This document shows, one piece after another, positions 1 to 64,000 of a stretch of DNA of 64,000 nucleotides. The notes below the pieces were generated by a model. That model was not told the origin of the DNA. It saw nothing but the letters and a program-made list of their open reading frames with translations, and did not search any database. The translations under genes and the position numbers were made by a program. Within the stretch, counting starts at the first letter, position 1. The number at the start of each line of letters is the position of its first letter. Source of the stretch: Novosphingobium sp. G106 (GTDB lineage: Bacteria > Pseudomonadota > Alphaproteobacteria > Sphingomonadales > Sphingomonadaceae); contig NZ_JAHOOZ010000001.1 in the NCBI RefSeq assembly GCF_019075875.1, positions 2,914,001-2,978,000 of the forward strand, read 5' to 3'.

Positions 1-403
1 CGTCGGTCATCGAACCCTGCGGCAAAGCAAAGGTCCATTCGCCGAGCCAGTCGTCGGCACCGCAGACGCTGATCGCGGGCACGCGGAAGCGCTCCTCGAT
101 CGCCTCGCGCATCGGCACCGCGTTATCGGTGATCGCCGGACCGAACACGGCAAGGCAGCCTTCGTCGACCAGTTCGCCATAAGCATCGATCACCGCCTTG
201 ACCGTACCCTTGGGCAGCCCTTCGACCTCGCGGAAGACGATCTCGACATCGCGGTCGATCACCCCGCGCTCGCGGCCCTGCCGGAAGACCAGCGCGAAGG
301 AGTCGGTCAGGTCGTTGAGCTGGTCGCGCGGGAAGCCGGGGGGAAGCTTGAAATCGAACAGATAGCCCAGCTTGATCGGCTCTGCATGGCTTTCGTAGCT
401 CAT
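1..403 (-). CDS. ABC transporter substrate-binding protein, branched-chain amino acid type (partial, C-terminus outside window)
   Basis: About 134 N-terminal residues are visible, reading leftwards from ATG at 403 and leaving the window open. The protein begins MSYESHAEPIKLGYLFDF and continues with a Leu/Ile/Val-binding-type (Peripla_BP_6) pattern: an early beta strand IKLGYLFD, later VDEGCLAVFGPAITDNAVP and RVPAISVCGADDW. Such proteins bind a ligand for ABC uptake or act as stand-alone sensors. No classical signal peptide is visible before the domain, so a cytoplasmic or sensor-like role is possible. It lies 22 bases downstream of the P450 stop in the same direction and is probably the last visible gene of that catabolic operon. 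The assignment is by fold pattern only; the ligand is unknown. Confidence 0.7.
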   Translation of the reverse strand, partial: MSYESHAEPIKLGYLFDFKLPPGFPRDQLNDLTDSFALVFRQGRERGVIDRDVEIVFREVEGLPKGTVKAVIDAYGELVDEGCLAVFGPAITDNAVPMREAIEERFRVPAISVCGADDWLGEWTFALPQGSMTD

Positions 404-425
404 CGACGGCCCTCCCCAGCCTGTC

Positions 426-1712
426 CTACCTCCGCGTAAAGGTCAGCGGCAGCGTTTCCAGCGTCTGGCTGGCGAGCGTCGGCAGGTAGGTCAGTTCCTC
501 CACCGGCACCGCCAGGCGGATGTCCTTCAGCCGCCGGATGAACTCTTGCGCCGCCAGCTTGATCTCCATCCGCGCCAGAGCGATGCCGACGCATTTGTGG
601 ATGCCCGAGCCGAAAGTCAGGTTCGCGCCGACGTTGGGCCGCTCGATGTCGAGCTTGCGCGGGTCGGGGAACTTGGCGTCGTCGTCGTTCGCCGAGGCAT
701 ACATCACGCAGATCTGCGACATTGCCGGGATCCTGGTGCCGCCGAGTTCGACGTCCTGCATCGCCGTGCGGAACAGGCCATGGACTGGCGGCTGCAGGCG
801 CAGGACCTCCTCGACGAAGCGGTTCATCACGCGGTCGTTATCGACCTGCGGATGGAGCTCCTCGGCAAGGCCGGGCTGGGTCGCCAGGATCAGCAGGACA
901 TTGGCGATCGCCGCTGCAGTGGTGTCATTGCCAGCAATCAAAAAACCGCGGATCGTCGAGACCTGTTCGTTGCGCGACAGCTTGGGATTCTCCCCGTCGG
1001 CCAGCTCGGCGTGGACGATGTCCGAGATCATGTCCTCACGCGGGTTACTCTCGCGATCCTCGATATAGCGGATGATGAAGTTCTGCAGGTCGCACATCTG
1101 CGCCGCGTTTTCGAGCATGCCCTCGCGTGTCTGCATGCGGCCGATCTGGTCGAGCACCGCCTTGGTCCAGACTGCCACCCGCTCGGCGCCGACTTCGGAC
1201 CAGTCGAAGCCGAGCTGTTCGGAAATGATCCGCGCCGTGAGTGGCCCGCCGATGTCGTTGATGCCGTCGCCGGAGCCGCGCTCGGCCAGCGGCTCGATCA
1301 AGTCGACCACCAGCTGGCGGATGCGCGGCTCCAGATGCTTGACGCGGTGTGCGGTGAAGGCCTTCTCGGTCAGCCGGCGCAGGCGCGTGTGGGCGGGCGG
1401 ATCGATCGCCAGGTCACGGATGAAGCCGCCGCCGTCGCGGTCCATGATCGCGGCGAATTCCTCGATGAAGCCGTTGCCGTAGCGATCCTGGTAACCGTGC
1501 TCGAGCGAATAGGTCTTGTCGTCGTGGAGCACGGCGATCGCGTCGGCGTAGCGGGTGACCAGGTAGAGATCGAGACCGGGGTCGTAATAGACCGGGTCTT
1601 CCCGCCTCAACGCGCGGTAGAACGGGAACGGGTTGTTGCGGATCGCTTCGTCGAGCCGGGTTTCGCCGCCCTTGAGTTCCATCGTGTCAGTTTCGGCCAA
1701 CGTCGTGGTCAT
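426..1712 (-). CDS. Cytochrome P450
   Basis: 428-residue soluble bacterial class P450, a heme-thiolate monooxygenase needing external ferredoxin and reductase. Visible motifs: I-helix oxygen-activation motif AGNDTT (about residue 260), ExxR as EEVLRL (about 300), and the Cys-ligand loop FGSGIHKCVG at about 367-376, matching FxxGxxxCxG. Length is normal for soluble bacterial P450s. Start: ATG at 1712 overlaps the stop of the upstream SDR (ATGA, 1709-1712), implying translational coupling; a longer upstream reading frame exists but runs into that SDR gene. No ferredoxin or reductase gene is nearby, so electron partners must be elsewhere. The context of SDRs, amidohydrolase and CoA ligase suggests hydroxylation of a hydrophobic growth substrate; the substrate is not inferable. 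Confidence 0.95.
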   Translation of the reverse strand: MTTTLAETDTMELKGGETRLDEAIRNNPFPFYRALRREDPVYYDPGLDLYLVTRYADAIAVLHDDKTYSLEHGYQDRYGNGFIEEFAAIMDRDGGGFIRDLAIDPPAHTRLRRLTEKAFTAHRVKHLEPRIRQLVVDLIEPLAERGSGDGINDIGGPLTARIISEQLGFDWSEVGAERVAVWTKAVLDQIGRMQTREGMLENAAQMCDLQNFIIRYIEDRESNPREDMISDIVHAELADGENPKLSRNEQVSTIRGFLIAGNDTTAAAIANVLLILATQPGLAEELHPQVDNDRVMNRFVEEVLRLQPPVHGLFRTAMQDVELGGTRIPAMSQICVMYASANDDDAKFPDPRKLDIERPNVGANLTFGSGIHKCVGIALARMEIKLAAQEFIRRLKDIRLAVPVEELTYLPTLASQTLETLPLTFTRR

Positions 1713-2644
1713 TCGTCCACTCCATCGTAGGCGCGCAGGCCCCAGCCCGAGGTGTCCATCGTCGCCAGGCCGACGACGAGCGCGCCGTCGGTGTCCATGA
1801 CCGTCTGCCAGCGCTCGGCGATCGTCTCGATCGTGTGGTCGCGTTCGTTGAAGCCCGCCGAGCGCGCGATGTAGCAGCGCTGCACCTCGCCGCCGACCGA
1901 ATCGATGCATTCGCCGGTCACCGGGCAGTCCTCATGCGCGAGGAAGGCGACCGCCGGCGAGGACAGCTGCGGCGGCAGGTTCTGCTTGGCACTGGCCAGC
2001 AGCGGGGAGTCGTCCTCCAGCGTTGAAATCACCAGTCGCGTGTAGCCGCCGGGGCTGACCGCATTGACCTTTATTCCCAGCGCCTCGCCCTCGGCGGCCA
2101 GCGCGCGGGTCAGCGACCAGGCGCCGCCCTTGCTCGCGGCATAGGCGGCCTGGTTGGCGAAGCCGGTCATCGAGCTTGAGGTTATGTTGACTATGCGTCC
2201 GTAACCAGCTGATTTCATATGCGGCCAGGCGGCACGGCTGCACCAGACCATGCCCATCAGGTTGATGTCGAAGTGCCGCTGGATGTCGCGCGGGCTGATC
2301 ACGTCGAACGGCGCACCGATCGATATCCCGGCGTTGTTCACAAGGATATCCACAGACCCGAAAGCGTCCAGCGCGGCTTTCACGATAGCCTCGCCGCCCT
2401 CGGGCGTGGCGACGGAATCGGTATTGGCGATGGCCTTGCCACCCGCCGCGCGGATTTCCGCAGCGACCGCCTCGGCCGAAGCGGCGCCAGGATAATGCCG
2501 CTGCTCTGGGTCCGAGCCGATGTCGTTGACCACGACGTTGGCGCCGCGCGCGCCGAGCAGCAACGCATGGGCACGGCCGAGGCTGGGATTGCCGCCGGCG
2601 CCGGTAACGATCGCGGTACGTCCTTCGAAACGCATTTCATTCAT
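1709..2644 (-). CDS. Short-chain dehydrogenase/reductase (SDR)
   Basis: 311-residue NAD(P)-dependent SDR. The Rossmann glycine motif is a variant, TGAGGNPSLGR, with an inserted N-P between the glycines as in (3R)-hydroxyacyl-CoA dehydrogenase-like SDRs. Other motifs are NNAG at about residue 107, the active-site serine in ITSSS and the Y-x-x-x-K pair in YAASK. A C-terminal extension of about 60 residues after the normal SDR fold ends in a Trp/Asp-rich tail. It overlaps the P450 start by 4 bases and follows the amidohydrolase by 18 bases, so it is part of the minus-strand catabolic operon. It probably oxidises a hydroxyl created by the P450 or a hydroxyacyl-CoA; which one is inference. Confidence 0.92.
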   Translation of the reverse strand: MNEMRFEGRTAIVTGAGGNPSLGRAHALLLGARGANVVVNDIGSDPEQRHYPGAASAEAVAAEIRAAGGKAIANTDSVATPEGGEAIVKAALDAFGSVDILVNNAGISIGAPFDVISPRDIQRHFDINLMGMVWCSRAAWPHMKSAGYGRIVNITSSSMTGFANQAAYAASKGGAWSLTRALAAEGEALGIKVNAVSPGGYTRLVISTLEDDSPLLASAKQNLPPQLSSPAVAFLAHEDCPVTGECIDSVGGEVQRCYIARSAGFNERDHTIETIAERWQTVMDTDGALVVGLATMDTSGWGLRAYDGVDE

Positions 2645-2662
2645 GGATTTGCAGGCCTCTCT

Positions 2663-3835
2663 TTATCCCAATTTATAGACGCGCAGCGCGTTCTCGCTGA
2701 GGATCAGCCGCGCCTCGGCTTCACTCGTGGCATCAAGGACTTCCTGCAAGGCATTGGCGGTATAGCCGAATGTCCCCTCGCTATGCGGATAGTCCTGCGC
2801 CCACATCACGCGGTCGGCACCGAGCTGGTCGAGTAGCCGCAGCCCCACCGCATCGGTCTGGAACGTCGCGTACATGTTGTGATGCCAGTAGTGGCTCGGC
2901 CGGTGCTTCATATCCCAGGAGAACAGCTCGCGGTGCGCGCCGTAGGTCAGCTCGCAGTCCTGCAGCGCGCCGGCGACCCAGTTGATCCCGCCCTCGGCGA
3001 AGACCACCTGGAGCCTGGGGAACCGGTCGAACACCCCGCCGAAGATCAGTTGGCCGAAGGTCCGCCGGAACGGGTCGGCCTGGACGATGAAGAAGGTCCC
3101 GAAGCCACCGCGCCCGCCCGAGGCGGGCACTTCGCCGATGTGGAAGTTGACCGGCAGCCCGGCTTCCTCGGCAATCGCCCAGAATCGGTCCATCGCCGGG
3201 TCCGAATAGTCGATGGCCTCGCCGTCCTTGTTCTTGCCCGGACTGTAGGGGAGCATGAAGCTCTTGAGCCCCAAGTCGACGATCTGGCCGATCGCCTGCT
3301 CGGCCTTCGCCGGATCCCACCAGTTCGAGCAGATGCCGACGCCGTGGAACCGGCTAGATCCACTTTTGGCGCCGCGCCTGTCGAGATCGGCCATATGCGC
3401 GTTGTAGGTGCGGTACATGAGCTCCTGCATTTCCTGGTCAGGATAGCGGATGAAGCCCATCAGGCTGTTGGGATAGACGATCTCGTGGGCGATCCCCTCG
3501 GCGTCGAGATGGCGCTGGCGGACGGCGAAATCGAAGCCGTCGTTCATCACCGAGCGAGCCAGCGCGGTATCGACGTCGACCCCGGTCGGATAGGCTTGCA
3601 GGGCATCGGGAAAGCCCACGCGCCAGTACTTGTCGAACCATACCCGCGGCGCACCAGGACGCATGTTCTGCGGGAAATTCTCGTAGAAGATATCCTCGGT
3701 CAGCTCGACGTGGTTGTCGGCCGAGACCAGCACCAGCCCCTCGGGCAGTTTGCCCGGCGACTGCGGTTCGCGGTCGACGATCATGCCCGCATCGGCGGCC
3801 ACCGCGCTCTGGAATGTCCTGGATTCGTCGAGCAT
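2663..3835 (-). CDS. Amidohydrolase family 2 metal-dependent hydrolase/decarboxylase
   Basis: 390-residue TIM-barrel protein of the amidohydrolase-2 group (PF04909 type), which includes aromatic and C-C-cleaving decarboxylases as well as hydrolases. Visible metal/active-site elements: SADNHVE near the N-terminus (residues about 38-44, the x-x-H motif), a mid-protein His in NFHIGE, Glu in VFAEGG and the C-terminal Asp/His pair in WAQDYPHSEG. An N-terminal extension of about 35 residues precedes the barrel. It sits in the operon between two SDR genes, 24 bases after the stop of the upstream SDR. Role inferred: hydrolysis or decarboxylation of a ring or lactone intermediate of the catabolic pathway. 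Confidence 0.88.
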   Translation of the reverse strand: MLDESRTFQSAVAADAGMIVDREPQSPGKLPEGLVLVSADNHVELTEDIFYENFPQNMRPGAPRVWFDKYWRVGFPDALQAYPTGVDVDTALARSVMNDGFDFAVRQRHLDAEGIAHEIVYPNSLMGFIRYPDQEMQELMYRTYNAHMADLDRRGAKSGSSRFHGVGICSNWWDPAKAEQAIGQIVDLGLKSFMLPYSPGKNKDGEAIDYSDPAMDRFWAIAEEAGLPVNFHIGEVPASGGRGGFGTFFIVQADPFRRTFGQLIFGGVFDRFPRLQVVFAEGGINWVAGALQDCELTYGAHRELFSWDMKHRPSHYWHHNMYATFQTDAVGLRLLDQLGADRVMWAQDYPHSEGTFGYTANALQEVLDATSEAEARLILSENALRVYKLG

Positions 3836-3859
3836 CGTCGCCTCCTCAGTGGCCAGAAG

Positions 3860-4605
3860 TCACCGGCTCGTAATCGCCCCGTCGACGACGATCGCTTGGC
3901 CATGAACGAAGCTGGCGTCGTCGCTGCACAGCCACCAGACCGCGCCGCCGATCTCCTGCGGCTGGCCGATGCGCTGGAGCGGGCTCACCGCGACGAGCTG
4001 TTCGATGATCTCGCCCATGCCGGGCTTCTGCGTCATCGGCGTCTCGATCATGCCCGGGCAGACCGCATTGATGCGGATGCCCTGGCTGGCATATTCGAGC
4101 GCCGCGGCCTTGGTCAGCCCGACGACGCCGTGCTTCGACGCCGAATAGGCGCCGCAAAGGCCGCGCCGCGGATGCCCGCGGTCGAGGCGCAATTGACGAT
4201 CGTGCCGCCTCCGGTCTTGAGCATGGCGTTGACCTCGTGCTTAAGGCAGTTCCACACACCGGTCAGGTTGACGCCGATCACCCGGTCCCAGTTCGAAAGG
4301 CTGCATTCGGCGGTCATCTTGCCCACTTCGCCGTCGATCCCGGCGGCGTTGAAAGCCGCGTCGATCCGGCCATAGGCCGCCACCGCCTGCTCGACCGCGC
4401 TCCGCGCGCTGTCGTCATCGGCGACGTTGCACTGGATGAACTGGCATTCGCCACCGCTCAGGCGGATCGCCGCCTCGGTCTCGCGGCCGCCGGCCTCGTT
4501 CATGTCGATGAGCGCCACGGCGTGGCCCCGGCTGGCGAAAAGCCGCGCCGTCGCCCGTCCGATGCCCGAGCCCGCGCCCGTCACGAAGGCAATCTTGTCT
4601 GCCAT
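3860..4605 (-). pseudogene. SDR family oxidoreductase, interrupted by a one-base frameshift
   Basis: Two overlapping frames together give one complete SDR of about 248 residues. The N-terminal part from ATG 4605 has TGAGSGIGRA, FNAAG (NNAG equivalent) and the serine region NCASTAGIRG. The C-terminal part continues in another frame with GAYSASKHGVVGL (Y-x-x-x-K) and ends at 3860. The break is at about 4150-4160, where adding one T to the run read as GCCTTTGCGGC on the coding strand would restore an uninterrupted AAFCGAYSASKH. This is either a single-base sequencing deletion or a genuine null mutation. It is the first gene of the minus-strand operon (then amidohydrolase, SDR, P450, binding protein) and diverges from the CoA ligase across an operator-like palindrome. 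If the shift is real, the protein is truncated just before the catalytic Tyr and Lys. Confidence 0.85.
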
Positions 4606-4686
4606 TCCGTCCCTCTTCCGTTTTCTCGTTGGCTCCAGACGTCGCACAAGTGGCCCACGGCGCACAGACTCGACTCATCGGGAGCT

Positions 4687-4711
4687 TGGAACGAAGCCTA
4701 TCATCGTTCCA
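4687..4711. promoter_or_regulatory. Operator-like palindrome between SDR operon and CoA ligase
   Basis: Perfect 8-base inverted repeat TGGAACGA (4687-4694) and TCGTTCCA (4704-4711) with a 9-base spacer, in the 170-base divergent promoter region. The same layout, GAACGG-N9-CCGTTC, recurs at 8883-8903 between the TetR gene and the crotonase gene. Right halves aligned as 16-mers differ at only three positions. The size fits a TetR-type or similar dimeric repressor site. That the local TetR protein binds both is inference. Confidence 0.55.
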
Positions 4712-4775
4712 GCCAATCGCGGTGGACCATTGCTGTCCCAGCGGGCAATTTGCCCCCACCCTGAAAGGAATAAGA

Positions 4776-6381
4776 ATGACCAGCGAAGTGCCGCCCTCCA
4801 CGATCCCCGCCATGCTCGCCGGCCTGGTGGCGAGGTGCGGGCAGCATGACGCCATCGCCACTGAAGCGGAGGCGGTGAGCTATGCCGAGCTGAACGAGCG
4901 CAGCGCCCGGATGGCCCGCGCGCTGCTGGCGGCGGGTGCGGGCAAGGGTGCGCGCATTGCGCTGCTTGCACCCGACGGTATCTTCTGGGCGACGGCCTTC
5001 CTCGCTGCGCTGCGTATCGGCGGGCTGATCACCTGCGTCTCGACGATGGTCACGCCCAAGGAGTTCGCGCATATCCTGCGCAACAGCGATACCCAGATCC
5101 TGCTCTCGGCGCGGCGCTTCCTCAGCCACGACTACGCGAAGACCATCGAAGCCGCCTTCCCAGCCCTGACGGGCAGCGGCCCGGGTAAATTGCTACTCGA
5201 AGACGCCCCGTTCCTGCGCTCCGTCTGGCTAGACGATGCCGATGGCGCACCCTGGGCCGGTTCGATCGGTGACCTTCTCGCCCGCGCCGATGCAGTGACC
5301 CCGGCCCTGCTCTCCGCTGTCGAGGCACAAGTCACGCCCGGCGACGAGGCGGTCATCGTCTATACCTCGGGCAGCACTTCGCTGCCCAAGGCCGTGGTGC
5401 ACACGCAGTGGAACATCACCCGCCATCCCCCCTGAGTTGGCGAAGCTTTTCCTGATCGAGCCCGAAGACCGGATGCTGCCGATGCTGCCTGCCTTCTGGC
5501 TCGGCGGCATGGCGATGTTCTTCCAGGTGCTCAGTCAGGGCGCGACGCTTGTCTATCCGGCCTCGCCCGATCTCGAAGTGCTGGTGGAGACGATCAAGAC
5601 CCTGCGCGTCAACCGGCTCAACGGCTGGGGCGACGGCCTCGCCCGCCTACGCAAACTGGCGCCCGAGCGCGGCATCGACATCGACGGCATCGTCGGCCTC
5701 GGCTTCTTCCGCGACGAGAAAGGCGGCCTGATCCCGCCGCAGTTCCAATCGGGCATGCTCGGCATGAGCGAGACTTTCGCGCCGCACAGCGCCGAACCGC
5801 TCAACTACCGCATGCCCGAAGACAAGCCGTTCTCCTGCGGTCGCCCGGTCAACGGCTACGAGCGCCGCGTGGTCGATCCCGAGACCGGCACCGAAGTGCC
5901 CGTGGGCGAGATCGGCGAGCTCCAGCTGCGCGGCGGCGCGCTGATGAGCGGCATGTACAAGCGGCTGCGCGAGGAGGTGTTCACCCCCGACGGCTTCTAT
6001 CCCACGGGCGATCTGGTGCGGATCGACGCCGACGACTGCCTCTATTTCATCGCCCGCCGGAACGACATGATCAAGACGCGTGCTGCCAATGTCTCGCGGC
6101 TCGAAGTCGAAGCGGCAATGAACGAGCTTCCCGAGGTGGAACTCGCCGTCGTCACCGGCCTCGACGACGCCGAGTTCGGCCAGATCGTCGCCGCTGCGGT
6201 CGTACCGGCCGAGGGCGCCTCGCCCACCGAGGACTCGCTGCGCGCCGCGCTGCGCGAGACGCTATCGAGCTACAAGGTGCCCAAGCGGATCGTGTTCATC
6301 GACGCCGGCGACATCCAGCGCACGGCAACCGGCAAGCTCAAGCTCCACGAACTGGGCAAGCTAATCGAGGGTCGGAGTTAG
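4776..6381 (+). pseudogene. Acyl-CoA synthetase (AMP-forming), split by +1 shift in a C6 run
   Basis: Full-length ANL-superfamily acyl-CoA ligase of about 535 residues once one frameshift is corrected. Start ATG 4776 has an AAAGGAA ribosome site 6 bases upstream. Part 1 ends at TGA 5433-5435; part 2 resumes at once and stops at 6381. Motifs: P-loop VYTSGSTSLPKAVVHT (part 1), MSETFAPHS adenine loop, YPTGDLV, the hinge ARRNDMIK and the catalytic lysine region TATGKLKL (part 2). The break is exactly at CCATCCCCCCTGAG: removing one C from the six-C run (5409-5414) turns the stop into an in-frame RHPPELAKLF. It activates a carboxylic acid to its CoA thioester by way of an adenylate. It diverges from the SDR/amidohydrolase/P450 operon. 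The enzyme is inactive if the shift is real; a homopolymer read error seems more likely. Confidence 0.87.
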
Positions 6382-6494
6382 CGCCGCAAAAGGAGCTCCG
6401 GATCGCGCTGAAGGGACTGCGGATTTTTCGCGCCGCCGACGTCTTAACCATAGGGGGCGGGACCGCAGGATCATCGGGTGGAGAAATTCAGGCA

Positions 6495-6656
6495 ATGGGT
6501 CACGCAGCATTGGCGGCAAGGTACGAAGAACTCGGCGTAATCAATCTCCGAGACCAATTTTTCAAGGACAGCCTCATTCGCGAGCAGATCAGGCTCATAG
6601 CTCGGGCAGCGGGCGTCGCTCCGTCAAAAGTGAAGATCAAAATCAACGGAATATAG
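6495..6656 (+). CDS. Small hypothetical protein (53 aa)
   Basis: Short ORF in the gap between the CoA ligase and the convergent LuxR-type gene. It encodes a 53-residue protein beginning MGHAALAARYEELG and ending KVKIKINGI. It is amphipathic, with charged helical segments (RDQFFKDSLIREQIRLI) and a basic tail. A GGAG at about 6479-6483 could serve as ribosome site. No domain is recognised. Composition differs from the flanking catabolic genes, being richer in Ile, Lys and Phe. It could be a small regulator or a chance ORF. Confidence 0.4.
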   Translation: MGHAALAARYEELGVINLRDQFFKDSLIREQIRLIARAAGVAPSKVKIKINGI

Positions 6657-6705
6657 GGCGGTTGGGTCATCGACGGTCAGGTAAAACTGGCCGTCGAGAT
6701 TCACT

Positions 6706-7815
6706 TCACGCCATGATGGCCGCCAGCAGGCGCATCAACGCAGCTTCACCCTCAGTCCCGGTCTTGGCATAGATCGTCTTTATCTGACCGCGGATAGTCT
6801 CGACCGTCACCGAACGCGCTTCGCTGATCTCCGAACGGCTCTTTCCTTCGAACAGCCGGATGGCCACGTCCGCTTCCGCCGCCGTCATGCGATAGAGGAT
6901 GGACAGCAGCGCGGCGATGCCGGCGCGGTCGCGGGCCGGCGGCTTGGCGACGATTATCGCCCGCGGTGCCCTGCCCAGCGACCAGGAATGCGTCGGCAGA
7001 CGAAAGCCTTCGAGAAACAGCGGCTGAGGCCGCTGGAGATTGTCGAGCCGGAGCCGGAAATGGTCCATCCCATCGGCCGCGACGAGCATCGCTGCAGCCT
7101 GCGCCAACGACAGCGGCGTCCCGGCGCCCTCGAGATAGCCGTCGCGCAGCAGGACATGGCCATCCGACAGCAGCTGTTCCGCACTCCGCGTCATGGCCTG
7201 CAGCCGCCCGGCCCCGTCGAGGACATAGGCGGTCACCGCGATCGCCTCGAAGGCGCCCGCGAGCAGCAGCGCCTGTTCGCCTTCCAGCCGCTCCTGCAGC
7301 CTGACCGCTCGACGCGCCGCGACCGATGCTTCGGCGAAGACCTTGCGTTGCCGGGCGTTGGTTCGCCCGTCGCGCCGTTTCCGCAAGGTGGCGAGGCCAA
7401 TGAAGCCAGCCCGATCGACGACCAGATTGGTCTGGCAGCCATAGGGAATGTCGACCTCGTCACACCATTGCACGTAACGGTCTGACTGGAGCAGCGGCAG
7501 AACCGTGTCATAGTCGGCTTCGTGAAGCAGCGCGTCGTAGTTTCCCTGCGCCATACCCTGCACGCTCGCCGCGACGCGGAAGTTCAAGGCCGGCGAGCCG
7601 CCGCCGAGTTCGACGAATTCCCGAAGTCGTCGCTCTTCCAGATCCGTGACGATGTTGAACGGAATGTCCCGCGCACCGCCGACACCGATCAGCTGCCCAT
7701 GGCTGGCCCCTGTCCGGGCGGCCATCTCTGCCAGGGCGTCGGGCCAGCGATCAGGCTCAAGCGCCGCCGCGAGGAAGACGTCGTTCCAGTCCTTGAAAGG
7801 CGTCGCAGATGGCAT
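6706..7815 (-). CDS. LuxR-family transcriptional regulator (C-terminal HTH)
   Basis: About 369 residues. The last 65 residues form a LuxR/GerE-type helix-turn-helix: YRMTAAEADVAIRLFEGKSRSEISEARSVTVETIRGQIKTIYAKTGT (shown in pieces: TAAEADVA, SRSEIS, TVETIRGQIK, YAKTGT). The N-terminal 290 residues have no recognisable receiver, autoinducer-binding or PAS signature, although a weak PAS-like segment (AYVLDGAGRLQAMT) is present. ATG 7815 (MPSATPFKDW) was chosen because upstream codons look non-coding; an alternative ATG is at 7887. There is no clear ribosome site. It lies convergent to the CoA ligase and downstream of the TetR gene, and is a candidate second regulator of the catabolic island. 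Confidence 0.8.
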   Translation of the reverse strand: MPSATPFKDWNDVFLAAALEPDRWPDALAEMAARTGASHGQLIGVGGARDIPFNIVTDLEERRLREFVELGGGSPALNFRVAASVQGMAQGNYDALLHEADYDTVLPLLQSDRYVQWCDEVDIPYGCQTNLVVDRAGFIGLATLRKRRDGRTNARQRKVFAEASVAARRAVRLQERLEGEQALLLAGAFEAIAVTAYVLDGAGRLQAMTRSAEQLLSDGHVLLRDGYLEGAGTPLSLAQAAAMLVAADGMDHFRLRLDNLQRPQPLFLEGFRLPTHSWSLGRAPRAIIVAKPPARDRAGIAALLSILYRMTAAEADVAIRLFEGKSRSEISEARSVTVETIRGQIKTIYAKTGTEGEAALMRLLAAIMA

Positions 7816-7935
7816 GAGCGGAGCTTGTATCACACTGATATTTATAGTTTTCGGAGCGTCCTCTGGTGGCGAGCCGATGTCAACCATCCTGCACTTCAGG
7901 CAAGACGGAACCCGTTCCGAATTGGAGCAAGAAAA

Positions 7936-7964
7936 ATCCAGCCTGACGTGGAGCCAGGCTGGAT
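7936..7964 (-). terminator. Intrinsic terminator for the TetR gene
   Basis: Perfect 10-base stem ATCCAGCCTG (7936-7945) / CAGGCTGGAT (7955-7964) with a 9-base loop. On the minus strand it is followed by TTTTT (complement of 7932-7936). It lies about 130 bases past the TetR stop and before the LuxR-type gene, so it should separate the two transcripts. The rest of 7816-8094 has no gene that I can see. Confidence 0.75.
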
Positions 7965-8094
7965 GAGTGAAAGGACGCTTTCCACGCCCTTCGGGTCGCA
8001 ACCGATCGATAGAAGCGAAACGGGTGGCGCCGCATCCCCCGAGCGGGGGACGTTGCGTATTTGATTTGCCCGCCTGCTATTTTGAAGGGAAAAC

Positions 8095-8835
8095 CTAGCT
8101 GCGTCCCCAGACCACCCCAGCACCCGGCTGCCGCGCGCCGTCGAGCAGGTTGCCGAAGCCCGAGCTTATCCGTCGGTGGAGTTGCTCAAGCGGGAACGGC
8201 CGATCGGACCATTCGACGCAGGATGCGCTGGCGAAAGTCACCAGTTGCTCGGCCAAGTCGCCCAGGTTGGCGTCGGCGCGCAGGATACCGCACTGCTGCT
8301 GCCTGACGAGCAGGCCCTGCATGGCTTTGAGCTGCTTGTCGCGGAAGTGGTAGAAAATCCCGCGCGAGGGGCTGAAGAAGATCAGACAGACCTGGCGGCA
8401 GAACTCGGGCGCACATTCGATCGACTGGAGCCAGCGGCCGATGATGTCGACCACGGCATTGGGATCGCCCGGATCGGGCAGTGCGGTGTGGCCGACGTAG
8501 CGGGTATATTCGCTGATCGCCTCGACGATCGCCTGGTCGCGGGGGCCGACCAGGTTGTAGATCGTCTGGACCGCGTGGCCCGAGGCCTGGGCAATGCCGC
8601 GCACGGTGACGCCATCGAGCCCTTCCTCGGTCAGCAGGCGGCGGATCGTCGCCAGGATCTGTGCGCGGCGCAGCCGCTGGTTGCGGCGTGAGGGGACGGC
8701 GCCAGTCCGGCCCAGCGCGCGCGAATGGAAATGATGGATCGGCGCCGACGGATCGTAGAGAACCGACGGCACTGTCGATGCATAGGTCGGCTGCAACGCG
8801 GCTTGGGCCTGGCTCACCTGCGATCTCGCTCCCAT
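8095..8835 (-). CDS. TetR/AcrR-family transcriptional regulator
   Basis: 246 residues from ATG 8835 (MGARSQVSQ); a further upstream ATG at 8877 would add 14 residues. An unusually long N-terminal extension of about 50 residues precedes the TetR HTH, which reads RRAQILATIRRLL, EEGLDGVTVRGIAQASG and VQTIYNLVGPRDQAI. This is the standard helix 1-4 pattern with Tyr in the recognition helix. The C-terminal ligand-binding domain is all-helical with Cys clusters (APEFCRQVC). Divergent from the crotonase gene; the 148-base region between them contains a GAACGG-N9-CCGTTC palindrome also seen upstream of the CoA ligase. It is therefore probably an autoregulated repressor of the catabolic island that responds to a CoA ester or the substrate (inference). 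Confidence 0.9.
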   Translation of the reverse strand: MGARSQVSQAQAALQPTYASTVPSVLYDPSAPIHHFHSRALGRTGAVPSRRNQRLRRAQILATIRRLLTEEGLDGVTVRGIAQASGHAVQTIYNLVGPRDQAIVEAISEYTRYVGHTALPDPGDPNAVVDIIGRWLQSIECAPEFCRQVCLIFFSPSRGIFYHFRDKQLKAMQGLLVRQQQCGILRADANLGDLAEQLVTFASASCVEWSDRPFPLEQLHRRISSGFGNLLDGARQPGAGVVWGRS

Positions 8836-8882
8836 TGTATTTCTGCCGAAGAACCTAGCGAAACTGGACGAATGCACAAGGA

Positions 8883-8903
8883 GAACGGATGCTTACACCG
8901 TTC
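8883..8903. promoter_or_regulatory. Operator-like palindrome between tetR-type and crotonase genes
   Basis: GAACGG (8883-8888), 9-base spacer, CCGTTC (8898-8903). The same geometry and similar sequence occur at 4687-4711. It overlaps a second inverted repeat, TTCCAGACT (8901-8909) with AGTCTGGAA (8948-8956), so the region holds three related half-sites. The position, between divergent genes and close to both starts, fits an operator controlling both. Confidence 0.55.
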
Positions 8904-8983
8904 CAGACTATTGAATCGCCCGCAGCGAGCAGGAAGACTTAACAGGCAGTCTGGAAGACACCACAGGAAGGACGCGGGACAGC

Positions 8984-9964
8984 ATGCCAGACGACGCAGA
9001 ACGGCCATCGGCCGAAGAGATCGTTCTCTACGAGAAGGACCCCGCCACCAAGATCGCCACGATCACGCTGAGCCGCCCGGGCTTCCTCAACGCGCCGACG
9101 ATCGCCGCGCGCCAACGCTATGCCGACCTCGTGCTGCGCGCCAATGTCGACGACGACGTCAAGGTCCTGGTGATCCGCGGCGTCGGCGAGCACCTGGGCA
9201 GCGGTGCCGACCTTCCCGAGATGGCCGGAATGTTCAACGGCGACGAGAGCTACTCGCCGCTCCCCGAATTCCGCATCGACGGGGAAGATACCGGTGATGG
9301 CGACGTCAAGTATCCGCCACGCGATTCCTATCGCTACATCGCCAACGTCACCAACCTCTATGCCGACGCCCGCTTCGGCCTGCGCAGCCTGCAGGACTTC
9401 AAGAAGATCTCGATCATCGAGTGCAAGGGCTACTGCTACGGCTGGCACTTCTACCAGGCCGCCGATGCCGACATCGTCATCTCCTCGGACGAGGCCTTGT
9501 TCGGCCACAGCGCCTTCCGTTACGTCGGCTGGGCCGCGCGGCAGTGGCAGTGGGCGACGATGATGGGCCTTCGTCCGTTCATGGAGATGGTCTTCACCGG
9601 GCGTCCTTTCACCGCCAAGGAGATGAAGGACCTCCACTTCGTCAACAGCGTCGTCCCGCGCGACAGCCTCGAGGCGGAGACGATGAAATATGCCCTCGCC
9701 TGCGCGCGCAACCGGCCGACCGATACCGTGGTCATGCAGAAGACCTTCTTCGAGGTCTTCAAGCAGCAGCAGGGCGAATACATGGGCTCGGTCCTGTCGG
9801 GCTGGCTCGAAGGCATGCTGCCGCTGGTCAAGGAGGAAGGCGGCGGCATCGCGGTCGATGCCGACACCTTCGAGAAGGGCCTTGCCGCCGCGGTGAAGGA
9901 CAACGACATGCAGTTCCCGCCCGAATGGCGGCTTTCCTACAGAGGACGAGCCCAAAAGACATGA
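8984..9964 (+). CDS. Divergent enoyl-CoA hydratase/isomerase (crotonase) superfamily protein
   Basis: 326 residues, longer than the usual 255-270 because of an insertion around residues 85-115 (GDGDVKYPPRDSY region). Crotonase features: TITLSRPGFLNAPT near the N-terminus, first oxyanion-hole segment HLGSGADLPEM and second segment ECKGYCYGWHFYQAADADIV. The positions that normally hold the two catalytic glutamates of hydratases are occupied by Gln (HFYQAAD) and by a non-acidic residue (FGHSAFRYVG), so ordinary hydration chemistry is doubtful. AAGGAC upstream of ATG 8984 serves as ribosome site. The stop overlaps the next gene's ATG (9961-9964). Probably acts on a CoA ester made by the ligase; hydrolase, lyase or isomerase activity is possible. 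Confidence 0.85.
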   Translation: MPDDAERPSAEEIVLYEKDPATKIATITLSRPGFLNAPTIAARQRYADLVLRANVDDDVKVLVIRGVGEHLGSGADLPEMAGMFNGDESYSPLPEFRIDGEDTGDGDVKYPPRDSYRYIANVTNLYADARFGLRSLQDFKKISIIECKGYCYGWHFYQAADADIVISSDEALFGHSAFRYVGWAARQWQWATMMGLRPFMEMVFTGRPFTAKEMKDLHFVNSVVPRDSLEAETMKYALACARNRPTDTVVMQKTFFEVFKQQQGEYMGSVLSGWLEGMLPLVKEEGGGIAVDADTFEKGLAAAVKDNDMQFPPEWRLSYRGRAQKT

Positions 9965-10738
9965 ACCAGGAAGACATGACCGAAACGCGCGCCGACTTCC
10001 CGGCTTTCCCTCCCGGCCTCTGGCGGCGGATCGTCCTGCTTCCGGGAGACGGTTGGATAGGAGGCGCGCTGGAGGACGACATGCACCGCTTCCATATCCG
10101 GCTCGACCACGCCAATGGCCGCGTGACGAAAGTCGCGGCCAAGGCCGTGCGCCACCCCTGGTCGGCCTGTCCTGGCGCGACCACCTTCATCGCCCGGGAA
10201 CTGACCGGCGAACTGCTGACCGCCGTCGCCGATCGCGATCCCTTCCAGCACTGCACGCACCTCTACGATCTCGCGGTGCTGGCGGCGGCCCATGCCGACG
10301 ACGACGCACCTACCCGCTTCGACATGACGGTCGCCGACCGCGTCGAAGGCCGCACCACCGCGACGCTGGCGGAGAACGGCGCCGAGAAGCTGCGCTGGCA
10401 GCTCGACGGCACCGCAATCGGGGGGCACGGGTGCCCACGCGGGCAGGGACCTGCGCCAGCTTTCCAAATGGAAGCGCGAATTGCCTGCAGTGGAAGCCGA
10501 ATGGGCGACGCTGCTGCGCCGTGCGATCTTCGTGTCAGGCGCGCGGCAATATATCGCGCCTGACCTCGAACAGACCGCGGCGCTGAACGTGGGCCGCATG
10601 GGCGTCTGCTTCAACTACCAGATGCCGCAGGCACAGGACTCCACGCGCACGCCCAACTGGCACAGGGATTTCTCGGAATCGGGCATCGAACCGCTCGCCG
10701 GGCTCGATCCGGCCGCCGAATTCGCCGCTATGGGCTAG
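9961..10738 (+). pseudogene. DUF2889 family protein, interrupted by a +1 shift in a G6 run
   Basis: About 258 residues after correction. The first frame from ATG 9961 carries the DUF2889 signature: DDMHRFHIRLDHANG, then VRHPWSACPGA and HCTHLYDLAVLAAAHA. After the G6 run at 10420-10425 the frame goes wrong, and the correct continuation (GAHAGRDLRQL, then SKWKRELPAVEAEW and on to the stop at 10738) lies one frame over. Dropping one G restores a continuous protein. DUF2889 has no established activity that I know of; conserved His/Cys/Asp residues could bind metal or act in catalysis. It is translationally coupled to the divergent crotonase (ATGA). Here it is presumably a pathway enzyme rather than a regulator (inference). 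Confidence 0.8.
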
Positions 10739-10754
10739 CGGAAGCGCTGCAAAT

Positions 10755-10791
10755 ATGTTACATAGTACCCATCTGTATTACCTTGTAACAT
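10755..10791. promoter_or_regulatory. Inverted repeat upstream of TauD-like dioxygenase
   Basis: Perfect 8-base arms ATGTTACA (10755-10762) and TGTAACAT (10784-10791) with a 21-base spacer, ending 28 bases before the ATG at 10820. Each arm is itself nearly palindromic (ATGTTACAT). The surrounding 50 bases are clearly more AT-rich than the neighbouring genes. It looks like a two-box operator or activator site; the regulator is unknown, and the sequence is unrelated to the GAACGR palindromes of the same island. Confidence 0.5.
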
Positions 10792-10819
10792 GCATGCCCA
10801 CGGGCGGGAGTTGGATGGA

Positions 10820-11767
10820 ATGGCTTCGATCGATGTGAAACCGCTGCAGGACGGCCTGCGCTTCGGCGCCCGCGTCACCGGTGTGAATTGGGAAACCCTG
10901 GCCGACGAAGGTGTGCGCAAGCAACTTCAGCAACTGTTCGAGGACCGCGGCGTCATCGTCTTCGAGGACGTCGAGCCCAGCGCAAAGATGCAAGTCGCGA
11001 TCAGCACGGTGTTCGGCCCGCTCAAGGACCACCCGATCAAGATCGTCGAGCGGCTCGACAACGACACCATGCCCGGCGTCATCACTATCCGCAACGCGCC
11101 CGACGCGGCGATCTGCGAGATCGATGGCAAGCCGCTCGCCACCTGGCAGCCTTGGCACTTCGATCACACCTACAACAACGAACTGAACCGCGCCGGCGTG
11201 CTGCGCGCCGAAGTGATCGCGCCCGAAGGCGGCCTGACCGCTTTCGCCGACGGCATCCAGATCTACGACGACATGGATCCCGCGGTGCGCGCCAAGGCCG
11301 AGGACATCGAACTGCTCTACACGCTCGACATGCATTACGAGCGCCAGTTTTTCGGCCTCCCCAAGACCTTCAAGGAAATCAAGCCGAAGAACGACGACAT
11401 CCTGGAGATCGCCCGAAAAATGTCGCGCTCGATCCACCCGGCGGTCTGGACGCGCGACACCGGCGAGAAGGTGTTCCACATGTGCGCTTACGGCTGCCGC
11501 GGCATCGTCGGCAACGAGACGCCAGAAGGCAACGCGATCTGCGCCGAAGTGATGGAAGAGGCCGAGCGCGTGATCGAGCCTTACTACCACCAGTGGAAGC
11601 CCACCGACATGATCATCTGGGACAACTGGCGCATCCTGCACCAGGCCTGCGGCTGCGACCCCAAGCACGAACGGGTAGTCCATCGCACGACGATCAAGGG
11701 CGACTACGGCCTCGGCCGCTGGGAAGTCGAAGGCGGCGTGGTCGAGCCGGTCGACGCGATGATGTAA
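10820..11767 (+). CDS. TauD/TfdA-family Fe(II)/2-oxoglutarate dioxygenase
   Basis: 315 residues from ATG 10820 (MASIDVKPLQDGLRFG), with GGGAG 9 bases upstream; an ATG at 10790 is less likely. Iron-binding facial triad: HxD in QPWHFDHTYNN (about residues 112-114) and the distal His in ERVVHRTTIKGD. The Arg of VHRTT is the expected 2-oxoglutarate anchor. It oxidises an unactivated carbon or cleaves ethers or sulfonates with O2 and 2-oxoglutarate; the family covers taurine, 2,4-D and terpenoid substrates. It has its own upstream inverted repeat and is probably transcribed separately from the crotonase-DUF2889 pair. Substrate unknown; the context favours a step of the same catabolic pathway. Confidence 0.93.
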   Translation: MASIDVKPLQDGLRFGARVTGVNWETLADEGVRKQLQQLFEDRGVIVFEDVEPSAKMQVAISTVFGPLKDHPIKIVERLDNDTMPGVITIRNAPDAAICEIDGKPLATWQPWHFDHTYNNELNRAGVLRAEVIAPEGGLTAFADGIQIYDDMDPAVRAKAEDIELLYTLDMHYERQFFGLPKTFKEIKPKNDDILEIARKMSRSIHPAVWTRDTGEKVFHMCAYGCRGIVGNETPEGNAICAEVMEEAERVIEPYYHQWKPTDMIIWDNWRILHQACGCDPKHERVVHRTTIKGDYGLGRWEVEGGVVEPVDAMM

Positions 11768-11827
11768 TCAGCCGCGACGGGTTCGCCAGAATGCGAGCCC
11801 GCCAGGCACCACCGCCGGAACGGGTCG

Positions 11828-12961
11828 TTAGCTCTTGCTCGCGCGGTCGAAGCCGTGCTGCGCTTGCTCCTGTCGGCGGCGCTCGATGACCCACTCGATC
11901 GATGCTTCACGATTGATGTTGAGCCCCTGGAAATGGGGGATGACATAGCGCGCGAACAGCTCGTAACTTTCCGCGGTTGCGCGGCTGTTCGCCCAGTTGT
12001 GCGCCAGCAGCATCACACAGCCGAAACCGCCGGTGTCGGCAAGATGCCGCTCAATCGCGGTAATGGCATCTTCGGGCGTGCCGATCACAGCAGTCCCTGC
12101 CTCGACGAACGCCTGTGGCAGGGCATCGCCGCGTGTCCCTTCGGGCGGCAGCGGCAGGGCGCTGATATGGCGAAAATAGTCGACCCACGGCTCGAAACCG
12201 AAACGGCAATCCTCCAGCGCCTGCTGGCGGCTTTCGGCGAGATGCATCTGCAGGACGAGCCGCCACTTCGATCTATCGACGGTCTGGCCGTGCTCGGCGG
12301 CTGTCTGCTGCACCACGTTCCACATCGCCGGCAGCGTCGTCATCGGGAAGCAGCCCACTGACTGGAACTGCAGAATACCCAGCCCATATTTGCCGGCCGC
12401 GATGGCGCTGTTGACCGATCCCATCGCCGTTATCGCCATCTCGACCGACGGCCGGGTCCACGGCATCATCTGCAGCCGCGCATCGCGCAGGGTGAACCAG
12501 CCGGCTTCGGCATTGACGACCTCACCGCGCAGCAGCGGAATAAGCACATCGAGTGCCGCTTCCATGCGCGGACGCATGTCTTCTACCGCGATCCCCATCA
12601 TCGCCGCGTCAGACGGCAATGCTCCCGGCCCGACACCGAACATCACACGGCCACGCGTTATATGGTCGAGATAGTTGATCCGCTCGGCCAGCATCAACGG
12701 CTGGTGATAGCCGAGCGACACGACGCCGGTCCCCAAGCGAATGTGCCGGGTCCGCTCGGCCGCCGTGGCAATGAACATTTCGGGCGCGCCGATCGTCTCG
12801 AAGGCAGCCGAATGATGCTCGCCCACCCAGACCTCGTCGTACCCCAGGCGGTCGATGTGCTCGACGAGCCAAAGGTCGCGATGCAGCGCCAGCGACGGGT
12901 TCTCGTTCCGCGCGTGATAGGGCGGGAGGAACATCCCGAACCGAAGCTTGTCTGTGCTCAT
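11828..12961 (-). CDS. LLM-class (luciferase-like) flavin-dependent monooxygenase
   Basis: 377-residue TIM-barrel flavoprotein of the bacterial luciferase-like group. Typical segments: LRFGMFLPPYH at the N-terminus, DRLGYDEVWVGEHHS, then IRLGTGVVSLGYHQPLMLAE and GRVMFGVGPGALPSDA. The last is the class's phosphate-binding region, close to alkanal and limonene monooxygenase-like members. It uses reduced FMN from a separate reductase, not seen here. Monocistronic on the minus strand. A CCGATGA-N8-TCATCGG inverted repeat lies about 23 bases upstream of the start. A role in oxygenating (Baeyer-Villiger-like or hydroxylating) the cluster's substrate is inferred. Confidence 0.9.
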   Translation of the reverse strand: MSTDKLRFGMFLPPYHARNENPSLALHRDLWLVEHIDRLGYDEVWVGEHHSAAFETIGAPEMFIATAAERTRHIRLGTGVVSLGYHQPLMLAERINYLDHITRGRVMFGVGPGALPSDAAMMGIAVEDMRPRMEAALDVLIPLLRGEVVNAEAGWFTLRDARLQMMPWTRPSVEMAITAMGSVNSAIAAGKYGLGILQFQSVGCFPMTTLPAMWNVVQQTAAEHGQTVDRSKWRLVLQMHLAESRQQALEDCRFGFEPWVDYFRHISALPLPPEGTRGDALPQAFVEAGTAVIGTPEDAITAIERHLADTGGFGCVMLLAHNWANSRATAESYELFARYVIPHFQGLNINREASIEWVIERRRQEQAQHGFDRASKS

Positions 12962-12983
12962 CCCAACCTTTTCCGCATCTTAT

Positions 12984-13005
12984 CCGATGAAAACTAGATC
13001 ATCGG
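12984..13005. promoter_or_regulatory. Inverted repeat upstream of the flavin monooxygenase
   Basis: CCGATGA (12984-12990) and TCATCGG (12999-13005) form perfect 7-base arms with an 8-base spacer, 23 bases upstream of the ATG at 12961. Position and size suggest an operator overlapping the promoter. Unlike the two GAACGR palindromes in sequence. Confidence 0.4.
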
Positions 13006-13084
13006 TCGGTCGGGGAGTCAAACGGGTCAGCGCCTTGCGGCGCAGGGCCGCAGCCATTCGCCGATTTGCCCGGCGGCGCTCGCT

Positions 13085-13561
13085 TCACCGCGGACGGGCG
13101 AAAGCCACCATGCTGTCGACCTTGCCGTCGGCGCGCAGGATGAAATGATCGACCGAGGCGAGGTGATAGCGCTCCTTGCCGTCGAGCGTGGTGCGGTTGG
13201 CCAGCGCGACCATGCATTCCCGGTCATCGCCGGTATAGGCCACGGCAATGACCTGCGGCTTCATGCCGCCGATCACCTTGGTGTAGAATTCGTCGATCTG
13301 TGCTCGGCCCTTGAGCGAGGGACGCATCGGTTCGAGGAACGTCGCGTCATCGGCGAAAAGCGCCGCAGCGCCCAGATAGTCGCCCGCATTGATCAGCGCG
13401 ACGTAGCGCGCAGCGAGCTGGCAGGCCCGGCCCGGCGGCACCGGCGCCGAGGGCGGGGTCTCCAGATAGACATCGGCCTTGTCATAAGCCGGGTCGAGCG
13501 CCCCGCCCGCTATCGTCATGGCTCCGCCTGCGGCAGCCGCAAGCACGATCGATCCCAGCAT
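13085..13561 (-). CDS. Exported SnoaL/NTF2-like protein
   Basis: 158 residues. An N-terminal hydrophobic stretch MLGSIVLAAAAGGAMTIAGGA resembles a signal peptide or membrane anchor. The rest follows the cone-shaped NTF2/SnoaL fold pattern: ARYVALINAGDYLGAAALFADDATFLEP, then GRAQIDEFYTKVI and a final strand DHFILRADGKVDSMVAF. This fold hosts ketosteroid isomerases, dehydratases and cyclases, but also non-enzymatic proteins. It is divergent from the 3-ketosteroid-dehydrogenase-like gene across about 140 bases, which makes a shared regulation and substrate plausible. An export signal is unusual for a pathway isomerase. Confidence 0.75.
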   Translation of the reverse strand: MLGSIVLAAAAGGAMTIAGGALDPAYDKADVYLETPPSAPVPPGRACQLAARYVALINAGDYLGAAALFADDATFLEPMRPSLKGRAQIDEFYTKVIGGMKPQVIAVAYTGDDRECMVALANRTTLDGKERYHLASVDHFILRADGKVDSMVAFARPR

Positions 13562-13698
13562 CCGCCTTTTCCCCCTCTTCGGTTGTCACGGCCCACGATA
13601 ACCGGCCCGCCGTGCTGCACCAAACCGAATTCCCGTTGCAAATGCTGAACAACCGGTCAAACTTTGTCCAACCAAGAAAAACGGCGGGAGAGAGCGGT

Positions 13699-15345
13699 AT
13701 GGCGGCCACGGAATGCGACGTCCTGATCATCGGCAGCGGTATCGGCGGGATCACGGCGACGATCCAGGCCAAGCTTGCCGGGCTCGAGCCGATCCTCTGC
13801 GAGAAGCTGCCGCTGATCGGCGGCTCCTCGGCGCTCTCGGGCGGTGTGCTCTGGTTGCCGAACAACCAACTGATGCAGCGAGAGGGCGTGGCGGATTCGC
13901 GCGAAGCAGCGCTGACCTACATCGCCAACTTCGCCCCCGCCGACGATCCCGGCTCCACTCTCGCGCGGCGCGAGGCCTTCGTCGATGCCGTGGCACCGCT
14001 CGTGGAACTCTACGAGAGCCAGGGCGTGCCCCTGCTGCGCTGCGACGGCTATTCGGACTATTACGATACCCTGCCCGGCGGCAACGCCCGCGGCCGCGCG
14101 CTGGAGGCCGCAGTCTATGACGCCAACCGCCTCGGCGCCTGGAAGGACAAGTTCCGCCCGCAGAACTTTCCCGTGCCGGCTCGCGCTTCCGAGCCGGCCA
14201 AGTTGATGCTGATGAACGTCTCCTGGGCCGGCAAGATGAAGGCCGCGGAAGTGGGCTGGCGCGCGGTCTGGGGTAAGCTGACGGGCAAGTCGCTGCGCTC
14301 CGCCGGTGCTGCTCTGCAGGGTCGCTTACTGGAGATCGCGCTGCGGCTGGACTGCGACATCCGGGTCAATGCCGGGTTGCTCGATCTCGACCAGGAAGGC
14401 GGCAAAGTCGTCGGCGCGCGTCTCAAGATCGACGGGCGCGAGGAACACATTCGCGCCCGCCGCGGCGTGCTGGTTTCGGCGGGCGGCTTCGCGCGCAACA
14501 CGGCGATGCGCCAGCAATACCAGAAGGCGCCGATCTCCGACAAATGGACCCACTCCAACGAGGGCGAGACCGGCGAAGCGATCCAGGCCATGACCGGTGC
14601 CGGCGCGGCGCTGGGCTGGATGGACGAGTCCTGGTGGACCACCAGCGTCGAGAACACCGCGATACCGGTCGGCAGCAACCAGATCATCCCCGAACTGCAC
14701 AAACCGCATGTCGTGGTTGTCGGCGCCGACGGCCAGCGCTTCGTCAACGAGGCGCAGTCCTACATGGAGGTCGGCCGCGCCTGTTATGCCCGCAACGAAG
14801 TGACCAAGGCGATCCCCGCCTGGGCGGTGATGGACCAGCAGCACCGCAAGCGCTACGTCTTCGGCTATGCCATGCCCGGCAAGATGCCCGAGGAATGGAT
14901 CGCCCAGGGCAACATCAAGGTCGCCGACACGATCGAGGGTCTGGCGGCCAAATGCGGCATCGATCCCGCAGGACTCGTTGCCACGGTCGGGCGCTGGAAC
15001 GCGATGTCAGCCAAGGGCGTCGATGAGGATTTCGGCAAGGGATCGAGCGCTTACAACCGCTACTACGGCGACACCACGATCTCCCCGAACCCCTGCATGG
15101 GCACGATCGAGAAGGGACCCTTCTGGGCCGCGCTGCTTCATGTCGGTGACGTCGGCACTTGCGGTGGCGCGGTGACCGACGAGCACGCCCGGGTCAAACG
15201 CCCCGACGGTTCGGTGATCGAGGGGCTCTATGCCGCCGGCAACTGCGCCTCGCCGCTGGCTGGCCCCTACTACGTTGCTTCGGGCCATTCGATCGGCTGC
15301 TCGGCCGTGTTCGGCATGATCGCGGCGCAGCACATGGCGAGCTGA
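13699..15345 (+). CDS. FAD-dependent oxidoreductase, 3-ketosteroid delta-1-dehydrogenase-like
   Basis: 548 residues from ATG 13699, with GGGAGAG 6 bases upstream. FAD-binding-2 family: dinucleotide fold IIGSGIGGITATIQA at residues 9-23, then CEKLPLIGGSSALSGGVLW (covering the SSALSGG loop) and the C-terminal FAD contact region LYAAGNCASPLAGPYYVASGHSIG (in pieces: YAAGNCASPL, GPYYVASGHSIG). Family members introduce a C=C bond next to a ketone (KstD) or reduce fumarate and related enoates. Length and motif order fit KstD-like enzymes better than fumarate reductase subunits. It diverges from the NTF2-like gene. The substrate need not be a steroid. Confidence 0.88.
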   Translation: MAATECDVLIIGSGIGGITATIQAKLAGLEPILCEKLPLIGGSSALSGGVLWLPNNQLMQREGVADSREAALTYIANFAPADDPGSTLARREAFVDAVAPLVELYESQGVPLLRCDGYSDYYDTLPGGNARGRALEAAVYDANRLGAWKDKFRPQNFPVPARASEPAKLMLMNVSWAGKMKAAEVGWRAVWGKLTGKSLRSAGAALQGRLLEIALRLDCDIRVNAGLLDLDQEGGKVVGARLKIDGREEHIRARRGVLVSAGGFARNTAMRQQYQKAPISDKWTHSNEGETGEAIQAMTGAGAALGWMDESWWTTSVENTAIPVGSNQIIPELHKPHVVVVGADGQRFVNEAQSYMEVGRACYARNEVTKAIPAWAVMDQQHRKRYVFGYAMPGKMPEEWIAQGNIKVADTIEGLAAKCGIDPAGLVATVGRWNAMSAKGVDEDFGKGSSAYNRYYGDTTISPNPCMGTIEKGPFWAALLHVGDVGTCGGAVTDEHARVKRPDGSVIEGLYAAGNCASPLAGPYYVASGHSIGCSAVFGMIAAQHMAS

Positions 15346-15426
15346 CGCCGCTCGGCCCGCCGCAGAACCGGTACGGCCGGGGTGAGCGGCCTTGACCGGA
15401 GGGCCGCCGCACCCGATGTTTCATCA

Positions 15427-15582
15427 ATGCAGGCAATCGTTTCCGTGCTGTCGCAGCTTGCCTGGGGCGTCACCGTCGGCGGACTTACCGCCGCGGCGAC
15501 GGTCGTAGGCCAGGCGGCCGCAGTTGGCGCCAGCGTCGCAGGAGCCGGCTACGTGCTATGGCGGAGGCGCAAGAAGCGCTGA
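15427..15582 (+). CDS. Small putative single-pass membrane protein
   Basis: 51 residues from ATG 15427 (an in-frame ATG at 15382 would add 15). One hydrophobic, Ala/Val/Gly-rich segment spans almost the whole length (QLAWGVTVGGLTAAATVVG, then GAGYVLW) and ends with the strongly basic tail RRRKKR, an orientation signal typical of short bitopic proteins. No ribosome site is evident and no family is recognised. It sits between the KstD-like gene and a convergent hypothetical gene. It may be a chance ORF in GC-rich DNA. Confidence 0.3.
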   Translation: MQAIVSVLSQLAWGVTVGGLTAAATVVGQAAAVGASVAGAGYVLWRRRKKR

Positions 15583-15588
15583 GCCTGC

Positions 15589-15960
15589 TCAGGCCTGAAC
15601 GTTCGCGGTAATCCGGTGGTGGAACGGGTGCCCGGGCTTGCTGCCGCTAGTGATCGCGTCGAACCGACCGCCTTCCAGCGTCGGCAGCACCATCTTCACG
15701 AACATGACATGCTCGCGCTGGCGCACGTCGAGGTGGACCTGCAGCCGCCCCTCGAAGCTGAAGCCGATCTGGGTGTCGGGCGGACAGACGCTGCGCAGCA
15801 GCTCGGTGATCCTGCTCAGTTCGTCCGAAACCGAAGTCGAAGGAAAAGCGCCGGGAAAGCGTTCGACCGTCGCCGTGGCCATGCCAATTACTTCTGCCAT
15901 ATTAGCCCCCGTCTTGGGCAATGCCCAATATGAGTTCGATTGAGCGGTCAGGTCTTGCAT
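15589..15960 (-). CDS. Hypothetical protein (about 123 aa)
   Basis: 123 residues from ATG 15960 (MQDLTAQSNSYW); an internal ATG at 15900 (MAEVIGMATATV) is an alternative. The central part looks like a mixed alpha/beta domain: VSDELSRITELLRSVCPPDTQIGFSF, then LQVHLDVRQREHVMFV and TLEGGRFDAI. It is soluble, with no signal or membrane segment. I do not recognise a family. Monocistronic, convergent with the small ORF and divergent from fumarase. Confidence 0.6.
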   Translation of the reverse strand: MQDLTAQSNSYWALPKTGANMAEVIGMATATVERFPGAFPSTSVSDELSRITELLRSVCPPDTQIGFSFEGRLQVHLDVRQREHVMFVKMVLPTLEGGRFDAITSGSKPGHPFHHRITANVQA

Positions 15961-16163
15961 TGTAGCCAACCGGGAGCTCGACTCCGACCGCTCGGTTCTA
16001 AAAACGGTTTATACCAGTCCTTTGGTTCCCGGTGGAGCGGGGAATATTCGTCGTCTCGGTTTGAACCACGTAGAAACCGCAATCTAAACATGACACCCGC
16101 TGCTTGACGCTTGCCGAGCCCGGCCGCCCTGCCCATCATCGCGCCTGGAAAAGGAGCAAGCGC

Positions 16164-17576
16164 GTGGCCGAAACCCCTACCGCCAACACCCGCACTGAGC
16201 GTGACACGATGGGCCCGATCAATGTCCCTGCGGACCGTCTCTGGGGTGCGCAGACGCAACGCAGCCGCGAGAACTTCCGCATCGGCGAGGAGCGCATGCC
16301 CGCGCCGCTGATCCGCGCCCTGGCCGTGGTCAAGCGCGCCGCGGCTGAAGTGAACCGCGATCTTGGCCTCCTAGACGCCACGCTGGCCGAAGCGATCGGC
16401 GCCGCGGCCGGAGAGATCATCGACGGCAAGCTGAACGGCGAATTCCCGCTGGTCGTCTGGCAGACCGGATCGGGCACCCAGACCAACATGAACCTCAACG
16501 AGGTGATCGCCAACCGCGCCAACCAGATGCTGGGCGGCGAGCTTGGGGCAAAGTCCCCGGTCCACCCCAACGACCACGTCAACATGAGCCAGTCGTCGAA
16601 CGACACCTTCCCCTCCGCGATCCACGTCGCCGCGGCGAGCGAGATCGAGGCGCGGCTGCTGCCCGCGCTCGCGGCGATGCACGCGGCGCTGGACGCCAAG
16701 GCCACGGCCTGGACGCATATCGTCAAGATCGGCCGCACCCATACGCAGGACGCGACACCGCTGACGCTGGGGCAGGAGTTCTCAGGCTACGCCGCGCAAG
16801 TCGGTCACGGCATCGAGCGCGTGCTCCTGGCCTTGCCCGGCGTCTGCCAACTCGCCCAGGGCGGCACGGCGGTCGGCACCGGTCTGAACGCACCGGCGGG
16901 CTTCGCCGTGGGCGTGGCCAATGCCGTCGCGGAGGCTACCGGCCTGCCCTTCACCTCGGCGCCCAACAAGTTCGAGGCGCTCGCCAGCGAGGACGCGCTG
17001 GTCTTCGCCCACGGCGCGCTCAACACGCTGGCGGCGAGCCTCTACAAGATCGCCAGCGACATCCGCCTCCTCGGCTCGGGCCCACGCTCGGGCCTCGGCG
17101 AACTGGCCTTGCCCGAGAACGAGCCCGGCTCGTCGATCATGCCCGGCAAGGTCAACCCGACCCAGTGCGAGGCCATGACCCAGGTCTGCGCCCAGGTCTT
17201 CGGCAACCACGCGACGCTGACTTTCGCCGGCAGCCAGGGCCAGTTCGAGCTCAACGTCTACCGCCCGGTCATCGCCTACAACTTCCTGCAGTCGGTCCGC
17301 CTGCTCGCCGATGCGGCGGACAGTTTCACGCAGCACCTGCTGCTCGGCCTCGAACCGCGGGAGGACAACATCCGAGCCGGCGTCGAACGCTCGCTGATGC
17401 TGGTCACCGCGCTCGCGCCATCGATCGGCTACGACAACGCCGCGGCCATCGCCAAGGCGGCGCATAAACAAGGCACCACCCTCCGCGAGGCTGCGATCGC
17501 CAGCGGCCATGTCACGGCCGAGGACTACGACGCAGTGGTGCGGCCGGAGCAGATGCTGGGGCCCGATCAGGGGTAA
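16164..17576 (+). CDS. fumC: Class II fumarate hydratase (fumarase C)
   Basis: 470 residues, normal for the family. GTG start at 16164 ([17 protein letters not shown]) chosen because AAGGAG lies 7 bases upstream (16151-16156); the next in-frame ATG is inside the conserved DTMGPI segment. Aspartase/fumarase signatures: [10 protein letters not shown], the [11 protein letters not shown] loop, [10 protein letters not shown], and [15 protein letters not shown] containing the mobile catalytic-serine loop. Converts fumarate to malate in the TCA cycle, oxygen-stable and iron-independent. Monocistronic. Fumarate is also the end product of the tyrosine pathway encoded at 32.8-36.9 kb. Confidence 0.97.
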
Positions 17577-17994
17577 GAAGCGGCGATCTGGTTGACACAT
17601 GTGTCACCCTGTCACCCACGGTCGGCGCCGAAATACGGCCATTCGCCAATGCTTTGCCATCTGCGCCTGTAGGTAACACTTTTCCATCCATGTTGTCCGG
17701 CAGGGAAACGATAGGAATGACCGCCATCCCGCCGGAACAGGATGACAAAGCGCTGAGATGTAGGAAAACGGTTTGTCCGTTGCCGCCGACTTTTCGGTCA
17801 TAGCGGCGGTCTGACAGCTGGCCTGAAAGCGGCCGTACGTTCGCCAATCCGCATCGTCTCAAATGCCGTGAAAAGCGGGCAGTCTATTTCGATATGCAAT
17901 GAGGGCAACTCGTAGCGTGATGCGCCCCCCCATTTGGAGGTATCCGGCAGCGAACCTCTGAACTACGTCCCGAGCACTCTAGGAGGAGGGTGTT
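17577..17994. other. Gene-free 418-base gap with palindrome
   Basis: No convincing gene on either strand. GC content falls compared with both flanks. It contains the 14-base palindrome at 17593-17606, just after the fumC stop, and the ribosome site AGGAGGAGGG directly before the EF-hand esterase at 17995. It probably carries the promoter of that gene. Confidence 0.5.
17593..17606. promoter_or_regulatory. Perfect 14-base palindrome TGACACATGTGTCA
   Basis: Perfectly self-complementary and followed by a further direct half-site GTGTCACCCTGTCACCC (TGTCACCC repeated). It lies 17-30 bases after the fumC stop and about 390 bases before the EF-hand esterase start. It could be an operator; the distance from a start codon is large, so its function is uncertain. 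Confidence 0.4.
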
Positions 17995-19107
17995 ATGCAG
18001 GGGCTCAAAAAGTGGTTGCTGGTAAGTCTAGCTATGCAGGTATCCGGTTCTGCGGTCGCTGCCCCTCTCTCACCGACGCCTGATGAAGTGCGACTAAGGC
18101 CTCAATGGCAAGCGTTAGACGCTAATCACGACGGCAAGGTCACTTTGGATGAGGTAAATCCAATTCTTGCTGCGTCGTTGAAGAAGAGCGACCTGGACAA
18201 CGACGGCGCTATAACGCTGGACGAATACGTGGGCTTCGATCTCGATCCGGTCGGTGCCGGGCGCGTCCCACTGGCAGATAACGTCCGACTGCTTTCGGAT
18301 TTGCCCTACGCGAATACGAATGATCCACGCCAGCGCGTAGACGTCTATCTGCCGAAAAGAGCGACTGTCGCAGGTCCGCTGCCCGTGATCGCCTATGTCC
18401 ACGGCGGCGGGTGGTCGGTCGGCAGCAAGATCATGGCCCGGCCTCAAGTGATGGAATTGGTGAACAGCGGCCGCTATGCCGCCGTTTCCATCGGCTACCG
18501 GCTCGACTGGCAGGACAAATGGCCCGCACAGATTTACGACGTGAAGGCGGCGATCCGCTGGATTCGGGCAAATGCAAAGAGCTATGGCTTTGACGGCAAG
18601 CGCATTTGCGCAATGGGGGATTCCGCTGGCGGGCACCTTGTGGCCCAGTTGGGTGTAACCAACGGCGAGGCCCCGAGCGAAGGCAACTTGGGTAAAAACC
18701 TAAGGCAGACGAGCAGGGTGCAATGCGTGATCGACATGTTCGGCCCCGTCGATTTGCCGAATATGGCGCTGAAGAGCATTGTGGAATCGCTCCTTGGCGG
18801 CACGATGTCGGCGAAGGCGGACGTTGCACGTGATGCATCGCCAATCTCCCATATCGATGCAAAAGATCCGCCTTTTCTGATCATCCACGGCACCAAGGAT
18901 CCGCTAGTGCCTTATCAACAGTCTGTGGCTTTCGAAGCCGCGTTGAGCAAAGCGGGCGTTCCGGTCCTCTTCCAGACCGTGGAGGGCGGCGGTCACGGCC
19001 AATTCGGCGCGGCTTCGCCTGAAGTGGCGAGGCGCATCCGAGCGTTTCTTGAACGGAATTTCTACGATCCATCGACAGAAGTTCCGACGGAAGTCCTGCA
19101 CAAATAA
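17995..19107 (+). CDS. Secreted EF-hand / alpha-beta hydrolase (esterase) fusion
   Basis: 370 residues with AGGAGGAGGG before ATG 17995. Order: signal peptide (residues 1-23, LVSLAMQVSGSAVAA), two calcium-binding EF-hand loops DANHDGKVTLDE (about 42-53) and DLDNDGAITLDE (about 66-77), then a BD-FAE/HSL-like hydrolase. Catalytic elements: oxyanion motif HGGGW, nucleophile GDSAGG, acid in HGTKDPLVP and His in GGGHGQF. It probably acts in the periplasm or outside the cell on an ester (for example a carbohydrate or feruloyl ester) with calcium-dependent folding. Codons are noticeably more AT-rich than neighbours (TTA, AAA, AAT used freely), a hint of acquisition by transfer. Monocistronic; unrelated flanks. 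Confidence 0.88.
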   Translation: MQGLKKWLLVSLAMQVSGSAVAAPLSPTPDEVRLRPQWQALDANHDGKVTLDEVNPILAASLKKSDLDNDGAITLDEYVGFDLDPVGAGRVPLADNVRLLSDLPYANTNDPRQRVDVYLPKRATVAGPLPVIAYVHGGGWSVGSKIMARPQVMELVNSGRYAAVSIGYRLDWQDKWPAQIYDVKAAIRWIRANAKSYGFDGKRICAMGDSAGGHLVAQLGVTNGEAPSEGNLGKNLRQTSRVQCVIDMFGPVDLPNMALKSIVESLLGGTMSAKADVARDASPISHIDAKDPPFLIIHGTKDPLVPYQQSVAFEAALSKAGVPVLFQTVEGGGHGQFGAASPEVARRIRAFLERNFYDPSTEVPTEVLHK

Positions 19108-19503
19108 TACGAACATCCACCACAAGCGATCGATCCCTTCTAACGTCTGGGATGGGATCGGCTCGCCACATTGGCGGTCCTATGCTGCCGGCAGCTATCG
19201 GGCTTTTCGCGCCGAAAACCGCCTGTCCGGACACCCCAACATTTCCGCCGGTCACTCGCCCACGCTTGGAGGGCCGCCGGAGGGCTGTAGCGCTCAATCA
19301 GGATCGGCACGTCGTTGCGTAGGTCGCGGAACGAAAAACTCCGCCGCGGGTCACGCGGCGGAGTTTCAAGGAGTATCTTACTGACCAAGAGCGCAATCAT
19401 GACTTGCGCCCCATCGCAACGATAGACGTCGCCGCCGACCGAGGCCAATTGGGTCTTCGCAACGTAGATTAAAGGATTGGCTGCGGAACGAGCTGCAGAT
19501 CTT
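19108..19503. other. Gene-free interval between convergent genes
   Basis: 396 bases. No supported gene. It contains the hairpin terminator at 19336-19366 for the minus-strand operon. Fragments in several frames look mildly protein-like but have no start, ribosome site or recognisable motif. Confidence 0.45.
19336..19366 (-). terminator. Intrinsic terminator of the tamA-tamB-lipoprotein operon
   Basis: Thirteen-base perfect stem AAACTCCGCCGCG (19336-19348) / CGCGGCGGAGTTT (19354-19366), 5-base loop. On the minus strand the stem runs into TTTTT (complement of 19334-19338). On the plus strand there is no U-tract, so it serves the minus-strand genes. Confidence 0.8.
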
Positions 19504-19737
19504 CTACCGCACGCCGGCCTTGGCGGCGTCCACTGGCGGCGTCGCATCGGCAGGCGCCCCGCTCGCCTCCAGCGGCGCCGCCATCGCCGCCTCGCTCGCC
19601 TTGGCGGCCAGCTCCTGGTCAATCGACGCCGCCTGCTCGTTGAGCTTCTTCTGCGCATCGGCATAGCGGTCGTCGAAGCTCTTCTGGCAGCCGGCGAGAA
19701 GCACGAGGGCCAACGCTACAGCGGCCCTCCTCTTCAG
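19504..19737 (-). CDS. Small putative lipoprotein
   Basis: About 77 residues with a textbook lipoprotein signal: basic KRR, hydrophobic AAVALALVLLAG and lipobox LLAGC, then a mature part QKSFDDRYADAQKKLNEQAASIDQEL (helical, coiled-coil-like; given here as one continuous segment in pieces: QKSFDDRYADAQKKL, NEQAASIDQEL) and an Ala/Pro tail. The start is a problem: the codon in front of KRR is CTG (19737); the nearest ATG is at 19806 and would give an implausibly long 40-residue leader; TTG 19713 is possible but cuts the signal. An inverted repeat pair overlaps this 5' end. Follows tamB on the same strand, probably part of the envelope operon. Confidence 0.6.
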   Translation of the reverse strand: MKRRAAVALALVLLAGCQKSFDDRYADAQKKLNEQAASIDQELAAKASEAAMAAPLEASGAPADATPPVDAAKAGVR

Positions 19738-19850
19738 ATGAGGGGCTGGGGGTGGTGGCGAGGCCGCAGGTCTCGCTCGTGCCAGCGATAGGATAGCCCC
19801 CGGCATACACCACCGCCCGGCCCCCTCTTCTGAAGACGAGGGGGAGGAAA
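19728..19850. repeat. Pair of inverted, diverged ~35-base repeats
   Basis: A left copy around 19728-19762 (CTCTTCAGATGAGGGG then GGGGGTGGTGGCG) matches the reverse complement of a right copy around 19806-19850 (GTCTTCAGAAGAGGGGG then GGGCGGTGGTG). The right copy also forms its own hairpin, CCCCCTC...GAGGGGG. Together they can fold into a long cruciform or hairpin between tamB and the lipoprotein gene. The layout resembles REP/BIME-type intergenic elements. Confidence 0.6.
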
Positions 19851-19871
19851 GTGCGCTACCTTGCCCGCGCA

Positions 19872-22800
19872 TCAGTAGTTTTTCCGCACGCGCAGGTTGA
19901 AGCTCGTCGTGCCCGAGCCGCCCGCCTGGCTCAGCAGCGACAGCCACTTGGTCAGCGCGATTTCGAGCTGGGTGGCGGTGAAGCCGCGCGCGTCGGTGAT
20001 CAGTTCGACATAGATGTCGTCGGTGATGTACTGGCCAGCCGCCAGAGCGGTGCCGCGGCCGGTGGCCTCGTCGGGCGAGAGGATGCGCAGCCGGCTGATG
20101 CCCGTCGCCGAGCGCAGCTTGCCCATCGGACTGAGCCCGCCGCCCGAGGCACGCAGCGAATTGAGCGAGGCGGCGAGCTGCACCGCCTGGATCGGCGAGA
20201 TCGAGGTGACCGAGCTGCCGAACAGGATGCGCGAGAGAATCTCGTCCTGCGGCAGGCCCGGCGTGGACGAGAAGGTGACCTGCGGGTTGTAGGCGCGGCC
20301 GGCGACGTTGACGTTGACCGTCACGTCCTCGATGTCCTCGCTCGCGGTCATGGCGACGATCGGGTCGATCGTCTTGCCGCCGGTGAAGGTGACGCGGCCC
20401 TCGGTCAGCTCGAAATTGTGGCTGGCGAAGCCCAGCGTGCCACGGATCAGCTCGACATCGCCGCTCAGGCTCGGCGCGGCGCTGGTGCCGGCCAGATGGA
20501 AGTTCGCCCGCCATTCGGATTCCAGCCCCATGCCCGAGACGTAGAGCCGTTCCGGCGCGGTGAGATCGAGGTCGAGGCGGATGTTGCTGAACAGGCCGGG
20601 CGTCGGCTTCTCGGGCTCGTCGGTGGTGAAGCGCTGCCGCCGCGGGGTCTTGAAGCGCACCCCGGTGAGCTCGGGAACCTGCGCCGCGCCCTGGCGAATG
20701 ATCTCGTAGCGCGTCTCGGGCAGGACGATCTTGCCCTGGAGCAGCGCGGTCTGGTTCGCCACCTTGGTCAGGTGGAGCTGGCCCGTGGCCGAGGCCGAAA
20801 CCGCCGAGCTACGCGCAAGCTGCGCATTGTTCATCGTCACCGAGACATCCATCGGATAGCCCTGCTCGGCCGCCAGGCTCACCATGCCCGAGGCGCTCAA
20901 GGTGCCGGTGCCGGCATTGGCGGTCAGCTTCTCGATCTGGAAGCTGCTGCCGCTGAACCGGCCCGCCAGCGCCATATTGGTCAGCTTGGTGCCGTAGATC
21001 TGGTTCTCGTAGGTCAGGTTGTTCGCGCGTACGACGCCATTGAGGCAGGGGGCGGAAAGCCGGCACGAGAAGTCCGCCGCCAGCCCGATCGGGCCCGAGA
21101 GCTGTTGCTGCGAGAGACCGACGAAGGAGAACAGCGTATCGGCTGGCCCGTTGTAACGGATGCCGCCGCCTAGCGGCGCGCCCATCAGTCGCTGCACCCA
21201 GGGACCCGCACCCGGCGGCAGCGGGCGCAGCGAGGCCTGCATCCGGCCGATCACGCTGCCGCGCTGGCGGAACACCGCGCGTGCCTCGCCGCCGTCGGCA
21301 TAGAGCCGGCCGACGAAATTGGCGTCGACCGGGGCACTGACCGAAACCGCGGTGGTGCGGGTGAAATCGTCGATCGTCAGCCGGGCATCGGCGCGCGGGA
21401 AGGCATCGGGGCTGGACTGCTCGAAGTCGAGGCTGCCCGTGGCGCTGCCGCCGACGCCGATCGCCGGGATGAAGGCATTGACCAGGCTCATGTCGAAGCT
21501 GTCGAGCCGGCTCTCGATCTTCAGGCCCGTTCCGTAAGTGCCGGCCAGGCGGACGTTGCCCTTGCCGAAGTCGATCCGCGTCGGCAGCAGTTCGTATTCC
21601 TTGGTGCCGGGGATGACCCGCGCCGGTGTCGTCGTCTTGAACGGCAGGCCGCGGATCGAGCCGTCGATCATCGCGCGCCACAGCTTGGGCTCGAGATCGG
21701 CATTGGCGGCGATGCGGAACGGCACGCCGGTATAGCCGCGCGCCAGCAACTTGGCGTGGCCATGCCCGTCGCGGTAATCGACGATCACCCGCGCCTCGCG
21801 CAGGCTGAGCTGGCTGATGCGGGTATCGGCGATCTGCACGTCGGCCACGATCCAGGGCTTCTGGTAAAGCACCACGCGCGCATCGACGATGGCAGAACCG
21901 ATCGCCAGATTGCCCGGCCCCGGCAGCACGGTGTCGTTGGCGCGGACGTTGATCAGCGCCTCCTGGTACTTGCCCTGGGCCTCGAGCCGTACGAGCCCGC
22001 CGAGGCCGTTGCCCTTGGCGGTCAGTTGCCCGACGAAAGGCCCGGCCGGCGTCTGGCGCAGCGAGCCGGCAAAATCGATCCCGCCGAGGTTCGCGCTGGT
22101 GATCTCCAAGGTCGTCGCCTTGCCCGTGCCGAGGATGACGTCGGCGGTCAGCGGGCCGTAGTCGGTGTCGCCGGTCGCCTTGAGCCGGTACCCGCCCGTC
22201 GCGGTCGTGATATCGGCATTGAGATTGGCAAGGCCGATACCCAGCCCCGGCCGGTCGGCGGCAACCGTGGCGCGCAGGTTGTTCATCGTTCCTGCGACCT
22301 TGACTCCCATCTTGCCATACTGCCGGTGCACGGCGTCGGCATTGAGCACGATCTGGCCATTGGGCGCATAGGAGCCCTGCCCGCCGACGACGCGCAGTTC
22401 GGGCGCTTCCAATCGCAGGCCCGAGAAGCGGATCAGCCCGTCGGGACCATAGGCGACGTTGCCTGAGGCGACGAGATTGCCGCCGAGGAAGCTTTTGATC
22501 CCCTCGTTGGTCAGCCGCGTCGAGCGAGCGCGGACCTTGCCCGCAAGCACGAAGCCGTTGGGAACGGACTTGAGATCGACATTGGTATCGACGTTGAAAA
22601 TGCCGACGCTTTCGACCTTGTAGTTGTCGATCTTGCCGTTGATCGCGCCGGTATAGAGTCCCTTCGAGGCATCGGCGAGCAGGATCATCTTCGCGTCGAT
22701 GCGGTCCGAGCGGATGCGCATGTTGTCCGAGAGAATACGCGGCCAGTCGATCGCGAGGTCACCGTCGAGCCGGACATTGGCGAGTTGCCCGCCCGCGACC

Positions 22801-24116
22801 GTATCGAGCCCGGTGATCCGCGCCGCGTGGGCGGCGACCGGGATGATAATCTTGTCGGCATCGACACGCGCCGCGCCGCTGGCGGTAAAGCGGTCGAGCC
22901 CCATGTCGTTCATCACGATACGGTCGGCATTGAGTACATATTCGGCCTTGGGCCTGGCCATCGCCCCGTTCAGTGTGAGCTGGGCGCGCATGTTGCTGCC
23001 GCTGAGATTGGGCGCGATCGCCGAGGGCCGCAGCAGCGCGAAGCCGATCCTGAAGTCATCGAAGCTGTTGTCCGACAGGTCGACCCCGCCCTTGGCAGTG
23101 AGCCCCATCGCCGGGCCGGACAGCGTTCCGTCGACCTGGGCGCGGCGTTCCTTGAGCACCGCGGTCAGGTCGATCGCGTTCTCCGGGCCGAGCAGGTTCG
23201 CGGTGGCCCCATTGACCAGCCGCGCGAGCTTGGCCGGGCCCTTGACCGCGAAAGTCCCGTCGCGCGCGGTCAGCGCCAGGCGCATGAATTCCTTGCCGTC
23301 GAGATCGGCGTCGAACTTGCCGTTCCAGTTCTTCCAGTCGCCGCGCCCGTCGATCCGCACCGCCAGCGGCTGGGTCAGGCCTGACAGCGAGGTGATCAGG
23401 CCGCTCTTGGGCGCGTCGAGGGTGAGCTTGAAATCGAGCCGGTTCTGGTCGGGCACGGCATCGAGCACGAGTGCCAGCCGATCGCCGCCTCCGACCTTAC
23501 CTCCTCCAGCGATAGCCGCCCCGTCGAACCAGACCTGCGCCCGGCCCGAGGCGATATGCGCGCGCCCGTCGAGCCGGAAAATGCGGCGCTCGCCCGAAAC
23601 GGCGGGCTCGGCGACGAAGCGGTCGACGCGCAGCTTGCCGATGTCGATGTCGATGTTCGGCAGCAGCGGCCCCTGCGTGGTCGTCGGCTTCAACGCGGGG
23701 CCGCGGCGCAGCAGCATGCGCTGGGCGGTCAGCGAGCGGACGTCGACGTGGTTCTTGAGGTATGAGAACGGCCGCCAGTCGACCTTCACTTCGGGCGAGA
23801 ACAGAAACTCGCCCTTCTGGTCCGAGACCGAAAGCCCACGCAGCACCATGGCGCCGTAGATCGAGCCGTCGATCCGGCTGACCTTGATCTTCAGCCCGCT
23901 TTCGAATTCGAGCCGCTCGATCTGGTCCGAAACGAAGCGGTGCCCCGGTCCGGTATCGAGCAGATAGACGCCGAGCGCGGCCAGCGCGGCGAAAGCCACG
24001 ACCAGGCCGACCAGCCATTTGGCGATCGTCAGCGACCAGTTGCGGCGCCGGACGACGACCACCTCGGGTTCGCCTTCGGGTACGGCCATTTCGGCGGGAG
24101 GCTCGTCGCTCGCCAT
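19872..24116 (-). CDS. tamB: Translocation and assembly module protein TamB (inner-membrane, AsmA/DUF490-like)
   Basis: 1414 residues, typical for TamB. One N-terminal transmembrane anchor at about residues 28-50 (TIAKWLVGLVVAFAALAALG), then a very long beta-helical periplasmic domain of repetitive strands, and a C-terminal DUF490/TamB domain ending in GSGTTSFNLRVRKNY, the expected terminal beta-strand with aromatic C-terminus that docks to the outer-membrane partner. Works with TamA to insert outer-membrane proteins and/or move phospholipids across the periplasm. Its ATG shares one base with the stop of the upstream TamA gene (TGATG at 24114-24118), so the two are made in a fixed ratio. Confidence 0.95.
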   Translation of the reverse strand: MASDEPPAEMAVPEGEPEVVVVRRRNWSLTIAKWLVGLVVAFAALAALGVYLLDTGPGHRFVSDQIERLEFESGLKIKVSRIDGSIYGAMVLRGLSVSDQKGEFLFSPEVKVDWRPFSYLKNHVDVRSLTAQRMLLRRGPALKPTTTQGPLLPNIDIDIGKLRVDRFVAEPAVSGERRIFRLDGRAHIASGRAQVWFDGAAIAGGGKVGGGDRLALVLDAVPDQNRLDFKLTLDAPKSGLITSLSGLTQPLAVRIDGRGDWKNWNGKFDADLDGKEFMRLALTARDGTFAVKGPAKLARLVNGATANLLGPENAIDLTAVLKERRAQVDGTLSGPAMGLTAKGGVDLSDNSFDDFRIGFALLRPSAIAPNLSGSNMRAQLTLNGAMARPKAEYVLNADRIVMNDMGLDRFTASGAARVDADKIIIPVAAHAARITGLDTVAGGQLANVRLDGDLAIDWPRILSDNMRIRSDRIDAKMILLADASKGLYTGAINGKIDNYKVESVGIFNVDTNVDLKSVPNGFVLAGKVRARSTRLTNEGIKSFLGGNLVASGNVAYGPDGLIRFSGLRLEAPELRVVGGQGSYAPNGQIVLNADAVHRQYGKMGVKVAGTMNNLRATVAADRPGLGIGLANLNADITTATGGYRLKATGDTDYGPLTADVILGTGKATTLEITSANLGGIDFAGSLRQTPAGPFVGQLTAKGNGLGGLVRLEAQGKYQEALINVRANDTVLPGPGNLAIGSAIVDARVVLYQKPWIVADVQIADTRISQLSLREARVIVDYRDGHGHAKLLARGYTGVPFRIAANADLEPKLWRAMIDGSIRGLPFKTTTPARVIPGTKEYELLPTRIDFGKGNVRLAGTYGTGLKIESRLDSFDMSLVNAFIPAIGVGGSATGSLDFEQSSPDAFPRADARLTIDDFTRTTAVSVSAPVDANFVGRLYADGGEARAVFRQRGSVIGRMQASLRPLPPGAGPWVQRLMGAPLGGGIRYNGPADTLFSFVGLSQQQLSGPIGLAADFSCRLSAPCLNGVVRANNLTYENQIYGTKLTNMALAGRFSGSSFQIEKLTANAGTGTLSASGMVSLAAEQGYPMDVSVTMNNAQLARSSAVSASATGQLHLTKVANQTALLQGKIVLPETRYEIIRQGAAQVPELTGVRFKTPRRQRFTTDEPEKPTPGLFSNIRLDLDLTAPERLYVSGMGLESEWRANFHLAGTSAAPSLSGDVELIRGTLGFASHNFELTEGRVTFTGGKTIDPIVAMTASEDIEDVTVNVNVAGRAYNPQVTFSSTPGLPQDEILSRILFGSSVTSISPIQAVQLAASLNSLRASGGGLSPMGKLRSATGISRLRILSPDEATGRGTALAAGQYITDDIYVELITDARGFTATQLEIALTKWLSLLSQAGGSGTTSFNLRVRKNY

Positions 24117-26482
24117 CAGAACGCCTGCCCGATCGAGACATATACGCTCACCCGCGCCTCGCCCGCGCGCCTGTTGATCGGCGTCGCGACGTCGAGCCGG
24201 ATCGGGCCGAAATTGGTGTAGAAGCGCCCGCCGATGCCGACTCCGTAGCGCAGGTCGGAGAACTGCGGCATCGTGCTCTCATAGGACTGGCCCACGTCGA
24301 CGAAGCCGACCACGCCGTAGTTGCCGAAGCGGTAGCGCGCCTCGAACGCCGCCTCGTTGACACTGCGTCCACCGACGGGATCGCCATTGGGGTCGAGCGG
24401 CCCTAGCTTCTGATAGCCAAAGCCGCGCACCGAGCCGCCGCCGCCGGCATAGAACCGCCGCGACGGCGCGATGTCGTTGCGCGCCGCGCCCTGGATCGTG
24501 CCCAGCCGCACGCGGCCCGCCAGCACGAAACCGTCGCCGACCGGGTAATAACCCGAAGCGTCGAGCAGCGCGCGGACGTAGGGGGTGAAGCCGCTCTCCA
24601 GCGAGCCCTCGGGCTGGACCAGCAGAGTCGCGCGGTAGCCCTTGGTCGGGTTCAGCAGGTCGTCGCTGCGATCGAAGCCGACCTGCCCGCTCAGCGCGGC
24701 AATGTAGAAGGTCCGGCGCTGGCGTGCGCCTACGGAGAAATCGTAGTCCTTCTCACCCGTCGCCAGCACTTCGGCACCGATCGCATAGGTCAGCTTCTTC
24801 TGCCAGAGCGGCGTCGAAGCGCGGCTCATACGCACGGCAAGGCGGCCGGTATAGGCGTTGTAGGCGTCGTAGTCGCTGTGCAGTGCCTCGGCGGTCACCT
24901 CGAAGGTGCGGTCGCGCTGGCCGGCGTTCGAGCGGCGGAAGGTCACCCCGGCGCCCTGCTCCTGCGTGCCCGCGACGCCGTGGACGATCAGCGCACCTTC
25001 CGGGCGGAACATGTTGCGGTGCGTCCAGGACCCGTCGAGACGGAAGCCCTGGCCCGTACCGTAGCCAACCGTCCCCGCAATCGTGCGCGGCGGGCCGTCG
25101 TCCTGGGTGACCAGCACCGTGACATATTCGGTGTCGTCGCCCGCCGGCTGCCCTTCGACCTTCTGATTGGTCCGCTGCGGCTCGGTGGCGACCGCGGAGA
25201 ACAGCCCCGTCGCGACCATCGCCTGGCGCAGGTCGTCGAGCTTGCGGCTGTCGTAGAGGTCGCCGCGCTTGAACCGCGCCAGCACGCCGACATGCTTGGC
25301 GTCGAAGGCCAGCGAACCCGTCGTGGTGATGTCGCCGAACCGCGCGCGTGGGCCGACAGTAACCGGCAGGGTATAGTCGCCCTTGCCCGTGTCACGGTCG
25401 AGCAGGATGTCGCGGTCGCCCAGTTCCGCGAAGGGATAGCCATTCTCGGGCAGCGCCAGCGCCACCTGCGCCTCGGCCCCCTGCACGCGCACCGCGACGA
25501 TCGGCTCGCCGACCTTGAGCGCGAGGTTCTTCGAGATCAGGTCGGGCGGCACCGTCGGCGGCGCCTGGACGGTGATCGAACCGAGCGCATAGCGCTTGCC
25601 CGGCGTCACATCGAGCACCGCGGTCAGCGGCTGGCTGGCCGCCCCCTCACCCTGCAAGGTGCCGCGGTCGATCCGTATCCGCACGCGGGCGTCGTACCAG
25701 CCCTCGGAGGCGAGGATCTTCTCCAGCAGCACCCGGTCCTCGGTCAGCCGCGCCGAAACCATCGCGGCATTGGCCGCCTTGCCCTTGCCGTCCTTTAGCG
25801 CCGAAAGACCGTTGAACAGGCCGTAGAGATCGGTCTCGGTCTCCTCGTCCGCCTTCTCCAGCCCGTTGAGCTGCACCGAATAGGCGACCTCCGCCGCCTT
25901 GGTGTCCTCGGCCTCGTGCGCGAACTGGATCGGCTCGACCTGGAACTGGTCGAGCGGTTCGAGCGGCTTGGTCAATTCGGCATCGTCGATCGGCGCATCG
26001 CCGATCTGCTCGGTCGCGGTCTTGCCGGCCAGAGCCGGATCGCCTGCCGGCGGTACCTCACCCGCCTTTGGGCCCTTCTCGGGTTTGGCCCCGGCCTGCT
26101 TGGCTGCGATCGCGCGCTCAAACTGCTCGATCGATTCGAGCGGACGATTGAGCTCGGGATCGTCGGCGACATCGAGCGAGGGCATCGCCTTGTTGAATCG
26201 GTCGTTCTCGATGATCGGATCGACCGCGGGCAGATCGGTGCCAGGTGGCGGCGCCGGAATGGGCAGCTTGCCGGCTTCGAGGGTGCTTTCAGGTGGCGCA
26301 TTGGCCGCATCCTGAGTCACCGGGCTCTGGGCCGCGGAGCTTTGGGAGGCCGCATCCTGCGCCCAAGCGGGAAGCGCAGCCAAGGCCAGCATCGCCGCGA
26401 CAAGGCTGGCACAGGCATCGAACCGTCTGGGGTTGCGCAGGGACCCTTTTCTGTCGCTGACCCGGTACTGCATAACCCCCAT
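24116..26482 (-). CDS. tamA: Outer-membrane assembly protein TamA (Omp85/BamA superfamily)
   Basis: About 788 residues from ATG 26482 (MGVMQYRVSDRKG); ATG 26473 is an alternative and a longer open frame continues upstream without a ribosome site. The signal peptide ends ALAALPAWA-QD. Then comes an unusual Pro/Ala/Glu-rich, probably disordered stretch of about 150 residues with repeats of the type LTKPLEPLDQFQ / LNRPLESIEQFE. POTRA repeats follow (VTPGKRYALGSITVQAPP region), then a C-terminal 16-strand beta-barrel with the conserved surface-antigen motif VRGFGYQKLGP and terminal strand ARVSVYVSIGQAF. Inserts barrel proteins with TamB. The repeat-rich linker is longer than in enterobacterial TamA. 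Confidence 0.92.
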   Translation of the reverse strand: MGVMQYRVSDRKGSLRNPRRFDACASLVAAMLALAALPAWAQDAASQSSAAQSPVTQDAANAPPESTLEAGKLPIPAPPPGTDLPAVDPIIENDRFNKAMPSLDVADDPELNRPLESIEQFERAIAAKQAGAKPEKGPKAGEVPPAGDPALAGKTATEQIGDAPIDDAELTKPLEPLDQFQVEPIQFAHEAEDTKAAEVAYSVQLNGLEKADEETETDLYGLFNGLSALKDGKGKAANAAMVSARLTEDRVLLEKILASEGWYDARVRIRIDRGTLQGEGAASQPLTAVLDVTPGKRYALGSITVQAPPTVPPDLISKNLALKVGEPIVAVRVQGAEAQVALALPENGYPFAELGDRDILLDRDTGKGDYTLPVTVGPRARFGDITTTGSLAFDAKHVGVLARFKRGDLYDSRKLDDLRQAMVATGLFSAVATEPQRTNQKVEGQPAGDDTEYVTVLVTQDDGPPRTIAGTVGYGTGQGFRLDGSWTHRNMFRPEGALIVHGVAGTQEQGAGVTFRRSNAGQRDRTFEVTAEALHSDYDAYNAYTGRLAVRMSRASTPLWQKKLTYAIGAEVLATGEKDYDFSVGARQRRTFYIAALSGQVGFDRSDDLLNPTKGYRATLLVQPEGSLESGFTPYVRALLDASGYYPVGDGFVLAGRVRLGTIQGAARNDIAPSRRFYAGGGGSVRGFGYQKLGPLDPNGDPVGGRSVNEAAFEARYRFGNYGVVGFVDVGQSYESTMPQFSDLRYGVGIGGRFYTNFGPIRLDVATPINRRAGEARVSVYVSIGQAF

Positions 26483-26748
26483 CGAACCGCCCGGCACGAG
26501 GGTTATTCCAGCCCCGCCCATCAAAACCCTAAGCGCTCTTTGGCACGGAAAGTTCCCTCTGCACACAAGCGGCCGCCATCTTCCCCCCACCTCGCCGCTC
26601 GGCACAACCGCATAAATCAGCCCGATACAACCCTTTAGCGCCAGGACGGGACAGCCGAGCGGCGCCCTTAGCAAGGGGTTGAACAATTCCTACATGAGCA
26701 GATGATGGCACGGCGGCTTTCGCCGCGCGAGGACAAGCCGGAGTTCGC

Positions 26749-27756
26749 ATGATCCCTCAAGGCAGCGCGGTTCTGGAACCGGTTGCGGCACTGCTCGGCG
26801 AAGCGCGCGCCGGGGTAATTCTCGCGGGTCTGGAAATCGATCCCCTGCTGGCGAAAGCGGATGGCGTTACCCGCGCTCAGGCCGCCATGGCGCTCAACGC
26901 CGTGCTCTTCGCGCAATTGCTGGACCGCGTACCGACCGCCGCGCGCTATGCCGCCGCGGTCTTCGCTGAGGGGCGGCAGATCTGCTTCGACCACGGCGCA
27001 CTCCGCACGATCGACGGCGCGACCGGCACCCTGCCCCGCGGCCGCGGGGCCTTCGCCAGACTGCTGGAACCGCTCGGCTACCGCGTCGGCGGGGTCTATC
27101 CGCTGCCGCGGTTGAAGATGACCGGCCACGTCTTCACCCACGCCGATTTCCCCGAGACGGTGCCGCAATTCTTCGTCAGCGAGCTGCATGTCGAGCAATT
27201 GCCCGAAAGCGCCCAAGCCGCGGCGCAGAAGGTTTTCGGCGCCTCGGCCGATCCGCTGGACGGCGCGGCGCGGTCCATGCTCGATGCCCTGGCGCGCGAC
27301 GGCCGCTGCACACCGGAACAGGCTTCGGCAGGCCTGCCCGCACTGGTCGGAGCCTTCGGCCGCCACCACGCCGACCCCGCACTGTCCGATTACGAAGCGC
27401 TGCTCGAACACTCGGCCGAAGCCGCCTGGATGGCCACCGAAGGCAATGCCTTCAACCACGCGACCGACCGCGTGCCCGACGTGGAGGCACTCGCGGCCAC
27501 GCTGAAGGACCAGGGCTATCCGCTGAAACCTGCGGTCGAGCATTCGACCAATGGCCGCGTCCACCAGACGGCATTCCTGGCGGACAAGGTCATGCGGATT
27601 TTCATCGGCGCAGACGGCCAGCCGGTCACCCGCGAAGTACCCGGCTCGTTCTACGAATTCATCACTCGCGATCTCGATCCGACCACGGGCAGGCTCGACC
27701 TGAGCTTCGACAGCGGCAACGCCACTGGCATCTTCGCCATGACGGAGGCGCGATGA
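26749..27756 (+). CDS. DUF1338 family (2-oxoadipate dioxygenase/decarboxylase-like) metalloenzyme
   Basis: 335 residues from ATG 26749. Family features: FDHGALRTI (about residues 79-87; the His is an expected metal ligand), AFNHATDRVPDVEAL with the second His, and GSFYEFITRD providing the acidic ligand. Members such as YdcJ/HglS convert 2-oxoadipate to 2-hydroxyglutarate using iron and O2, in a VOC-like fold. It is the first gene of the arginine succinyltransferase operon and overlaps astD (ATGA, 27753-27756). Its role in arginine catabolism is not established; disposal of a 2-oxo acid side product is possible. Confidence 0.88.
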   Translation: MIPQGSAVLEPVAALLGEARAGVILAGLEIDPLLAKADGVTRAQAAMALNAVLFAQLLDRVPTAARYAAAVFAEGRQICFDHGALRTIDGATGTLPRGRGAFARLLEPLGYRVGGVYPLPRLKMTGHVFTHADFPETVPQFFVSELHVEQLPESAQAAAQKVFGASADPLDGAARSMLDALARDGRCTPEQASAGLPALVGAFGRHHADPALSDYEALLEHSAEAAWMATEGNAFNHATDRVPDVEALAATLKDQGYPLKPAVEHSTNGRVHQTAFLADKVMRIFIGADGQPVTREVPGSFYEFITRDLDPTTGRLDLSFDSGNATGIFAMTEAR

Positions 27757-29174
27757 GCGGCGCTCTACAATCGTTCGATCCGGCGACGGGCGCAGTGGTC
27801 TGGGAAGGACCCGCCACCACGCCCGAAGCGGTCGCCCGCGCGGTCGAAACCGCGCGCGCTGCCTTTCCCGCCTGGTCCAGTACCCCGCTCGCCGAGCGTA
27901 TTGTCATCGCCCGCGGCTACAAGGCAGAGCTCGAAGCGCGCAGCGACGCGCTGGCCCGGCTGATCGCACGCGAAACTGGCAAGCCGCTCTGGGAAGGCAA
28001 GGGCGAAGTCGCCTCGATGATCGGTAAGGTCGAACTGTCGATCGCAGCCCAGGCCGAGCGTTCAGGCGAGAAGCATAGCGCCACGGCTTTCGGCGAGGCT
28101 GTGCTGCGCCACCATCCGCACGGCGTCATGGCGGTGCTCGGCCCTTACAATTTCCCCGGCCACCTGCCCAACGGCCACATCGTCCCGGCGCTGCTCGCGG
28201 GCAACACGGTGGTGTTCAAACCCTCCGAGCTGACCCCGGCAGTGGGCGAGGCGATGGCCGAGGCCTGGCGCGCGGCAGGCGTGCCGGACGGTGTGTTCAC
28301 CGTCGTCCAGGGTGCGCGCGATACCGGCGCAGCGCTGACCGGCGCCGATATCGACGGGCTGCTGTTCACCGGCTCGGCGGCGACCGGCGCGCATTTCCGG
28401 CGGCTGTTCGCCGATCGGCCCAAGGTGATCCTCGCGCTCGAACTCGGCGGCAACAATCCGCTGGTGGTCTGGGACGGCAACGCGCTCGAAGCTGCAGGGT
28501 TGGTCGTCCAGTCGGCCTACACAACTAGCGGCCAGCGCTGCTCCTGCGCGCGGCGGCTGATCCTTCCCGAGGGCGCCTTCGGGGACGCCGTGGTCGATAA
28601 GGTCGCCACCCTGGCCGGCCGACTGCGCATCGGCGCCTGGGATGACGAGCCCGCACCCTATATGGGACCGCTGGTCTCGCCCGAAGCCGCGGCCGGCGCG
28701 CGTGCGCAGGTCGGACGGCTGCTCGATCTCGGCGCGAAAGCGATCCGTCCGCTCGAGGCAGTCGGCAATCGCCGCGAGACTTTCGTCACGCCGGCGCTGC
28801 TTGATGTCACCGGCCTCGCCGTGCCCGACGAAGAGATCTTCGCGCCCGTCCTCCAGGTTACCCGCGTCGCCAGCTTCAACGAAGCAATCGCCGCCGCCAA
28901 CGCCACGCGCTTCGGCCTCGCCGCCGGGCTGGTCAGCGGCGACGACGCGCTATGGCAACGCTTCGTCGGCGAGATCCGCGCGGGCGTGGTCAACCGCAAC
29001 CGGCCGACCACCGGCGCATCGGGCGGCATGCCGTTCGGCGGCCTCGGCGATTCCGGCAACCACCGCCCGAGCGCCTATTACGCCGCCGACTACTGCGCCT
29101 ATCCGATCGCCAGCTTCGAAGCCGCGCAGCCCGCCGGGAACCTCGATGCGCTGAGGGACATGCTCCACCCATGA
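27753..29174 (+). CDS. astD: N-succinylglutamate 5-semialdehyde dehydrogenase
   Basis: 473-residue aldehyde dehydrogenase. Motifs: GPYNFPGHLPNGHIVPAL (substrate/NAD segment; in pieces GPYNFPGHLPNGH, IVPALLAGN), LFTGSAATGAHF, catalytic glutamate in LELGGNNPLVV and catalytic cysteine in TTSGQRCSCARR. The GPYNFPGHLPNGHI stretch is typical of AstD. Oxidises N-succinylglutamate semialdehyde to N-succinylglutamate with NAD, fourth step of the AST arginine pathway. Operon order: DUF1338, astD, M20 hydrolase, astA, astB, all overlapping or closely spaced. Confidence 0.95.
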   Translation: MSGALQSFDPATGAVVWEGPATTPEAVARAVETARAAFPAWSSTPLAERIVIARGYKAELEARSDALARLIARETGKPLWEGKGEVASMIGKVELSIAAQAERSGEKHSATAFGEAVLRHHPHGVMAVLGPYNFPGHLPNGHIVPALLAGNTVVFKPSELTPAVGEAMAEAWRAAGVPDGVFTVVQGARDTGAALTGADIDGLLFTGSAATGAHFRRLFADRPKVILALELGGNNPLVVWDGNALEAAGLVVQSAYTTSGQRCSCARRLILPEGAFGDAVVDKVATLAGRLRIGAWDDEPAPYMGPLVSPEAAAGARAQVGRLLDLGAKAIRPLEAVGNRRETFVTPALLDVTGLAVPDEEIFAPVLQVTRVASFNEAIAAANATRFGLAAGLVSGDDALWQRFVGEIRAGVVNRNRPTTGASGGMPFGGLGDSGNHRPSAYYAADYCAYPIASFEAAQPAGNLDALRDMLHP

Positions 29175-30367
29175 GGCGCGAGGAGGTCCAGCTGATCGAG
29201 CCGATCGAAGAGGCGCCGATGCGCGATCAGGTGCTCGCGTGGACCGCGATCAACAGCGGCACGGCCAATCTTGCGGGGCTGGATGCAATGGCGAACGAGC
29301 TTGCCGATGCCTTCGCCGCCCTGCCCGGCGGCGTAACGCTCGAAGCGCCTGCCGCGGTCGAAACAGTGACCACCGATGGCACGCTCGCACCCGTAGCGCA
29401 TGGCCGCCACCTCGTCGTCCGCGTCCGTCCTGACGCGAAGCGGCGCGTGCTGCTGACCGGGCATATGGACACGGTCTATGCCGCCGACCATCCGTTCCAG
29501 GCGAGTGAATGGCTGGACGAGAACCGCCTACGCGGCCCAGGCTCGGCCGACATGAAGGGCGGCATCGCGCTGATGCTCGCCGGGCTCAAGGCCTTCGAGG
29601 CAGGCCTGCCGACGCTCGGCTACGACGTGATGATCAACAGCGACGAGGAAACCGGCTCCGCCTCCTCCGCAGCGCTGATCCGCGAACTGGCACAAGGCAA
29701 GATCGCAGCACTCACCTACGAGCCGGCGCTGCCCGGCGGTATCATGGCGCGGGCCCGGCCGGGCTCGGGCAATTTCTCCGCCGTGGTCACCGGCCACGCA
29801 GCGCACGCCGGACGCAATCCCGAGGACGGGCGCAATGCCGTCGTTGCCGCCGCGGACCTCGCGTTGCGGCTGGCGCAGGCGCGGCATCCGGCGCTCTCGA
29901 TCAATCCCGCGAAGATCGACGGCGGCGGTCCGAACAACATCGTCCCCGCGAAGGCGGTGCTGCGCTTCAACCTGCGCCCACAAGGCCCCCAGCACGCCGC
30001 CGAGGCGCAGGCGCTGATCGAACGGCTAATCGTTGCGATCGCCGACGAGCACGATGTCGCGATCCACCTCCATGGCAGCTTCGGCCGGCCGCCCAAGCCG
30101 ATCACGCCCGAGGCCGAACGCCTGTTCGCGCTGGTATCCGATGCCGCCAGCGATCTCGGCGAAGCGCTGCAGTGGCAGGACACCGGCGGCGTCTGCGACG
30201 GCAACAACATCGCCGCCTGCGGCGTGCCCGTGCTCGACACGATGGGCGCTCGCGGCGACTTCATCCATTCGCCGCAGGAATATCTCGATGTCGACTCGCT
30301 CGTACCGCGCGCGAAGCTGACCACACTGGTGCTGCACCGGATCGAGAAGGGGGGCGCATACCCATGA
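29171..30367 (+). CDS. M20-family metallohydrolase (amidohydrolase/desuccinylase candidate)
   Basis: 398 residues from ATG 29171, overlapping the astD stop by 4 bases. Peptidase M20/CPG2-like: zinc His in LLTGHMDTVY, bridging Asp in GPGSADMKGG, catalytic Glu pair SDEETGS, Glu in TYEPALPGG, and final His in DFIHSPQEY; a dimerisation domain follows about residues 190-310. Its place inside the ast operon, where no astE is visible, makes N-succinylglutamate desuccinylase (releasing succinate and glutamate) the most economical function. This is inference: AstE proper belongs to a different (M14-like) family. Confidence 0.85.
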   Translation: MRREEVQLIEPIEEAPMRDQVLAWTAINSGTANLAGLDAMANELADAFAALPGGVTLEAPAAVETVTTDGTLAPVAHGRHLVVRVRPDAKRRVLLTGHMDTVYAADHPFQASEWLDENRLRGPGSADMKGGIALMLAGLKAFEAGLPTLGYDVMINSDEETGSASSAALIRELAQGKIAALTYEPALPGGIMARARPGSGNFSAVVTGHAAHAGRNPEDGRNAVVAAADLALRLAQARHPALSINPAKIDGGGPNNIVPAKAVLRFNLRPQGPQHAAEAQALIERLIVAIADEHDVAIHLHGSFGRPPKPITPEAERLFALVSDAASDLGEALQWQDTGGVCDGNNIAACGVPVLDTMGARGDFIHSPQEYLDVDSLVPRAKLTTLVLHRIEKGGAYP

Positions 30368-30377
30368 GATTTGGCCC

Positions 30378-31388
30378 ATGACCTTCGTCCTGCGCGCCGC
30401 GCGTACCGGCGATCTCGCGGCGCTCTACCAGATGGCCAAGAGCACCGGCGGCGGCTTCACCAACCTGCCGCCCGACCGGCCGACGCTCAAAGCCAAGCTC
30501 GCACGGGCCGACGCCTCGTTCACCCGAACCGCGCCCGAAGTCGGCGACGACCTGTTCCTGTTCGTGCTCGAGGACAACACCACGGGCCAAGTGCGCGGGA
30601 CCTGCCAGATCTTCTCCAAGATCGGCTCGACCTGGCCGTTCTATTCGTACCGGATCACCAGCTTCACCCAATATTCGAAGGAGCTCGACCGGACGATCCG
30701 CGCCGAGATGCTCGTGCTTTCGACCGACCTCGACGGGGCCAGCGAAGTCGGCGGGCTGTTCCTCATGCCCGGCGACCGCTCGGCCGGCGCGGGGGCGCTG
30801 CTCGCGCGCAGCCGCTACCTGTTCATGAAGATGCACCGCCCGCGCTTCGCCGAACGCACCCTGGCCGAGCTGCGCGGGGCGCACGACGAGACCGGCGGCT
30901 CGCCGTTCTGGGACGGCGTCGCCGGACGCTTTTTCGGCATGAGCTTCCGCGAGGCCGACGAGTTCAACGCCACGCGCGGCAACCAGTTCATCGCCGACCT
31001 CATGCCCAAGCATCCGATCTACACCGCGCTGCTGCCCGAAACCGCGCTCGCGGTGATCGGCGCACCGCACCAGTCGGGCCGCGCGGCGCAGCGCATGCTC
31101 GAGAACGAGGGCTTCGCCTACGAATGCTACATCGACATCTTCGACGGCGGCCCGACGATGACCGTGCAGACCGACCAGATCGCGACGATCAAGGCCACGC
31201 GCGAGGCGGAAGTTGTCGGGATTGCCGACGAAGGCGAGGAATGCCTCATCGCTCGGGGCGAACTGTCCGCCTTTCGCGCCTGTTGCGGCCGGATCGCGGC
31301 TGCGGCGGGCGGTATAAGCATCAGCCACGAAGCCGCCGTGGCACTCGGCGTTTCGGTCGGCGATACCGTGACCTACGTGCCGCGATGA
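30378..31388 (+). CDS. astA: Arginine N-succinyltransferase
   Basis: 336 residues from ATG 30378, 10 bases after the hydrolase stop. GNAT-fold AstA: N-terminal FVLRAARTGDLAALYQMAKSTGGGFTNLP (split: FVLRAARTGDLAAL, KSTGGGFTNLPPD), family-specific EVGGLFLMPGDRSAGAGALLARSRYLF (split: EVGGLFLMPG, AGALLARSRY) and GSPFWDGVAGRFFGMSF. Transfers succinyl from succinyl-CoA to arginine, the first committed AST step. Its stop overlaps the start of astB (ATGA, 31385-31388). A single subunit type, as in enterobacteria. Confidence 0.96.
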   Translation: MTFVLRAARTGDLAALYQMAKSTGGGFTNLPPDRPTLKAKLARADASFTRTAPEVGDDLFLFVLEDNTTGQVRGTCQIFSKIGSTWPFYSYRITSFTQYSKELDRTIRAEMLVLSTDLDGASEVGGLFLMPGDRSAGAGALLARSRYLFMKMHRPRFAERTLAELRGAHDETGGSPFWDGVAGRFFGMSFREADEFNATRGNQFIADLMPKHPIYTALLPETALAVIGAPHQSGRAAQRMLENEGFAYECYIDIFDGGPTMTVQTDQIATIKATREAEVVGIADEGEECLIARGELSAFRACCGRIAAAAGGISISHEAAVALGVSVGDTVTYVPR

Positions 31389-32638
31389 GCCTCGTCGAGA
31401 TCAATTTCGACGGGATCGTCGGACCGAGCCACAACTTCGCCGGCCTCAGCCTCGGCAACCTCGCCGCCACGGCAAACGCCGGAAAAGTCGCCCACCCCAG
31501 AGAAGCGGCGCTGCAGGGCCTGGCCAAGATGCGCGTCAACCTCGGCCTGGGGCTGCGCCAGGGAATCCTGTTGCCCCTCGACCGCCCCGACGAGGCCTGG
31601 CTCGCCGCGCTCGGCACCAACATGCTCGGCGCCGACAATGCCTTGCGCGCCAATGCCCTGTCCGCCTCGGCGATGTGGGCAGCCAATGCCGCGACGGTCT
31701 CGCCCACCCCCGATACCGCCGACGGCCGCTGCCACCTGACCGGCGCGAACCTCGTGACGATGCCGCACCGCAGCCACGAATGGCCCGGCACGCTCGCCCA
31801 GCTCCGCCTCGCTTTCGCCGACAGCGGCCATTTCGCGGTTCACGCCCCGGTACCGCCGCCTTTCGGCGACGAAGGCGCGGCGAACCACATGCGGCTCTGC
31901 GCAGGGCACGGTGCACCGGGCGTCGAAGTCTTCGTCTATGGCGAAACCGGCGGCCCCTTCCCTGCCCGCCAGCATCGCGAGGCTAGCGCCGCCGTGGCGC
32001 GGCTCCACGGGCTCGATCCGGCGCGGACGATTTTCGCCCCGCAATCGCCCGAGGCGATCGCCGCCGGCGCCTTTCACAACGACGTCGTCGCGGTGGCGAA
32101 CGAGCGCGTGCTGCTGGCGCACGAACAGGCCTTCGCCGATCCGGCTGCTCTTTACGAGGCTCTGCGGATGAAACTGCCCGAGGTCGAGATCATTGAAGTG
32201 CCGGCATCGGCCGTGAGCCTTGCCGATGCGATTTCGTCCTATCTGTTCAACGCCCAGCTCGTCACCCTGCCCGAAGGCGGCATGGCGCTGATCCTCCCCA
32301 CCGAAGCGCAAACCAACACCCGCGTCTGGTCGTGGCTCGAGGGGCTGATTGCACGCAACGGCCCGATCCGACGGCTGGTGCCCGTCGAAGTGCGCGAATC
32401 CATGTCGAATGGCGGTGGCCCGGCCTGCCTGCGGTTGCGCGTCGTGGCCGATCCGGCGACTGTGGATCCGCGCTTTCTGGTCGACGAGGCTAAGCTGGCG
32501 CTGATCGAAGGCGTGGTCGCCGCGAGCTGGCCGGTCGAGATAGCACCAGACGATTTGAACAAGCCGGCACTATGGGCAGAAGTGCGCGGGGCGAGAACGG
32601 CGTTGCTGGAAGCTCTCGATCTCAACGCATTGCTCTGA
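31385..32638 (+). CDS. astB: N-succinylarginine dihydrolase
   Basis: 417 residues from ATG 31385 (MSLVEINFDGIVGPSHNFAG; the open frame continues far upstream but that part is a shadow of astA). AstB signatures: NFDGIVGPSHNFAGLS, AANAATVSP, LTGANLVTMPHRSHE, FHNDVVAVANERVLL with the catalytic His, and MSNGGGPACLRLRV with the catalytic Cys. An amidinotransferase-fold enzyme that releases 2 NH3 and CO2 from N-succinylarginine, giving N-succinylornithine. Last gene of the operon; a REP-like double hairpin follows. The transaminase astC is not in this window. Confidence 0.97.
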   Translation: MSLVEINFDGIVGPSHNFAGLSLGNLAATANAGKVAHPREAALQGLAKMRVNLGLGLRQGILLPLDRPDEAWLAALGTNMLGADNALRANALSASAMWAANAATVSPTPDTADGRCHLTGANLVTMPHRSHEWPGTLAQLRLAFADSGHFAVHAPVPPPFGDEGAANHMRLCAGHGAPGVEVFVYGETGGPFPARQHREASAAVARLHGLDPARTIFAPQSPEAIAAGAFHNDVVAVANERVLLAHEQAFADPAALYEALRMKLPEVEIIEVPASAVSLADAISSYLFNAQLVTLPEGGMALILPTEAQTNTRVWSWLEGLIARNGPIRRLVPVEVRESMSNGGGPACLRLRVVADPATVDPRFLVDEAKLALIEGVVAASWPVEIAPDDLNKPALWAEVRGARTALLEALDLNALL

Positions 32639-32644
32639 CTGTAT

Positions 32645-32740
32645 CGTCGCCCCTGCGAAGGCAGGGGCCTAGATAAGCTCGCCTAACCAACGCTGGTCCA
32701 GCGTCAGCCTTGGATGGCCCCCTGCCTTCGCAGGGACGAC
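32645..32740. repeat. REP/BIME-like inverted repeat between convergent genes
   Basis: Two near-identical palindromic units in opposite orientation: CGTCGCCCCTGCGAAGGCAGGGGCC-type at 32645-32669 and its mirror at 32716-32740, each with core CCCTGCGAAGGCAGGGG that folds on itself (CCCCTGC/GCAGGGG). A third small palindrome, ACGCTGGTCCAGCGT (about 32690-32704), lies between them. It fills the space between the astB stop and the convergent fumarylacetoacetase-like gene. This kind of repeat is common between genes in sphingomonad-type genomes and probably acts as a terminator or mRNA 3'-end stabiliser. No other copy was spotted here. Confidence 0.8.
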
Positions 32741-32766
32741 GGGAATAAGTTACGCCAATCTTCCGC

Positions 32767-33765
32767 TCAAGCGACGACCTGGTCGATCCGGCCGAAGATC
32801 GAGGCGCCGGCATCGTCGAGCATCTCGATCGTCACCCGGTCGCCGCGGCGCAGGAACGGGGTCTTCGGGACGCCATCAGCGATCGTCTCGATCATGCGGA
32901 TTTCGGCGATGCAGCTATAGCCGCGCCCGCCTTGCTCGACCGGCTTGCCCGGACCGCCGCCGGCTCCGCGGTTCGAGACAGTGCCCGAGCCGATGACCGT
33001 CCCCGCCGCCAGCGGCCGCGTCCTCGCGGCATGAGCGACGAGATCGGCCAGGCTGAACGTCGCATCCTCGCCCGCCTCGGCGCGGCCGAAGGCCTCACCG
33101 TTGAGATCGACCCGCAGCGACCGGTGCAGCCTGCCCTTGCGCCAGGCATCGCCCAACGCATCGGGAGTCACCGCCGCGGGCGAAAAGGCGGACGAAGGCT
33201 TGGACTGGAAGAAGCCGAAACCCTTGGCCAATTCGTTCGGGATCAGGTTGCGCAGCGAGACGTCGTTGCACAGCAGTACGAGCTTGATGTGACCGAGCGC
33301 GTCGGCGGACGAAACTCCCATAGGCACGTCGTCGGTGATCACCGCGATCTCGCCCTCGCAGTCGCAGCCCCAGGCCTCGTCAGCGAGCGGGATCGCCTCG
33401 CGCGGGGCGAGGAAGCTGTCCGAGCCGCCCTGGTACATCAGCGGGTCGGTGTAGAAGCTCGCCGGCACTTCGGCACCGCGCGCCTTCCGCACCAGTTCGA
33501 CGTGGTTGATATAGGCGCTGCCGTCGGCCCACTGGTAGGCACGAGGCAGGGGGGAAGCACAGTTCTCTTCGAAGAAGTGCTCGCCGAAAGTCGGCTCGTT
33601 TTCGAGCCGGGCGTGGACCTCGCGCAGCGCCGGCTCCGCCGCTTCCCAGTCATCGAGCGCAGCCTGCAGTGTCGCGATGCCAGCCGGTGCGACGTAGCGC
33701 TTCAGGTCGTTCGACACGACCACCAGCCGCCCGTCCCGGCCGCCCTTGAGCGAAGCCAGCTTCAT
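32767..33765 (-). CDS. Fumarylacetoacetate hydrolase family protein
   Basis: 332 residues. FAH-fold metal-binding residues: Asp in SFYTDPLMYQGG, paired Glu in GCDCEGEIAVI, and Asp in LLCNDVSLRN; GSGTVSNRGAGG is the C-terminal active-site loop. Last gene of a five-gene operon (phhA, hppD, VOC, maiA, this gene), overlapping maiA by 4 bases (33762-33765). Cleaves fumarylacetoacetate to fumarate and acetoacetate, the last tyrosine degradation step. Shorter than the classical eukaryote-type FahA (about 420), matching the common bacterial short form. Confidence 0.92.
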   Translation of the reverse strand: MKLASLKGGRDGRLVVVSNDLKRYVAPAGIATLQAALDDWEAAEPALREVHARLENEPTFGEHFFEENCASPLPRAYQWADGSAYINHVELVRKARGAEVPASFYTDPLMYQGGSDSFLAPREAIPLADEAWGCDCEGEIAVITDDVPMGVSSADALGHIKLVLLCNDVSLRNLIPNELAKGFGFFQSKPSSAFSPAAVTPDALGDAWRKGRLHRSLRVDLNGEAFGRAEAGEDATFSLADLVAHAARTRPLAAGTVIGSGTVSNRGAGGGPGKPVEQGGRGYSCIAEIRMIETIADGVPKTPFLRRGDRVTIEMLDDAGASIFGRIDQVVA

Positions 33766-34403
33766 GCGCCGCCTCCGCTATCGGGCTGGTTGTCGGGATG
33801 CGCACGCACGAAAGCCGGAAGTTCGAGGCAGGCGCTCTCGATCCGCCGCATCCACGGCATGTCCGACAGGTCGAAATGGAACCGCCGCGCGTTGTAGAGC
33901 TGCGGAATCAGCACGCATTCGAACAAGCCCGGCGCGCCGAACAGGAAATCGCCGACGCCGCGGTCGGCCAGCCGCTGCTCGACCCCGCCCAGCGTCTTGG
34001 CCAGCCAGTGGTGATACCAGCGCTCGACCCCGGCCTTGTCCTGCCCGTACTCGTCGCGCAGATATTGCAGCACCGGCGAATTGAGCGGCCCGTGCAGTTC
34101 GGTGGCGATGGCATAGGCGAGTTCGCGCGCAACGAAGCGCTGGTCCCCGTCGCCGGACAGGAAGGGCGGATCGGGATAGCGCTCATCGAGCCATTCGAGG
34201 ATCGGCATCGACTGGGCATAGAACCGCCCGTCGACTTCGAGTGCCGGTACACCGGCGAAGGGGTTCTTGCCGCGATAGGCCTCGCCGCGCTGTTCCTGGG
34301 CGACGATGTCTACCGGCACGGTCTCGTAGTCGAGGCCCTTGAGATTGAGCCCGATGCGGACGCGGTAGCTCGTCGAGCTGCGGTGATAGGCGTGGAGACG
34401 CAC
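33762..34403 (-). CDS. maiA: Maleylacetoacetate isomerase (zeta-class GST)
   Basis: 213 residues. N-terminal thioredoxin fold with the zeta-class glutathione motif YHRSSTSYRVRIGLNLKG (Ser-Ser-x-Ser), then NPFAGVPALEVDGRFYAQSMPILEWLDE (split: NPFAGVPALEVDG, AQSMPILEWLDE) and an all-helical C-terminal domain. Converts maleylacetoacetate to fumarylacetoacetate with glutathione. Starts one base after the VOC gene stop (34404) and overlaps the next gene. Context confirms the assignment. Confidence 0.94.
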   Translation of the reverse strand: MRLHAYHRSSTSYRVRIGLNLKGLDYETVPVDIVAQEQRGEAYRGKNPFAGVPALEVDGRFYAQSMPILEWLDERYPDPPFLSGDGDQRFVARELAYAIATELHGPLNSPVLQYLRDEYGQDKAGVERWYHHWLAKTLGGVEQRLADRGVGDFLFGAPGLFECVLIPQLYNARRFHFDLSDMPWMRRIESACLELPAFVRAHPDNQPDSGGGA

Positions 34404-34964
34404 TCAGCCTTTCCCCTCTTCGGCGGCGATCTTCTCATGCAGCCAAGCCGCGTGGCGCGGCGCTTTCTTGGTCCGCGACCATTCCTCCAGCATATCGGGA
34501 GCGACGCGGTGCAATTCGCTCATCTGATCTTCGGTGCAGATGTCGCAGGCGAGTTCGAGCCGGTGGCCGTTGGGATCGAAGAAGTAGATCGACTTGAAGA
34601 TGCCGTGGTGGACGGGGCCAAGCACTTCGAGCCCGCGCGCCTCGGCCCGCGCCTTGGCGGCGAGCAGGCCGTCCATGCCGTCCACCTTGAAGGCGATGTG
34701 CTGGACCCAGGCCGGCGTCGCCTCGTCGCGACCCATGTCGGGCGAGTTGGGCAGCTCGAAGAAGGCCAGGACATTACCGCCGCCGGCATCGAGGAACACA
34801 TGCATGTAGGGATCGGGCGCGCCGGTGGAAGGCACTTTGTCCTCGGCGATGGCGAGCTTGAAATCCATGCCGAGCACGTCCTGGTAGAACTCGACCGTCT
34901 CGCGTGCGTCGCGGCAGCGGTAGGCGACGTGGTGGATGCCGCCGAGTTTTGGCATGTCGCTCAT
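34404..34964 (-). CDS. VOC (glyoxalase/extradiol dioxygenase-like) family protein
   Basis: 186 residues: one vicinal-oxygen-chelate domain (residues about 8-140) plus a helical, charged tail. Candidate metal ligands are present: His in GGIHHVAYR, Glu in LAFFELPN, His in WVQHIAFKV and Glu in GHRLELACD, so the site looks complete. It lies between hppD (4-base overlap) and maiA (adjacent), exactly where homogentisate ring cleavage is needed. A normal homogentisate dioxygenase (cupin-type HmgA) is absent from the operon. It may be a ring-cleaving enzyme or an accessory hydrolase/glyoxalase; the former is inference. Confidence 0.85.
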
Positions 34965-36043
34965 GATGCCTTCTCTCCGATCACGCCGCGCTTGACCTGG
35001 TCGCGCTCGATGGACTCGAACAGTGCGGTGAAATTGCCTTCGCCGAAACCCTCGTCGCCACGGCGCTCGATGAATTCGAAGAAGACCGGGCCGACTGTCG
35101 GCTGGGCGAAAATCTGCAGCAGCAGCCGCGGTTTGCCGCCTTCAGTCGTCCCGTCGAGCAGGATGCCGCGCGTCTTCAGCGCGCCCGCATCAGCGCCGTG
35201 ATCGGGCAGGCGCTCGCCCAGCATCTCGTAGTACGTCTCGGGCGGCGGCGCCATGAAGGGGACGCCCGACTGCTTGAGCCGGTCCCAGGTCGCCACCAGA
35301 TCGTCGCAGATCAGCGCGATGTGCTGGATACCTTCGCCGTTGAAGCTGCGCAGGAATTCCTCGATCTGACCCTTACCGCCCTCACCCTCCTGGTTGAGCG
35401 GGATGCGGATATTGCCGTCGGGCGCGGTCAGCGCCTGCGAGGTCAGGCCGGTATATTCACCCTTTATGTCGAAATGGCGGATCTCGCGGAAATTGAACAG
35501 TTTCTCGTAGTAGTCGGCCCAATAGGCCATGCGGCCGCCATAGACGTTGTGCGTCAGGTGATCGATCAGCTTGAGCCCGGCGCCGGCGGGATTGCGCTCG
35601 GCGCCGTCGATGTACCGAAAGTCGATATCGTAGATCGACGGCACGTCACCGTAGCGATCGATCAGGTAGATGATCGCATTGCCGATCCCGCGGATCGCCG
35701 GGAGGCGCAGCTCCATCGGCCCGGTCTCGACCAGAACCGGCTCGGCATTGCGGCGCAGCAGCTCGGCATAGGCATAGTGCGCGTCGCGGACGCGGAAGGC
35801 CATGCCGCAGGCACTCGGCCCATGCTCACGCGAGAAGAACCAGGCGGGGGACTGCGGCTCGTAATTGGTGATGAAGTTGATTTCGCCCTGCCGCCAGACC
35901 TCGACATCCTTCGAACGGTGGCGGGCGACGCGCGAAAAGCCCATCGCCGCGAATACAGGTTCGAGCACGCCCTTCTCGGGCGCGGAGAATTCGACGAATT
36001 CGAAGCCGTCGAGGCCGATCGGATTGTCGAACAGATCGCTCAT
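34961..36043 (-). CDS. hppD: 4-hydroxyphenylpyruvate dioxygenase
   Basis: 360 residues, normal for bacterial HPPD. Two VOC-type domains; iron ligands His in [11 protein letters not shown], His in [11 protein letters not shown] and Glu in [18 protein letters not shown] (split: [18 protein letters not shown]), plus the helix [14 protein letters not shown] at the C-terminus that gates the active site. Converts 4-hydroxyphenylpyruvate to homogentisate using O2. Its ATG (36043) overlaps the stop of phhA; its stop overlaps the VOC gene start. Confidence 0.96.
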
Positions 36044-36915
36044 GACTTTGCGTTCCCTCGGTAGGACCGGTCACCATCGTGAAACTCGCCAGCAGGCAGC
36101 GGCGGCGTCTCCCGCCACCGTTTATAGATCGGTCCGAAATCGAGGTCGACAAGCCCTTGCAGCAACTGCTCGAAGCTTTCGAGAACGAAGTAGCAGCTCT
36201 GGAAGCGGTCGATGTTATAGGCGGTGCGCATCACGCGAACCGGATCGAACAGCAGGCGCTGTACCTGCACGTCTTCGGTGCTGAACACCAGTTCGCCGGC
36301 CGAAGAGACGATCCCCGCACCGTAGGCCTTCAGGCCCTTCCCTTCATCGATCAGCCCGAATTCGACCGTGTACCAGTAGATCCGCGCGAGCATGTCTAGC
36401 GCGTCCATCGCAATCGCCCGCCGGCCGGCACCGCCATAGGCCTGCATGAAACTGGCGAAAGTCGGGTCGAGCAGCATCGGCACGTGACCGAAGAAGTCGT
36501 GGAAGATGTCGGGCTCGACCAGATAGTCGAGCTCGTGCTCCTCGCGGATCCAGTTGGTCACCGGGAAGCGGCGATTGGCCAGGTGATCGAAGAAGATGTC
36601 GTCCGGAATGAAACCGGGCACGGCGACGACCTGCCAGCCCGTCGCCGCGCGGAGCACGCGGCTCGTCTCGGCGAAATCGGGGATGCCCTCGGCGCAGTCG
36701 AGTGCGGCTAGGCCCGAGAGCACCTGCGGAGCAGCAAGCCGCTGCGCCAACGCGGTTTGGCGCGCATGGAGCCGGCGCCAGCGATCATGCATCTGGGGCG
36801 TATAGCGATCCCAGGCCTGGCCGATCGTATAGTCGGCCGCTGCGCCTTCGTAGTCACCGCGAAGGCTGCTTCCGCTGTTGGCGGAGGTCGGCTTCTCCAT
36901 ACCTGATGATACCAT
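36040..36915 (-). CDS. phhA: Phenylalanine 4-monooxygenase
   Basis: 291 residues from ATG 36915 ([10 protein letters not shown]); ATG 36900 ([10 protein letters not shown]) is equally possible. Pterin-dependent aromatic hydroxylase domain: [25 protein letters not shown] (split: [26 protein letters not shown]) with the two iron His, and [13 protein letters not shown] with the Glu ligand. No ACT regulatory domain, as in other bacterial enzymes. Hydroxylates Phe to Tyr with tetrahydrobiopterin/molybdopterin-type cofactor and feeds hppD via a transaminase not in this window. First gene of the operon; a TGAATCGG...CCGATTCA repeat overlaps its 5' end. Confidence 0.96.
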
Positions 36916-36977
36916 GAATCGGCGCGAAGTTCCGACCCCGTGATACAGCTTATGTTGTCGGGCCGAAAACCGATTCA
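36915..36977. promoter_or_regulatory. Inverted repeat in the phhA divergent promoter
   Basis: TGAATCGG (36915-36922) and CCGATTCA (36970-36977) are perfect 8-base arms 47 bases apart; a nested pair CCGAC...GTCGG lies inside. The region separates phhA from the divergent isomerase gene at 36995. It could be a two-site operator with looping; the regulator is unknown. Confidence 0.4.
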
Positions 36978-36994
36978 GAGGGACAGGAAAACCG

Positions 36995-37807
36995 ATGCAT
37001 CCGCGCATGTCGATCGCCGCCAATTGCTTTCCCCGCGCAAGCTGGGCCGACCTAGCCGCGGCCTGGGCAGCACTGAAGGCCGAGCGCGTGGGTTTCCTGG
37101 ACATGCAGATCGCTGCCGATCCCAAGGCCGCCGCAGCGGTGCTGCGGGACGGCGGATATGCGCTGGAAACGGTGATCTACGACTTCATGCTGGGTCACCA
37201 GCTCGACTGTGATCCTGCCGTAATCGAAGTAGAACAGGCCAGGCTGTGCACCGCGATCGACCGTGCTGCCGCTCTGGGCGCCCGGTCGATCTTCATGGCC
37301 ACGGGCGGCCGCGGCGCATTGAGCTGGGAGCAGGCTGCCGAAAAGTTCGCCGCGGCGATCGCCCCCTGCCAGGCCCATGCCGAGCGAGCCGGTATCGCGC
37401 TGCTGATCGAAGGCACGCCAACGCTCTATGCCGACCTGAGCATCGCATTGTCCCTGCGCGATACCGTGGCCGTGGCCGAACTGGCCGACGTCGGCATCTG
37501 CCTCGACGTCTTCTCGTGCTGGACCGAGGGCGGGCTGCGCGAGACGATCCAGCGCGCAGTGCCGCGCTGCAAGCTGATCCAGATCGCCGACTTCGTACCC
37601 GGCGACCGCGCGCTTCCCGCGCGCGCAGTACCGGGCGACGGTGCGATCCCGATCCGGCGGATTATAGAATGGGCGTTGGAAGCGGGATACGAAGGCGTGT
37701 TCGACCTCGAACTGATCGGTCCGCGGATCGATGCCGAAGGCCATGTCGTGGCCGCTCGCCGCAGCGCCGAGGTGCTGGATGGAATTCTGCGCGAGCTGGG
37801 CGCCTAA
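36995..37807 (+). CDS. Sugar phosphate isomerase/epimerase-like TIM-barrel protein
   Basis: 270 residues from ATG 36995, with AGGA 9 bases upstream. AP-endonuclease-2-like TIM barrel (xylose isomerase-like superfamily): strand/ligand patterns GARSIFMATGG, GIALLIEGTP (metal Glu), VGICLDVFSCW (Asp), CKLIQIADFVPG (His position replaced, reading QIAD), PIRRIIEWALEAGYEGVFDLELIGP (split: PIRRIIEWAL, GVFDLELIGP). The usual metal His after the sixth strand (Q-x-H-x) appears as Q-I-A-D, so metal binding may be altered. Function unknown; hydroxypyruvate-isomerase or sugar-isomerase activity is only a family guess. The stop overlaps the convergent SDR stop. Confidence 0.8.
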   Translation: MHPRMSIAANCFPRASWADLAAAWAALKAERVGFLDMQIAADPKAAAAVLRDGGYALETVIYDFMLGHQLDCDPAVIEVEQARLCTAIDRAAALGARSIFMATGGRGALSWEQAAEKFAAAIAPCQAHAERAGIALLIEGTPTLYADLSIALSLRDTVAVAELADVGICLDVFSCWTEGGLRETIQRAVPRCKLIQIADFVPGDRALPARAVPGDGAIPIRRIIEWALEAGYEGVFDLELIGPRIDAEGHVVAARRSAEVLDGILRELGA

Positions 37808-38592
37808 CCTACACCCCGCTCCCAAACCGCCAGGCGCTCCTCATACACTGCGCGGATATCGGCAAGCGGGCGCCCAAGCAGAACGCGCAGCGGCGGATTT
37901 TCGGCGTCTATCACTTTCAGCAAGTCTAGGGCCAAATCCTTGGGGTCATTCCCTTTCCTCGCACCAACGCCGGACAGCAGCGCCCGCGGCCGCGCGTAGG
38001 CATCGAACTGCGGCTGATCGGATGCCGTGGGACGGGCGAAGCCGCTTTCCATATGTCCGGCCTGAACGATAGTGACCTTGATGCCGAGATGGCCGCTCTC
38101 CTGCGCCAGCGCCTCGCTCATACCTTCGATGCCCCATTTGGAGGCCTGGTAGACGCCGTTCATCGGCCAGGAGATCACCCCTCCGCCCGACGATATCTGC
38201 ACCACGTGCCCGCCGCCCTGCTCGCGCAGGATAGGCAGCGCGGCCTGGGTCACCCAGAGCGTGCCGAGCAGGTTGGTGTCGATCAGGTCGCGCGCCTCGG
38301 CCTCGGTTACTTCCTCGACCGCACCGATCAGGCTGCGCGCGGCGTTGTTGACGACGACGGCGATCCGCCCGAACCGCGCCTGCGCCGCTGTCAGTGCCGG
38401 CGCTGCTTCAGCGCGGTTGCGGATGTCGAGGCCCAGCGGCAGGACCCGCTCGCCATAGCGGTCGGCAAGATCGGCGACGTCCTCTAGTCGGCGGCTCGTC
38501 GCGGTCACCCGATCACCGCGGGCGAGTGCTGCCTCGGCAATCGCTCGGCCCAACCCGCGCCCTGCGCCCGTCACGAACCACGACTTGGTCAT
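37804..38592 (-). CDS. SDR family oxidoreductase
   Basis: 262 residues. Classical SDR: cofactor motif TGAGRGLGRA, VVNNAARSL, active-site Ser in QISSGGG and Tyr/Lys in YQASKWG. Arg/Ser after strand 2 (ATSRRLEDV) suggests NADP preference. Single gene, convergent with the isomerase-like gene and divergent from another SDR at 38653 across 60 bases. Substrate unknown. Confidence 0.92.
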   Translation of the reverse strand: MTKSWFVTGAGRGLGRAIAEAALARGDRVTATSRRLEDVADLADRYGERVLPLGLDIRNRAEAAPALTAAQARFGRIAVVVNNAARSLIGAVEEVTEAEARDLIDTNLLGTLWVTQAALPILREQGGGHVVQISSGGGVISWPMNGVYQASKWGIEGMSEALAQESGHLGIKVTIVQAGHMESGFARPTASDQPQFDAYARPRALLSGVGARKGNDPKDLALDLLKVIDAENPPLRVLLGRPLADIRAVYEERLAVWERGVG

Positions 38593-38652
38593 TTGCCACT
38601 CCCGTCTTTTGCCGACATGCTAGCGGCGAAGCACAAGCACGGGGAGAGGCGA

Positions 38653-39396
38653 ATGCAGGCGAGCGACATGACGGGCAAGGCAGCCCTGGTGACCGGCGCG
38701 AATGGCGACCTCGGCAGGGCCATCGCGCGCGAACTGGCCAGCGCGGGCGCTCAGGTGTGCCTCGTCGATCCCGATCGCGCGGCGCTGGAAGTGCTGGCCG
38801 CGGAGCTGGGCGGCAAGGCCGCGATCCATGCCGCCGAGGTCCGAGGCCGGGAGAACTGCCGCGCGGCGGTGGCAACCGCGGTCTCCGCTTTCGGCCGCCT
38901 CGACGCGCTGGTAAATGTCGCCAACGTCTTCGCCCCGGCGCAGAGCGGCGATATGGCCGAGGAGGACTGGGAAGCTACGCTCGCGGTCAACCTGTCGGCA
39001 CCGTTCTATCTGTTCCAGGCGGCGCTCCCGCACCTACTCGCAGCGAACGGTACGGTAACGAGCGTTGGCTCCTGCGCGGCCTTCATGGCCTCGCCGATGA
39101 CCGCCGCCTATACCGCCTCCAAGGCCGGGCTCGCGCAGATGACCAAGGCGCTGGCCAAGGAGTTCATCGAGCAGCCGATTCGCATCAACTACCTCGCGCC
39201 CGGCTCGATGTCGGTCGGTTCGGGCAATGCCGCGAAGATCCCGAGCAACGTCGACATGAGCAAGGTTCAGAAGCTTTCGCGCAACCTGATCGACGTAACT
39301 GAAGTGGCTGCAGTGGTCGGCTTTCTCGCTTCGGACGCCTCGGCCGGTTTCCACGGCGCCTGCATCTCGATGGACAACGGCCTCAGCCTGGGTTGA
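38653..39396 (+). CDS. SDR family oxidoreductase
   Basis: 247 residues from ATG 38653, with GGGGAGAGG 4 bases upstream; an upstream in-frame ATG at 38593 lacks a ribosome site. Motifs: VTGANGDLGRA, Asp after strand 2 (CLVDPDRAA, NAD preference), VNVAN instead of NNAG, catalytic Ser in SVGSCA and YTASKAG. Ends GACISMDNGLSLG, the usual SDR C-terminal strand. Substrate unknown. The 3' end overlaps the convergent GH130 gene by 14 bases. Confidence 0.92.
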   Translation: MQASDMTGKAALVTGANGDLGRAIARELASAGAQVCLVDPDRAALEVLAAELGGKAAIHAAEVRGRENCRAAVATAVSAFGRLDALVNVANVFAPAQSGDMAEEDWEATLAVNLSAPFYLFQAALPHLLAANGTVTSVGSCAAFMASPMTAAYTASKAGLAQMTKALAKEFIEQPIRINYLAPGSMSVGSGNAAKIPSNVDMSKVQKLSRNLIDVTEVAAVVGFLASDASAGFHGACISMDNGLSLG

Positions 39397-40519
39397 ACGC
39401 GCTTTTCGGAATGTGGGTGATCCGACAGGCGAGATCGGCCTCACCCGAAGCGACGATGAAATGGTCGCCGGCATCAACGATGCCCGTCGTGAAAACCACG
39501 TCGCGCACGTACATCAGCGCGTCGATCGGCGCGGTGAGCGCAGGGTTCGCTTCGAGCAGCGGCGCATGGTCGGTCGCCAGAACGCGCGACGGTTCCTCCG
39601 GATCGAGCAGCGACCAGTAGGTGCGATAGATGCCGACGATCTCCTTCGGCTCGACACCGTGCCAAAGCGTCAGCCAGCCGCGCCGGCCGGCTAGCTCGGT
39701 AAGGATCGGCGGCGTACCCCCGCCCATGCGCGCGGTGGCGACCGTGGCCGCATGCGGGCGAATACCGGGCTGGAGGCACGGCTGCCAGTGTCGGCAGTCG
39801 GGCGAACTGGCGAGGTTGATCGAGGGCCCCGCGCGCCATTCGCTGCCCGGCGGATAGGCGAAGTAGAGATCGCCGAGCGGCCGCGTCTGCGCCCAGTACT
39901 TGCCGCCGATCAGTCCCTCGAAGATCAGCATGTCCTTGTTCTGGTGATCGAGGACGATGCCCTCGAAGGTCCAGTCGAGCGCGTCGTCCGAACTGTAGAG
40001 CGTGGTCGAATGCCGCTCCGGACTGACCGAACAGGTCGTCATCCAGTAGCGCCCCTCGACCCGGCTGATCCGCGGGTCCTCGAGCCCATAGCATTGCCAG
40101 GAACCGGCGGGCGCCACAGCCCGGTCGTAATGGATTGCCACGATCCGCAGCTCATCGGGCGATATCTCGACCGGCAGCAGCCAGGACAGCGAGGTCAGCG
40201 CCATGATCTTCCAGCCGCCGCCCGGCAGCATGAACTTGCGCGGGTCGGCCGTGTCGGCCTGCTCGAGCGGCCAGCCGTCGAGGACGTAGCTGCTCTCGTC
40301 CCAGCGGATCGCATGGACCTTGCCGTCGAACACGGGCTCGCGCAGCGCTTCGGCGACACGGACCATCAGCAGCAGGTTGCCGTTGGGCAGTACCGTCAGC
40401 GCCGGATTGAATGCGCCGAGCACGTAAGTCTGGGCATCGAAATGGCCGGCCAGCGGCGATCGCGACAGGTCGATCATCGGCGGCGTGAGGATCAGCTGGT
40501 CGATCGGAAATCCAGTCAT
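39383..40519 (-). CDS. Glycoside hydrolase family 130-like protein
   Basis: 378 residues from ATG 40519 (MTGFPIDQLILTPP), with GGAG 7 bases upstream. Five-bladed beta-propeller pattern of GH130: GAFNPALTVLPNGNLLLMVRVAE (split: GAFNPALTVLP, NGNLLLMVRVAE), YGLEDPRISRVEGRYW (EDPR is typical), and DVVFTTGIVDAGDHFIV near the C-terminus. GH130 members are inverting phosphorylases or hydrolases of beta-mannosides. Here the exact activity cannot be decided; neighbouring genes give no glycan context. No signal peptide, so cytoplasmic. Confidence 0.82.
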   Translation of the reverse strand: MTGFPIDQLILTPPMIDLSRSPLAGHFDAQTYVLGAFNPALTVLPNGNLLLMVRVAEALREPVFDGKVHAIRWDESSYVLDGWPLEQADTADPRKFMLPGGGWKIMALTSLSWLLPVEISPDELRIVAIHYDRAVAPAGSWQCYGLEDPRISRVEGRYWMTTCSVSPERHSTTLYSSDDALDWTFEGIVLDHQNKDMLIFEGLIGGKYWAQTRPLGDLYFAYPPGSEWRAGPSINLASSPDCRHWQPCLQPGIRPHAATVATARMGGGTPPILTELAGRRGWLTLWHGVEPKEIVGIYRTYWSLLDPEEPSRVLATDHAPLLEANPALTAPIDALMYVRDVVFTTGIVDAGDHFIVASGEADLACRITHIPKSAFNPG

Positions 40520-40607
40520 GCGGGCGCTCCGTGTCTGGAGGACTAAGCGCATCTTGGCGCGGGTGGTTCCGCACGCCCAGTCAGGCGAAACGGAATACGA
40601 GCAGGCC

Positions 40608-41546
40608 TCAGCCCGCGGCGTCGACCGCAATCCGACAGACGACGCCCTCGCGCCGATAGTCGAGATCGACCTCGCGCAGCGGACCCGCCGGCGACAGCAG
40701 CCGGGCACCGAGGCCGGTCTCGGTCGGCGGACTCACCGGCGGCCCGCCCTGCTCTTCCCAGACCAGGGCGATCAGGGTGCCAGTCTTCGTCCAGGTAATG
40801 GCAACCCGCCCGCCGTCGACCGACAGGGCGCCATACTTCATCGCATTGGTGCCCAGTTCGTGCAGCGCCATCATCAGTTGCATTGCCGGTTCGCCGGCGA
40901 TCGCGCAGGCCGCCGGCCCGCTCGCCTGGATGGCCCAGGCCGGAAACGGCTGCATCGCCGCTTTCACCAGGTCGGCCATTTCGCAGGCTTCGACGATGCC
41001 CGATGCGAGCAGTTCGTTCGCTTTCGCCATGGCATCGAGCCGGCCCGAAAGGGTCTTGTAGAACTCGACCGGATCGGTCGAGCGTGACGCCCGCGAGGCT
41101 AACGCGCGAACGATCTGGAACGTGTTCTTGGTACGGTGCTGCAATTCGGCGTTGAAACCGCGAATCCTCTCGCTCTGAGCGTCGAGCTCGATGAAGGCCT
41201 GCCGCAGGATATGGCCAAGCACGATCATGAACGCAGCGATGAAGGCGAAGGCGCTCCACAACGAATAGTTCATGAAATTCGCCTCGAGCCGGGCATGCTC
41301 GCCGAACAGGCCGACCACGAAGGCGACGCTGGCGCAGGCCGCGATCACTGCATAGGGCCATTCGAGGAAGATCGCCGCCAGCACTACGACCGGTAGGAAG
41401 GTGACGAAGGGCGCGCCGTGCGCACCGCGGTCTGCGATCCAGCGCGCACCGGCCGCGATGAACAGGCCTCCGACGATGGCTGTAACCTGGAATACCGGGC
41501 TCTTCCGGGCCGCAATGGCGCGCCTGACAAGCCCGAACAGAGTCAT
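40608..41546 (-). CDS. HWE-family sensor histidine kinase (membrane)
   Basis: 312 residues. Membrane segments at about 22-38, 46-62, 64-82 and 92-112 form an MASE-like sensory module without a large periplasmic loop. The phosphoacceptor box is ELQHRTKNTFQIV (His about residue 136), followed by ALHELGTNAMKYGAL (N-box) and the W-x-E motif WEEQGGP, which define the HWE/HisKA_2 class. In alphaproteobacteria such kinases often feed the PhyR-EcfG general stress response or light responses. Orphan here: no response regulator beside it. It diverges from mtnA across 140 bases. Confidence 0.88.
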   Translation of the reverse strand: MTLFGLVRRAIAARKSPVFQVTAIVGGLFIAAGARWIADRGAHGAPFVTFLPVVVLAAIFLEWPYAVIAACASVAFVVGLFGEHARLEANFMNYSLWSAFAFIAAFMIVLGHILRQAFIELDAQSERIRGFNAELQHRTKNTFQIVRALASRASRSTDPVEFYKTLSGRLDAMAKANELLASGIVEACEMADLVKAAMQPFPAWAIQASGPAACAIAGEPAMQLMMALHELGTNAMKYGALSVDGGRVAITWTKTGTLIALVWEEQGGPPVSPPTETGLGARLLSPAGPLREVDLDYRREGVVCRIAVDAAG

Positions 41547-41686
41547 GATCGCGTGCCTTGATCCCCGCTTGGTCGAAAGTGAACATTTGGCAAGAGCGGC
41601 ACGAAGTCAACCGATGCGCAAAAACCGTCGAATTTCCGCGGGTTCGGCTTGACTGAAAGCGGCGAGAGACCGAACGGTGCACCTCG

Positions 41687-42775
41687 ATGAAAGTGGGACA
41701 ACAGCACTTCCGATCGATCTGGGTGGCGGACGGGAAAGTCCGCGTCATCGACCAGACGCGTCTGCCGCACGAATTTACGCCGGTGGCGCTGGAGACGCTC
41801 GACCAGGCCGCGACGGCGATCCGCGACATGTGGGTGCGCGGCGCGCCGTTGATCGGCGCAACGGCTGCCTACGGCATCGCCATCGCCATGGACAGCGACC
41901 CTAGCGATGCCGGCCTGCGCCGCGCCGTCGACCTGCTGATGGCGACGCGCCCGACCGCGGTGAACCTGCAATGGGCGCTCGAAGGCATGGAAGTGCATCT
42001 TGCCATCCTTCCGCCGGCCGAGCGCTTCCAGGCGGCCATGATCCGCGCCGCTGCGATCGCCGACGACGATGCCGCGATGAACGAGGCGATCGGTACGCAC
42101 GGCCTCGCGATCATCGAAGCCATCGCCGCGCGCAAGGCCGGTCCGGTCAATGTGCTGACCCATTGCAACGCCGGCTGGCTGGCAACGGTGGACTGGGGCA
42201 CGGCGACCGCGCCGATCTACAAGGCCCACGCGGCCGGCATCCCGCTCCACGTCTGGGTCGACGAGACCCGGCCGCGCAACCAGGGCGCGCATCTGACCGC
42301 CTGGGAAATGGCGAGCCACGGCATCCCGCATACGCTGATCGTCGACAATGCCGGCGGCCACCTGATGCAGCGCGGCGAGGTCGACATGGTGATCGTCGGC
42401 ACCGACCGCACGACCGCGCGCGGCGACGTCTGCAACAAGATCGGCACTTATCTGAAGGCGCTGGCCGCGCACGACAACGGCGTGCCCTTCTACGTCGCCC
42501 TGCCCTCCCCGACGATCGACTGGCGAGTGCAGGACGGGCTTGCGGAGATTCCGATCGAGGAACGCTCGGGCGACGAGGTTTCGCTGGTCCAGGGTAAGCT
42601 CGCCGACGGGACGGTCGCGCGGCTCAGGATCAGCCCCGAGGCGACGCCCGCGGCCAACCCCGCTTTCGACGTGACCCCGGCGCGCCTCGTCACCGGCCTC
42701 ATCACCGAGCGCGGCATAGCCCCGGCCAGCGCCGAGGGCTTGGCCGCGCTGTTCCCGGAGCGCGCCGTACGATGA
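41687..42775 (+). CDS. mtnA: S-methyl-5-thioribose-1-phosphate isomerase
   Basis: 362 residues from ATG 41687. eIF2B-alpha-like fold: [13 protein letters not shown], catalytic Cys in [32 protein letters not shown], and catalytic Asp in [20 protein letters not shown]. Isomerises methylthioribose-1-phosphate to methylthioribulose-1-phosphate. The stop overlaps the class II aldolase start (42772-42775). Genes of the full methionine salvage pathway (mtnK, mtnC, mtnD) are not present, so the pair may form a shortened salvage route. Confidence 0.95.
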
Positions 42776-43425
42776 ACGAAGCGACCCTGCGCGCGGAAAT
42801 CGTCGCCTGCGCGCGCGAGCTCGACGCTTCGGGGCTCAACCGTGGATCCTCGGGCAATATCTCGGCCCGCTGCGGCAATGCCCTGCTTATCACGCCCTCG
42901 GCCATTCCCGCCAGCCAGCTCGAACCCGATATGCTGGAGCGGATGCCGCTCGACGGAACCGGTAGCTGGGACGGCCCGCTCAAACCCTCGAGCGAATGGC
43001 GGCTCCATATCGACCTTCTGCGCGCGCGCGGCGATTTCAACGCCATCGTGCATACCCATTCGCCCTTCGCCACGATCCTCTCGATCGCGCGCAAGCCGAT
43101 CCCCGCGATCCATTACATGATGGCCGCTTTCGGCGGACCCGAGATCCGCTGTTCCGACTATGCCTGCTACGGCACCCCCGCGCTCTCGGACGCGGTGCTG
43201 CACGCCCTGGGCGACATGGCCGGGTGCCTGATGGGCAATCACGGCATGATCGTCGGCGGCCCGAACCTCATACGCGCGGCATGGCTGGCGCACGAGCTCG
43301 AGGCCCTGGCGCACCAATATTTCCACGTGCTGCAGATCGGCGGCGGCCATGTCCTGGGCGCGGAGGACCTGGCCGAGACCGCCAGGGGCTTCGCCAGCTA
43401 TGGCGAGCAGGATCGCAGGGACTAG
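42772..43425 (+). CDS. Class II aldolase/adducin family protein (candidate methylthioribulose-1-phosphate aldolase or dehydratase)
   Basis: 217 residues. Zinc aldolase features: phosphate-binding [21 protein letters not shown] (split: [19 protein letters not shown]), catalytic Glu in KPSSEWRLH, zinc His pair in VHTHSPFAT and third His in [20 protein letters not shown] is conserved. Close to fuculose-1-phosphate aldolase-like enzymes. Co-translated with mtnA (ATGA), so the likely substrate is methylthioribulose-1-phosphate: either cleavage to DHAP plus methylthioacetaldehyde (DHAP shunt) or MtnB-type dehydration. Sequence alone does not separate these; the absence of mtnC/mtnD favours the aldolase. 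Confidence 0.85.
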
Positions 43426-43480
43426 CTACGAATAGAGAATTGACGCAAACCGCTGACAAGCAAGGATTGCAGGCGACGGG

Positions 43481-44098
43481 ATGGAGGAAGCGGGCTCGGG
43501 ATCTGGCGACAACGGCTTGGCCGGGCTGTTCGCGCAGCACCGCGGCGAGTTGCTTCGCTTCCTGGTCGCACGCTGCGGCAGTGCCGACGATGCCGAGGAC
43601 CTGCTGCAGGAGCTCTGGATCAAGGCTAAAGGCCAGCCCGCCGGGCCGGTGAGCAACGGCCGCGCCTATCTGTTCCGTATGGCCAACAATCTCGTGCTCG
43701 ACCAGGCCCGCCTGCGCCGCCGCGCCATGGCGCGCGACCACTCGTGGCTCGCTGCCGATGGGCTCGCCGAAGGCACGGTAGAAGAACGTCCCGATCCCTC
43801 GGAAGGCGCCGATGAGGCGCTGGCGAAAACGCAGGAGGCAAGCCTGCTGCTGCAGGCCATCGCCGATCTTCCGCCCGGCGCCCAGCGCGCACTGCGGTTG
43901 CATCGTTTCGAAGGTCGGGGCCAGTCGGAAGTCGCGCAGATCATGGGAATCAGTCGTAGCGGCGTGGAGAAGCATCTCGCTGTCGCTATGAAACATTTGA
44001 GAAATTCACTGCGGAACTGCGGATGGTGGGACCCCGGGGCGTCTAAGCAACCGGAGGGTCCGGGAGAAGGAACACAGGCGACAGGGAAACGGTCATGA
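43481..44098 (+). CDS. ECF-type RNA polymerase sigma factor (FecI-like)
   Basis: 205 residues. Sigma region 2: FAQHRGELLRFLVARCGSADDAEDLLQELWIK (split: HRGELLRFLVARCG, ADDAEDLLQELWIK) and RAYLFRMANNLVLDQARLRRR (split: YLFRMANNLVLD, QARLRRR); region 4: LPPGAQRALRLHRFEG, QSEVAQIMGISRSGVEKH. FecI-type (iron-starvation) group. Its stop overlaps the fecR start by 4 bases (44095-44098). Controls transcription of the following receptor after signal through FecR. A C-terminal tail of about 25 Gly/Lys-rich residues is extra. Confidence 0.93.
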   Translation: MEEAGSGSGDNGLAGLFAQHRGELLRFLVARCGSADDAEDLLQELWIKAKGQPAGPVSNGRAYLFRMANNLVLDQARLRRRAMARDHSWLAADGLAEGTVEERPDPSEGADEALAKTQEASLLLQAIADLPPGAQRALRLHRFEGRGQSEVAQIMGISRSGVEKHLAVAMKHLRNSLRNCGWWDPGASKQPEGPGEGTQATGKRS

Positions 44099-45048
44099 GC
44101 GACGACGAAGACCGGATCATGAGCGAAGCGGCGGCCTGGCATGTAGCCAGTTCCGACGACGGGATGGACTGGGACGGTTTCACCGCCTGGCTCGAAGCCG
44201 ATTCGCGTCATTCCCACGCCTACAACGAACTGGTGCTCGTCGATTCCCTGATCGACGAGCACCGACCGATGCTGCTTTCCGCCGGTAATCGGAAAGCGGT
44301 CGGGGGGATCGCGGCTGAGCATGGCGCAGTAGTCAGGCGCCGGCATTGGGGACGCTGGGTCGGTGCCGCTATGGCCGCCTCGCTCGCCGCGGTCTTTCTC
44401 CTCCCGGCCATCTTCGCCCAGCCAACCGTCTATCGGACCACCGACAAGGCCCAGCAGATCGCGCTGGCCGACGGTTCGACCGTGACGCTGGCCCCGCACA
44501 GCCGCCTGTCGGTCGACGGGCGTGACAAGGATCAGCTGGCATTGGCCGGCGGCGCCTGGTTTGACATCAAGCACGATCCGAACCGGACGCTCGCGATCAC
44601 CGCGGGCGACGTAGAAATTCGCGACATCGGCACGCGTTTCGATGTCCAGACCGAGGACAAGGTAGTGCGCGTCGGTGTGGCCGAAGGCGTGGTTACCGTA
44701 GCATCGCAGGCCCTCTCGCAGCCGATCCGGCTCGAACGCGGCCGCAATCTGTTGTTCGATGGCGGGGACGGGACGGCACTGGTCACGCCGGCGACCGACC
44801 CCGCCATCGGCGCGTGGCGCAATGGCCGGTTGTCCTATGAGGATACACCTTTGCCACTGGTCCTCGACGATCTCTCCCGTTATGCCGGAGTGCATGTAAC
44901 GATGCCGGACAGCTTGCGGAGCCGGCGTTTCTCGGGGTCCTTGATAATCGGTAATGGAGAGGCGGCGATCCGCGACCTGGCGCAAGTCTTGGGCCTCCCG
45001 CTGGAGCGGACCGGCGATAGCTATCGCCTTGGCGAGCGGAGCCACTGA
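44095..45048 (+). CDS. FecR-family anti-sigma/sigma regulator
   Basis: 317 residues. DUF4880-type cytoplasmic N-terminus (AAWHVASSDDGMDWDGFTAWLEAD, split: AAWHVASSDDG, WDGFTAWLEADSRH), transmembrane segment at about 88-106 (WVGAAMAASLAAVFLLPAI), periplasmic FecR domain with ALADGSTVTLAPHSRLSV and IRDIGTRFDVQTEDKVVRVGVAEGVV (split: IRDIGTRFDVQ, RVGVAEGVVTV), and a short C-terminal STN/DUF4974-like end. Relays the state of the TonB receptor to the sigma factor. Its 3' end overlaps the receptor gene start by 95 bases in another frame. Confidence 0.92.
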   Translation: MSDDEDRIMSEAAAWHVASSDDGMDWDGFTAWLEADSRHSHAYNELVLVDSLIDEHRPMLLSAGNRKAVGGIAAEHGAVVRRRHWGRWVGAAMAASLAAVFLLPAIFAQPTVYRTTDKAQQIALADGSTVTLAPHSRLSVDGRDKDQLALAGGAWFDIKHDPNRTLAITAGDVEIRDIGTRFDVQTEDKVVRVGVAEGVVTVASQALSQPIRLERGRNLLFDGGDGTALVTPATDPAIGAWRNGRLSYEDTPLPLVLDDLSRYAGVHVTMPDSLRSRRFSGSLIIGNGEAAIRDLAQVLGLPLERTGDSYRLGERSH

Positions 45049-47329
45049 GGCCCGAGCTTCCGAAACCCGAGCGATAGACCTCTCCGCAGCGACGCTGCCG
45101 CAAGCGATTTCCGAACTTTCACTGGAAGCCGGAGTCACGATCGGCGGCGATCGCACGCTGCCCGCGCTCCGCACACGGCCGCTGCGCGGGCGGATGACGG
45201 TCGACGCGGCGCTGGCGAGGTTGCTGGCAGGCACCGACTATCGGGCGCGGCGGGTGGGCGAAACCGCCTGGCGGATCGAGCCCGCCCCCGCCCGCCCGGC
45301 GGCGCGCCCCCGCCTTACGCCGTCGCATCCGGTGGAAGAACCGCTGGAGGACCTTGCCGATGCCGCGCCGATCACGGTCACTGCGGCCAAGCGTGAGCAG
45401 CTGATTTCGCAAGTGCCGATGAACATCTCTGTCGTCACCCTGTCTGATGCAGACCGTCACGATCCGCTGCGCAGCACCGACTGGATCGCCAGCGAAGTGG
45501 AAGGCCTGACACAGGCCTCGGCCGGCCCGGGTCGCAATCGCATGTTCCTGCGCGGCATCGCCGACAGCCCGTTCAGCAACGAGAATCAGGCGACGGTCGC
45601 GATCCTGCTAAACGACGCCAGGCTGACCTACTCGGCGCCCGATCCCGGCATCCGACTGGTCGACGTCGAACGTGTGGAAGTGCTCAAGGGACCGCAGGGT
45701 TCGCTTTACGGTACGGGCGCCCTCGGCGGCACCTACAAGATCGTCACGCACCGCGCCGATCTCGACGAGTTCCAGCTTTCGGCCTCGCTTGGCGGGCAGG
45801 CCACCGCCGGCGGCACCGCCGGGCCAATGGGGACGACGGTGCTCAACCTGCCGTTCGCGTCTGGGCGGGCCGCCCTGCGCCTCGTTGGCTACGCGGCCTG
45901 GGAGCCAGGCTGGGTCGACACCGGCGCGCGCGCGAACAGTAATACCTCCGAGGTTCGCGGCGCCCGCGCCGAGCTCGGCGTCGCGCTGAGCGATGCCTGG
46001 CGGCTCGATGTCACCGGCTTCGGCCAGTGGCTCGACGTGCACGACAGCCAGTACGTCTACCAGCAAGGCGCACGCAGCCGGACGGCACAGATTCCCGAGC
46101 CGCACGAGACCGATCTCCAGCATCTCTCGCTGCGGCTGGCCGGCCCGGCCGGCAGCACGCAGGTCGTCGTGAGCAGCGCGCTTACCTGGCAGCACCTGAA
46201 CGATTCGCTCGACGCTACGCTGGGCGGGCCGGTCGCGATCAACCCGCGCAGTCTGCTCAACGATCGCCGCTATCGCGTCTGGGACAACGAAGTCCATGCG
46301 AATGGAGGGATCGGCAGCGTCGACTGGCTGGTCGGGATCTCCTACCTCCGGGCGCACCAGGCAGCGGTGCAGACGGTCACCTCGCTGGTCCCGTCCCCAC
46401 CGCTCCCGGTCGACGACGACCGCCGCGACACCACCGACGCGGCGATCTTCGGCGATCTGACGATACCCGTGACTGCCGGCATTGCGCTCGACCTGGGCGG
46501 ACGGCTGTACCACGGCAAGATCGACGAAAGGCGCGTGCTTCCCACAGGCCCGATATCCTTCCAGCAGGGCCGCACGGGCTTTACCCCGGGCATCTCGCTG
46601 TCGTGGCAACCGCGATCCTCGCGGCTGTTCTATATCCGCTACGGTACCGCCACACGCCAGGCCGGGCTCGACATCCGGCTGGGCGGCCAGCTCGAGCGCC
46701 TGCGCAGCGACGAGCTTTCGACGATCGAGGCCGGCTGGCGCGAGCGCAGCGACGCCGGCCGCCAGATCGACGTCAACCTGTTCTACACCTGGTGGAACCA
46801 CCTCCAGACGGACACGCTGTTTTCCGACGGCGCCTTACAGGAGACCAATGCCGGTCGTTCACGGATTCAGGGTATCGAACTGACTCTGGTGCAGCCCCTC
46901 GGCCGGTACTGGCGCCTGTCGCTCGGCGGGACCCTGCAGGATGCCGACCTCGTCCGCACCGAGAACGGCCTGCGGCTAGGTAACCGCCGGCTGCCGATCA
47001 TCCCCGATTATGCACTGCGCGGCTCGCTGCAGCATGAATTCCGGCTAGGACGCGCGGCCGCCTCGCTGCGCGCCCAGCTGCGCTACATCGGCCCTGCCCA
47101 CCTGAGCTTCGATCCCACGCTCGACCGCCCGGTCGGCCATATCCTCGAAAGCCAGCTCGAAGGCCACGCTGCGCTAGGCGGCTACGACCTGTCGCTGCGG
47201 GTCGAGAACCTGCTCAACCGCGCCACCGACACCTTCGCCTTCGGCAATCCGCTGCGCTTCTTCGCCAGCCGGCAATTCACCCCGCAGCGGCCGCGGACCG
47301 TGGTGCTTTCGCTGGTCAAGCACTTCTAG
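44954..47329 (+). CDS. TonB-dependent receptor with N-terminal STN signalling domain
   Basis: 791 residues. ATG 44954 gives a basic leader (MERRRSATWRK), hydrophobic core and an ARA-SE cleavage site at about residue 36, so the 95-base overlap with fecR seems real. The STN (secretin/TonB short N-terminal) domain at about 40-95 (IDLSAATLPQAISELSLEAG, split at PQAI) contacts FecR. Plug at about 120-250 with RVEVLKGPQGSLYGTGALGGTYKIVT (split: VEVLKGPQGSLYG, TGALGGTYKIVT), then a 22-strand barrel ending RPRTVVLSLVKHF with terminal Phe. Imports a large substrate using TonB energy and signals its presence to the sigma factor. Ligand unknown; the plug resembles receptors found in sphingomonads for siderophores or plant compounds. 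Confidence 0.93.
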   Translation: MERRRSATWRKSWASRWSGPAIAIALASGATEARASETRAIDLSAATLPQAISELSLEAGVTIGGDRTLPALRTRPLRGRMTVDAALARLLAGTDYRARRVGETAWRIEPAPARPAARPRLTPSHPVEEPLEDLADAAPITVTAAKREQLISQVPMNISVVTLSDADRHDPLRSTDWIASEVEGLTQASAGPGRNRMFLRGIADSPFSNENQATVAILLNDARLTYSAPDPGIRLVDVERVEVLKGPQGSLYGTGALGGTYKIVTHRADLDEFQLSASLGGQATAGGTAGPMGTTVLNLPFASGRAALRLVGYAAWEPGWVDTGARANSNTSEVRGARAELGVALSDAWRLDVTGFGQWLDVHDSQYVYQQGARSRTAQIPEPHETDLQHLSLRLAGPAGSTQVVVSSALTWQHLNDSLDATLGGPVAINPRSLLNDRRYRVWDNEVHANGGIGSVDWLVGISYLRAHQAAVQTVTSLVPSPPLPVDDDRRDTTDAAIFGDLTIPVTAGIALDLGGRLYHGKIDERRVLPTGPISFQQGRTGFTPGISLSWQPRSSRLFYIRYGTATRQAGLDIRLGGQLERLRSDELSTIEAGWRERSDAGRQIDVNLFYTWWNHLQTDTLFSDGALQETNAGRSRIQGIELTLVQPLGRYWRLSLGGTLQDADLVRTENGLRLGNRRLPIIPDYALRGSLQHEFRLGRAAASLRAQLRYIGPAHLSFDPTLDRPVGHILESQLEGHAALGGYDLSLRVENLLNRATDTFAFGNPLRFFASRQFTPQRPRTVVLSLVKHF

Positions 47330-47419
47330 GCAAGCGCGTGACTGCGGTCCGTCCGCAAGCGTGGCGTCTTAGTTCCTGAAACTGCCGGACAACCGACAGC
47401 CTGGGAACGGATACGAACC

Positions 47420-48316
47420 ATGGACGCTGGCCTAGACGTTCGCCGCGCAGCCGCTATGCGGCTTGCAGCGAGCTGTCCGGCGAGCGAGTACGCTGGCGTC
47501 GCCGCAAAACGCGCCCGGCGCCCCCGGATCAGCCTCTGTGCCGACGATTTTGCCCATTCGCGCGGGACCAGCGAGGTTATCGTCAATCTCGCCCATGGCC
47601 GGCGGATCAACGCTATTAGCTGCATGACCGTGCGGCCCGGCTGGCGCAGCGACGCCCGCCTGCTTTCGGGCCTTGAACAACACTGCGAAATCGGCCTGCA
47701 ACTCGTCCTCAGCGACGAGCGCCCACTGACTGCGATGCCCGGCTATGCGGCCGCAGGAACGATGCCGCCGCTGTCGATCCTGACAAGCCTCCCGATGAGC
47801 GCACAGCTGACCGGTGAAATCGCAGTCGAAGTGGCCCGGCAGTTCGATGCCTTTTCCCAAGTCGTCGGCAGGCCGCCCGACTTCGTTACCAGCCACGGAC
47901 ACATGCACCAGCTCCCCGTGCTTCGCGAAGTGATCCTGGAGGAGGCCGTCTGGCGTGCGCCCGAGGCTTGGCTGCGTTCCTGCGGCGACAGGCCGCTGGC
48001 GCTCCTGCGCCGCGGCTTCCGCGGCAAGGCGATGCGCAGCGCCTGGCATTCGTACGGCTACACGGACATCGCGCGCGGCTTCGGGCTCGAGACCAACCAC
48101 AGCTTCGCCGGCCACTACGACTATTCGGAAAGCTTCGCCGCGGCATTCCCGCGCTTTTTCGACGGTGCCAGCGATCACCATGTGATCATGCTGCACCCGG
48201 GCGCCGCCGACCGGGCGGACGATCCCATCGCCGAGGCCAGGGTGCGCGAAGCAGCCTTTCTCGAATGCTATCGGCCGCCGGAAATCGCGGCATCGCCAGT
48301 CGCGGCGGTCGCCTGA
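47420..48316 (+). CDS. ChbG/HpnK (YdjC-like) carbohydrate deacetylase
   Basis: 298 residues from ATG 47420, 90 bases after the receptor. YdjC-type deacetylase: RISLCADDFAHSRGTSEVI (Asp-Asp metal/catalytic pair) after about 33 residues, GLQLVLSDERPL, VTSHGHMHQLP with the metal His residues, and MLHPGA near the end. Family members remove acetyl groups from chito-oligosaccharides or from lipid-linked sugars (HpnK in hopanoid glycosylation). No hopanoid genes are nearby. The HxG motif GLH of the family reads GLQ here, so one metal contact may be changed. Confidence 0.82.
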   Translation: MDAGLDVRRAAAMRLAASCPASEYAGVAAKRARRPRISLCADDFAHSRGTSEVIVNLAHGRRINAISCMTVRPGWRSDARLLSGLEQHCEIGLQLVLSDERPLTAMPGYAAAGTMPPLSILTSLPMSAQLTGEIAVEVARQFDAFSQVVGRPPDFVTSHGHMHQLPVLREVILEEAVWRAPEAWLRSCGDRPLALLRRGFRGKAMRSAWHSYGYTDIARGFGLETNHSFAGHYDYSESFAAAFPRFFDGASDHHVIMLHPGAADRADDPIAEARVREAAFLECYRPPEIAASPVAAVA

Positions 48317-48317
48317 C

Positions 48318-49520
48318 TCAATGGGTAGCGATCAGCCTTAGACCGAAGACCACGGCATTCGCCCGCGTCCGGTCGGCGCCGGGATGAAGCAGCCACTGGA
48401 CGTCGGGCTGGACCGAGAGGCCGTGGCCGAGCGCGTGCTGATAGGTCAGCTCCAGCGCGGTCTCCGAACCCACGTCTGGACCCGCTGCACCATTGGCGAC
48501 CGCATGCGCGACCGCCACGCCCAGGCTGTCTTCCGGGTGCTTGTCCCAGAAGCCCGTCGTGACCAGGCCGCCGCCGACGTAGCGCGTGACCGGCGCTGTC
48601 GCCTTGTCGGCAATGCCGAGGCGCACCCAGCCGTCGAGACGCGCACCCTGCGCTTCGCCGCCCTCCGGATCGGCCGGTTTGCCAGCCAGCGTGCTCTCGA
48701 CAATGGCAAAGCCGCCGGTGCTGCCACGATGATCGCCGGTGCCGTCGATACGGGGAAGCTGCGCGCTATGGCGCCAGGCACCAAACGCAATACGGTGGCT
48801 CTTGCCGGTCCAGTCGACCTCGGCAATCGAGAAAGTACCCGTACCGTCGCCGAATTTCCACGACAGCCGGCGGGGATGATCGGGATCGCCGGGGCGGCCG
48901 GTGAACAGGCCGACGCGCAGCTTGAGGCCGCTTGCCTCATCGGTCAGGAAGCCGGTGACGCCAAGCGCTGTGTTCGGCACCGCACCGCTGCCGTTGAGGC
49001 CGCTGCTCGACAGCTCTGGTCCCGTCCCGTGCGAGGAACCGAGAAACAGCGCGCCCACATTTTGCTCGTCGAAGTCGGCATTGGTATCCATGACGCCCGC
49101 CTTGATCGCGACGCGGCCCGAACCGTATTGCAACCAGGCGTTGATCGGCCGAACCATGCGCGTCGCAGCGATGTTGCTGACGCCCTGTAGATCGCCCAGT
49201 GGGCCAGAGATGCCTTCCCCCGAATAGACTGTGACCCCGGCCATGCCGGTCAGGCCGGGAACGCCCAGCGGCGCGCCGTCGAGCAGCAGCGAGAGATTGA
49301 GCTGACCCGTGGCGCCGCTCTCGTCGCCGTCTTCGGACGTGCTGACCATGCCGTCGATCATCAGACTGGTGTCCAAGGCCAAGCCACCGTCGGCAGCCGA
49401 GGCCACGGTCGGGAAAGCCACCGCGGCGAGCGATAATCCCAGCCTGGAACAGCCGCGCTGTAAACCTTGATGGTTAAAGCGGTTGCCGCCAGTCTGACGA
49501 GGTGCAAGAAAGTTGCACAT
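48318..49520 (-). CDS. OprB-like carbohydrate porin
   Basis: 400 residues from ATG 49520. Signal sequence with hydrophobic part RLGLSLAAVAFPTVASA-AD, cut at about residue 42, which is long; the true start could lie further in, but no better codon is visible. The mature protein is rich in alternating-strand segments: GTGTFSIAEVDWTGK, SRRLSWKFGDGT-like turns, GWVRLGIADK, VGGGLVTTGFWD and ALELTYQHALGHGLSVQPDVQWLLHPG (split: ALELTYQHALG, LSVQPDVQWLLHPG), which is the typical OprB C-terminal strand set. Ends in LRLIATH rather than an aromatic residue. Forms an outer-membrane channel, likely for sugars. Confidence 0.85.
   Translation of the reverse strand: MCNFLAPRQTGGNRFNHQGLQRGCSRLGLSLAAVAFPTVASAADGGLALDTSLMIDGMVSTSEDGDESGATGQLNLSLLLDGAPLGVPGLTGMAGVTVYSGEGISGPLGDLQGVSNIAATRMVRPINAWLQYGSGRVAIKAGVMDTNADFDEQNVGALFLGSSHGTGPELSSSGLNGSGAVPNTALGVTGFLTDEASGLKLRVGLFTGRPGDPDHPRRLSWKFGDGTGTFSIAEVDWTGKSHRIAFGAWRHSAQLPRIDGTGDHRGSTGGFAIVESTLAGKPADPEGGEAQGARLDGWVRLGIADKATAPVTRYVGGGLVTTGFWDKHPEDSLGVAVAHAVANGAAGPDVGSETALELTYQHALGHGLSVQPDVQWLLHPGADRTRANAVVFGLRLIATH
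49502..49518. promoter_or_regulatory. Palindrome GTGCAA-N5-TTGCAC at the porin start
   Basis: Six-base perfect arms with a 5-base spacer, located directly at the overlapping divergent starts of the porin (49520, minus) and the small exported protein (49519, plus). It could be an operator blocking both, or a chance palindrome. Confidence 0.35.
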
Positions 49521-49731
49521 GATCCGCAATAGTCTCCTGTTCTCGCTCATCGCCTGCTCCGCATTCGTGCCGGTGGCCGTCTCGGCCGCACCTGCGGAGC
49601 GTTCGGTTTCGGCGCCGACGGTCAGCGCTCTGTGTGGTGTCCGCGCTTACGAGCGGCGCACCCAGGGGGGCACGCTGTCGCCTCGGCAGCGCGAACGGTG
49701 CAAGCTGGCGGGTACCCGGACTCAGCGCTGA
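49519..49731 (+). CDS. Small exported protein (about 70 aa)
   Basis: Starts at ATG 49519. A clear Sec signal peptide (MIRNSLLFSLIACSAFVPVAVSA, split: MIRNSLLFSLIACS, AFVPVAVSA) is followed by a 47-residue basic mature part with one Cys pair-like spacing (SALCGVRAYERR ... QRERCKLAGTR), which may form a disulfide. No known family. The ATG lies within the same CATG as the divergent porin start, so at least one of the two starts may be wrongly chosen. No strong ribosome site: GAGG is 19 bases upstream. Confidence 0.5.
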   Translation: MIRNSLLFSLIACSAFVPVAVSAAPAERSVSAPTVSALCGVRAYERRTQGGTLSPRQRERCKLAGTRTQR

Positions 49732-49769
49732 TCAGAGCGCTTTCCCGGTTGTGACCGAATATCCAGGCG

Positions 49770-51527
49770 TCAGGCGGCCAGGCCGAAGCCGGCACCCTTC
49801 GCTGCGAAACTTGATCGTGCCCCGCCCAACTTGAACGTCTCGATCTGGCTCGAAACGCTCTGGGTCGAGCTCTTCACCTGCCGCGTGGTCGCGGTCAGCT
49901 CTTCGGCCAGCGCGGCGTTCTGCTGCGTGATCTGGTCAAGCGAGCGCGCGCTGCGGTCGATGTCCTTTAGCGAGTTGGCCTGATCGCTGGCATTGCCCGA
50001 GACGGCGTCCATCACTTCGGCGATACCGTTGACCTTCCCGACGACGCATTGCAGCAGTTCGCCGGCTTCGCGCACCAGCTTGACGCCGATCTCGACCTGG
50101 CCGGTGCTGTTGCCGATCAGCGTCTTGATCTCGTTGGCGGCATCGGCCGAGCGCTGGGCCAGCGCGCGCACTTCGTTGGCGACGACGGCAAAGCCCTTGC
50201 CGGCTTCGCCTGCGCGCGCCGCCTCGACCCCGGCATTTAGCGCCAGCAGGTTGGTCTGGAACGAGATGCCGTCGATCACGCCGACGATGTTGCCGATGTC
50301 GCGCGAGGCGGCCTCGATCTTGTCCATCGCGTCGACCGCCTTTGAGATCACCTGGCCGCCATGCGAGACCTCGGTGTTGATTTCGGAGACCGAGACGCGC
50401 GCCGAGTCCACGGTTTCCGCGGTGCCCAGCACTTCGGAGGTGACCGTCGCGATCGATGCCGCCATCTCTTCGATATTGGCGGCTTGCTGCTCGTTGCGGC
50501 GGGCGAGGTCCTGCGATGCGGCGCTGATCTCCTCGGACGAGCTCAGCAGTTCTCCGGCGGAATCCTTGATGCTGCCGAGCACGTCGCCGAGCTGGCCTAC
50601 CGCGGTGTTGAAGTCTTCCTTCAGCCGGCGGAACGAGCCTTGGAGTTCCTGGTCGATGCTCGCAGTGAGATCGCCCTGGGCCAGCTCCGAAAGCGCCGAG
50701 CCGACGGTCGCGACTATCCGTTCCTCGAGCTGGACGCGGACGTTGTCGGCGTCCTTCAGCTGATCTCGCAGGAAGAGGGCGGACTGCGCCAGCTGGCCGA
50801 ATTCGTCGCCCTTGTCGGCGTGGCGAATGATCACGTCGCGTTCGCCGGCCGCCATCGCCTTGAGGTCGCTGGACACGTCGAGTGTTGGCTTGAGCACGCT
50901 CTTGAGGAACACCCACATGACCATGACGATGACAGCCGTGACCAGCACCCAGCACAGCGAGACGACGATCCGCGCGATGTTCGAGATTGTCTCGGCCCGC
51001 TTGCTGATCAGGGCGCTGTAAGCTTCGATCTCGTCGGAGACCTTCGACAGACTGCCCTCGAGGCGCGAGAAGGTCTGCTCGGCGACGTGGAGATTCTCGA
51101 TCGAGACCGGCTCGCCGGCCATGCCCTGCTGGGCAATCTTCTCGGCCGCTGCGAAGTAGGCCTCGGCATCGGGCTTGGCGGCGAGGATCGCGGCATGGAC
51201 CTTGGGCGCGCCCTGATAGGCGGCGGTCTTGTCGATCTTCTCGCGGAACTCGCCGACACTTTCGCGCAGCGTCGTCGCGACTTCCTTGGCGTCCAGCGTA
51301 TGCGTAGTGCCCGCCACGATGATGCCGCGCATATTGCCCATGATATTGTCATGGAGCATGTCGGATTCCATGTGATTGCGCAGCAGGTTCTGCGACCGCT
51401 GCACCTCGTCCAGCGCCGCCCGCTCCTGCCCCAGGCAGTAAAGGTTGGCCGCAAACCAGATCACGCTTGCCGCGATCAGAATGCCAAACGCCAGCCGGGC
51501 CTTGAAAACCAAAGATGATTTGGACAT
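49770..51527 (-). CDS. Methyl-accepting chemotaxis protein (transmembrane)
   Basis: 585 residues from ATG 51527 (MSKSSLVFKARL), GGGG 7 bases upstream. TM1 at about 10-27, periplasmic four-helix-bundle-like sensor (about 30-185, with SDMLHDNIMGNMRG), TM2 at about 187-210 (IVVSLCWVLVTAVIVMVMWVF, split at WVLV), HAMP, then a long cytoplasmic coiled-coil with the conserved hairpin tip IDGISFQTNLLALNAGVEAARAGEAGKGFAVVANEVRALAQRSA (split: IDGISFQTNLLALN, GKGFAVVANEVRAL). The C-terminus (FGLAA) lacks a CheR-docking pentapeptide. Monocistronic; the AT-rich stretch 51570-51670 upstream should hold its promoter. Confidence 0.94.
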   Translation of the reverse strand: MSKSSLVFKARLAFGILIAASVIWFAANLYCLGQERAALDEVQRSQNLLRNHMESDMLHDNIMGNMRGIIVAGTTHTLDAKEVATTLRESVGEFREKIDKTAAYQGAPKVHAAILAAKPDAEAYFAAAEKIAQQGMAGEPVSIENLHVAEQTFSRLEGSLSKVSDEIEAYSALISKRAETISNIARIVVSLCWVLVTAVIVMVMWVFLKSVLKPTLDVSSDLKAMAAGERDVIIRHADKGDEFGQLAQSALFLRDQLKDADNVRVQLEERIVATVGSALSELAQGDLTASIDQELQGSFRRLKEDFNTAVGQLGDVLGSIKDSAGELLSSSEEISAASQDLARRNEQQAANIEEMAASIATVTSEVLGTAETVDSARVSVSEINTEVSHGGQVISKAVDAMDKIEAASRDIGNIVGVIDGISFQTNLLALNAGVEAARAGEAGKGFAVVANEVRALAQRSADAANEIKTLIGNSTGQVEIGVKLVREAGELLQCVVGKVNGIAEVMDAVSGNASDQANSLKDIDRSARSLDQITQQNAALAEELTATTRQVKSSTQSVSSQIETFKLGGARSSFAAKGAGFGLAA

Positions 51528-51671
51528 GCCCATCCCCAAATGAAACAGCGTTCCGAAAGCCAACTCTCGGCTATCTATTCACACATCCGTTTATATGGGA
51601 ATTTTACTTAAAATATTGAAAATTAATTAACTAGAAAACTATGGTAGTTATACCTGGTTATTACTATAACA

Positions 51672-53495
51672 TTAATCCGCAAGACCAAATTCGATCGCAA
51701 TCGGAGGCTTCGATTGCAGTATCGCTTCGATGCCGCGCGGGGGAATTGCTTTCGCGATCAGGAAACCCTGGATCCGATCGCAGTCCAGCGACTCGAGGAC
51801 CCTGGCCTGCTCCGGTGACTCGACGCCCTCGGCCGTGACCGACTTGCCCAGGCTGTGCGCCAGCGCGATCACATTGCCGACGATGGCACGGTCGGCGCGA
51901 TCGTCGACGATCGCGCGAATGAAGCCCTTGTCGATCTTCACTATATCGATCGGCAGGTCGCGCAGATGGCGCAGCGATGCGAAACCGGTACCGAAATCGT
52001 CGAAAGCGATCGACACGCCGGCCGCGTGCAGCCGATTGATCTCCACGCGCGCGCAGCCGCCGCCGCGACCGACCAGCACGTCCTCGTTGATCTCGACGCA
52101 AATGTCGCTCGGTGCCATGGCCTCGTTGGCGATCGCCGCCAGGATCGTGTCGACGAAGCGCCGCGAGCGGAAGTCGCCGAGCGTCGCGTTGACCGCAATC
52201 GATGCGAAGCGGGTGTCCGCGGCGCGCCATTCGCGGATCTGGCCGATCACTTCGCGCAGGACATAGCCGCCCACCTGCGCCGCGAGGTGCTCGTCGGTAA
52301 GGGCTTCGATGAATTGGGGCGGCCGGATCAGGCCGAGCTCGGGATGGTTCCACCGCAGCAGCGCTTCCATCGCCATCGGGGCGTCCCCGCGCAGCGGGAC
52401 TATGGGCTGGTAATGGACCACGAATTCACCGATGCGCAGGCCGCGCTCGAAGGCATCGCGCAGTTCTGCGCGGCGCTGAATATCCTCGTGCATCGCGTCG
52501 TCGAACAGCTCGACGCGCCCCCGCCCATTGGCCTTTGCCTCGTACAGCGCGATCTCGGCATTCCTGAGCAGTTCGGCGCGACATGCCCCACCGGCGGGCA
52601 CCATGACGGCGCCCATGCTGGCCGACAGCACCCGCTCGGTTTCCCCGGCCTGCAATGGCGCGGCGAAGGCCTCGACGATGCCGTCGACGCGCAGGCGGAT
52701 ATCGGCCTCGGAAGCGCAGTCGCGCAGGATCAAGCCGAATTCGTCACCGCCCAGCCGAGCGATCTCGTCGCCGGGACGCATCGTCGTGCGCAACCGCGCG
52801 GCAAACTCGCGCAGCAGCCGATTGCCGGCGCGGTAGCCCAGGCTGTCGTTGATCTCGCGGAAATGGTCGATGTCGAGGATACCAACCGCCACCCGCCCGG
52901 TTGCCGCCTCGATCCCGGTAGCTATGGCCGTGACATCGCGAACGAAGCTCTGCAGGTTTGGCAGATCGGTCAGCCCATCGGTCGTCGCATGCAATTGCAA
53001 GCGTTCCTCCGCCTGCTTCCGTGCCGTGATGTCGAAGCGGATCGCCATGAAGCGCTCGATTCGACCGCCTTGGCGGCGATGCGGCACGATGGTCGTGTCG
53101 ACCCAATAGAGATCGCCGCTCTTCGCGCGGTTGCAGATCTCGCCGTGCCAGACTCGCCCGCAAGCGAGTTCCGCGAGCATCTGCTGGAAGAAGGCGCGGT
53201 CGTGCAGCCCGGATCGGAGCATGCGGTGATGGGACCCGACGAGTTCGCCGCGCGCATAACCCGAAACTTCGCAGAATCGGTCGTTGACCGACAGGATCGT
53301 ACCGGCGCCATCGGTGATCTCGACGATCGCCGCCTCGTCCAGCGCCTCCTTATAGAACGCGGCGAGGTCCGCCGCCATCGAAGCCGGCATCGCCTCCGCT
53401 TCGAGCGCCCGGCAATCCTCGGGTCCGGACGGCCGGGCGAGCCGATCGATCCGGGAGGCAATCTCGGGAAAGTCCTCGCGAAAATTCAGCTTCAT
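51672..53495 (-). CDS. PAS-GGDEF-EAL cyclic di-GMP enzyme
   Basis: 607 residues. PAS domain at about 50-160 (VEITDGAGTILSVNDRFCEVSGY, split: ITDGAGTILSVND, RFCEVSGYARGE) with PAC segment; GGDEF domain at about 170-335 with intact active site RLGGDEFGLI (diguanylate cyclase); EAL domain at about 350-600 with the key residues present: MEALLRW, AVNATLGDF, CVEINEDV, AFDDFGTGFAS, VKIDKGF, TAEGVES and RIQGF (c-di-GMP phosphodiesterase). No membrane segment. It probably makes or removes c-di-GMP in response to a PAS ligand or redox state. It sits beside a PilZ receptor gene and chemotaxis genes. Confidence 0.95.
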   Translation of the reverse strand: MKLNFREDFPEIASRIDRLARPSGPEDCRALEAEAMPASMAADLAAFYKEALDEAAIVEITDGAGTILSVNDRFCEVSGYARGELVGSHHRMLRSGLHDRAFFQQMLAELACGRVWHGEICNRAKSGDLYWVDTTIVPHRRQGGRIERFMAIRFDITARKQAEERLQLHATTDGLTDLPNLQSFVRDVTAIATGIEAATGRVAVGILDIDHFREINDSLGYRAGNRLLREFAARLRTTMRPGDEIARLGGDEFGLILRDCASEADIRLRVDGIVEAFAAPLQAGETERVLSASMGAVMVPAGGACRAELLRNAEIALYEAKANGRGRVELFDDAMHEDIQRRAELRDAFERGLRIGEFVVHYQPIVPLRGDAPMAMEALLRWNHPELGLIRPPQFIEALTDEHLAAQVGGYVLREVIGQIREWRAADTRFASIAVNATLGDFRSRRFVDTILAAIANEAMAPSDICVEINEDVLVGRGGGCARVEINRLHAAGVSIAFDDFGTGFASLRHLRDLPIDIVKIDKGFIRAIVDDRADRAIVGNVIALAHSLGKSVTAEGVESPEQARVLESLDCDRIQGFLIAKAIPPRGIEAILQSKPPIAIEFGLAD

Positions 53496-53507
53496 TGGAA
53501 ACCGTCC

Positions 53508-54176
53508 TCAGACGGCCCGCAGTTGCGGAGGCGGAGGAGCGGCATCACGGGGGACAGCCATCGGTCGGCTATCGCTGACCTGATAGAGCCATTGCTGGAA
53601 ATGGCGCAGCGGGAGCGGCGCTTCGAAACGCATGCCGATGCTGCCGCCGCGCTGCCAGCGCAGGACGCCGCCCAGCGTGCCGAGCCCGTCGATCCGCAAC
53701 ATGGCATGGGCGTTCTTCGGCAGGACCACCGCTTGCGCCGTGGCCACCTGCACGCCCGAAAGCGAGATGTTGCGCGTGGTCGTCGGCCAGGTGCGGCCGT
53801 TGCACTCAAGCGCCGCATCGACGACGCGATCGAAGCGCGGCGGGCGGATGCGGTCGACGACGTCTTCGGCATTGCTCGTGCGCAGTGCCTCGGCGATTTC
53901 GATCGGGCGATCGAGCTGGACGCCGGTCATGCCGTCCTTCGACCAGCGCACGCGCCCCTGCATCGGATTGCCCGACTGGATCTCGATGAAGATCGCCTCA
54001 TCGACCGGCAGACTCAGCCGCGTTTCGATCATGACGCCTTCGGTCGAGATGTTGCGGATCAAGCCCAGGTCGTCGGCGCGCGCGCAACCGATGCGCGCTG
54101 CCTTGAATACCGTCATGACGCGCTGGCCGGCCCGGTTATCGGGGCGGTCGCCGGGGAGATTTTCAGGCGGCGTCAT
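53508..54176 (-). CDS. Tandem PilZ-domain protein
   Basis: 222 residues from ATG 54176 (MTPPENLPGD); ATG 54188 would add 4. Two PilZ-like beta-barrel halves: the first has RAGQRVMTVFKAARIGC then IRNISTEGVMIETRL and GRVRWSKDGMTGVQL; the second has RPPRFDRVVDAALECNGR, TRNISLSGVQVATAQ and GGVLRWQRGGSIGMRF. The canonical RxxxR and (D/N)xSxxG elements are best preserved as RNISLSG and RNISTEG. Senses c-di-GMP, presumably made by the neighbouring PAS-GGDEF-EAL protein (12 bases apart, same strand). Effect on motility is inferred. Confidence 0.85.
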   Translation of the reverse strand: MTPPENLPGDRPDNRAGQRVMTVFKAARIGCARADDLGLIRNISTEGVMIETRLSLPVDEAIFIEIQSGNPMQGRVRWSKDGMTGVQLDRPIEIAEALRTSNAEDVVDRIRPPRFDRVVDAALECNGRTWPTTTRNISLSGVQVATAQAVVLPKNAHAMLRIDGLGTLGGVLRWQRGGSIGMRFEAPLPLRHFQQWLYQVSDSRPMAVPRDAAPPPPQLRAV

Positions 54177-54365
54177 GAGACTACGCATCCGTCAATCGAG
54201 TATTTCGGTTCAATCATCGCTGAATCGCCCTAGCCAGGTTCATGCTTAATGACTGACAGAATCAAATTGAGCGCAGTATAAGTCTGCGGCGCGTGGGTTT
54301 GCTATATCGCGTTAAGCAAAACGATACGTTTAGGTATATTTGAAATTAACTATGCCGTAATGCGA

Positions 54366-54390
54366 GAAGGGCGCGTAAAACGCGCCCTTC
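54366..54390 (-). terminator. Hairpin terminator after the lone cheB paralogue
   Basis: GAAGGGCGCG (54366-54375) / CGCGCCCTTC (54381-54390), 10-base perfect stem and 5-base loop, 21 bases past the cheB paralogue stop (minus strand). The U-tract is weak on both sides. The rest of 54189-54410 is AT-rich intergenic DNA with no gene. Confidence 0.6.
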
Positions 54391-54410
54391 GTTTCGCATA
54401 TCAGGTTCGG

Positions 54411-55436
54411 TCAGGCCTTGTTGCAGCAAGCCAGCGCCGCCACGGCCAGTTCTTCGGCCGGCAGTTCGCGTTCGGCCGCATTCAGTGCGACCGCGGCCTC
54501 CGGCGATTCCGCGACGACCGCGCTGGTGCGTTCCTGCACGAAGGTATTGGAGCCGGCATCGCGCAGCAGCTTGAGGCCCTTGGCCCCGTCGCTGCCCATG
54601 CCCGAAAGCACCGCGCCCACCGCGGGGATGCCCGCGCGGGCGATCGTGCCGAACAGCAGGTTGGCCGAGGGCCGCACGCCTTCGATCGGATCGCGCGGCA
54701 GCAGGCGCAGCTTCGGCGGGTTGCCTGGCTCCAGCACGACATGCGCGTTGGGATCGGCGGCGATATGGACGACGCCTTCCTCAAGCGAGCAGCCGTCGGT
54801 CACGGCCCGGACCGAGCACTTCAGATCCTTGTTCAGTCGGCTGAGGAAGGTCGCGACGACTTCGGGTTCGTTCTGCAGGACGACGACGGTCGCCGGGCAT
54901 TTCTCGGGATAGCCGGCGAGCAGGTCGGTCAGCGCCTCGATGCCGCCCATCGACGCGCTGAACGCGGCGATGCGGCCATTCCAGGCAAAGTTGGTCGTGG
55001 CCTGAACCTCAACCTTCTTCTTCTTTTCCTTGACGTTGCTGTTGGCCGCGGCGAGCACGATCTTGCCGAGCTTGCCGACGGTCTTGGCGAACTGTTCGGG
55101 GGTAGCCTTCAGCGGCTTGGGAAAGCACTCGACGGCGCCGAGCTCATAGGCCTTGAGCGAAATCTCGGTCCCGGCCTGGGTCAGCGACGACAGCATGACC
55201 ACCGGCATCGGCGCGTTGGTCATGATCTCCTCGAGGAAGTCGATCCCGTTCATACCCGGCATCTCGACGTCGAGCGTGATGACGTTCGGGCGCAATGCCT
55301 TGATCTGGTCGCGCGCTTCGTTGGCGCTGGCCGCGGTGCCGACGACCTGCACGTTCCTCGCCTGGTCGAGAAGGTCGGAAAACAGAGCGCGCATGGCCGC
55401 CGAGTCATCAACCACAAGGACGCGTGCGTCATTCAT
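54411..55436 (-). CDS. CheB-like response regulator with degenerate methylesterase site
   Basis: 341 residues. Receiver domain complete: DD at 10-11, phosphoacceptor Asp56 (ITLDVEMPG), Lys107 (FPKPL). Linker with a run of lysines (EKKKKVEV, about 137-144). CheB C-terminal domain keeps Ser162 (SASMGG) and Asp283 (SGMGSDG), but the catalytic His of the Q-H-M/V motif is Asn189 (VLQNEPEVV), and the usual FGMPREA segment near the C-terminus is SPEAAVA. Methylesterase activity is therefore doubtful; it may act as a phosphate sink or bind receptors without catalysis. Separate transcription unit, divergent from the che operon. A second, intact CheB is at 60521. Confidence 0.88.
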   Translation of the reverse strand: MNDARVLVVDDSAAMRALFSDLLDQARNVQVVGTAASANEARDQIKALRPNVITLDVEMPGMNGIDFLEEIMTNAPMPVVMLSSLTQAGTEISLKAYELGAVECFPKPLKATPEQFAKTVGKLGKIVLAAANSNVKEKKKKVEVQATTNFAWNGRIAAFSASMGGIEALTDLLAGYPEKCPATVVVLQNEPEVVATFLSRLNKDLKCSVRAVTDGCSLEEGVVHIAADPNAHVVLEPGNPPKLRLLPRDPIEGVRPSANLLFGTIARAGIPAVGAVLSGMGSDGAKGLKLLRDAGSNTFVQERTSAVVAESPEAAVALNAAERELPAEELAVAALACCNKA

Positions 55437-55450
55437 AAACCGTATCTAAC

Positions 55451-55499
55451 CTCCGCTGAGCGTCCCGGAATCGCCGGGCTATCAAGCTCTCTAGCGGAG
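55451..55499. promoter_or_regulatory. Stem-loop in the cheB-paralogue/MCP divergent region
   Basis: Outer arms CTCCGCT (55451-55457) / AGCGGAG (55493-55499) enclose an inner hairpin CCCGG/CCGGG. It lies 15-63 bases upstream of the cheB-paralogue start, so it would be in its 5' leader. Possible regulatory structure; the remaining 55437-55650 shows only AT-richer promoter-like DNA and a GGAGG ribosome site for the MCP gene. Confidence 0.35.
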
Positions 55500-55650
55500 C
55501 AAGTCATAGTAAACGGCTGATACAGAATCGTAGATATACGAGGTTCTGGCTAAGCCCCGAATTCATCGCTGATGGTTAATTCCAGCCCTCCAAGGTCGCC
55601 GCCGTCTGCGGATTCGACCCAGTCCGATTTTACGCGCTGTTGGAGGCCTA

Positions 55651-57068
55651 ATGCTGAACTGGTTTGAGAAGGATGCGCCTATCCGCGCCAAGTTCAGGGT
55701 ACTTTTGGGGACTCATACTGCACTTGCGGGTGTCGGCGTGACCACGACGGTTCTGGCTGGCGGCAGCCCGACGCTGATCGTTACCGCGGGCGTGGCGATG
55801 ATCGCCACTGCCTGCGTCGCGATGATCGCCTCCTCGCGGATCACCGATCCTTACGTTAACACGGTCGTGCGCATGGAGGCCCTGGCAGCCGGGGACACCT
55901 CGAGCCCGATAAACCATACCGATCACAAGGACTGCATCGGCCGGATGACCCGGGCGATGGATGCGTTCCGCAACAATTCCACTGCGCTCGACGGCAGCAA
56001 GATCGCCGAAAGGCATATCGTCGACGCGCTCAGCTCGGGCCTCAAGAAGCTCTCGCAGAACCAGCTCGACTTCCAGATCAACGAAGCCTTCACCGGCGTC
56101 TACGACGAGCTGCGCAAGGACTTCAACGCCGCGGTCACCTCGCTGGCGACGACGATCCGCTCGGTCCGTGCCTCGGCCGCGAGCGTGCACAACGGCGCAA
56201 CCGAGATCCGCTCGGCCTCCGACGACCTCGCCAATCGCAACGAGCGCCAGGCGGCCAACCTCGAGGAAGCCGCTTCGGCGATGAACCAGGTGACCGACAA
56301 CATCAAGCTGACCGCGGAGCGCGCCACGGTGGTGCAGCGCACGGTGGTGAACACGCACCAAGAAGCCACCGAAGGCGGCCAGGTCGTCGCCCGCGCGACC
56401 ACGGCTATGGGCGCGATCGAAAAGTCGGCCCAGGAAATCGGCCAGATCATCAGCGTCATCGATTCCATCGCCTTCCAGACCAACCTCCTCGCGCTCAACG
56501 CGGGCGTCGAAGCGGCGCGCGCCGGCGATGCCGGCAAGGGCTTCGCGGTCGTCGCCAACGAAGTGCGCGCTCTCGCGCAGCGCTCGGCCGACGCTGCCAA
56601 GGACATCAAAGAACTGATCACTGCCTCGACCCGCCAGGTCGAGAACGGCGTGACCCTGGTCGCCGAGACCGGCACGCTGCTCGAGAAGATCCTCTCCAGC
56701 ATCGGCGAGATCAGCGGTGCGATGAAGGACATCGCCGAGAATGCCAGCGCGCAGTCGGTCAATCTTCAGCAGATCAACACGACGGTCGGCGAAATGGACC
56801 GGATGACCCAGCAGAACGCGGCCATGGTCGAACAGTCGACCGCCGCCTCGCGCAGCCTGGCCGACGAGGCCAACGAGCTGACCGCGCTGGTCACGCGCTT
56901 CGCCACCGGCGAAGCTGCCGGCCACGCGCCGCGCGCCGCCGCGCCGCTGCCGCTACCTCGTGCCGCGGCGCCGGCCCCCGCGCCGCGGCCCCTATTCCGC
57001 AGGTCCAGGGTAATCTCGCCATCAAGCCGGCCGCCGTCGAAGCATTCGACGACTGGTCCGAGTTCTGA
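55651..57068 (+). CDS. Methyl-accepting chemotaxis protein without periplasmic domain (3' frameshift)
   Basis: About 472 residues after correction; GGAGG 5 bases before ATG 55651. Two membrane helices at about 24-38 and 43-61 are joined by a very short loop, so there is no periplasmic sensor; then HAMP, a coiled coil and hairpin tip IDSIAFQTNLLALNAGVEAARAGDAGKGFAVVANEVRALAQRSA (split: IDSIAFQTNLLALN, GKGFAVVANEVRAL). As read, the frame slips at the C4 run 56989-56992 and overruns the next gene to 57330. Adding one C gives PPIPQVQGNLAIKPAAVEAFDDWSEF and a stop at 57066-57068 (tail shown in part). The final DWSEF matches the xWxxF CheR/CheB tether. First gene of the che operon. Confidence 0.88.
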
Positions 57069-57094
57069 AGTCGATCGGCGAAAGGGCCTGATCC

Positions 57095-57355
57095 ATGTCT
57101 TCCATTTCCCTTCCCGCACGCTGCGACCGTGCCACGGTCGAATCGCTGCTTCCAGAATTCGTCGCCGCAGTGGGTGGCGGCCCGGTCCGCGTCGACGGCA
57201 CCCAGGTGACCCACGCCGGCCAGGCGCTGCTGCAGCTTCTCGTGAGCGCCCGCCGCAGCATCGACGGCATCGTGATCGAGGGCTCGCCCGCGCTGCGCGA
57301 CGCCGCCGCCCTGACCGGGCTGGCCGATGAACTCTTCGAGGAGGGACGCGCATGA
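57095..57355 (+). CDS. STAS-domain protein of the chemotaxis operon
   Basis: 86 residues from ATG 57095, 26 bases after the corrected MCP stop. Single STAS (anti-sigma antagonist-like) domain: ISLPARCDRATVESLLPEF, VRVDGTQVTHAGQALLQLLVSARR (split: VRVDGTQVTHAG, QALLQLLVSARR) and IEGSPALRDAAALTGLADEL. The Ser/Thr at the usual phospho-site after the VDGT turn is Thr/His. Overlaps cheA by 4 bases. Such proteins are frequent at the head of alphaproteobacterial che operons; exact role unknown. Confidence 0.85.
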   Translation: MSSISLPARCDRATVESLLPEFVAAVGGGPVRVDGTQVTHAGQALLQLLVSARRSIDGIVIEGSPALRDAAALTGLADELFEEGRA

Positions 57356-59646
57356 CCGCCGAGGAAATCCAGCAGATCTTCTTCGTCGAATGCGAAGAAT
57401 CGCTCGCCGCAGCCGAAGCCGGCCTCGCCGCCTGCAAGGACGGCACGCAGGACGACGATACGGTCAACGCGATCTTCCGCGCGGTCCACTCGATCAAGGG
57501 CGGCGCCGGCGCTTTCGGCTTCGCGGCGCTCCAGGCCTATACCCACACCTTCGAGACGCTGCTGTCCGACGTGCGTGACGGTACCGTCGCGGTCGAGCCG
57601 CTGGTCGACCTGCTGCTCCGCGCGCTCGACACGCTGAGCGACCATGTCAACTCCGCGCGCGACGGCGGTGCGGCGCCCGACGACGTCGTCCTGCTACAGG
57701 AACTGACCGCAGCCCAGGCGGCCAATGCCGGCGCAGCGCCCGCTGCTGCCGAGCCCGCGCCCGCGCCGATCGTCGAAGCGCCCGAGCCCGAGCCGGTAGC
57801 GGCCCCCGCAGCTGCGGCCGACGAGGAGATCGATCCCGACTTCGGCGATGCCTTCGACGAGCTCGACCTCGACGCCATGTTCAGCGACATGCCGAGCACC
57901 GAACCTCAGGCAGAGGAACCGGCCGAGGAAAAGGTCGAAGCCAAGGCCGATGAAGGCACGCTATTCGTCCACCTGCGTCCACACGCCGGCGCTATGCTCA
58001 ACGGCGGCGAGCCGCTGCTGCTACTGCGCGAGATCGTCGGTCTCGGCGGCCAGGTCGTCCACTGCGACGTCGAGAAGCTGCCGCCGCTCGACACGCTCGA
58101 TCCCATGCAGGGCTACCTCGGCTGGACCTTCAAGCTGCCCGGCAGCGTGACCGAAGCCACGGTGCGCGAGATCTTCGATTTCGTCGGCGACGACGTCGGC
58201 ATCGTGTTCGGCGAGGAGGCCGAGATGCCGCCGACGGCGATCGCCGTCCCGGCTCCTGCCCAGCCCGCGCCGGCGCCCGTTGCGGCCCCTGCCCCCGTCG
58301 CGACACCGGCTCCTGCGCCGCCCCCCGTCGTAGCTGCTCCGGCAGCTCCCGCTCCCGTGGCCGCGGCTCCGGTCGCGACGACCCCAGCCCCGGCGCCCGC
58401 GCCGGCTCCCGCCGCCGCCCCTGCGGCCGCCGCGCCGGCCAATGCAGCGGCCGCTGCCGCTGCCGCTGCTGCCGGCGCCTCGATCCGCATCGACCTTGCC
58501 AAGCTCGACCGTCTGATCGACTCGGTGGGTGAGCTCGTCATTGCCCAGGCGATGATGGCCCAGCGCCTGTCGAACGAAGGCGTCACGGCCAACGAGGAGC
58601 TGACGCTGCTCGAATCGCTGACGCGCGACATCCAGGAAAGCGCGATGTCGATCCGCGCGCAGCCGATCGGCACCGTGTTCAGCCGCGTGCCGCGTATCCT
58701 GCGCGAGCTCGCCTCGTCGACCGGCAAGCATGTCCGCCTCGAACTGATCGGTGAAGCGACCGAGCTCGACAAGACGGTCATCGAGCGCCTCGGCGAGCCG
58801 CTGACCCACCTGATCCGCAACGCCGTCGACCACGGCATCGAGAACGCCGACAAGCGCCTCGCCGCGGGCAAGGAAGCCGACGGCACCCTGACGCTTTCTG
58901 CCGAGCACCGCTCGGGCCGCATCCTCATCAAGATCGCCGACGACGGCGCCGGCATCAACCGCGAGCGCGTCTTCGCCAAGGCGGTCGAAAAGGGCCTGCT
59001 CTCGCCCGACGCGCAGCTCTCGCCGGAAGAAATCGACAACCTCATCTTCGCGCCGGGCTTCTCCACCGCCGCGACGATCACCAGCGTTTCGGGACGCGGC
59101 GTCGGCATGGACGTCGTCCGCCAGAACGTGAAGGACCTCGGCGGGCGCATCACCATCGAGTCCGAAGAGGGCAAGGGCACGACCTTCACTCTTACCCTGC
59201 CGCTCACGCTCGCCATTTCCGACGGCATGATCGTCAGCGTCGGCGAGGAATCGATGGTCGTGCCGCTGGCCCACGTCGTCGAGTGCCTGCGGCCCAAGGA
59301 CGGCGAGCTCCAGGGCCTGGGCTCGCGCCAGATGTTCAACATGCGCGGGCGCTTCATCCCGGTCATTTCGGTCCGCGACGCGCTCAAGGCGCGCGGCCAG
59401 TCGCGTGGCCCTGACCACGGCGTGCTGATCGTCGTCGACACCGAGGCAGCGGGCCAGGCCGCGCTGCTGGTCGACGACATCTGCGACCAGCGCCAGTTCG
59501 TCATCAAGAGCCTCGACACGCACTTCCGCGCGGTCGACGGCGTGGCAGGCGCGACGATCCTCGGCGATGGCCAGGTCGCGCTCATCCTCGACGTCGACGG
59601 CCTCGTCGGCGGCGCGATGGTCGAGCCCGAAAGGCAGGCCGCGTGA
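57352..59646 (+). CDS. cheA: Chemotaxis histidine kinase CheA
   Basis: 764 residues. P1/Hpt domain with phospho-His46 in FRAVHSIKGGAGAFGF; a mid-section (about 205-290) resembling a response-regulator-binding P2 domain; an extreme Ala/Pro linker at about 300-375; P3 dimerisation helix; P4 kinase with HLIRNAVDHGIE (N-box), ADDGAGINRERVF (G1) and SGRGVGMDVVRQNV (G2); P5 CheW-like domain to the end. Receives signals from MCPs and phosphorylates CheY and CheB. ATGA overlap with the STAS gene and with cheR downstream shows tight coupling. Confidence 0.97.
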   Translation: MTAEEIQQIFFVECEESLAAAEAGLAACKDGTQDDDTVNAIFRAVHSIKGGAGAFGFAALQAYTHTFETLLSDVRDGTVAVEPLVDLLLRALDTLSDHVNSARDGGAAPDDVVLLQELTAAQAANAGAAPAAAEPAPAPIVEAPEPEPVAAPAAAADEEIDPDFGDAFDELDLDAMFSDMPSTEPQAEEPAEEKVEAKADEGTLFVHLRPHAGAMLNGGEPLLLLREIVGLGGQVVHCDVEKLPPLDTLDPMQGYLGWTFKLPGSVTEATVREIFDFVGDDVGIVFGEEAEMPPTAIAVPAPAQPAPAPVAAPAPVATPAPAPPPVVAAPAAPAPVAAAPVATTPAPAPAPAPAAAPAAAAPANAAAAAAAAAAGASIRIDLAKLDRLIDSVGELVIAQAMMAQRLSNEGVTANEELTLLESLTRDIQESAMSIRAQPIGTVFSRVPRILRELASSTGKHVRLELIGEATELDKTVIERLGEPLTHLIRNAVDHGIENADKRLAAGKEADGTLTLSAEHRSGRILIKIADDGAGINRERVFAKAVEKGLLSPDAQLSPEEIDNLIFAPGFSTAATITSVSGRGVGMDVVRQNVKDLGGRITIESEEGKGTTFTLTLPLTLAISDGMIVSVGEESMVVPLAHVVECLRPKDGELQGLGSRQMFNMRGRFIPVISVRDALKARGQSRGPDHGVLIVVDTEAAGQAALLVDDICDQRQFVIKSLDTHFRAVDGVAGATILGDGQVALILDVDGLVGGAMVEPERQAA

Positions 59647-60524
59647 GCAGCAAAGCCGCTCTGGCTGCCGCTCTTAGCGAGCCGATGCCGGGGATCAGCC
59701 CCGACATCTACGGTCCGGCCGACTTTCGCGCCGTTGCCGACCTGGCCTATGCCAGCGCCGGCATCGTGCTCGAGGACGGCAAGGCCATGCTCGTCTATTC
59801 GCGCTGGGCGCCGCTCGTGCGCGAGAGCGGCTGCGGCACGTTCTCGGCCTATATCGACTATATCAAGAACAACCCGGCCGAGCAGACGCGCGCGGTCGGG
59901 GCGCTGACGACCAACCACACCTTCTTCTACCGCGAGCCGCATCATTTCGAGCATCTCGCGCACACCTCGCGTCCGCCGCTGGTTCACCGGCTACAGAACG
60001 GCGGCGGCGTGCGCGTCTGGTCGGCCGGCTGCTCGAGCGGCGAGGAGACCTGGTCGATCGTGACAACGATGCTCGGCGAGGATGCCGCGCTCGGCCGTCG
60101 GCTGGCCGCCGCGGACCTGCGCTTCCTGGCCAGCGACATCGCCCAGCATGCGCTGAAGAAGGCCGCCGCCGCGACCTATGCCACGACCGACATCGAGGCC
60201 GTCCCGGCCGCACTGCGCAAGGCCTGGACGCGCACTTCGGGCGATATGACGACGCTTTCGGATACGGCCCGCGAGCTCGTCCGCTTCAACACGCTCAACC
60301 TGCATGGCGCCTGGCCGATGCGCGGGCAGTTCGACATCATATTCTGTCGGAACGTCATGATCTATTTCGACAATCCAACCAAGGAGCGGCTGATTTCCCG
60401 CTTCGCGGAGGCCCTGGTTCCCGGCGGCTTCCTCTACATCGGCCACAGCGAACGCGTCACCGGCCCCGCCGCCGCGCAGCTGCAGCCGGTTGGCCCCACC
60501 ATCTATCAGAGGAGCGCGGCATGA
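59643..60524 (+). CDS. cheR: Chemotaxis protein methyltransferase CheR
   Basis: 293 residues. N-terminal helical domain (FRAVADLAYASAGIVLEDGKAML, split: VADLAYASAGIVLED), then SAM-dependent methyltransferase: TTNHTFFYREPHHF, VRVWSAGCSSGEETWS (SAM site), FLASDIAQHALKKA, FDIIFCRNVMIYFD and GGFLYIGHSERVTG. Methylates MCP glutamates. Overlaps cheA and cheB by 4 bases. The DWSEF tail of the operon's MCP could be its docking site. Confidence 0.97.
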   Translation: MSSKAALAAALSEPMPGISPDIYGPADFRAVADLAYASAGIVLEDGKAMLVYSRWAPLVRESGCGTFSAYIDYIKNNPAEQTRAVGALTTNHTFFYREPHHFEHLAHTSRPPLVHRLQNGGGVRVWSAGCSSGEETWSIVTTMLGEDAALGRRLAAADLRFLASDIAQHALKKAAAATYATTDIEAVPAALRKAWTRTSGDMTTLSDTARELVRFNTLNLHGAWPMRGQFDIIFCRNVMIYFDNPTKERLISRFAEALVPGGFLYIGHSERVTGPAAAQLQPVGPTIYQRSAA

Positions 60525-61564
60525 CCATTCGGGTGCTGATCGTAGACGATTCCCCCACCATGCGCGCGATCCTCGCCGCGTGTCTTTCGGCCGAACCCGA
60601 CATCCAGGTCGTCGGTGCCGCGGGCAATGCCGCCGAGGGCCGCGAACTGATGAAGGTGCACAATCCCGATGTCGTGACGCTCGACATCGAGATGCCCGGT
60701 ATGAACGGACTCGACTTCCTCGAGAAGATCATGGCGCTGCGCCCGACGCCGGTCATCATCGTCTCCGGCTCGACCCAGCAGGGTGCGGAAGTCACCGCGC
60801 GCGCGCTGACGCTCGGCGCGATCGACTGCTATGCCAAGGCCGATCTCGACGCCGCGCTGCAGACCGGCAGCCGGACCAAGCTGGGCGACATGATCCGCAC
60901 GGCGGCGCAAGTGAAGTTCGAGCGCCGAGCGCCCGGCACCCCCAGCCCGGCCGCCACCACCGCGGTCCGCACCGGCTCGGCGATCCGCGCGCATCGGCCC
61001 GACATCATCGCCATCGGATCTTCCACCGGCGGCGTCGAGGCGCTGCAGACCATGCTCGCGAGCTTCCCGGCCGACTGCCCGCCGACGGTGATCGTCCAGC
61101 ACGTCAACCCGCGCTTTGCTCCGGCGATCGCCAAGACCCTGGACCTCGCCTCGCCGGCCACGGTCGTGTTGGCCGAACCCGACATGCCGCTGAAGCCAGG
61201 CCACGCCTATCTGGCCCCGGGCGACGACCGCCACCTGACGATCGGCGGCGCCCCGGGCAAGTTCTATACCCGGCTGCGCCCGGGCAACCCGGTCTCGGGC
61301 CATCTGCCCAGCGTCGACATGCTGTTTGGCTCGGTCGCCCAGGTCGCCGGACCGCGCGCCGTCGGGGCGCTGCTGACTGGCATGGGCAGCGACGGCGCCC
61401 GCGGTCTGCTCGCCATGGCCCAGGCCGGCGCACACACGATCGCCCAGGACGAAGCCACCTGCACCGTCTTCGGCATGCCACGCGCAGCCATCTCGCTCGG
61501 CGCGGCCCAGATCATCGCGCCGATCGGCGAGATCGCCCAGTACGCCCTCGGGAAGGCCGCATGA
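60521..61564 (+). CDS. cheB: Chemotaxis methylesterase CheB (intact)
   Basis: 347 residues. Receiver: DD 9-10, phospho-Asp55 (VTLDIEMPG), Lys in CYAKADL. Methylesterase/deamidase domain with complete triad: Ser in AIGSSTGGVEAL, His in VIVQHVNPRFA, Asp in LTGMGSDGARG; FGMPRAAI present. Removes methyl groups from MCPs and is activated by CheA. Overlaps cheR and cheD by 4 bases. The contrast with the His-less paralogue at 54411 is informative. Confidence 0.97.
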   Translation: MTIRVLIVDDSPTMRAILAACLSAEPDIQVVGAAGNAAEGRELMKVHNPDVVTLDIEMPGMNGLDFLEKIMALRPTPVIIVSGSTQQGAEVTARALTLGAIDCYAKADLDAALQTGSRTKLGDMIRTAAQVKFERRAPGTPSPAATTAVRTGSAIRAHRPDIIAIGSSTGGVEALQTMLASFPADCPPTVIVQHVNPRFAPAIAKTLDLASPATVVLAEPDMPLKPGHAYLAPGDDRHLTIGGAPGKFYTRLRPGNPVSGHLPSVDMLFGSVAQVAGPRAVGALLTGMGSDGARGLLAMAQAGAHTIAQDEATCTVFGMPRAAISLGAAQIIAPIGEIAQYALGKAA

Positions 61565-62127
61565 ACGCAATGACGTCCTTAAGCGACAAGCCGCGTTCAC
61601 CAAGCGATGCGATCCGCGTCACGGTGATGCAGGGTGATGTCCGCGTCAGCACCGACCCCAGGGTCGAGCTTGGCACTGTGCTGGGCAGCTGCGTGGCGGC
61701 GTGCCTGTTCGATCCGATCGCCGGCGTGGGCGGGATGAACCACTTCCTGCTCGCCGAACCGCCTGCGAGCCAGGGCGGCGGGGTTGACGTCCACTACGGC
61801 GTCTACCTGATGGAAATGCTGATCAACGACATGCTGGCCTGGGGCGCGATGAAGACGCGCATGAAGGCGCATCTCTATGGCGGCGCGAACCTGCGCACGG
61901 GAATGAAGGCGATCGGCACGGCCAATGCCGAATTCGCCCGCTCGTTCCTCGAGCGCGAGCGGATCTCGCTGATGCGGCACGATCTGGGCGGCACCGGCGC
62001 CCGGCGCGTCGATTTCCGGCCCGCGCAGGGCCAGGTGCGTTGCCGCACCGTCGATGCGCAGCTGGCGCCGCAGGAACAGGCGGTCGCAAGGCCGCAGGTC
62101 TCCAACGGCGACGTCGAACTTTTCTGA
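61561..62127 (+). CDS. cheD: Chemoreceptor glutamine deamidase CheD
   Basis: 188 residues from ATG 61561. CheD fold: VMQGDVRVSTDPRVELGTVLGSCVAACLFD (split: MQGDVRVSTDP, TVLGSCVAACLFD) with the catalytic Cys, then GGMNHFLLAEP with the catalytic His and HLYGGANL. Deamidates Gln to Glu on receptors and may interact with CheY/CheC-type phosphatases. A C-terminal extension of about 25 residues (QLAPQEQAVARPQ...) is not typical. Overlaps cheB. Confidence 0.95.
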   Translation: MNAMTSLSDKPRSPSDAIRVTVMQGDVRVSTDPRVELGTVLGSCVAACLFDPIAGVGGMNHFLLAEPPASQGGGVDVHYGVYLMEMLINDMLAWGAMKTRMKAHLYGGANLRTGMKAIGTANAEFARSFLERERISLMRHDLGGTGARRVDFRPAQGQVRCRTVDAQLAPQEQAVARPQVSNGDVELF

Positions 62128-62142
62128 TTTGAAGCGAGGGCA

Positions 62143-62520
62143 ATGACAATGACCGAGACGACACGAATACTCACAGTGGATGACAGCGCGAGTATGCGCG
62201 CGCTGCTCAACCACGCATTGAGCAACAACGGCTTCGACGTGGTCCAGGCAGAGGACGGCATCGAGGCTTTAGAGTGGCTTGCCACCAACGAGGCCGATGT
62301 CGTCATCACCGACATCAACATGCCCCGACTGGACGGCTTCGGGCTCATCGAGCGCCTGCGCGGCGGCAGCCGTCACCGCGACCGACCGATCCTGGTGCTC
62401 ACCACCGAAAGCTCGGACGAGAAGAAGGCCCGCGCGCGCCAGGCGGGTGCGACCGGCTGGATCGTCAAGCCGTTCGACACCGAAAAGCTGATCGCGGCCG
62501 TCCGCCGCGTCTCCCACTAA
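62143..62520 (+). CDS. cheY: Chemotaxis response regulator CheY
   Basis: 125 residues from ATG 62143; ATG 62149 is possible. Stand-alone receiver: VDDSASMRALL (acidic pair), phospho-Asp in DVVITDINMPRLDG, Thr in VLTTESS, Lys in WIVKPFD. Phosphorylated by CheA and binds the flagellar switch FliM. 15 bases from cheD and cheW on either side. Confidence 0.96.
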   Translation: MTMTETTRILTVDDSASMRALLNHALSNNGFDVVQAEDGIEALEWLATNEADVVITDINMPRLDGFGLIERLRGGSRHRDRPILVLTTESSDEKKARARQAGATGWIVKPFDTEKLIAAVRRVSH

Positions 62521-62535
62521 GAAGGACAACAGGCC

Positions 62536-62982
62536 ATGCACCGTGAACTGATCACCTTCGAAGTCGCGGACCAGATGTTCGGCATCGACATCATGGCTAT
62601 CCGCGAGATCCGCGCCTGGTCGCCGACCGCGCGCCTGCCGCGCGTGCCGGCCTATGTCGCCGGCGTGGTCAACCTGCGCGGCACCGTGCTTCCCGTGGTC
62701 GATCTCGCCGCCCGCCTCGGCTGGGAAGCCACCGAAGCGACGCCGCGTCATGCAATCATCGTCACCCAGTACGCAGGTCAGGCGCGCGGGCTGATCGTCG
62801 ATTCGGTCAGCGACATCGTCACCGTGCCGGCCGACGCGCTCCAGCCGCCCCCGCAGATGGCGCAGGACGGCGTCGTGCCTTTCCTCGAAGGCCTGGCCGC
62901 GATCGACGATCACATGGTCATGGTCCTCAACCTGCAGGCGCTCAACGCCGACTCCGAAGACCTGATGGCGCAAGCGGCATGA
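62536..62982 (+). CDS. cheW: Chemotaxis adaptor CheW
   Basis: 148 residues. Complete CheW domain: LITFEVADQMFGIDIMAIREIRAW (split: LITFEVADQMFGID, AIREIRAW), VPAYVAGVVNLRGTVLPVVDLAARLG (split: YVAGVVNLRGTVLPV, VDLAARLG), IIVTQYAGQARGLIVDSVSDIV. Couples receptors to CheA. Overlaps the next small gene by 4 bases (62979-62982). Confidence 0.96.
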   Translation: MHRELITFEVADQMFGIDIMAIREIRAWSPTARLPRVPAYVAGVVNLRGTVLPVVDLAARLGWEATEATPRHAIIVTQYAGQARGLIVDSVSDIVTVPADALQPPPQMAQDGVVPFLEGLAAIDDHMVMVLNLQALNADSEDLMAQAA

Positions 62983-63284
62983 TCGAGAAACGTCACCCCT
63001 GGCCCAAGAACGACCCGCACCTGCAGGCCGTCTCCGAAGTGCTGCTGGACCTCAGTCTCGACATCGAGAACATGGGCGCCACGCTCTGCACCGATCCGGA
63101 CTTTGTCGAAAAGCATGTCCAGCAACTGCAGTTGATCGACCTGATCGCGCAGAAGCAGCGCTCGCTCGCGACGCTGCTGCGCGCGGACTGCCCCAAGAGC
63201 GCCGTGTCGAACATCTGCCTCGACGACCTGCGCGCGCAAATGAAGGAACTGGTTGCCGGCGGCGGCCGCTGGGAACAGATCTGA
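62979..63284 (+). CDS. Hypothetical protein at the end of the che operon
   Basis: 101 residues, mostly helical: DPHLQAVSEVLLDLSLDIENMGATLC, FVEKHVQQLQLIDLIAQKQRSLATLLR (both shown in the middle only: EVLLDLSLDIENMG, VQQLQLIDLIAQKQRS) and a Gly-rich end GGGRWEQI. The QLQxxDLxxQ pattern resembles the helix of chemotaxis phosphatase CheZ-like or receptor-helix proteins, but the match is weak. Translationally coupled to cheW, so a chemotaxis role is likely. No family named with confidence. Confidence 0.8.
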   Translation: MIEKRHPWPKNDPHLQAVSEVLLDLSLDIENMGATLCTDPDFVEKHVQQLQLIDLIAQKQRSLATLLRADCPKSAVSNICLDDLRAQMKELVAGGGRWEQI

Positions 63285-63330
63285 CGGGAAAGCGCCGGGC
63301 GTGCCCTCGCACCGGCGCTGACTCGCAACA

Positions 63331-63367
63331 AAAAAGGCCGGCGGGGAAATACCCCGCCGGCCTTTTT
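63331..63367. terminator. Strong bidirectional intrinsic terminator
   Basis: Sixteen-base perfect stem AAAAAGGCCGGCGGGG (63331-63346) / CCCCGCCGGCCTTTTT (63352-63367) with a 5-base loop, with T-tracts on both strands. Ends the che operon on the plus strand and the convergent FixJ/LuxR-type regulator on the minus strand. Confidence 0.95.
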
Positions 63368-63384
63368 ATTGTTTGCCGAGGCCC

Positions 63385-64000
63385 TCAGGCGGCGTCGAGC
63401 ACCTGCGGTTCGAACGACGGCAGCGAGGCTTCGATCGCCAGGCGGATCGCTTCGGCGCTGTGGCGCGCACCGATCTTGCTGAGCAGGTTGGCACGGTGCA
63501 GCTCGACCGTGCGCGGGCTGATCGACAGATGCTTGCCGATCAGGCGATTGCTCAGGCCTTCGACCATGCCGGCCAGTATCTCGCGCTCGCGCTTCGACAG
63601 CTTCTCGATCCGGCTCAGCGCCATGGTCTTGCGCGAGCCGGCGGCGATCGCCGCGCCCGAGCGGGTGCCGGCATTGTGGATCGCCTTGATCAGCGCATCG
63701 CCGTCGCCGGGCCAGTTGGCATAGCCGATGGCGCCGCCGAGCACTGCCTCGACGATCCGCGTCGGCTCCGGATTCTCGGAGAAGGCCACGACGGGCAGCC
63801 AGGTGTGGCGGCTGGCGATCTCGTGCATCAGCGCGGCGACCGCATTGTCCTCGTCATGGATGAGGATGACGCCTGACTTGGGCCAGCAGCGGATGAACTC
63901 GTCGATGTTCTCGAACGGCTCGGCGAAAGTGCCGTGGTTGTTGAGGTAGTAGGACAGCGATGCGCGGCGCTTCACGTCCTGGTCGATGGTGAAAACAAGA
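63385..64000 (-). CDS. FixJ/NarL-type response regulator (partial, N-terminus outside window)
   Basis: About 205 residues visible; the frame stays open to the window end, and the sequence LVFTIDQDVKRRASLSYYL upstream of the first ATG (63975) looks like a receiver start (strand 1 then acidic residues), so the gene begins outside. Receiver with Asp in VILIHDEDN; the equivalent of the DD pair is degenerate. C-terminal LuxR HTH: LSKREREILAGMVEGLSNRLIGKHLSISPRTVELHRANLLSKIGA (split: LSKREREILAGMVEG, SNRLIGKHLSIS, RTVELHRANLLSKIGA). Probably responds to an unknown kinase or to the chemotaxis system. Convergent to the che operon across the terminator. Confidence 0.88.
   Translation of the reverse strand, partial: LVFTIDQDVKRRASLSYYLNNHGTFAEPFENIDEFIRCWPKSGVILIHDEDNAVAALMHEIASRHTWLPVVAFSENPEPTRIVEAVLGGAIGYANWPGDGDALIKAIHNAGTRSGAAIAAGSRKTMALSRIEKLSKREREILAGMVEGLSNRLIGKHLSISPRTVELHRANLLSKIGARHSAEAIRLAIEASLPSFEPQVLDAA

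Follow-up and report, generated by a model that had tools for sequence, protein, structure and literature searches.

A wide-spaced palindrome at divergent promoters as the probable operator of a TetR-family repressor in a catabolic island of Novosphingobium sp. G106

Several described regulators offer points of comparison for the locus analysed here. In the mycobacteria, the TetR-family regulator KstR has the operator TnnAAC-N2-GTTnnA, whose halves lie 2 bp apart (PMC1995591, in extract), whereas EdcR of Caenibius tardaugens, a TetR-like repressor of estrogen degradation, has the operator TnnCnnTACnAnTnGTAnnGnnA (PMC8700777, in extract). DarR, also a TetR regulator, binds as a dimer of dimers to a 20-bp operator made of overlapping palindromes (excerpt of PMC10636190), and outside the family the IclR group-2 motif has been given as TGRAACA-N1-2-TGTTYCA (as quoted in the excerpted PMC13273656).

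We analysed a 64 kb stretch of the Novosphingobium sp. G106 genome (the window), whose left part holds a catabolic island. Two palindromes lie there at divergent promoters and are, with a probability that we put at about 85%, operators of one TetR-family repressor encoded at 8095-8835, which would control its own gene and the catabolic operons. The features concerned are as follows (window positions):

426..1712, minus strand: cytochrome P450 of the P450 operon (PF00067)
1709..2644, minus strand: second SDR (SDRb) of the P450 operon (PF00106)
2663..3835, minus strand: Amidohydro_2 enzyme (PF04909)
3860..4605, minus strand: SDR (SDRa), first gene of the P450 operon (PF00106)
4776..6381, plus strand: acyl-CoA ligase (PF00501 on both parts, PF13193)
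6706-7815: HTH protein, LuxR-like by eye, between sites 1 and 2
8095..8835, minus strand: TetR-family regulator, candidate repressor and autoregulator (PF00440; orthologues in relatives)
8984..9964, plus strand: crotonase/enoyl-CoA hydratase-like enzyme, divergent from TetR (PF00378)
9961..10738, plus strand: DUF2889 gene, 3' of the crotonase (PF11136 under its cut-off)

Three of these frames are interrupted: SDRa near 4150 (its tblastn match falls in two frames), the CoA ligase near 5432 at a C run (the relatives' frame is open) and DUF2889 near 10420 at a G run. Among the matches listed for ten proteins, none reached its NCBIfam cut-off. The top PDB sequence matches of the Amidohydro_2 enzyme are PtmU3 and DitZ, which suggests, but does not prove, a terpenoid substrate. 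No description of the island or of its operator was found in the open-licence PMC literature, judged by titles and the starts of abstracts.

The first-pass annotation had reported two palindromes with an N9 spacer, each between divergent genes, and both were confirmed, at 4687-4711 and 8883-8903. Site 1, TGGAACGA-N9-TCGTTCCA, has perfect arms and separates the SDR and CoA-ligase genes, approximately 80 bp and 65 bp from the respective start codons. The core of site 2, GAACGG-N9-CCGTTC, separates the TetR and crotonase genes (start codons at approximately 45 bp and 79 bp) and with its outer bases occupies 8881-8905 as GAGAACGGATGCTTACACCGTTCCA, i.e., GAGAACGG-N9-CCGTTCCA. The two sites are 4.2 kb apart on the genome and identical at 17 of 25 positions in plus orientation, with no inner half-sites seen within the spacer. 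A third site (12390-12414 of L014) lies about 1.6 kb to the left of the window, with a weaker form in three TetR-bearing relatives; it is missing in G577. The further half-site noticed by the same annotation, AGTCTGGAA at 8948-8956, does exist and is complementary to 8901-8909, but it has no conserved counterpart in the two closest relatives (L017, L018) and was therefore rejected as part of the operator. A promoter scan of 4500-9100 returned no sigma-70-like match.

The computation showed where the sites are and that they stand at these promoters, are conserved with exact spacing and co-occur with the TetR gene. Conservation was assessed in 17 loci with the TetR gene, the window included and L033 and L034 (26-29% identity) left out. 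TGGAACG-N11-CGTTCCA has 26 intergenic matches in 13 of the 17, a count that excludes site 1, which the gene caller scored as coding, compared to a mean of 1.03 and a maximum of 7 for 419 permuted half-sites; between N3 and N20 only N11 stands out, all other spacings giving no more than 5 matches. The looser TRGAAC-N13-GTTCYA, with letters derived from the sites themselves, gave 30 matches in 14/17 loci and at most 3 at each other spacing from 0 to 25, and GGAAY-N13-GTTC occurs upstream of TetR in 14/17. Enumeration of hexamer palindromes with gaps of 0-21 in 16 TetR-upstream regions ranked TGGAAC-N13-GTTCCA first at 10/12 matches (13/16 regions), whereas the best motif in six Markov null sets reached 5-8 regions. 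At 11/12 matches the same site again came first, as GAACGA-N9, in 6 regions (null 2-3), and at 9/12 it was tied by several GC-rich motifs; second-best strings in the same regions reached up to 9-12 of 16.

From locus to locus the arms are kept, but flanking identity is mostly in the range of 20-40%. The same 25 letters of site 1 recur in L018 and L143 (G516), its 7-bp arms are also perfect in L019, and it is the top PWM match of a 78 kb region, scored with a matrix whose training set includes the window sites, site 1 among them. The site 2 region aligned with L017 and L018. The comparison of relatives' intergenic regions that the annotation had proposed thus found the arms conserved and excluded the lack of conservation that it had named as a refutation. 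Because most related TetR islands keep the palindromes although the surrounding DNA has changed, these are very probably real TetR docking sites.

Presence of the site also follows presence of the TetR gene. Among the matches listed, crotonase promoters with an adjacent TetR gene have the site in 10/10 loci (12.7-28.5 bits within 300 bp), whereas those without have it in 0/27 (top score 2.9 bits). CoA-ligase promoters carry it in 10/15 loci of TetR-positive genomes and 0/5 of TetR-negative ones, a count omitting L148, the island's own ligase, whose match lacks the N-terminus; the ligase loci without a site despite TetR are in G451, G499 (2) and G577 (2 of 3). For an aldo/keto reductase/SDR pair the figures are 4/5 and 0/3, and some relatives have additional sites before SDRb, AmidoH1, TonB-receptor and PhyH genes. 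This co-occurrence is partly built in, since the 17 loci were found via the TetR gene, and the crotonase and ligase searches do not fully correct that bias, as some crotonase genes without the site seem to be operon-internal. The annotation had joined the SDR/amidohydrolase/P450 operon, the CoA ligase and the crotonase/DUF2889 pair in one regulon with TetR as candidate regulator, and recurrence of the site at the same promoters, tracking the TetR gene, supports this.

The protein itself appears to be a regular member of its family. Its N-terminal helix-turn-helix matches PF00440 (TetR_N) at 29.5 bits against a cut-off of 24, and the predicted structure is a TetR fold of nine helices (mean pLDDT 83.4) for which TetR-family structures top both structure comparisons, so the model agrees with the all-helical architecture of HTH and C-terminal ligand domain. 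A palindromic operator, often near the regulator's own gene and released by ligand, is a trait of the family, and the conserved palindrome adjoining the gene would fit this. Two of the TetR proteins have SGLA/SGLV at the recognition helix and TGGAAT in one arm of their TetR-upstream site; those with SGYS and SGVV are without a TetR-upstream site, and all others have SGHA, including L019, which nevertheless lacks the site upstream of TetR. The correlation between helix and arm is a thin lead, as the remaining sites of L029 are without TGGAAT.

We consider an activating or dual role of TetR at these sites, in place of repression, improbable. Some TetR-family proteins are activators, and the promoter scan does not fix where the sites lie relative to the promoters, but a divergent site beside the regulator's own gene, as found here, is typical of TetR repressors. 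EdcR of Caenibius is likewise a repressor (PMC8700777, in extract).

Slightly less probable still is that TetR is a bystander and the sites belong to another regulator, for example the HTH protein of 6706-7815 or an IclR-type protein whose gene lies elsewhere. The gene at 6706-7815 does lie between the two sites; however, we reject it as the regulator because a comparison with 19 other loci, site-bearing ones among them, found no relative of its protein at E<=1e-3, and in L018 and L019 the TetR gene directly adjoins the ligase. IclR-type genes occur in 12/12 TetR-positive genomes searched, and the IclR group-2 motif has a half-site similar to that of the operator (excerpt of PMC13273656). Against this, TGGAACA or TGAAACA at the IclR-type spacings N0-N3 gave at most 1 match compared to 12 for TGGAACA at N11, and an IclR-type operator with half-sites 1-2 bp apart was likewise rejected, N1-N2 giving at most 1. 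Among the matches listed, G558 alone has an IclR gene at less than 20 kb from TetR; in the Novosphingobium sp. G106 genome a weak match lies at a distance of about 20 kb.

One palindrome alone is weak evidence, as the window has 6 perfect 8-bp/N9 palindromes. In the genome scan suggested in the first-pass annotation, the 7.23 Mb genome had 5 matches to GAACGR-N9-YCGTTC (reversed control 6), of which 2 are sites 1 and 2, at catabolic promoters, and 3 lie inside other predicted genes. Random matches with no catabolic link, which the annotation had named as a refutation, do occur, but at the control rate. TGGAACR-N11-YGTTCYR is present in 85/195 genomes of the genus, so the motif alone is not rare, and own-genome counts of operator patterns (73 places in one count) do not exceed the reversed-pattern control. 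The genome count by itself is not enriched; the case rests on position and conservation. Of the own-genome matches outside the island, 17 among those listed were viewed with their flanks, and 15 lie inside ORFs of a simple gene caller, some of them doubtful; C1:5506642, between amidohydrolase-like and SnoaL-like genes, and C1:3169003, beside an IclR-like gene (all named by eye), are possibly intergenic. That the palindromes reflect chance, for which the window and genome counts speak, or owe their conservation to something else, an EcfG-type sigma promoter for instance (general stress; GGAAC, 16-17 bp, CGTT), is very improbable, as the same promoters keep them at exact spacing while flanks diverged and neither intergenic region contains GGAAC-N14-19-[CG]GTT.

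On the preferred reading of a TetR repressor, we infer binding of TetR to the sites, repression rather than activation, the inducer and the substrate. Without inducer, TetR would occupy both divergent promoter regions and the third one to the left of the window, repressing its own gene (autoregulation), the crotonase/DUF2889 pair, the CoA ligase and the SDR-amidohydrolase-SDR-P450 operon, with weaker repression of the aldo/keto reductase/SDR pair. Release of TetR, and with it induction of the pathway, would come from one of the pathway's compounds, perhaps a terpenoid- or steroid-like acid as its CoA thioester. An uncharacterised Novosphingobium catabolic island thereby gains a candidate regulator, operator and regulon. 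They give a handle on the substrate (as the compound that lifts the repressor), help in annotating sibling islands and perhaps the basis of a biosensor.

Like the repressor proposed here, EdcR is TetR-like, comes from a sphingomonad and controls a catabolic island in which several promoters have a palindrome in common, but its operator TnnCnnTACnAnTnGTAnnGnnA, compared by eye as a consensus, differs from sites 1 and 2 in sequence and spacing and was rejected (PMC8700777, in extract). An island on the Mycobacterium branderi plasmid pJCM12687 has a crotonase 61.5% identical, together with amidohydrolase, PhyH, VOC, SDR, CMD and TetR genes. Its regulation seems to differ, because its sole operator-like string above 3.3 bits (14.1 bits, 19960 of L154) is inside an AveC-type gene and nothing in the plasmid collection matches the TetR protein 8095-8835 at E<=1e-5. 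As with DarR (PMC10636190, in extract), the long palindrome could hold two dimers, although no inner half-site is seen here.

The 8 PDB sequence matches of the TetR protein do not include KstR, and membership of its regulon was rejected, since the half-site fits but the spacing does not (30 matches at N13, none at N2). The half-site TRGAAC is the one reported for KstR, and the 13-bp spacing exceeds the 2 bp of KstR by 11 bp, about one helical turn (PMC1995591, in extract). This fixed 13-bp gap between KstR-like halves poses a small testable question of how TetR dimers read wide palindromes. Tentatively, and at less than even odds, this TetR lineage may read KstR-type half-sites (TRGAAC/GTTCYA) about one turn further apart (N13 vs N2) without inner half-sites, a distinct operator architecture taken up either by two dimers each on one outer half or by one unusually wide dimer, and marking a pathway regulon in Novosphingobium as well as in a few further assemblies, most of them unclassified. 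As a switch it would be of an ordinary type, with a less ordinary spacing of the operator halves.

The candidate operators of the catabolic island lie between divergent genes:

Operator-like sites and the genes around them
4687-4711: site 1, TGGAACGAAGCCTATCATCGTTCCA, between an SDR gene (start 4605, minus strand) and the CoA ligase gene (start 4776, plus strand)
8881-8905: site 2, GAGAACGGATGCTTACACCGTTCCA, between the TetR-family gene (start 8835, minus strand) and the crotonase gene (start 8984, plus strand)
L014:12390-12414 (C1:2912390-2912414), about 1.6 kb left of the window: third operator-like site, flanked by divergently oriented aldo/keto reductase and SDR genes

The first-pass annotation described sites 1 and 2 in agreement with the sequence, and 17 of 25 positions are common to the pair. 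Its extra half-site at 8948-8956 does pair with 8901-8909, but it fared poorly in relatives, the stretch being altered and partly absent in L017 and L018. Pfam supports the P450, two SDRs, Amidohydro_2, AMP-binding, TetR_N and ECH_1 genes of the island; the DUF2889 match is under the cut-off. The reading frames of the SDRa, CoA ligase and DUF2889 genes are broken (window ~4150, ~5432 and ~10420), two of the three breaks at C or G runs, and reflect either sequencing errors or recent decay; unlike these broken frames, the ligase and SDR each match as a single stretch in L018 and L019.

Six palindromes in the window have perfect 8-bp arms separated by 9 bases. Genome-wide (7,227,927 bases), GAACGR-N9-YCGTTC has five places: two are the island sites, the other three all lie within predicted genes, and the total is not above the reversed control (six). 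With one mismatch allowed it occurs at 111 places (control 171), and the refined TRGAACRR-N9-YYGTTCYA, with at most one mismatch, at nine (control 17), three of them in the island. TGGAACR-N11-YGTTCYR is present in 85 of 195 genomes of the genus, comprising 11 of the 13 with TetR (E<=1e-30) and 74 of the 182 without it. Because such counts do not exceed controls or the motif is widespread, counting alone is unconvincing, and the case rests on position and conservation.

Searching genome contigs with an alignment of two TetR sequences yielded 18 loci (L017-L034), of which L033 and L034 (26-29% identity) were dropped, so that the set of 17 comprises L017-L032 and the window. GGAAY-N13-GTTC is found upstream of TetR in 14 of these 17 and not in L019, L030 or L031; the best upstream string of L019 (score 11, at 375 bp) is not of the TRGAAC type. 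When every hexamer palindrome with gaps of 0-21 was enumerated over 16 TetR-upstream regions (L018, a near copy of L017, omitted), TGGAAC-N13-GTTCCA ranked top at 10/12 matches (13 regions; peaks of six Markov null sets 5-8). At 11/12 the same site, as GAACGA-N9, again ranked top (six; null 2-3), and at 9/12 it was level with several other, mostly GC-rich, motifs. On a 16-position count the TetR-upstream sites reached 11-14 and the second-best strings of the same regions 9-12. Across 25,263 intergenic bases of the 17 loci, TGGAACG-N11-CGTTCCA, a consensus derived from site 1, gave 26 matches (>=11/14) in 13 loci, against a mean of 1.03 and a maximum of 7 for all 419 other half-site permutations, and 0-5 for the same halves at other gaps from 3 to 20. 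The 60-base flanks are mostly 20-40% identical between loci (closest pair up to 79%), and the arms are therefore not explained by relatedness; comparison of relatives bears out the annotation, the site being kept while its flanks diverged.

Our data also link the site to TetR itself. Crotonase searches in the genus and order gave at least 37 loci with sequence (L096-L132). All ten with an adjacent TetR, the window's own included, carry the site (12.7-28.5 bits, 60-90 bp upstream), and none of the 27 without one exceeds 2.9 bits within 300 bp (Fisher p = 3e-9, ignoring relatedness of loci). Six of these 27 crotonases are 85-89% identical to that of the window, nearer than several site-bearing ones. 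Five have strings of 11.6-15.1 bits, but at 360-390 bp, which probably belong to a neighbouring gene, and part of the 27 seem to be internal to operons, where a missing site carries less weight. Also among the 27, L102 (G468:C12) has a TGGAAC-N12-GTTCCA palindrome, one base shorter, some 70 bp before its crotonase (L102:1408-1431); the TetR of that genome sits on a different contig, and the next gene appears TonB receptor-like by eye. Two crotonase paralogues of the own genome (C1:2434817-2435767, 66%; C1:1575584-1576528, 62%) have neither an adjacent TetR of this kind nor a site, and are perhaps parts of sibling catabolic islands. The site precedes 10 of 15 ligase loci in TetR-positive genomes (own locus dropped) and none of five in TetR-negative ones.

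A PWM built from 32 sites, among them both window sites but not the third, ranked site 1 (34.4 bits), the third site (21.4) and site 2 (18.9) highest over the 78-kb region, followed by a match within the TetR gene (14.3) and then 8.5. Among eight divergent aldo/keto reductase and SDR pairs, the third site occurs in four of five from TetR-positive genomes (21.4, 15.2, 13.7 and 9.6 bits; not found in G577) and in none of three from TetR-negative genomes; in G398 and G516 the left arm is degenerate and the outer ACTTT/AAAGT retained. A second TetR-family gene (PF00440; L014:6356-7009) lies left of the window near PhyH, VOC and amidohydrolase genes.

Less probably, a regulator unlinked to TetR may instead act at these sites. 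All 12 TetR-positive genomes searched contain IclR-type genes, but among the matches listed G558 alone carries one less than 20 kb from TetR. The protein encoded at 6706-7815 was rejected as regulator, as none of the 19 other loci compared encodes a relative; its gene, between ligase and TetR, has an HTH that is LuxR-like by eye and no Pfam match. As for TetR, its recognition helix reads SGHAVQT in the window, L017-L019 and L021-L028 (alignment without L032). In L020 (SGLA) and L029 (SGLV) one arm of the TetR-upstream site reads TGGAAT, TGGAAT was not found in the other sites of L029, and no TetR-upstream site was seen in L030 (SGYS) or L031 (SGVV). In this small set, a pairing of helix change with arm change is suggested as a lead only.

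The Amidohydro_2 enzyme is similar to PtmU3 and DitZ, the P450 matches are broad, and in relatives Rieske, PhyH, VOC, amidohydrolase and TonB-receptor genes are also present; our guess at the substrate is a terpenoid- or steroid-like acid. The Mycobacterium branderi plasmid pJCM12687 has a similar enzyme set with a different TetR gene, a hint of distant transfer of the pathway; the island of this actinobacterium also has a spirocyclase AveC-family gene.

A TetR gene divergent beside its own site, with sites at other pathway promoters, fits a mode in which TetR would repress at all of these and a pathway compound would relieve the repression. A sphingomonad example of such repression is described for EdcR of Caenibius (PMC8700777), where mutants support it. 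KstR is absent from the eight PDB sequence matches of the window TetR and is one of many TetR matches in fold comparison. A half-site of the KstR type at N13 gave 30 matches in 14 of the 17 loci, any other spacing giving at most three, and no inner half-sites were seen within the spacer; the arrangement may reflect binding by two dimers. The half-site is like that of the reported KstR operator, TAGAAC-N2-GTTCTA (PMC1995591), but the halves stand 11 bp wider here (N13), and the likeness may be coincidence.
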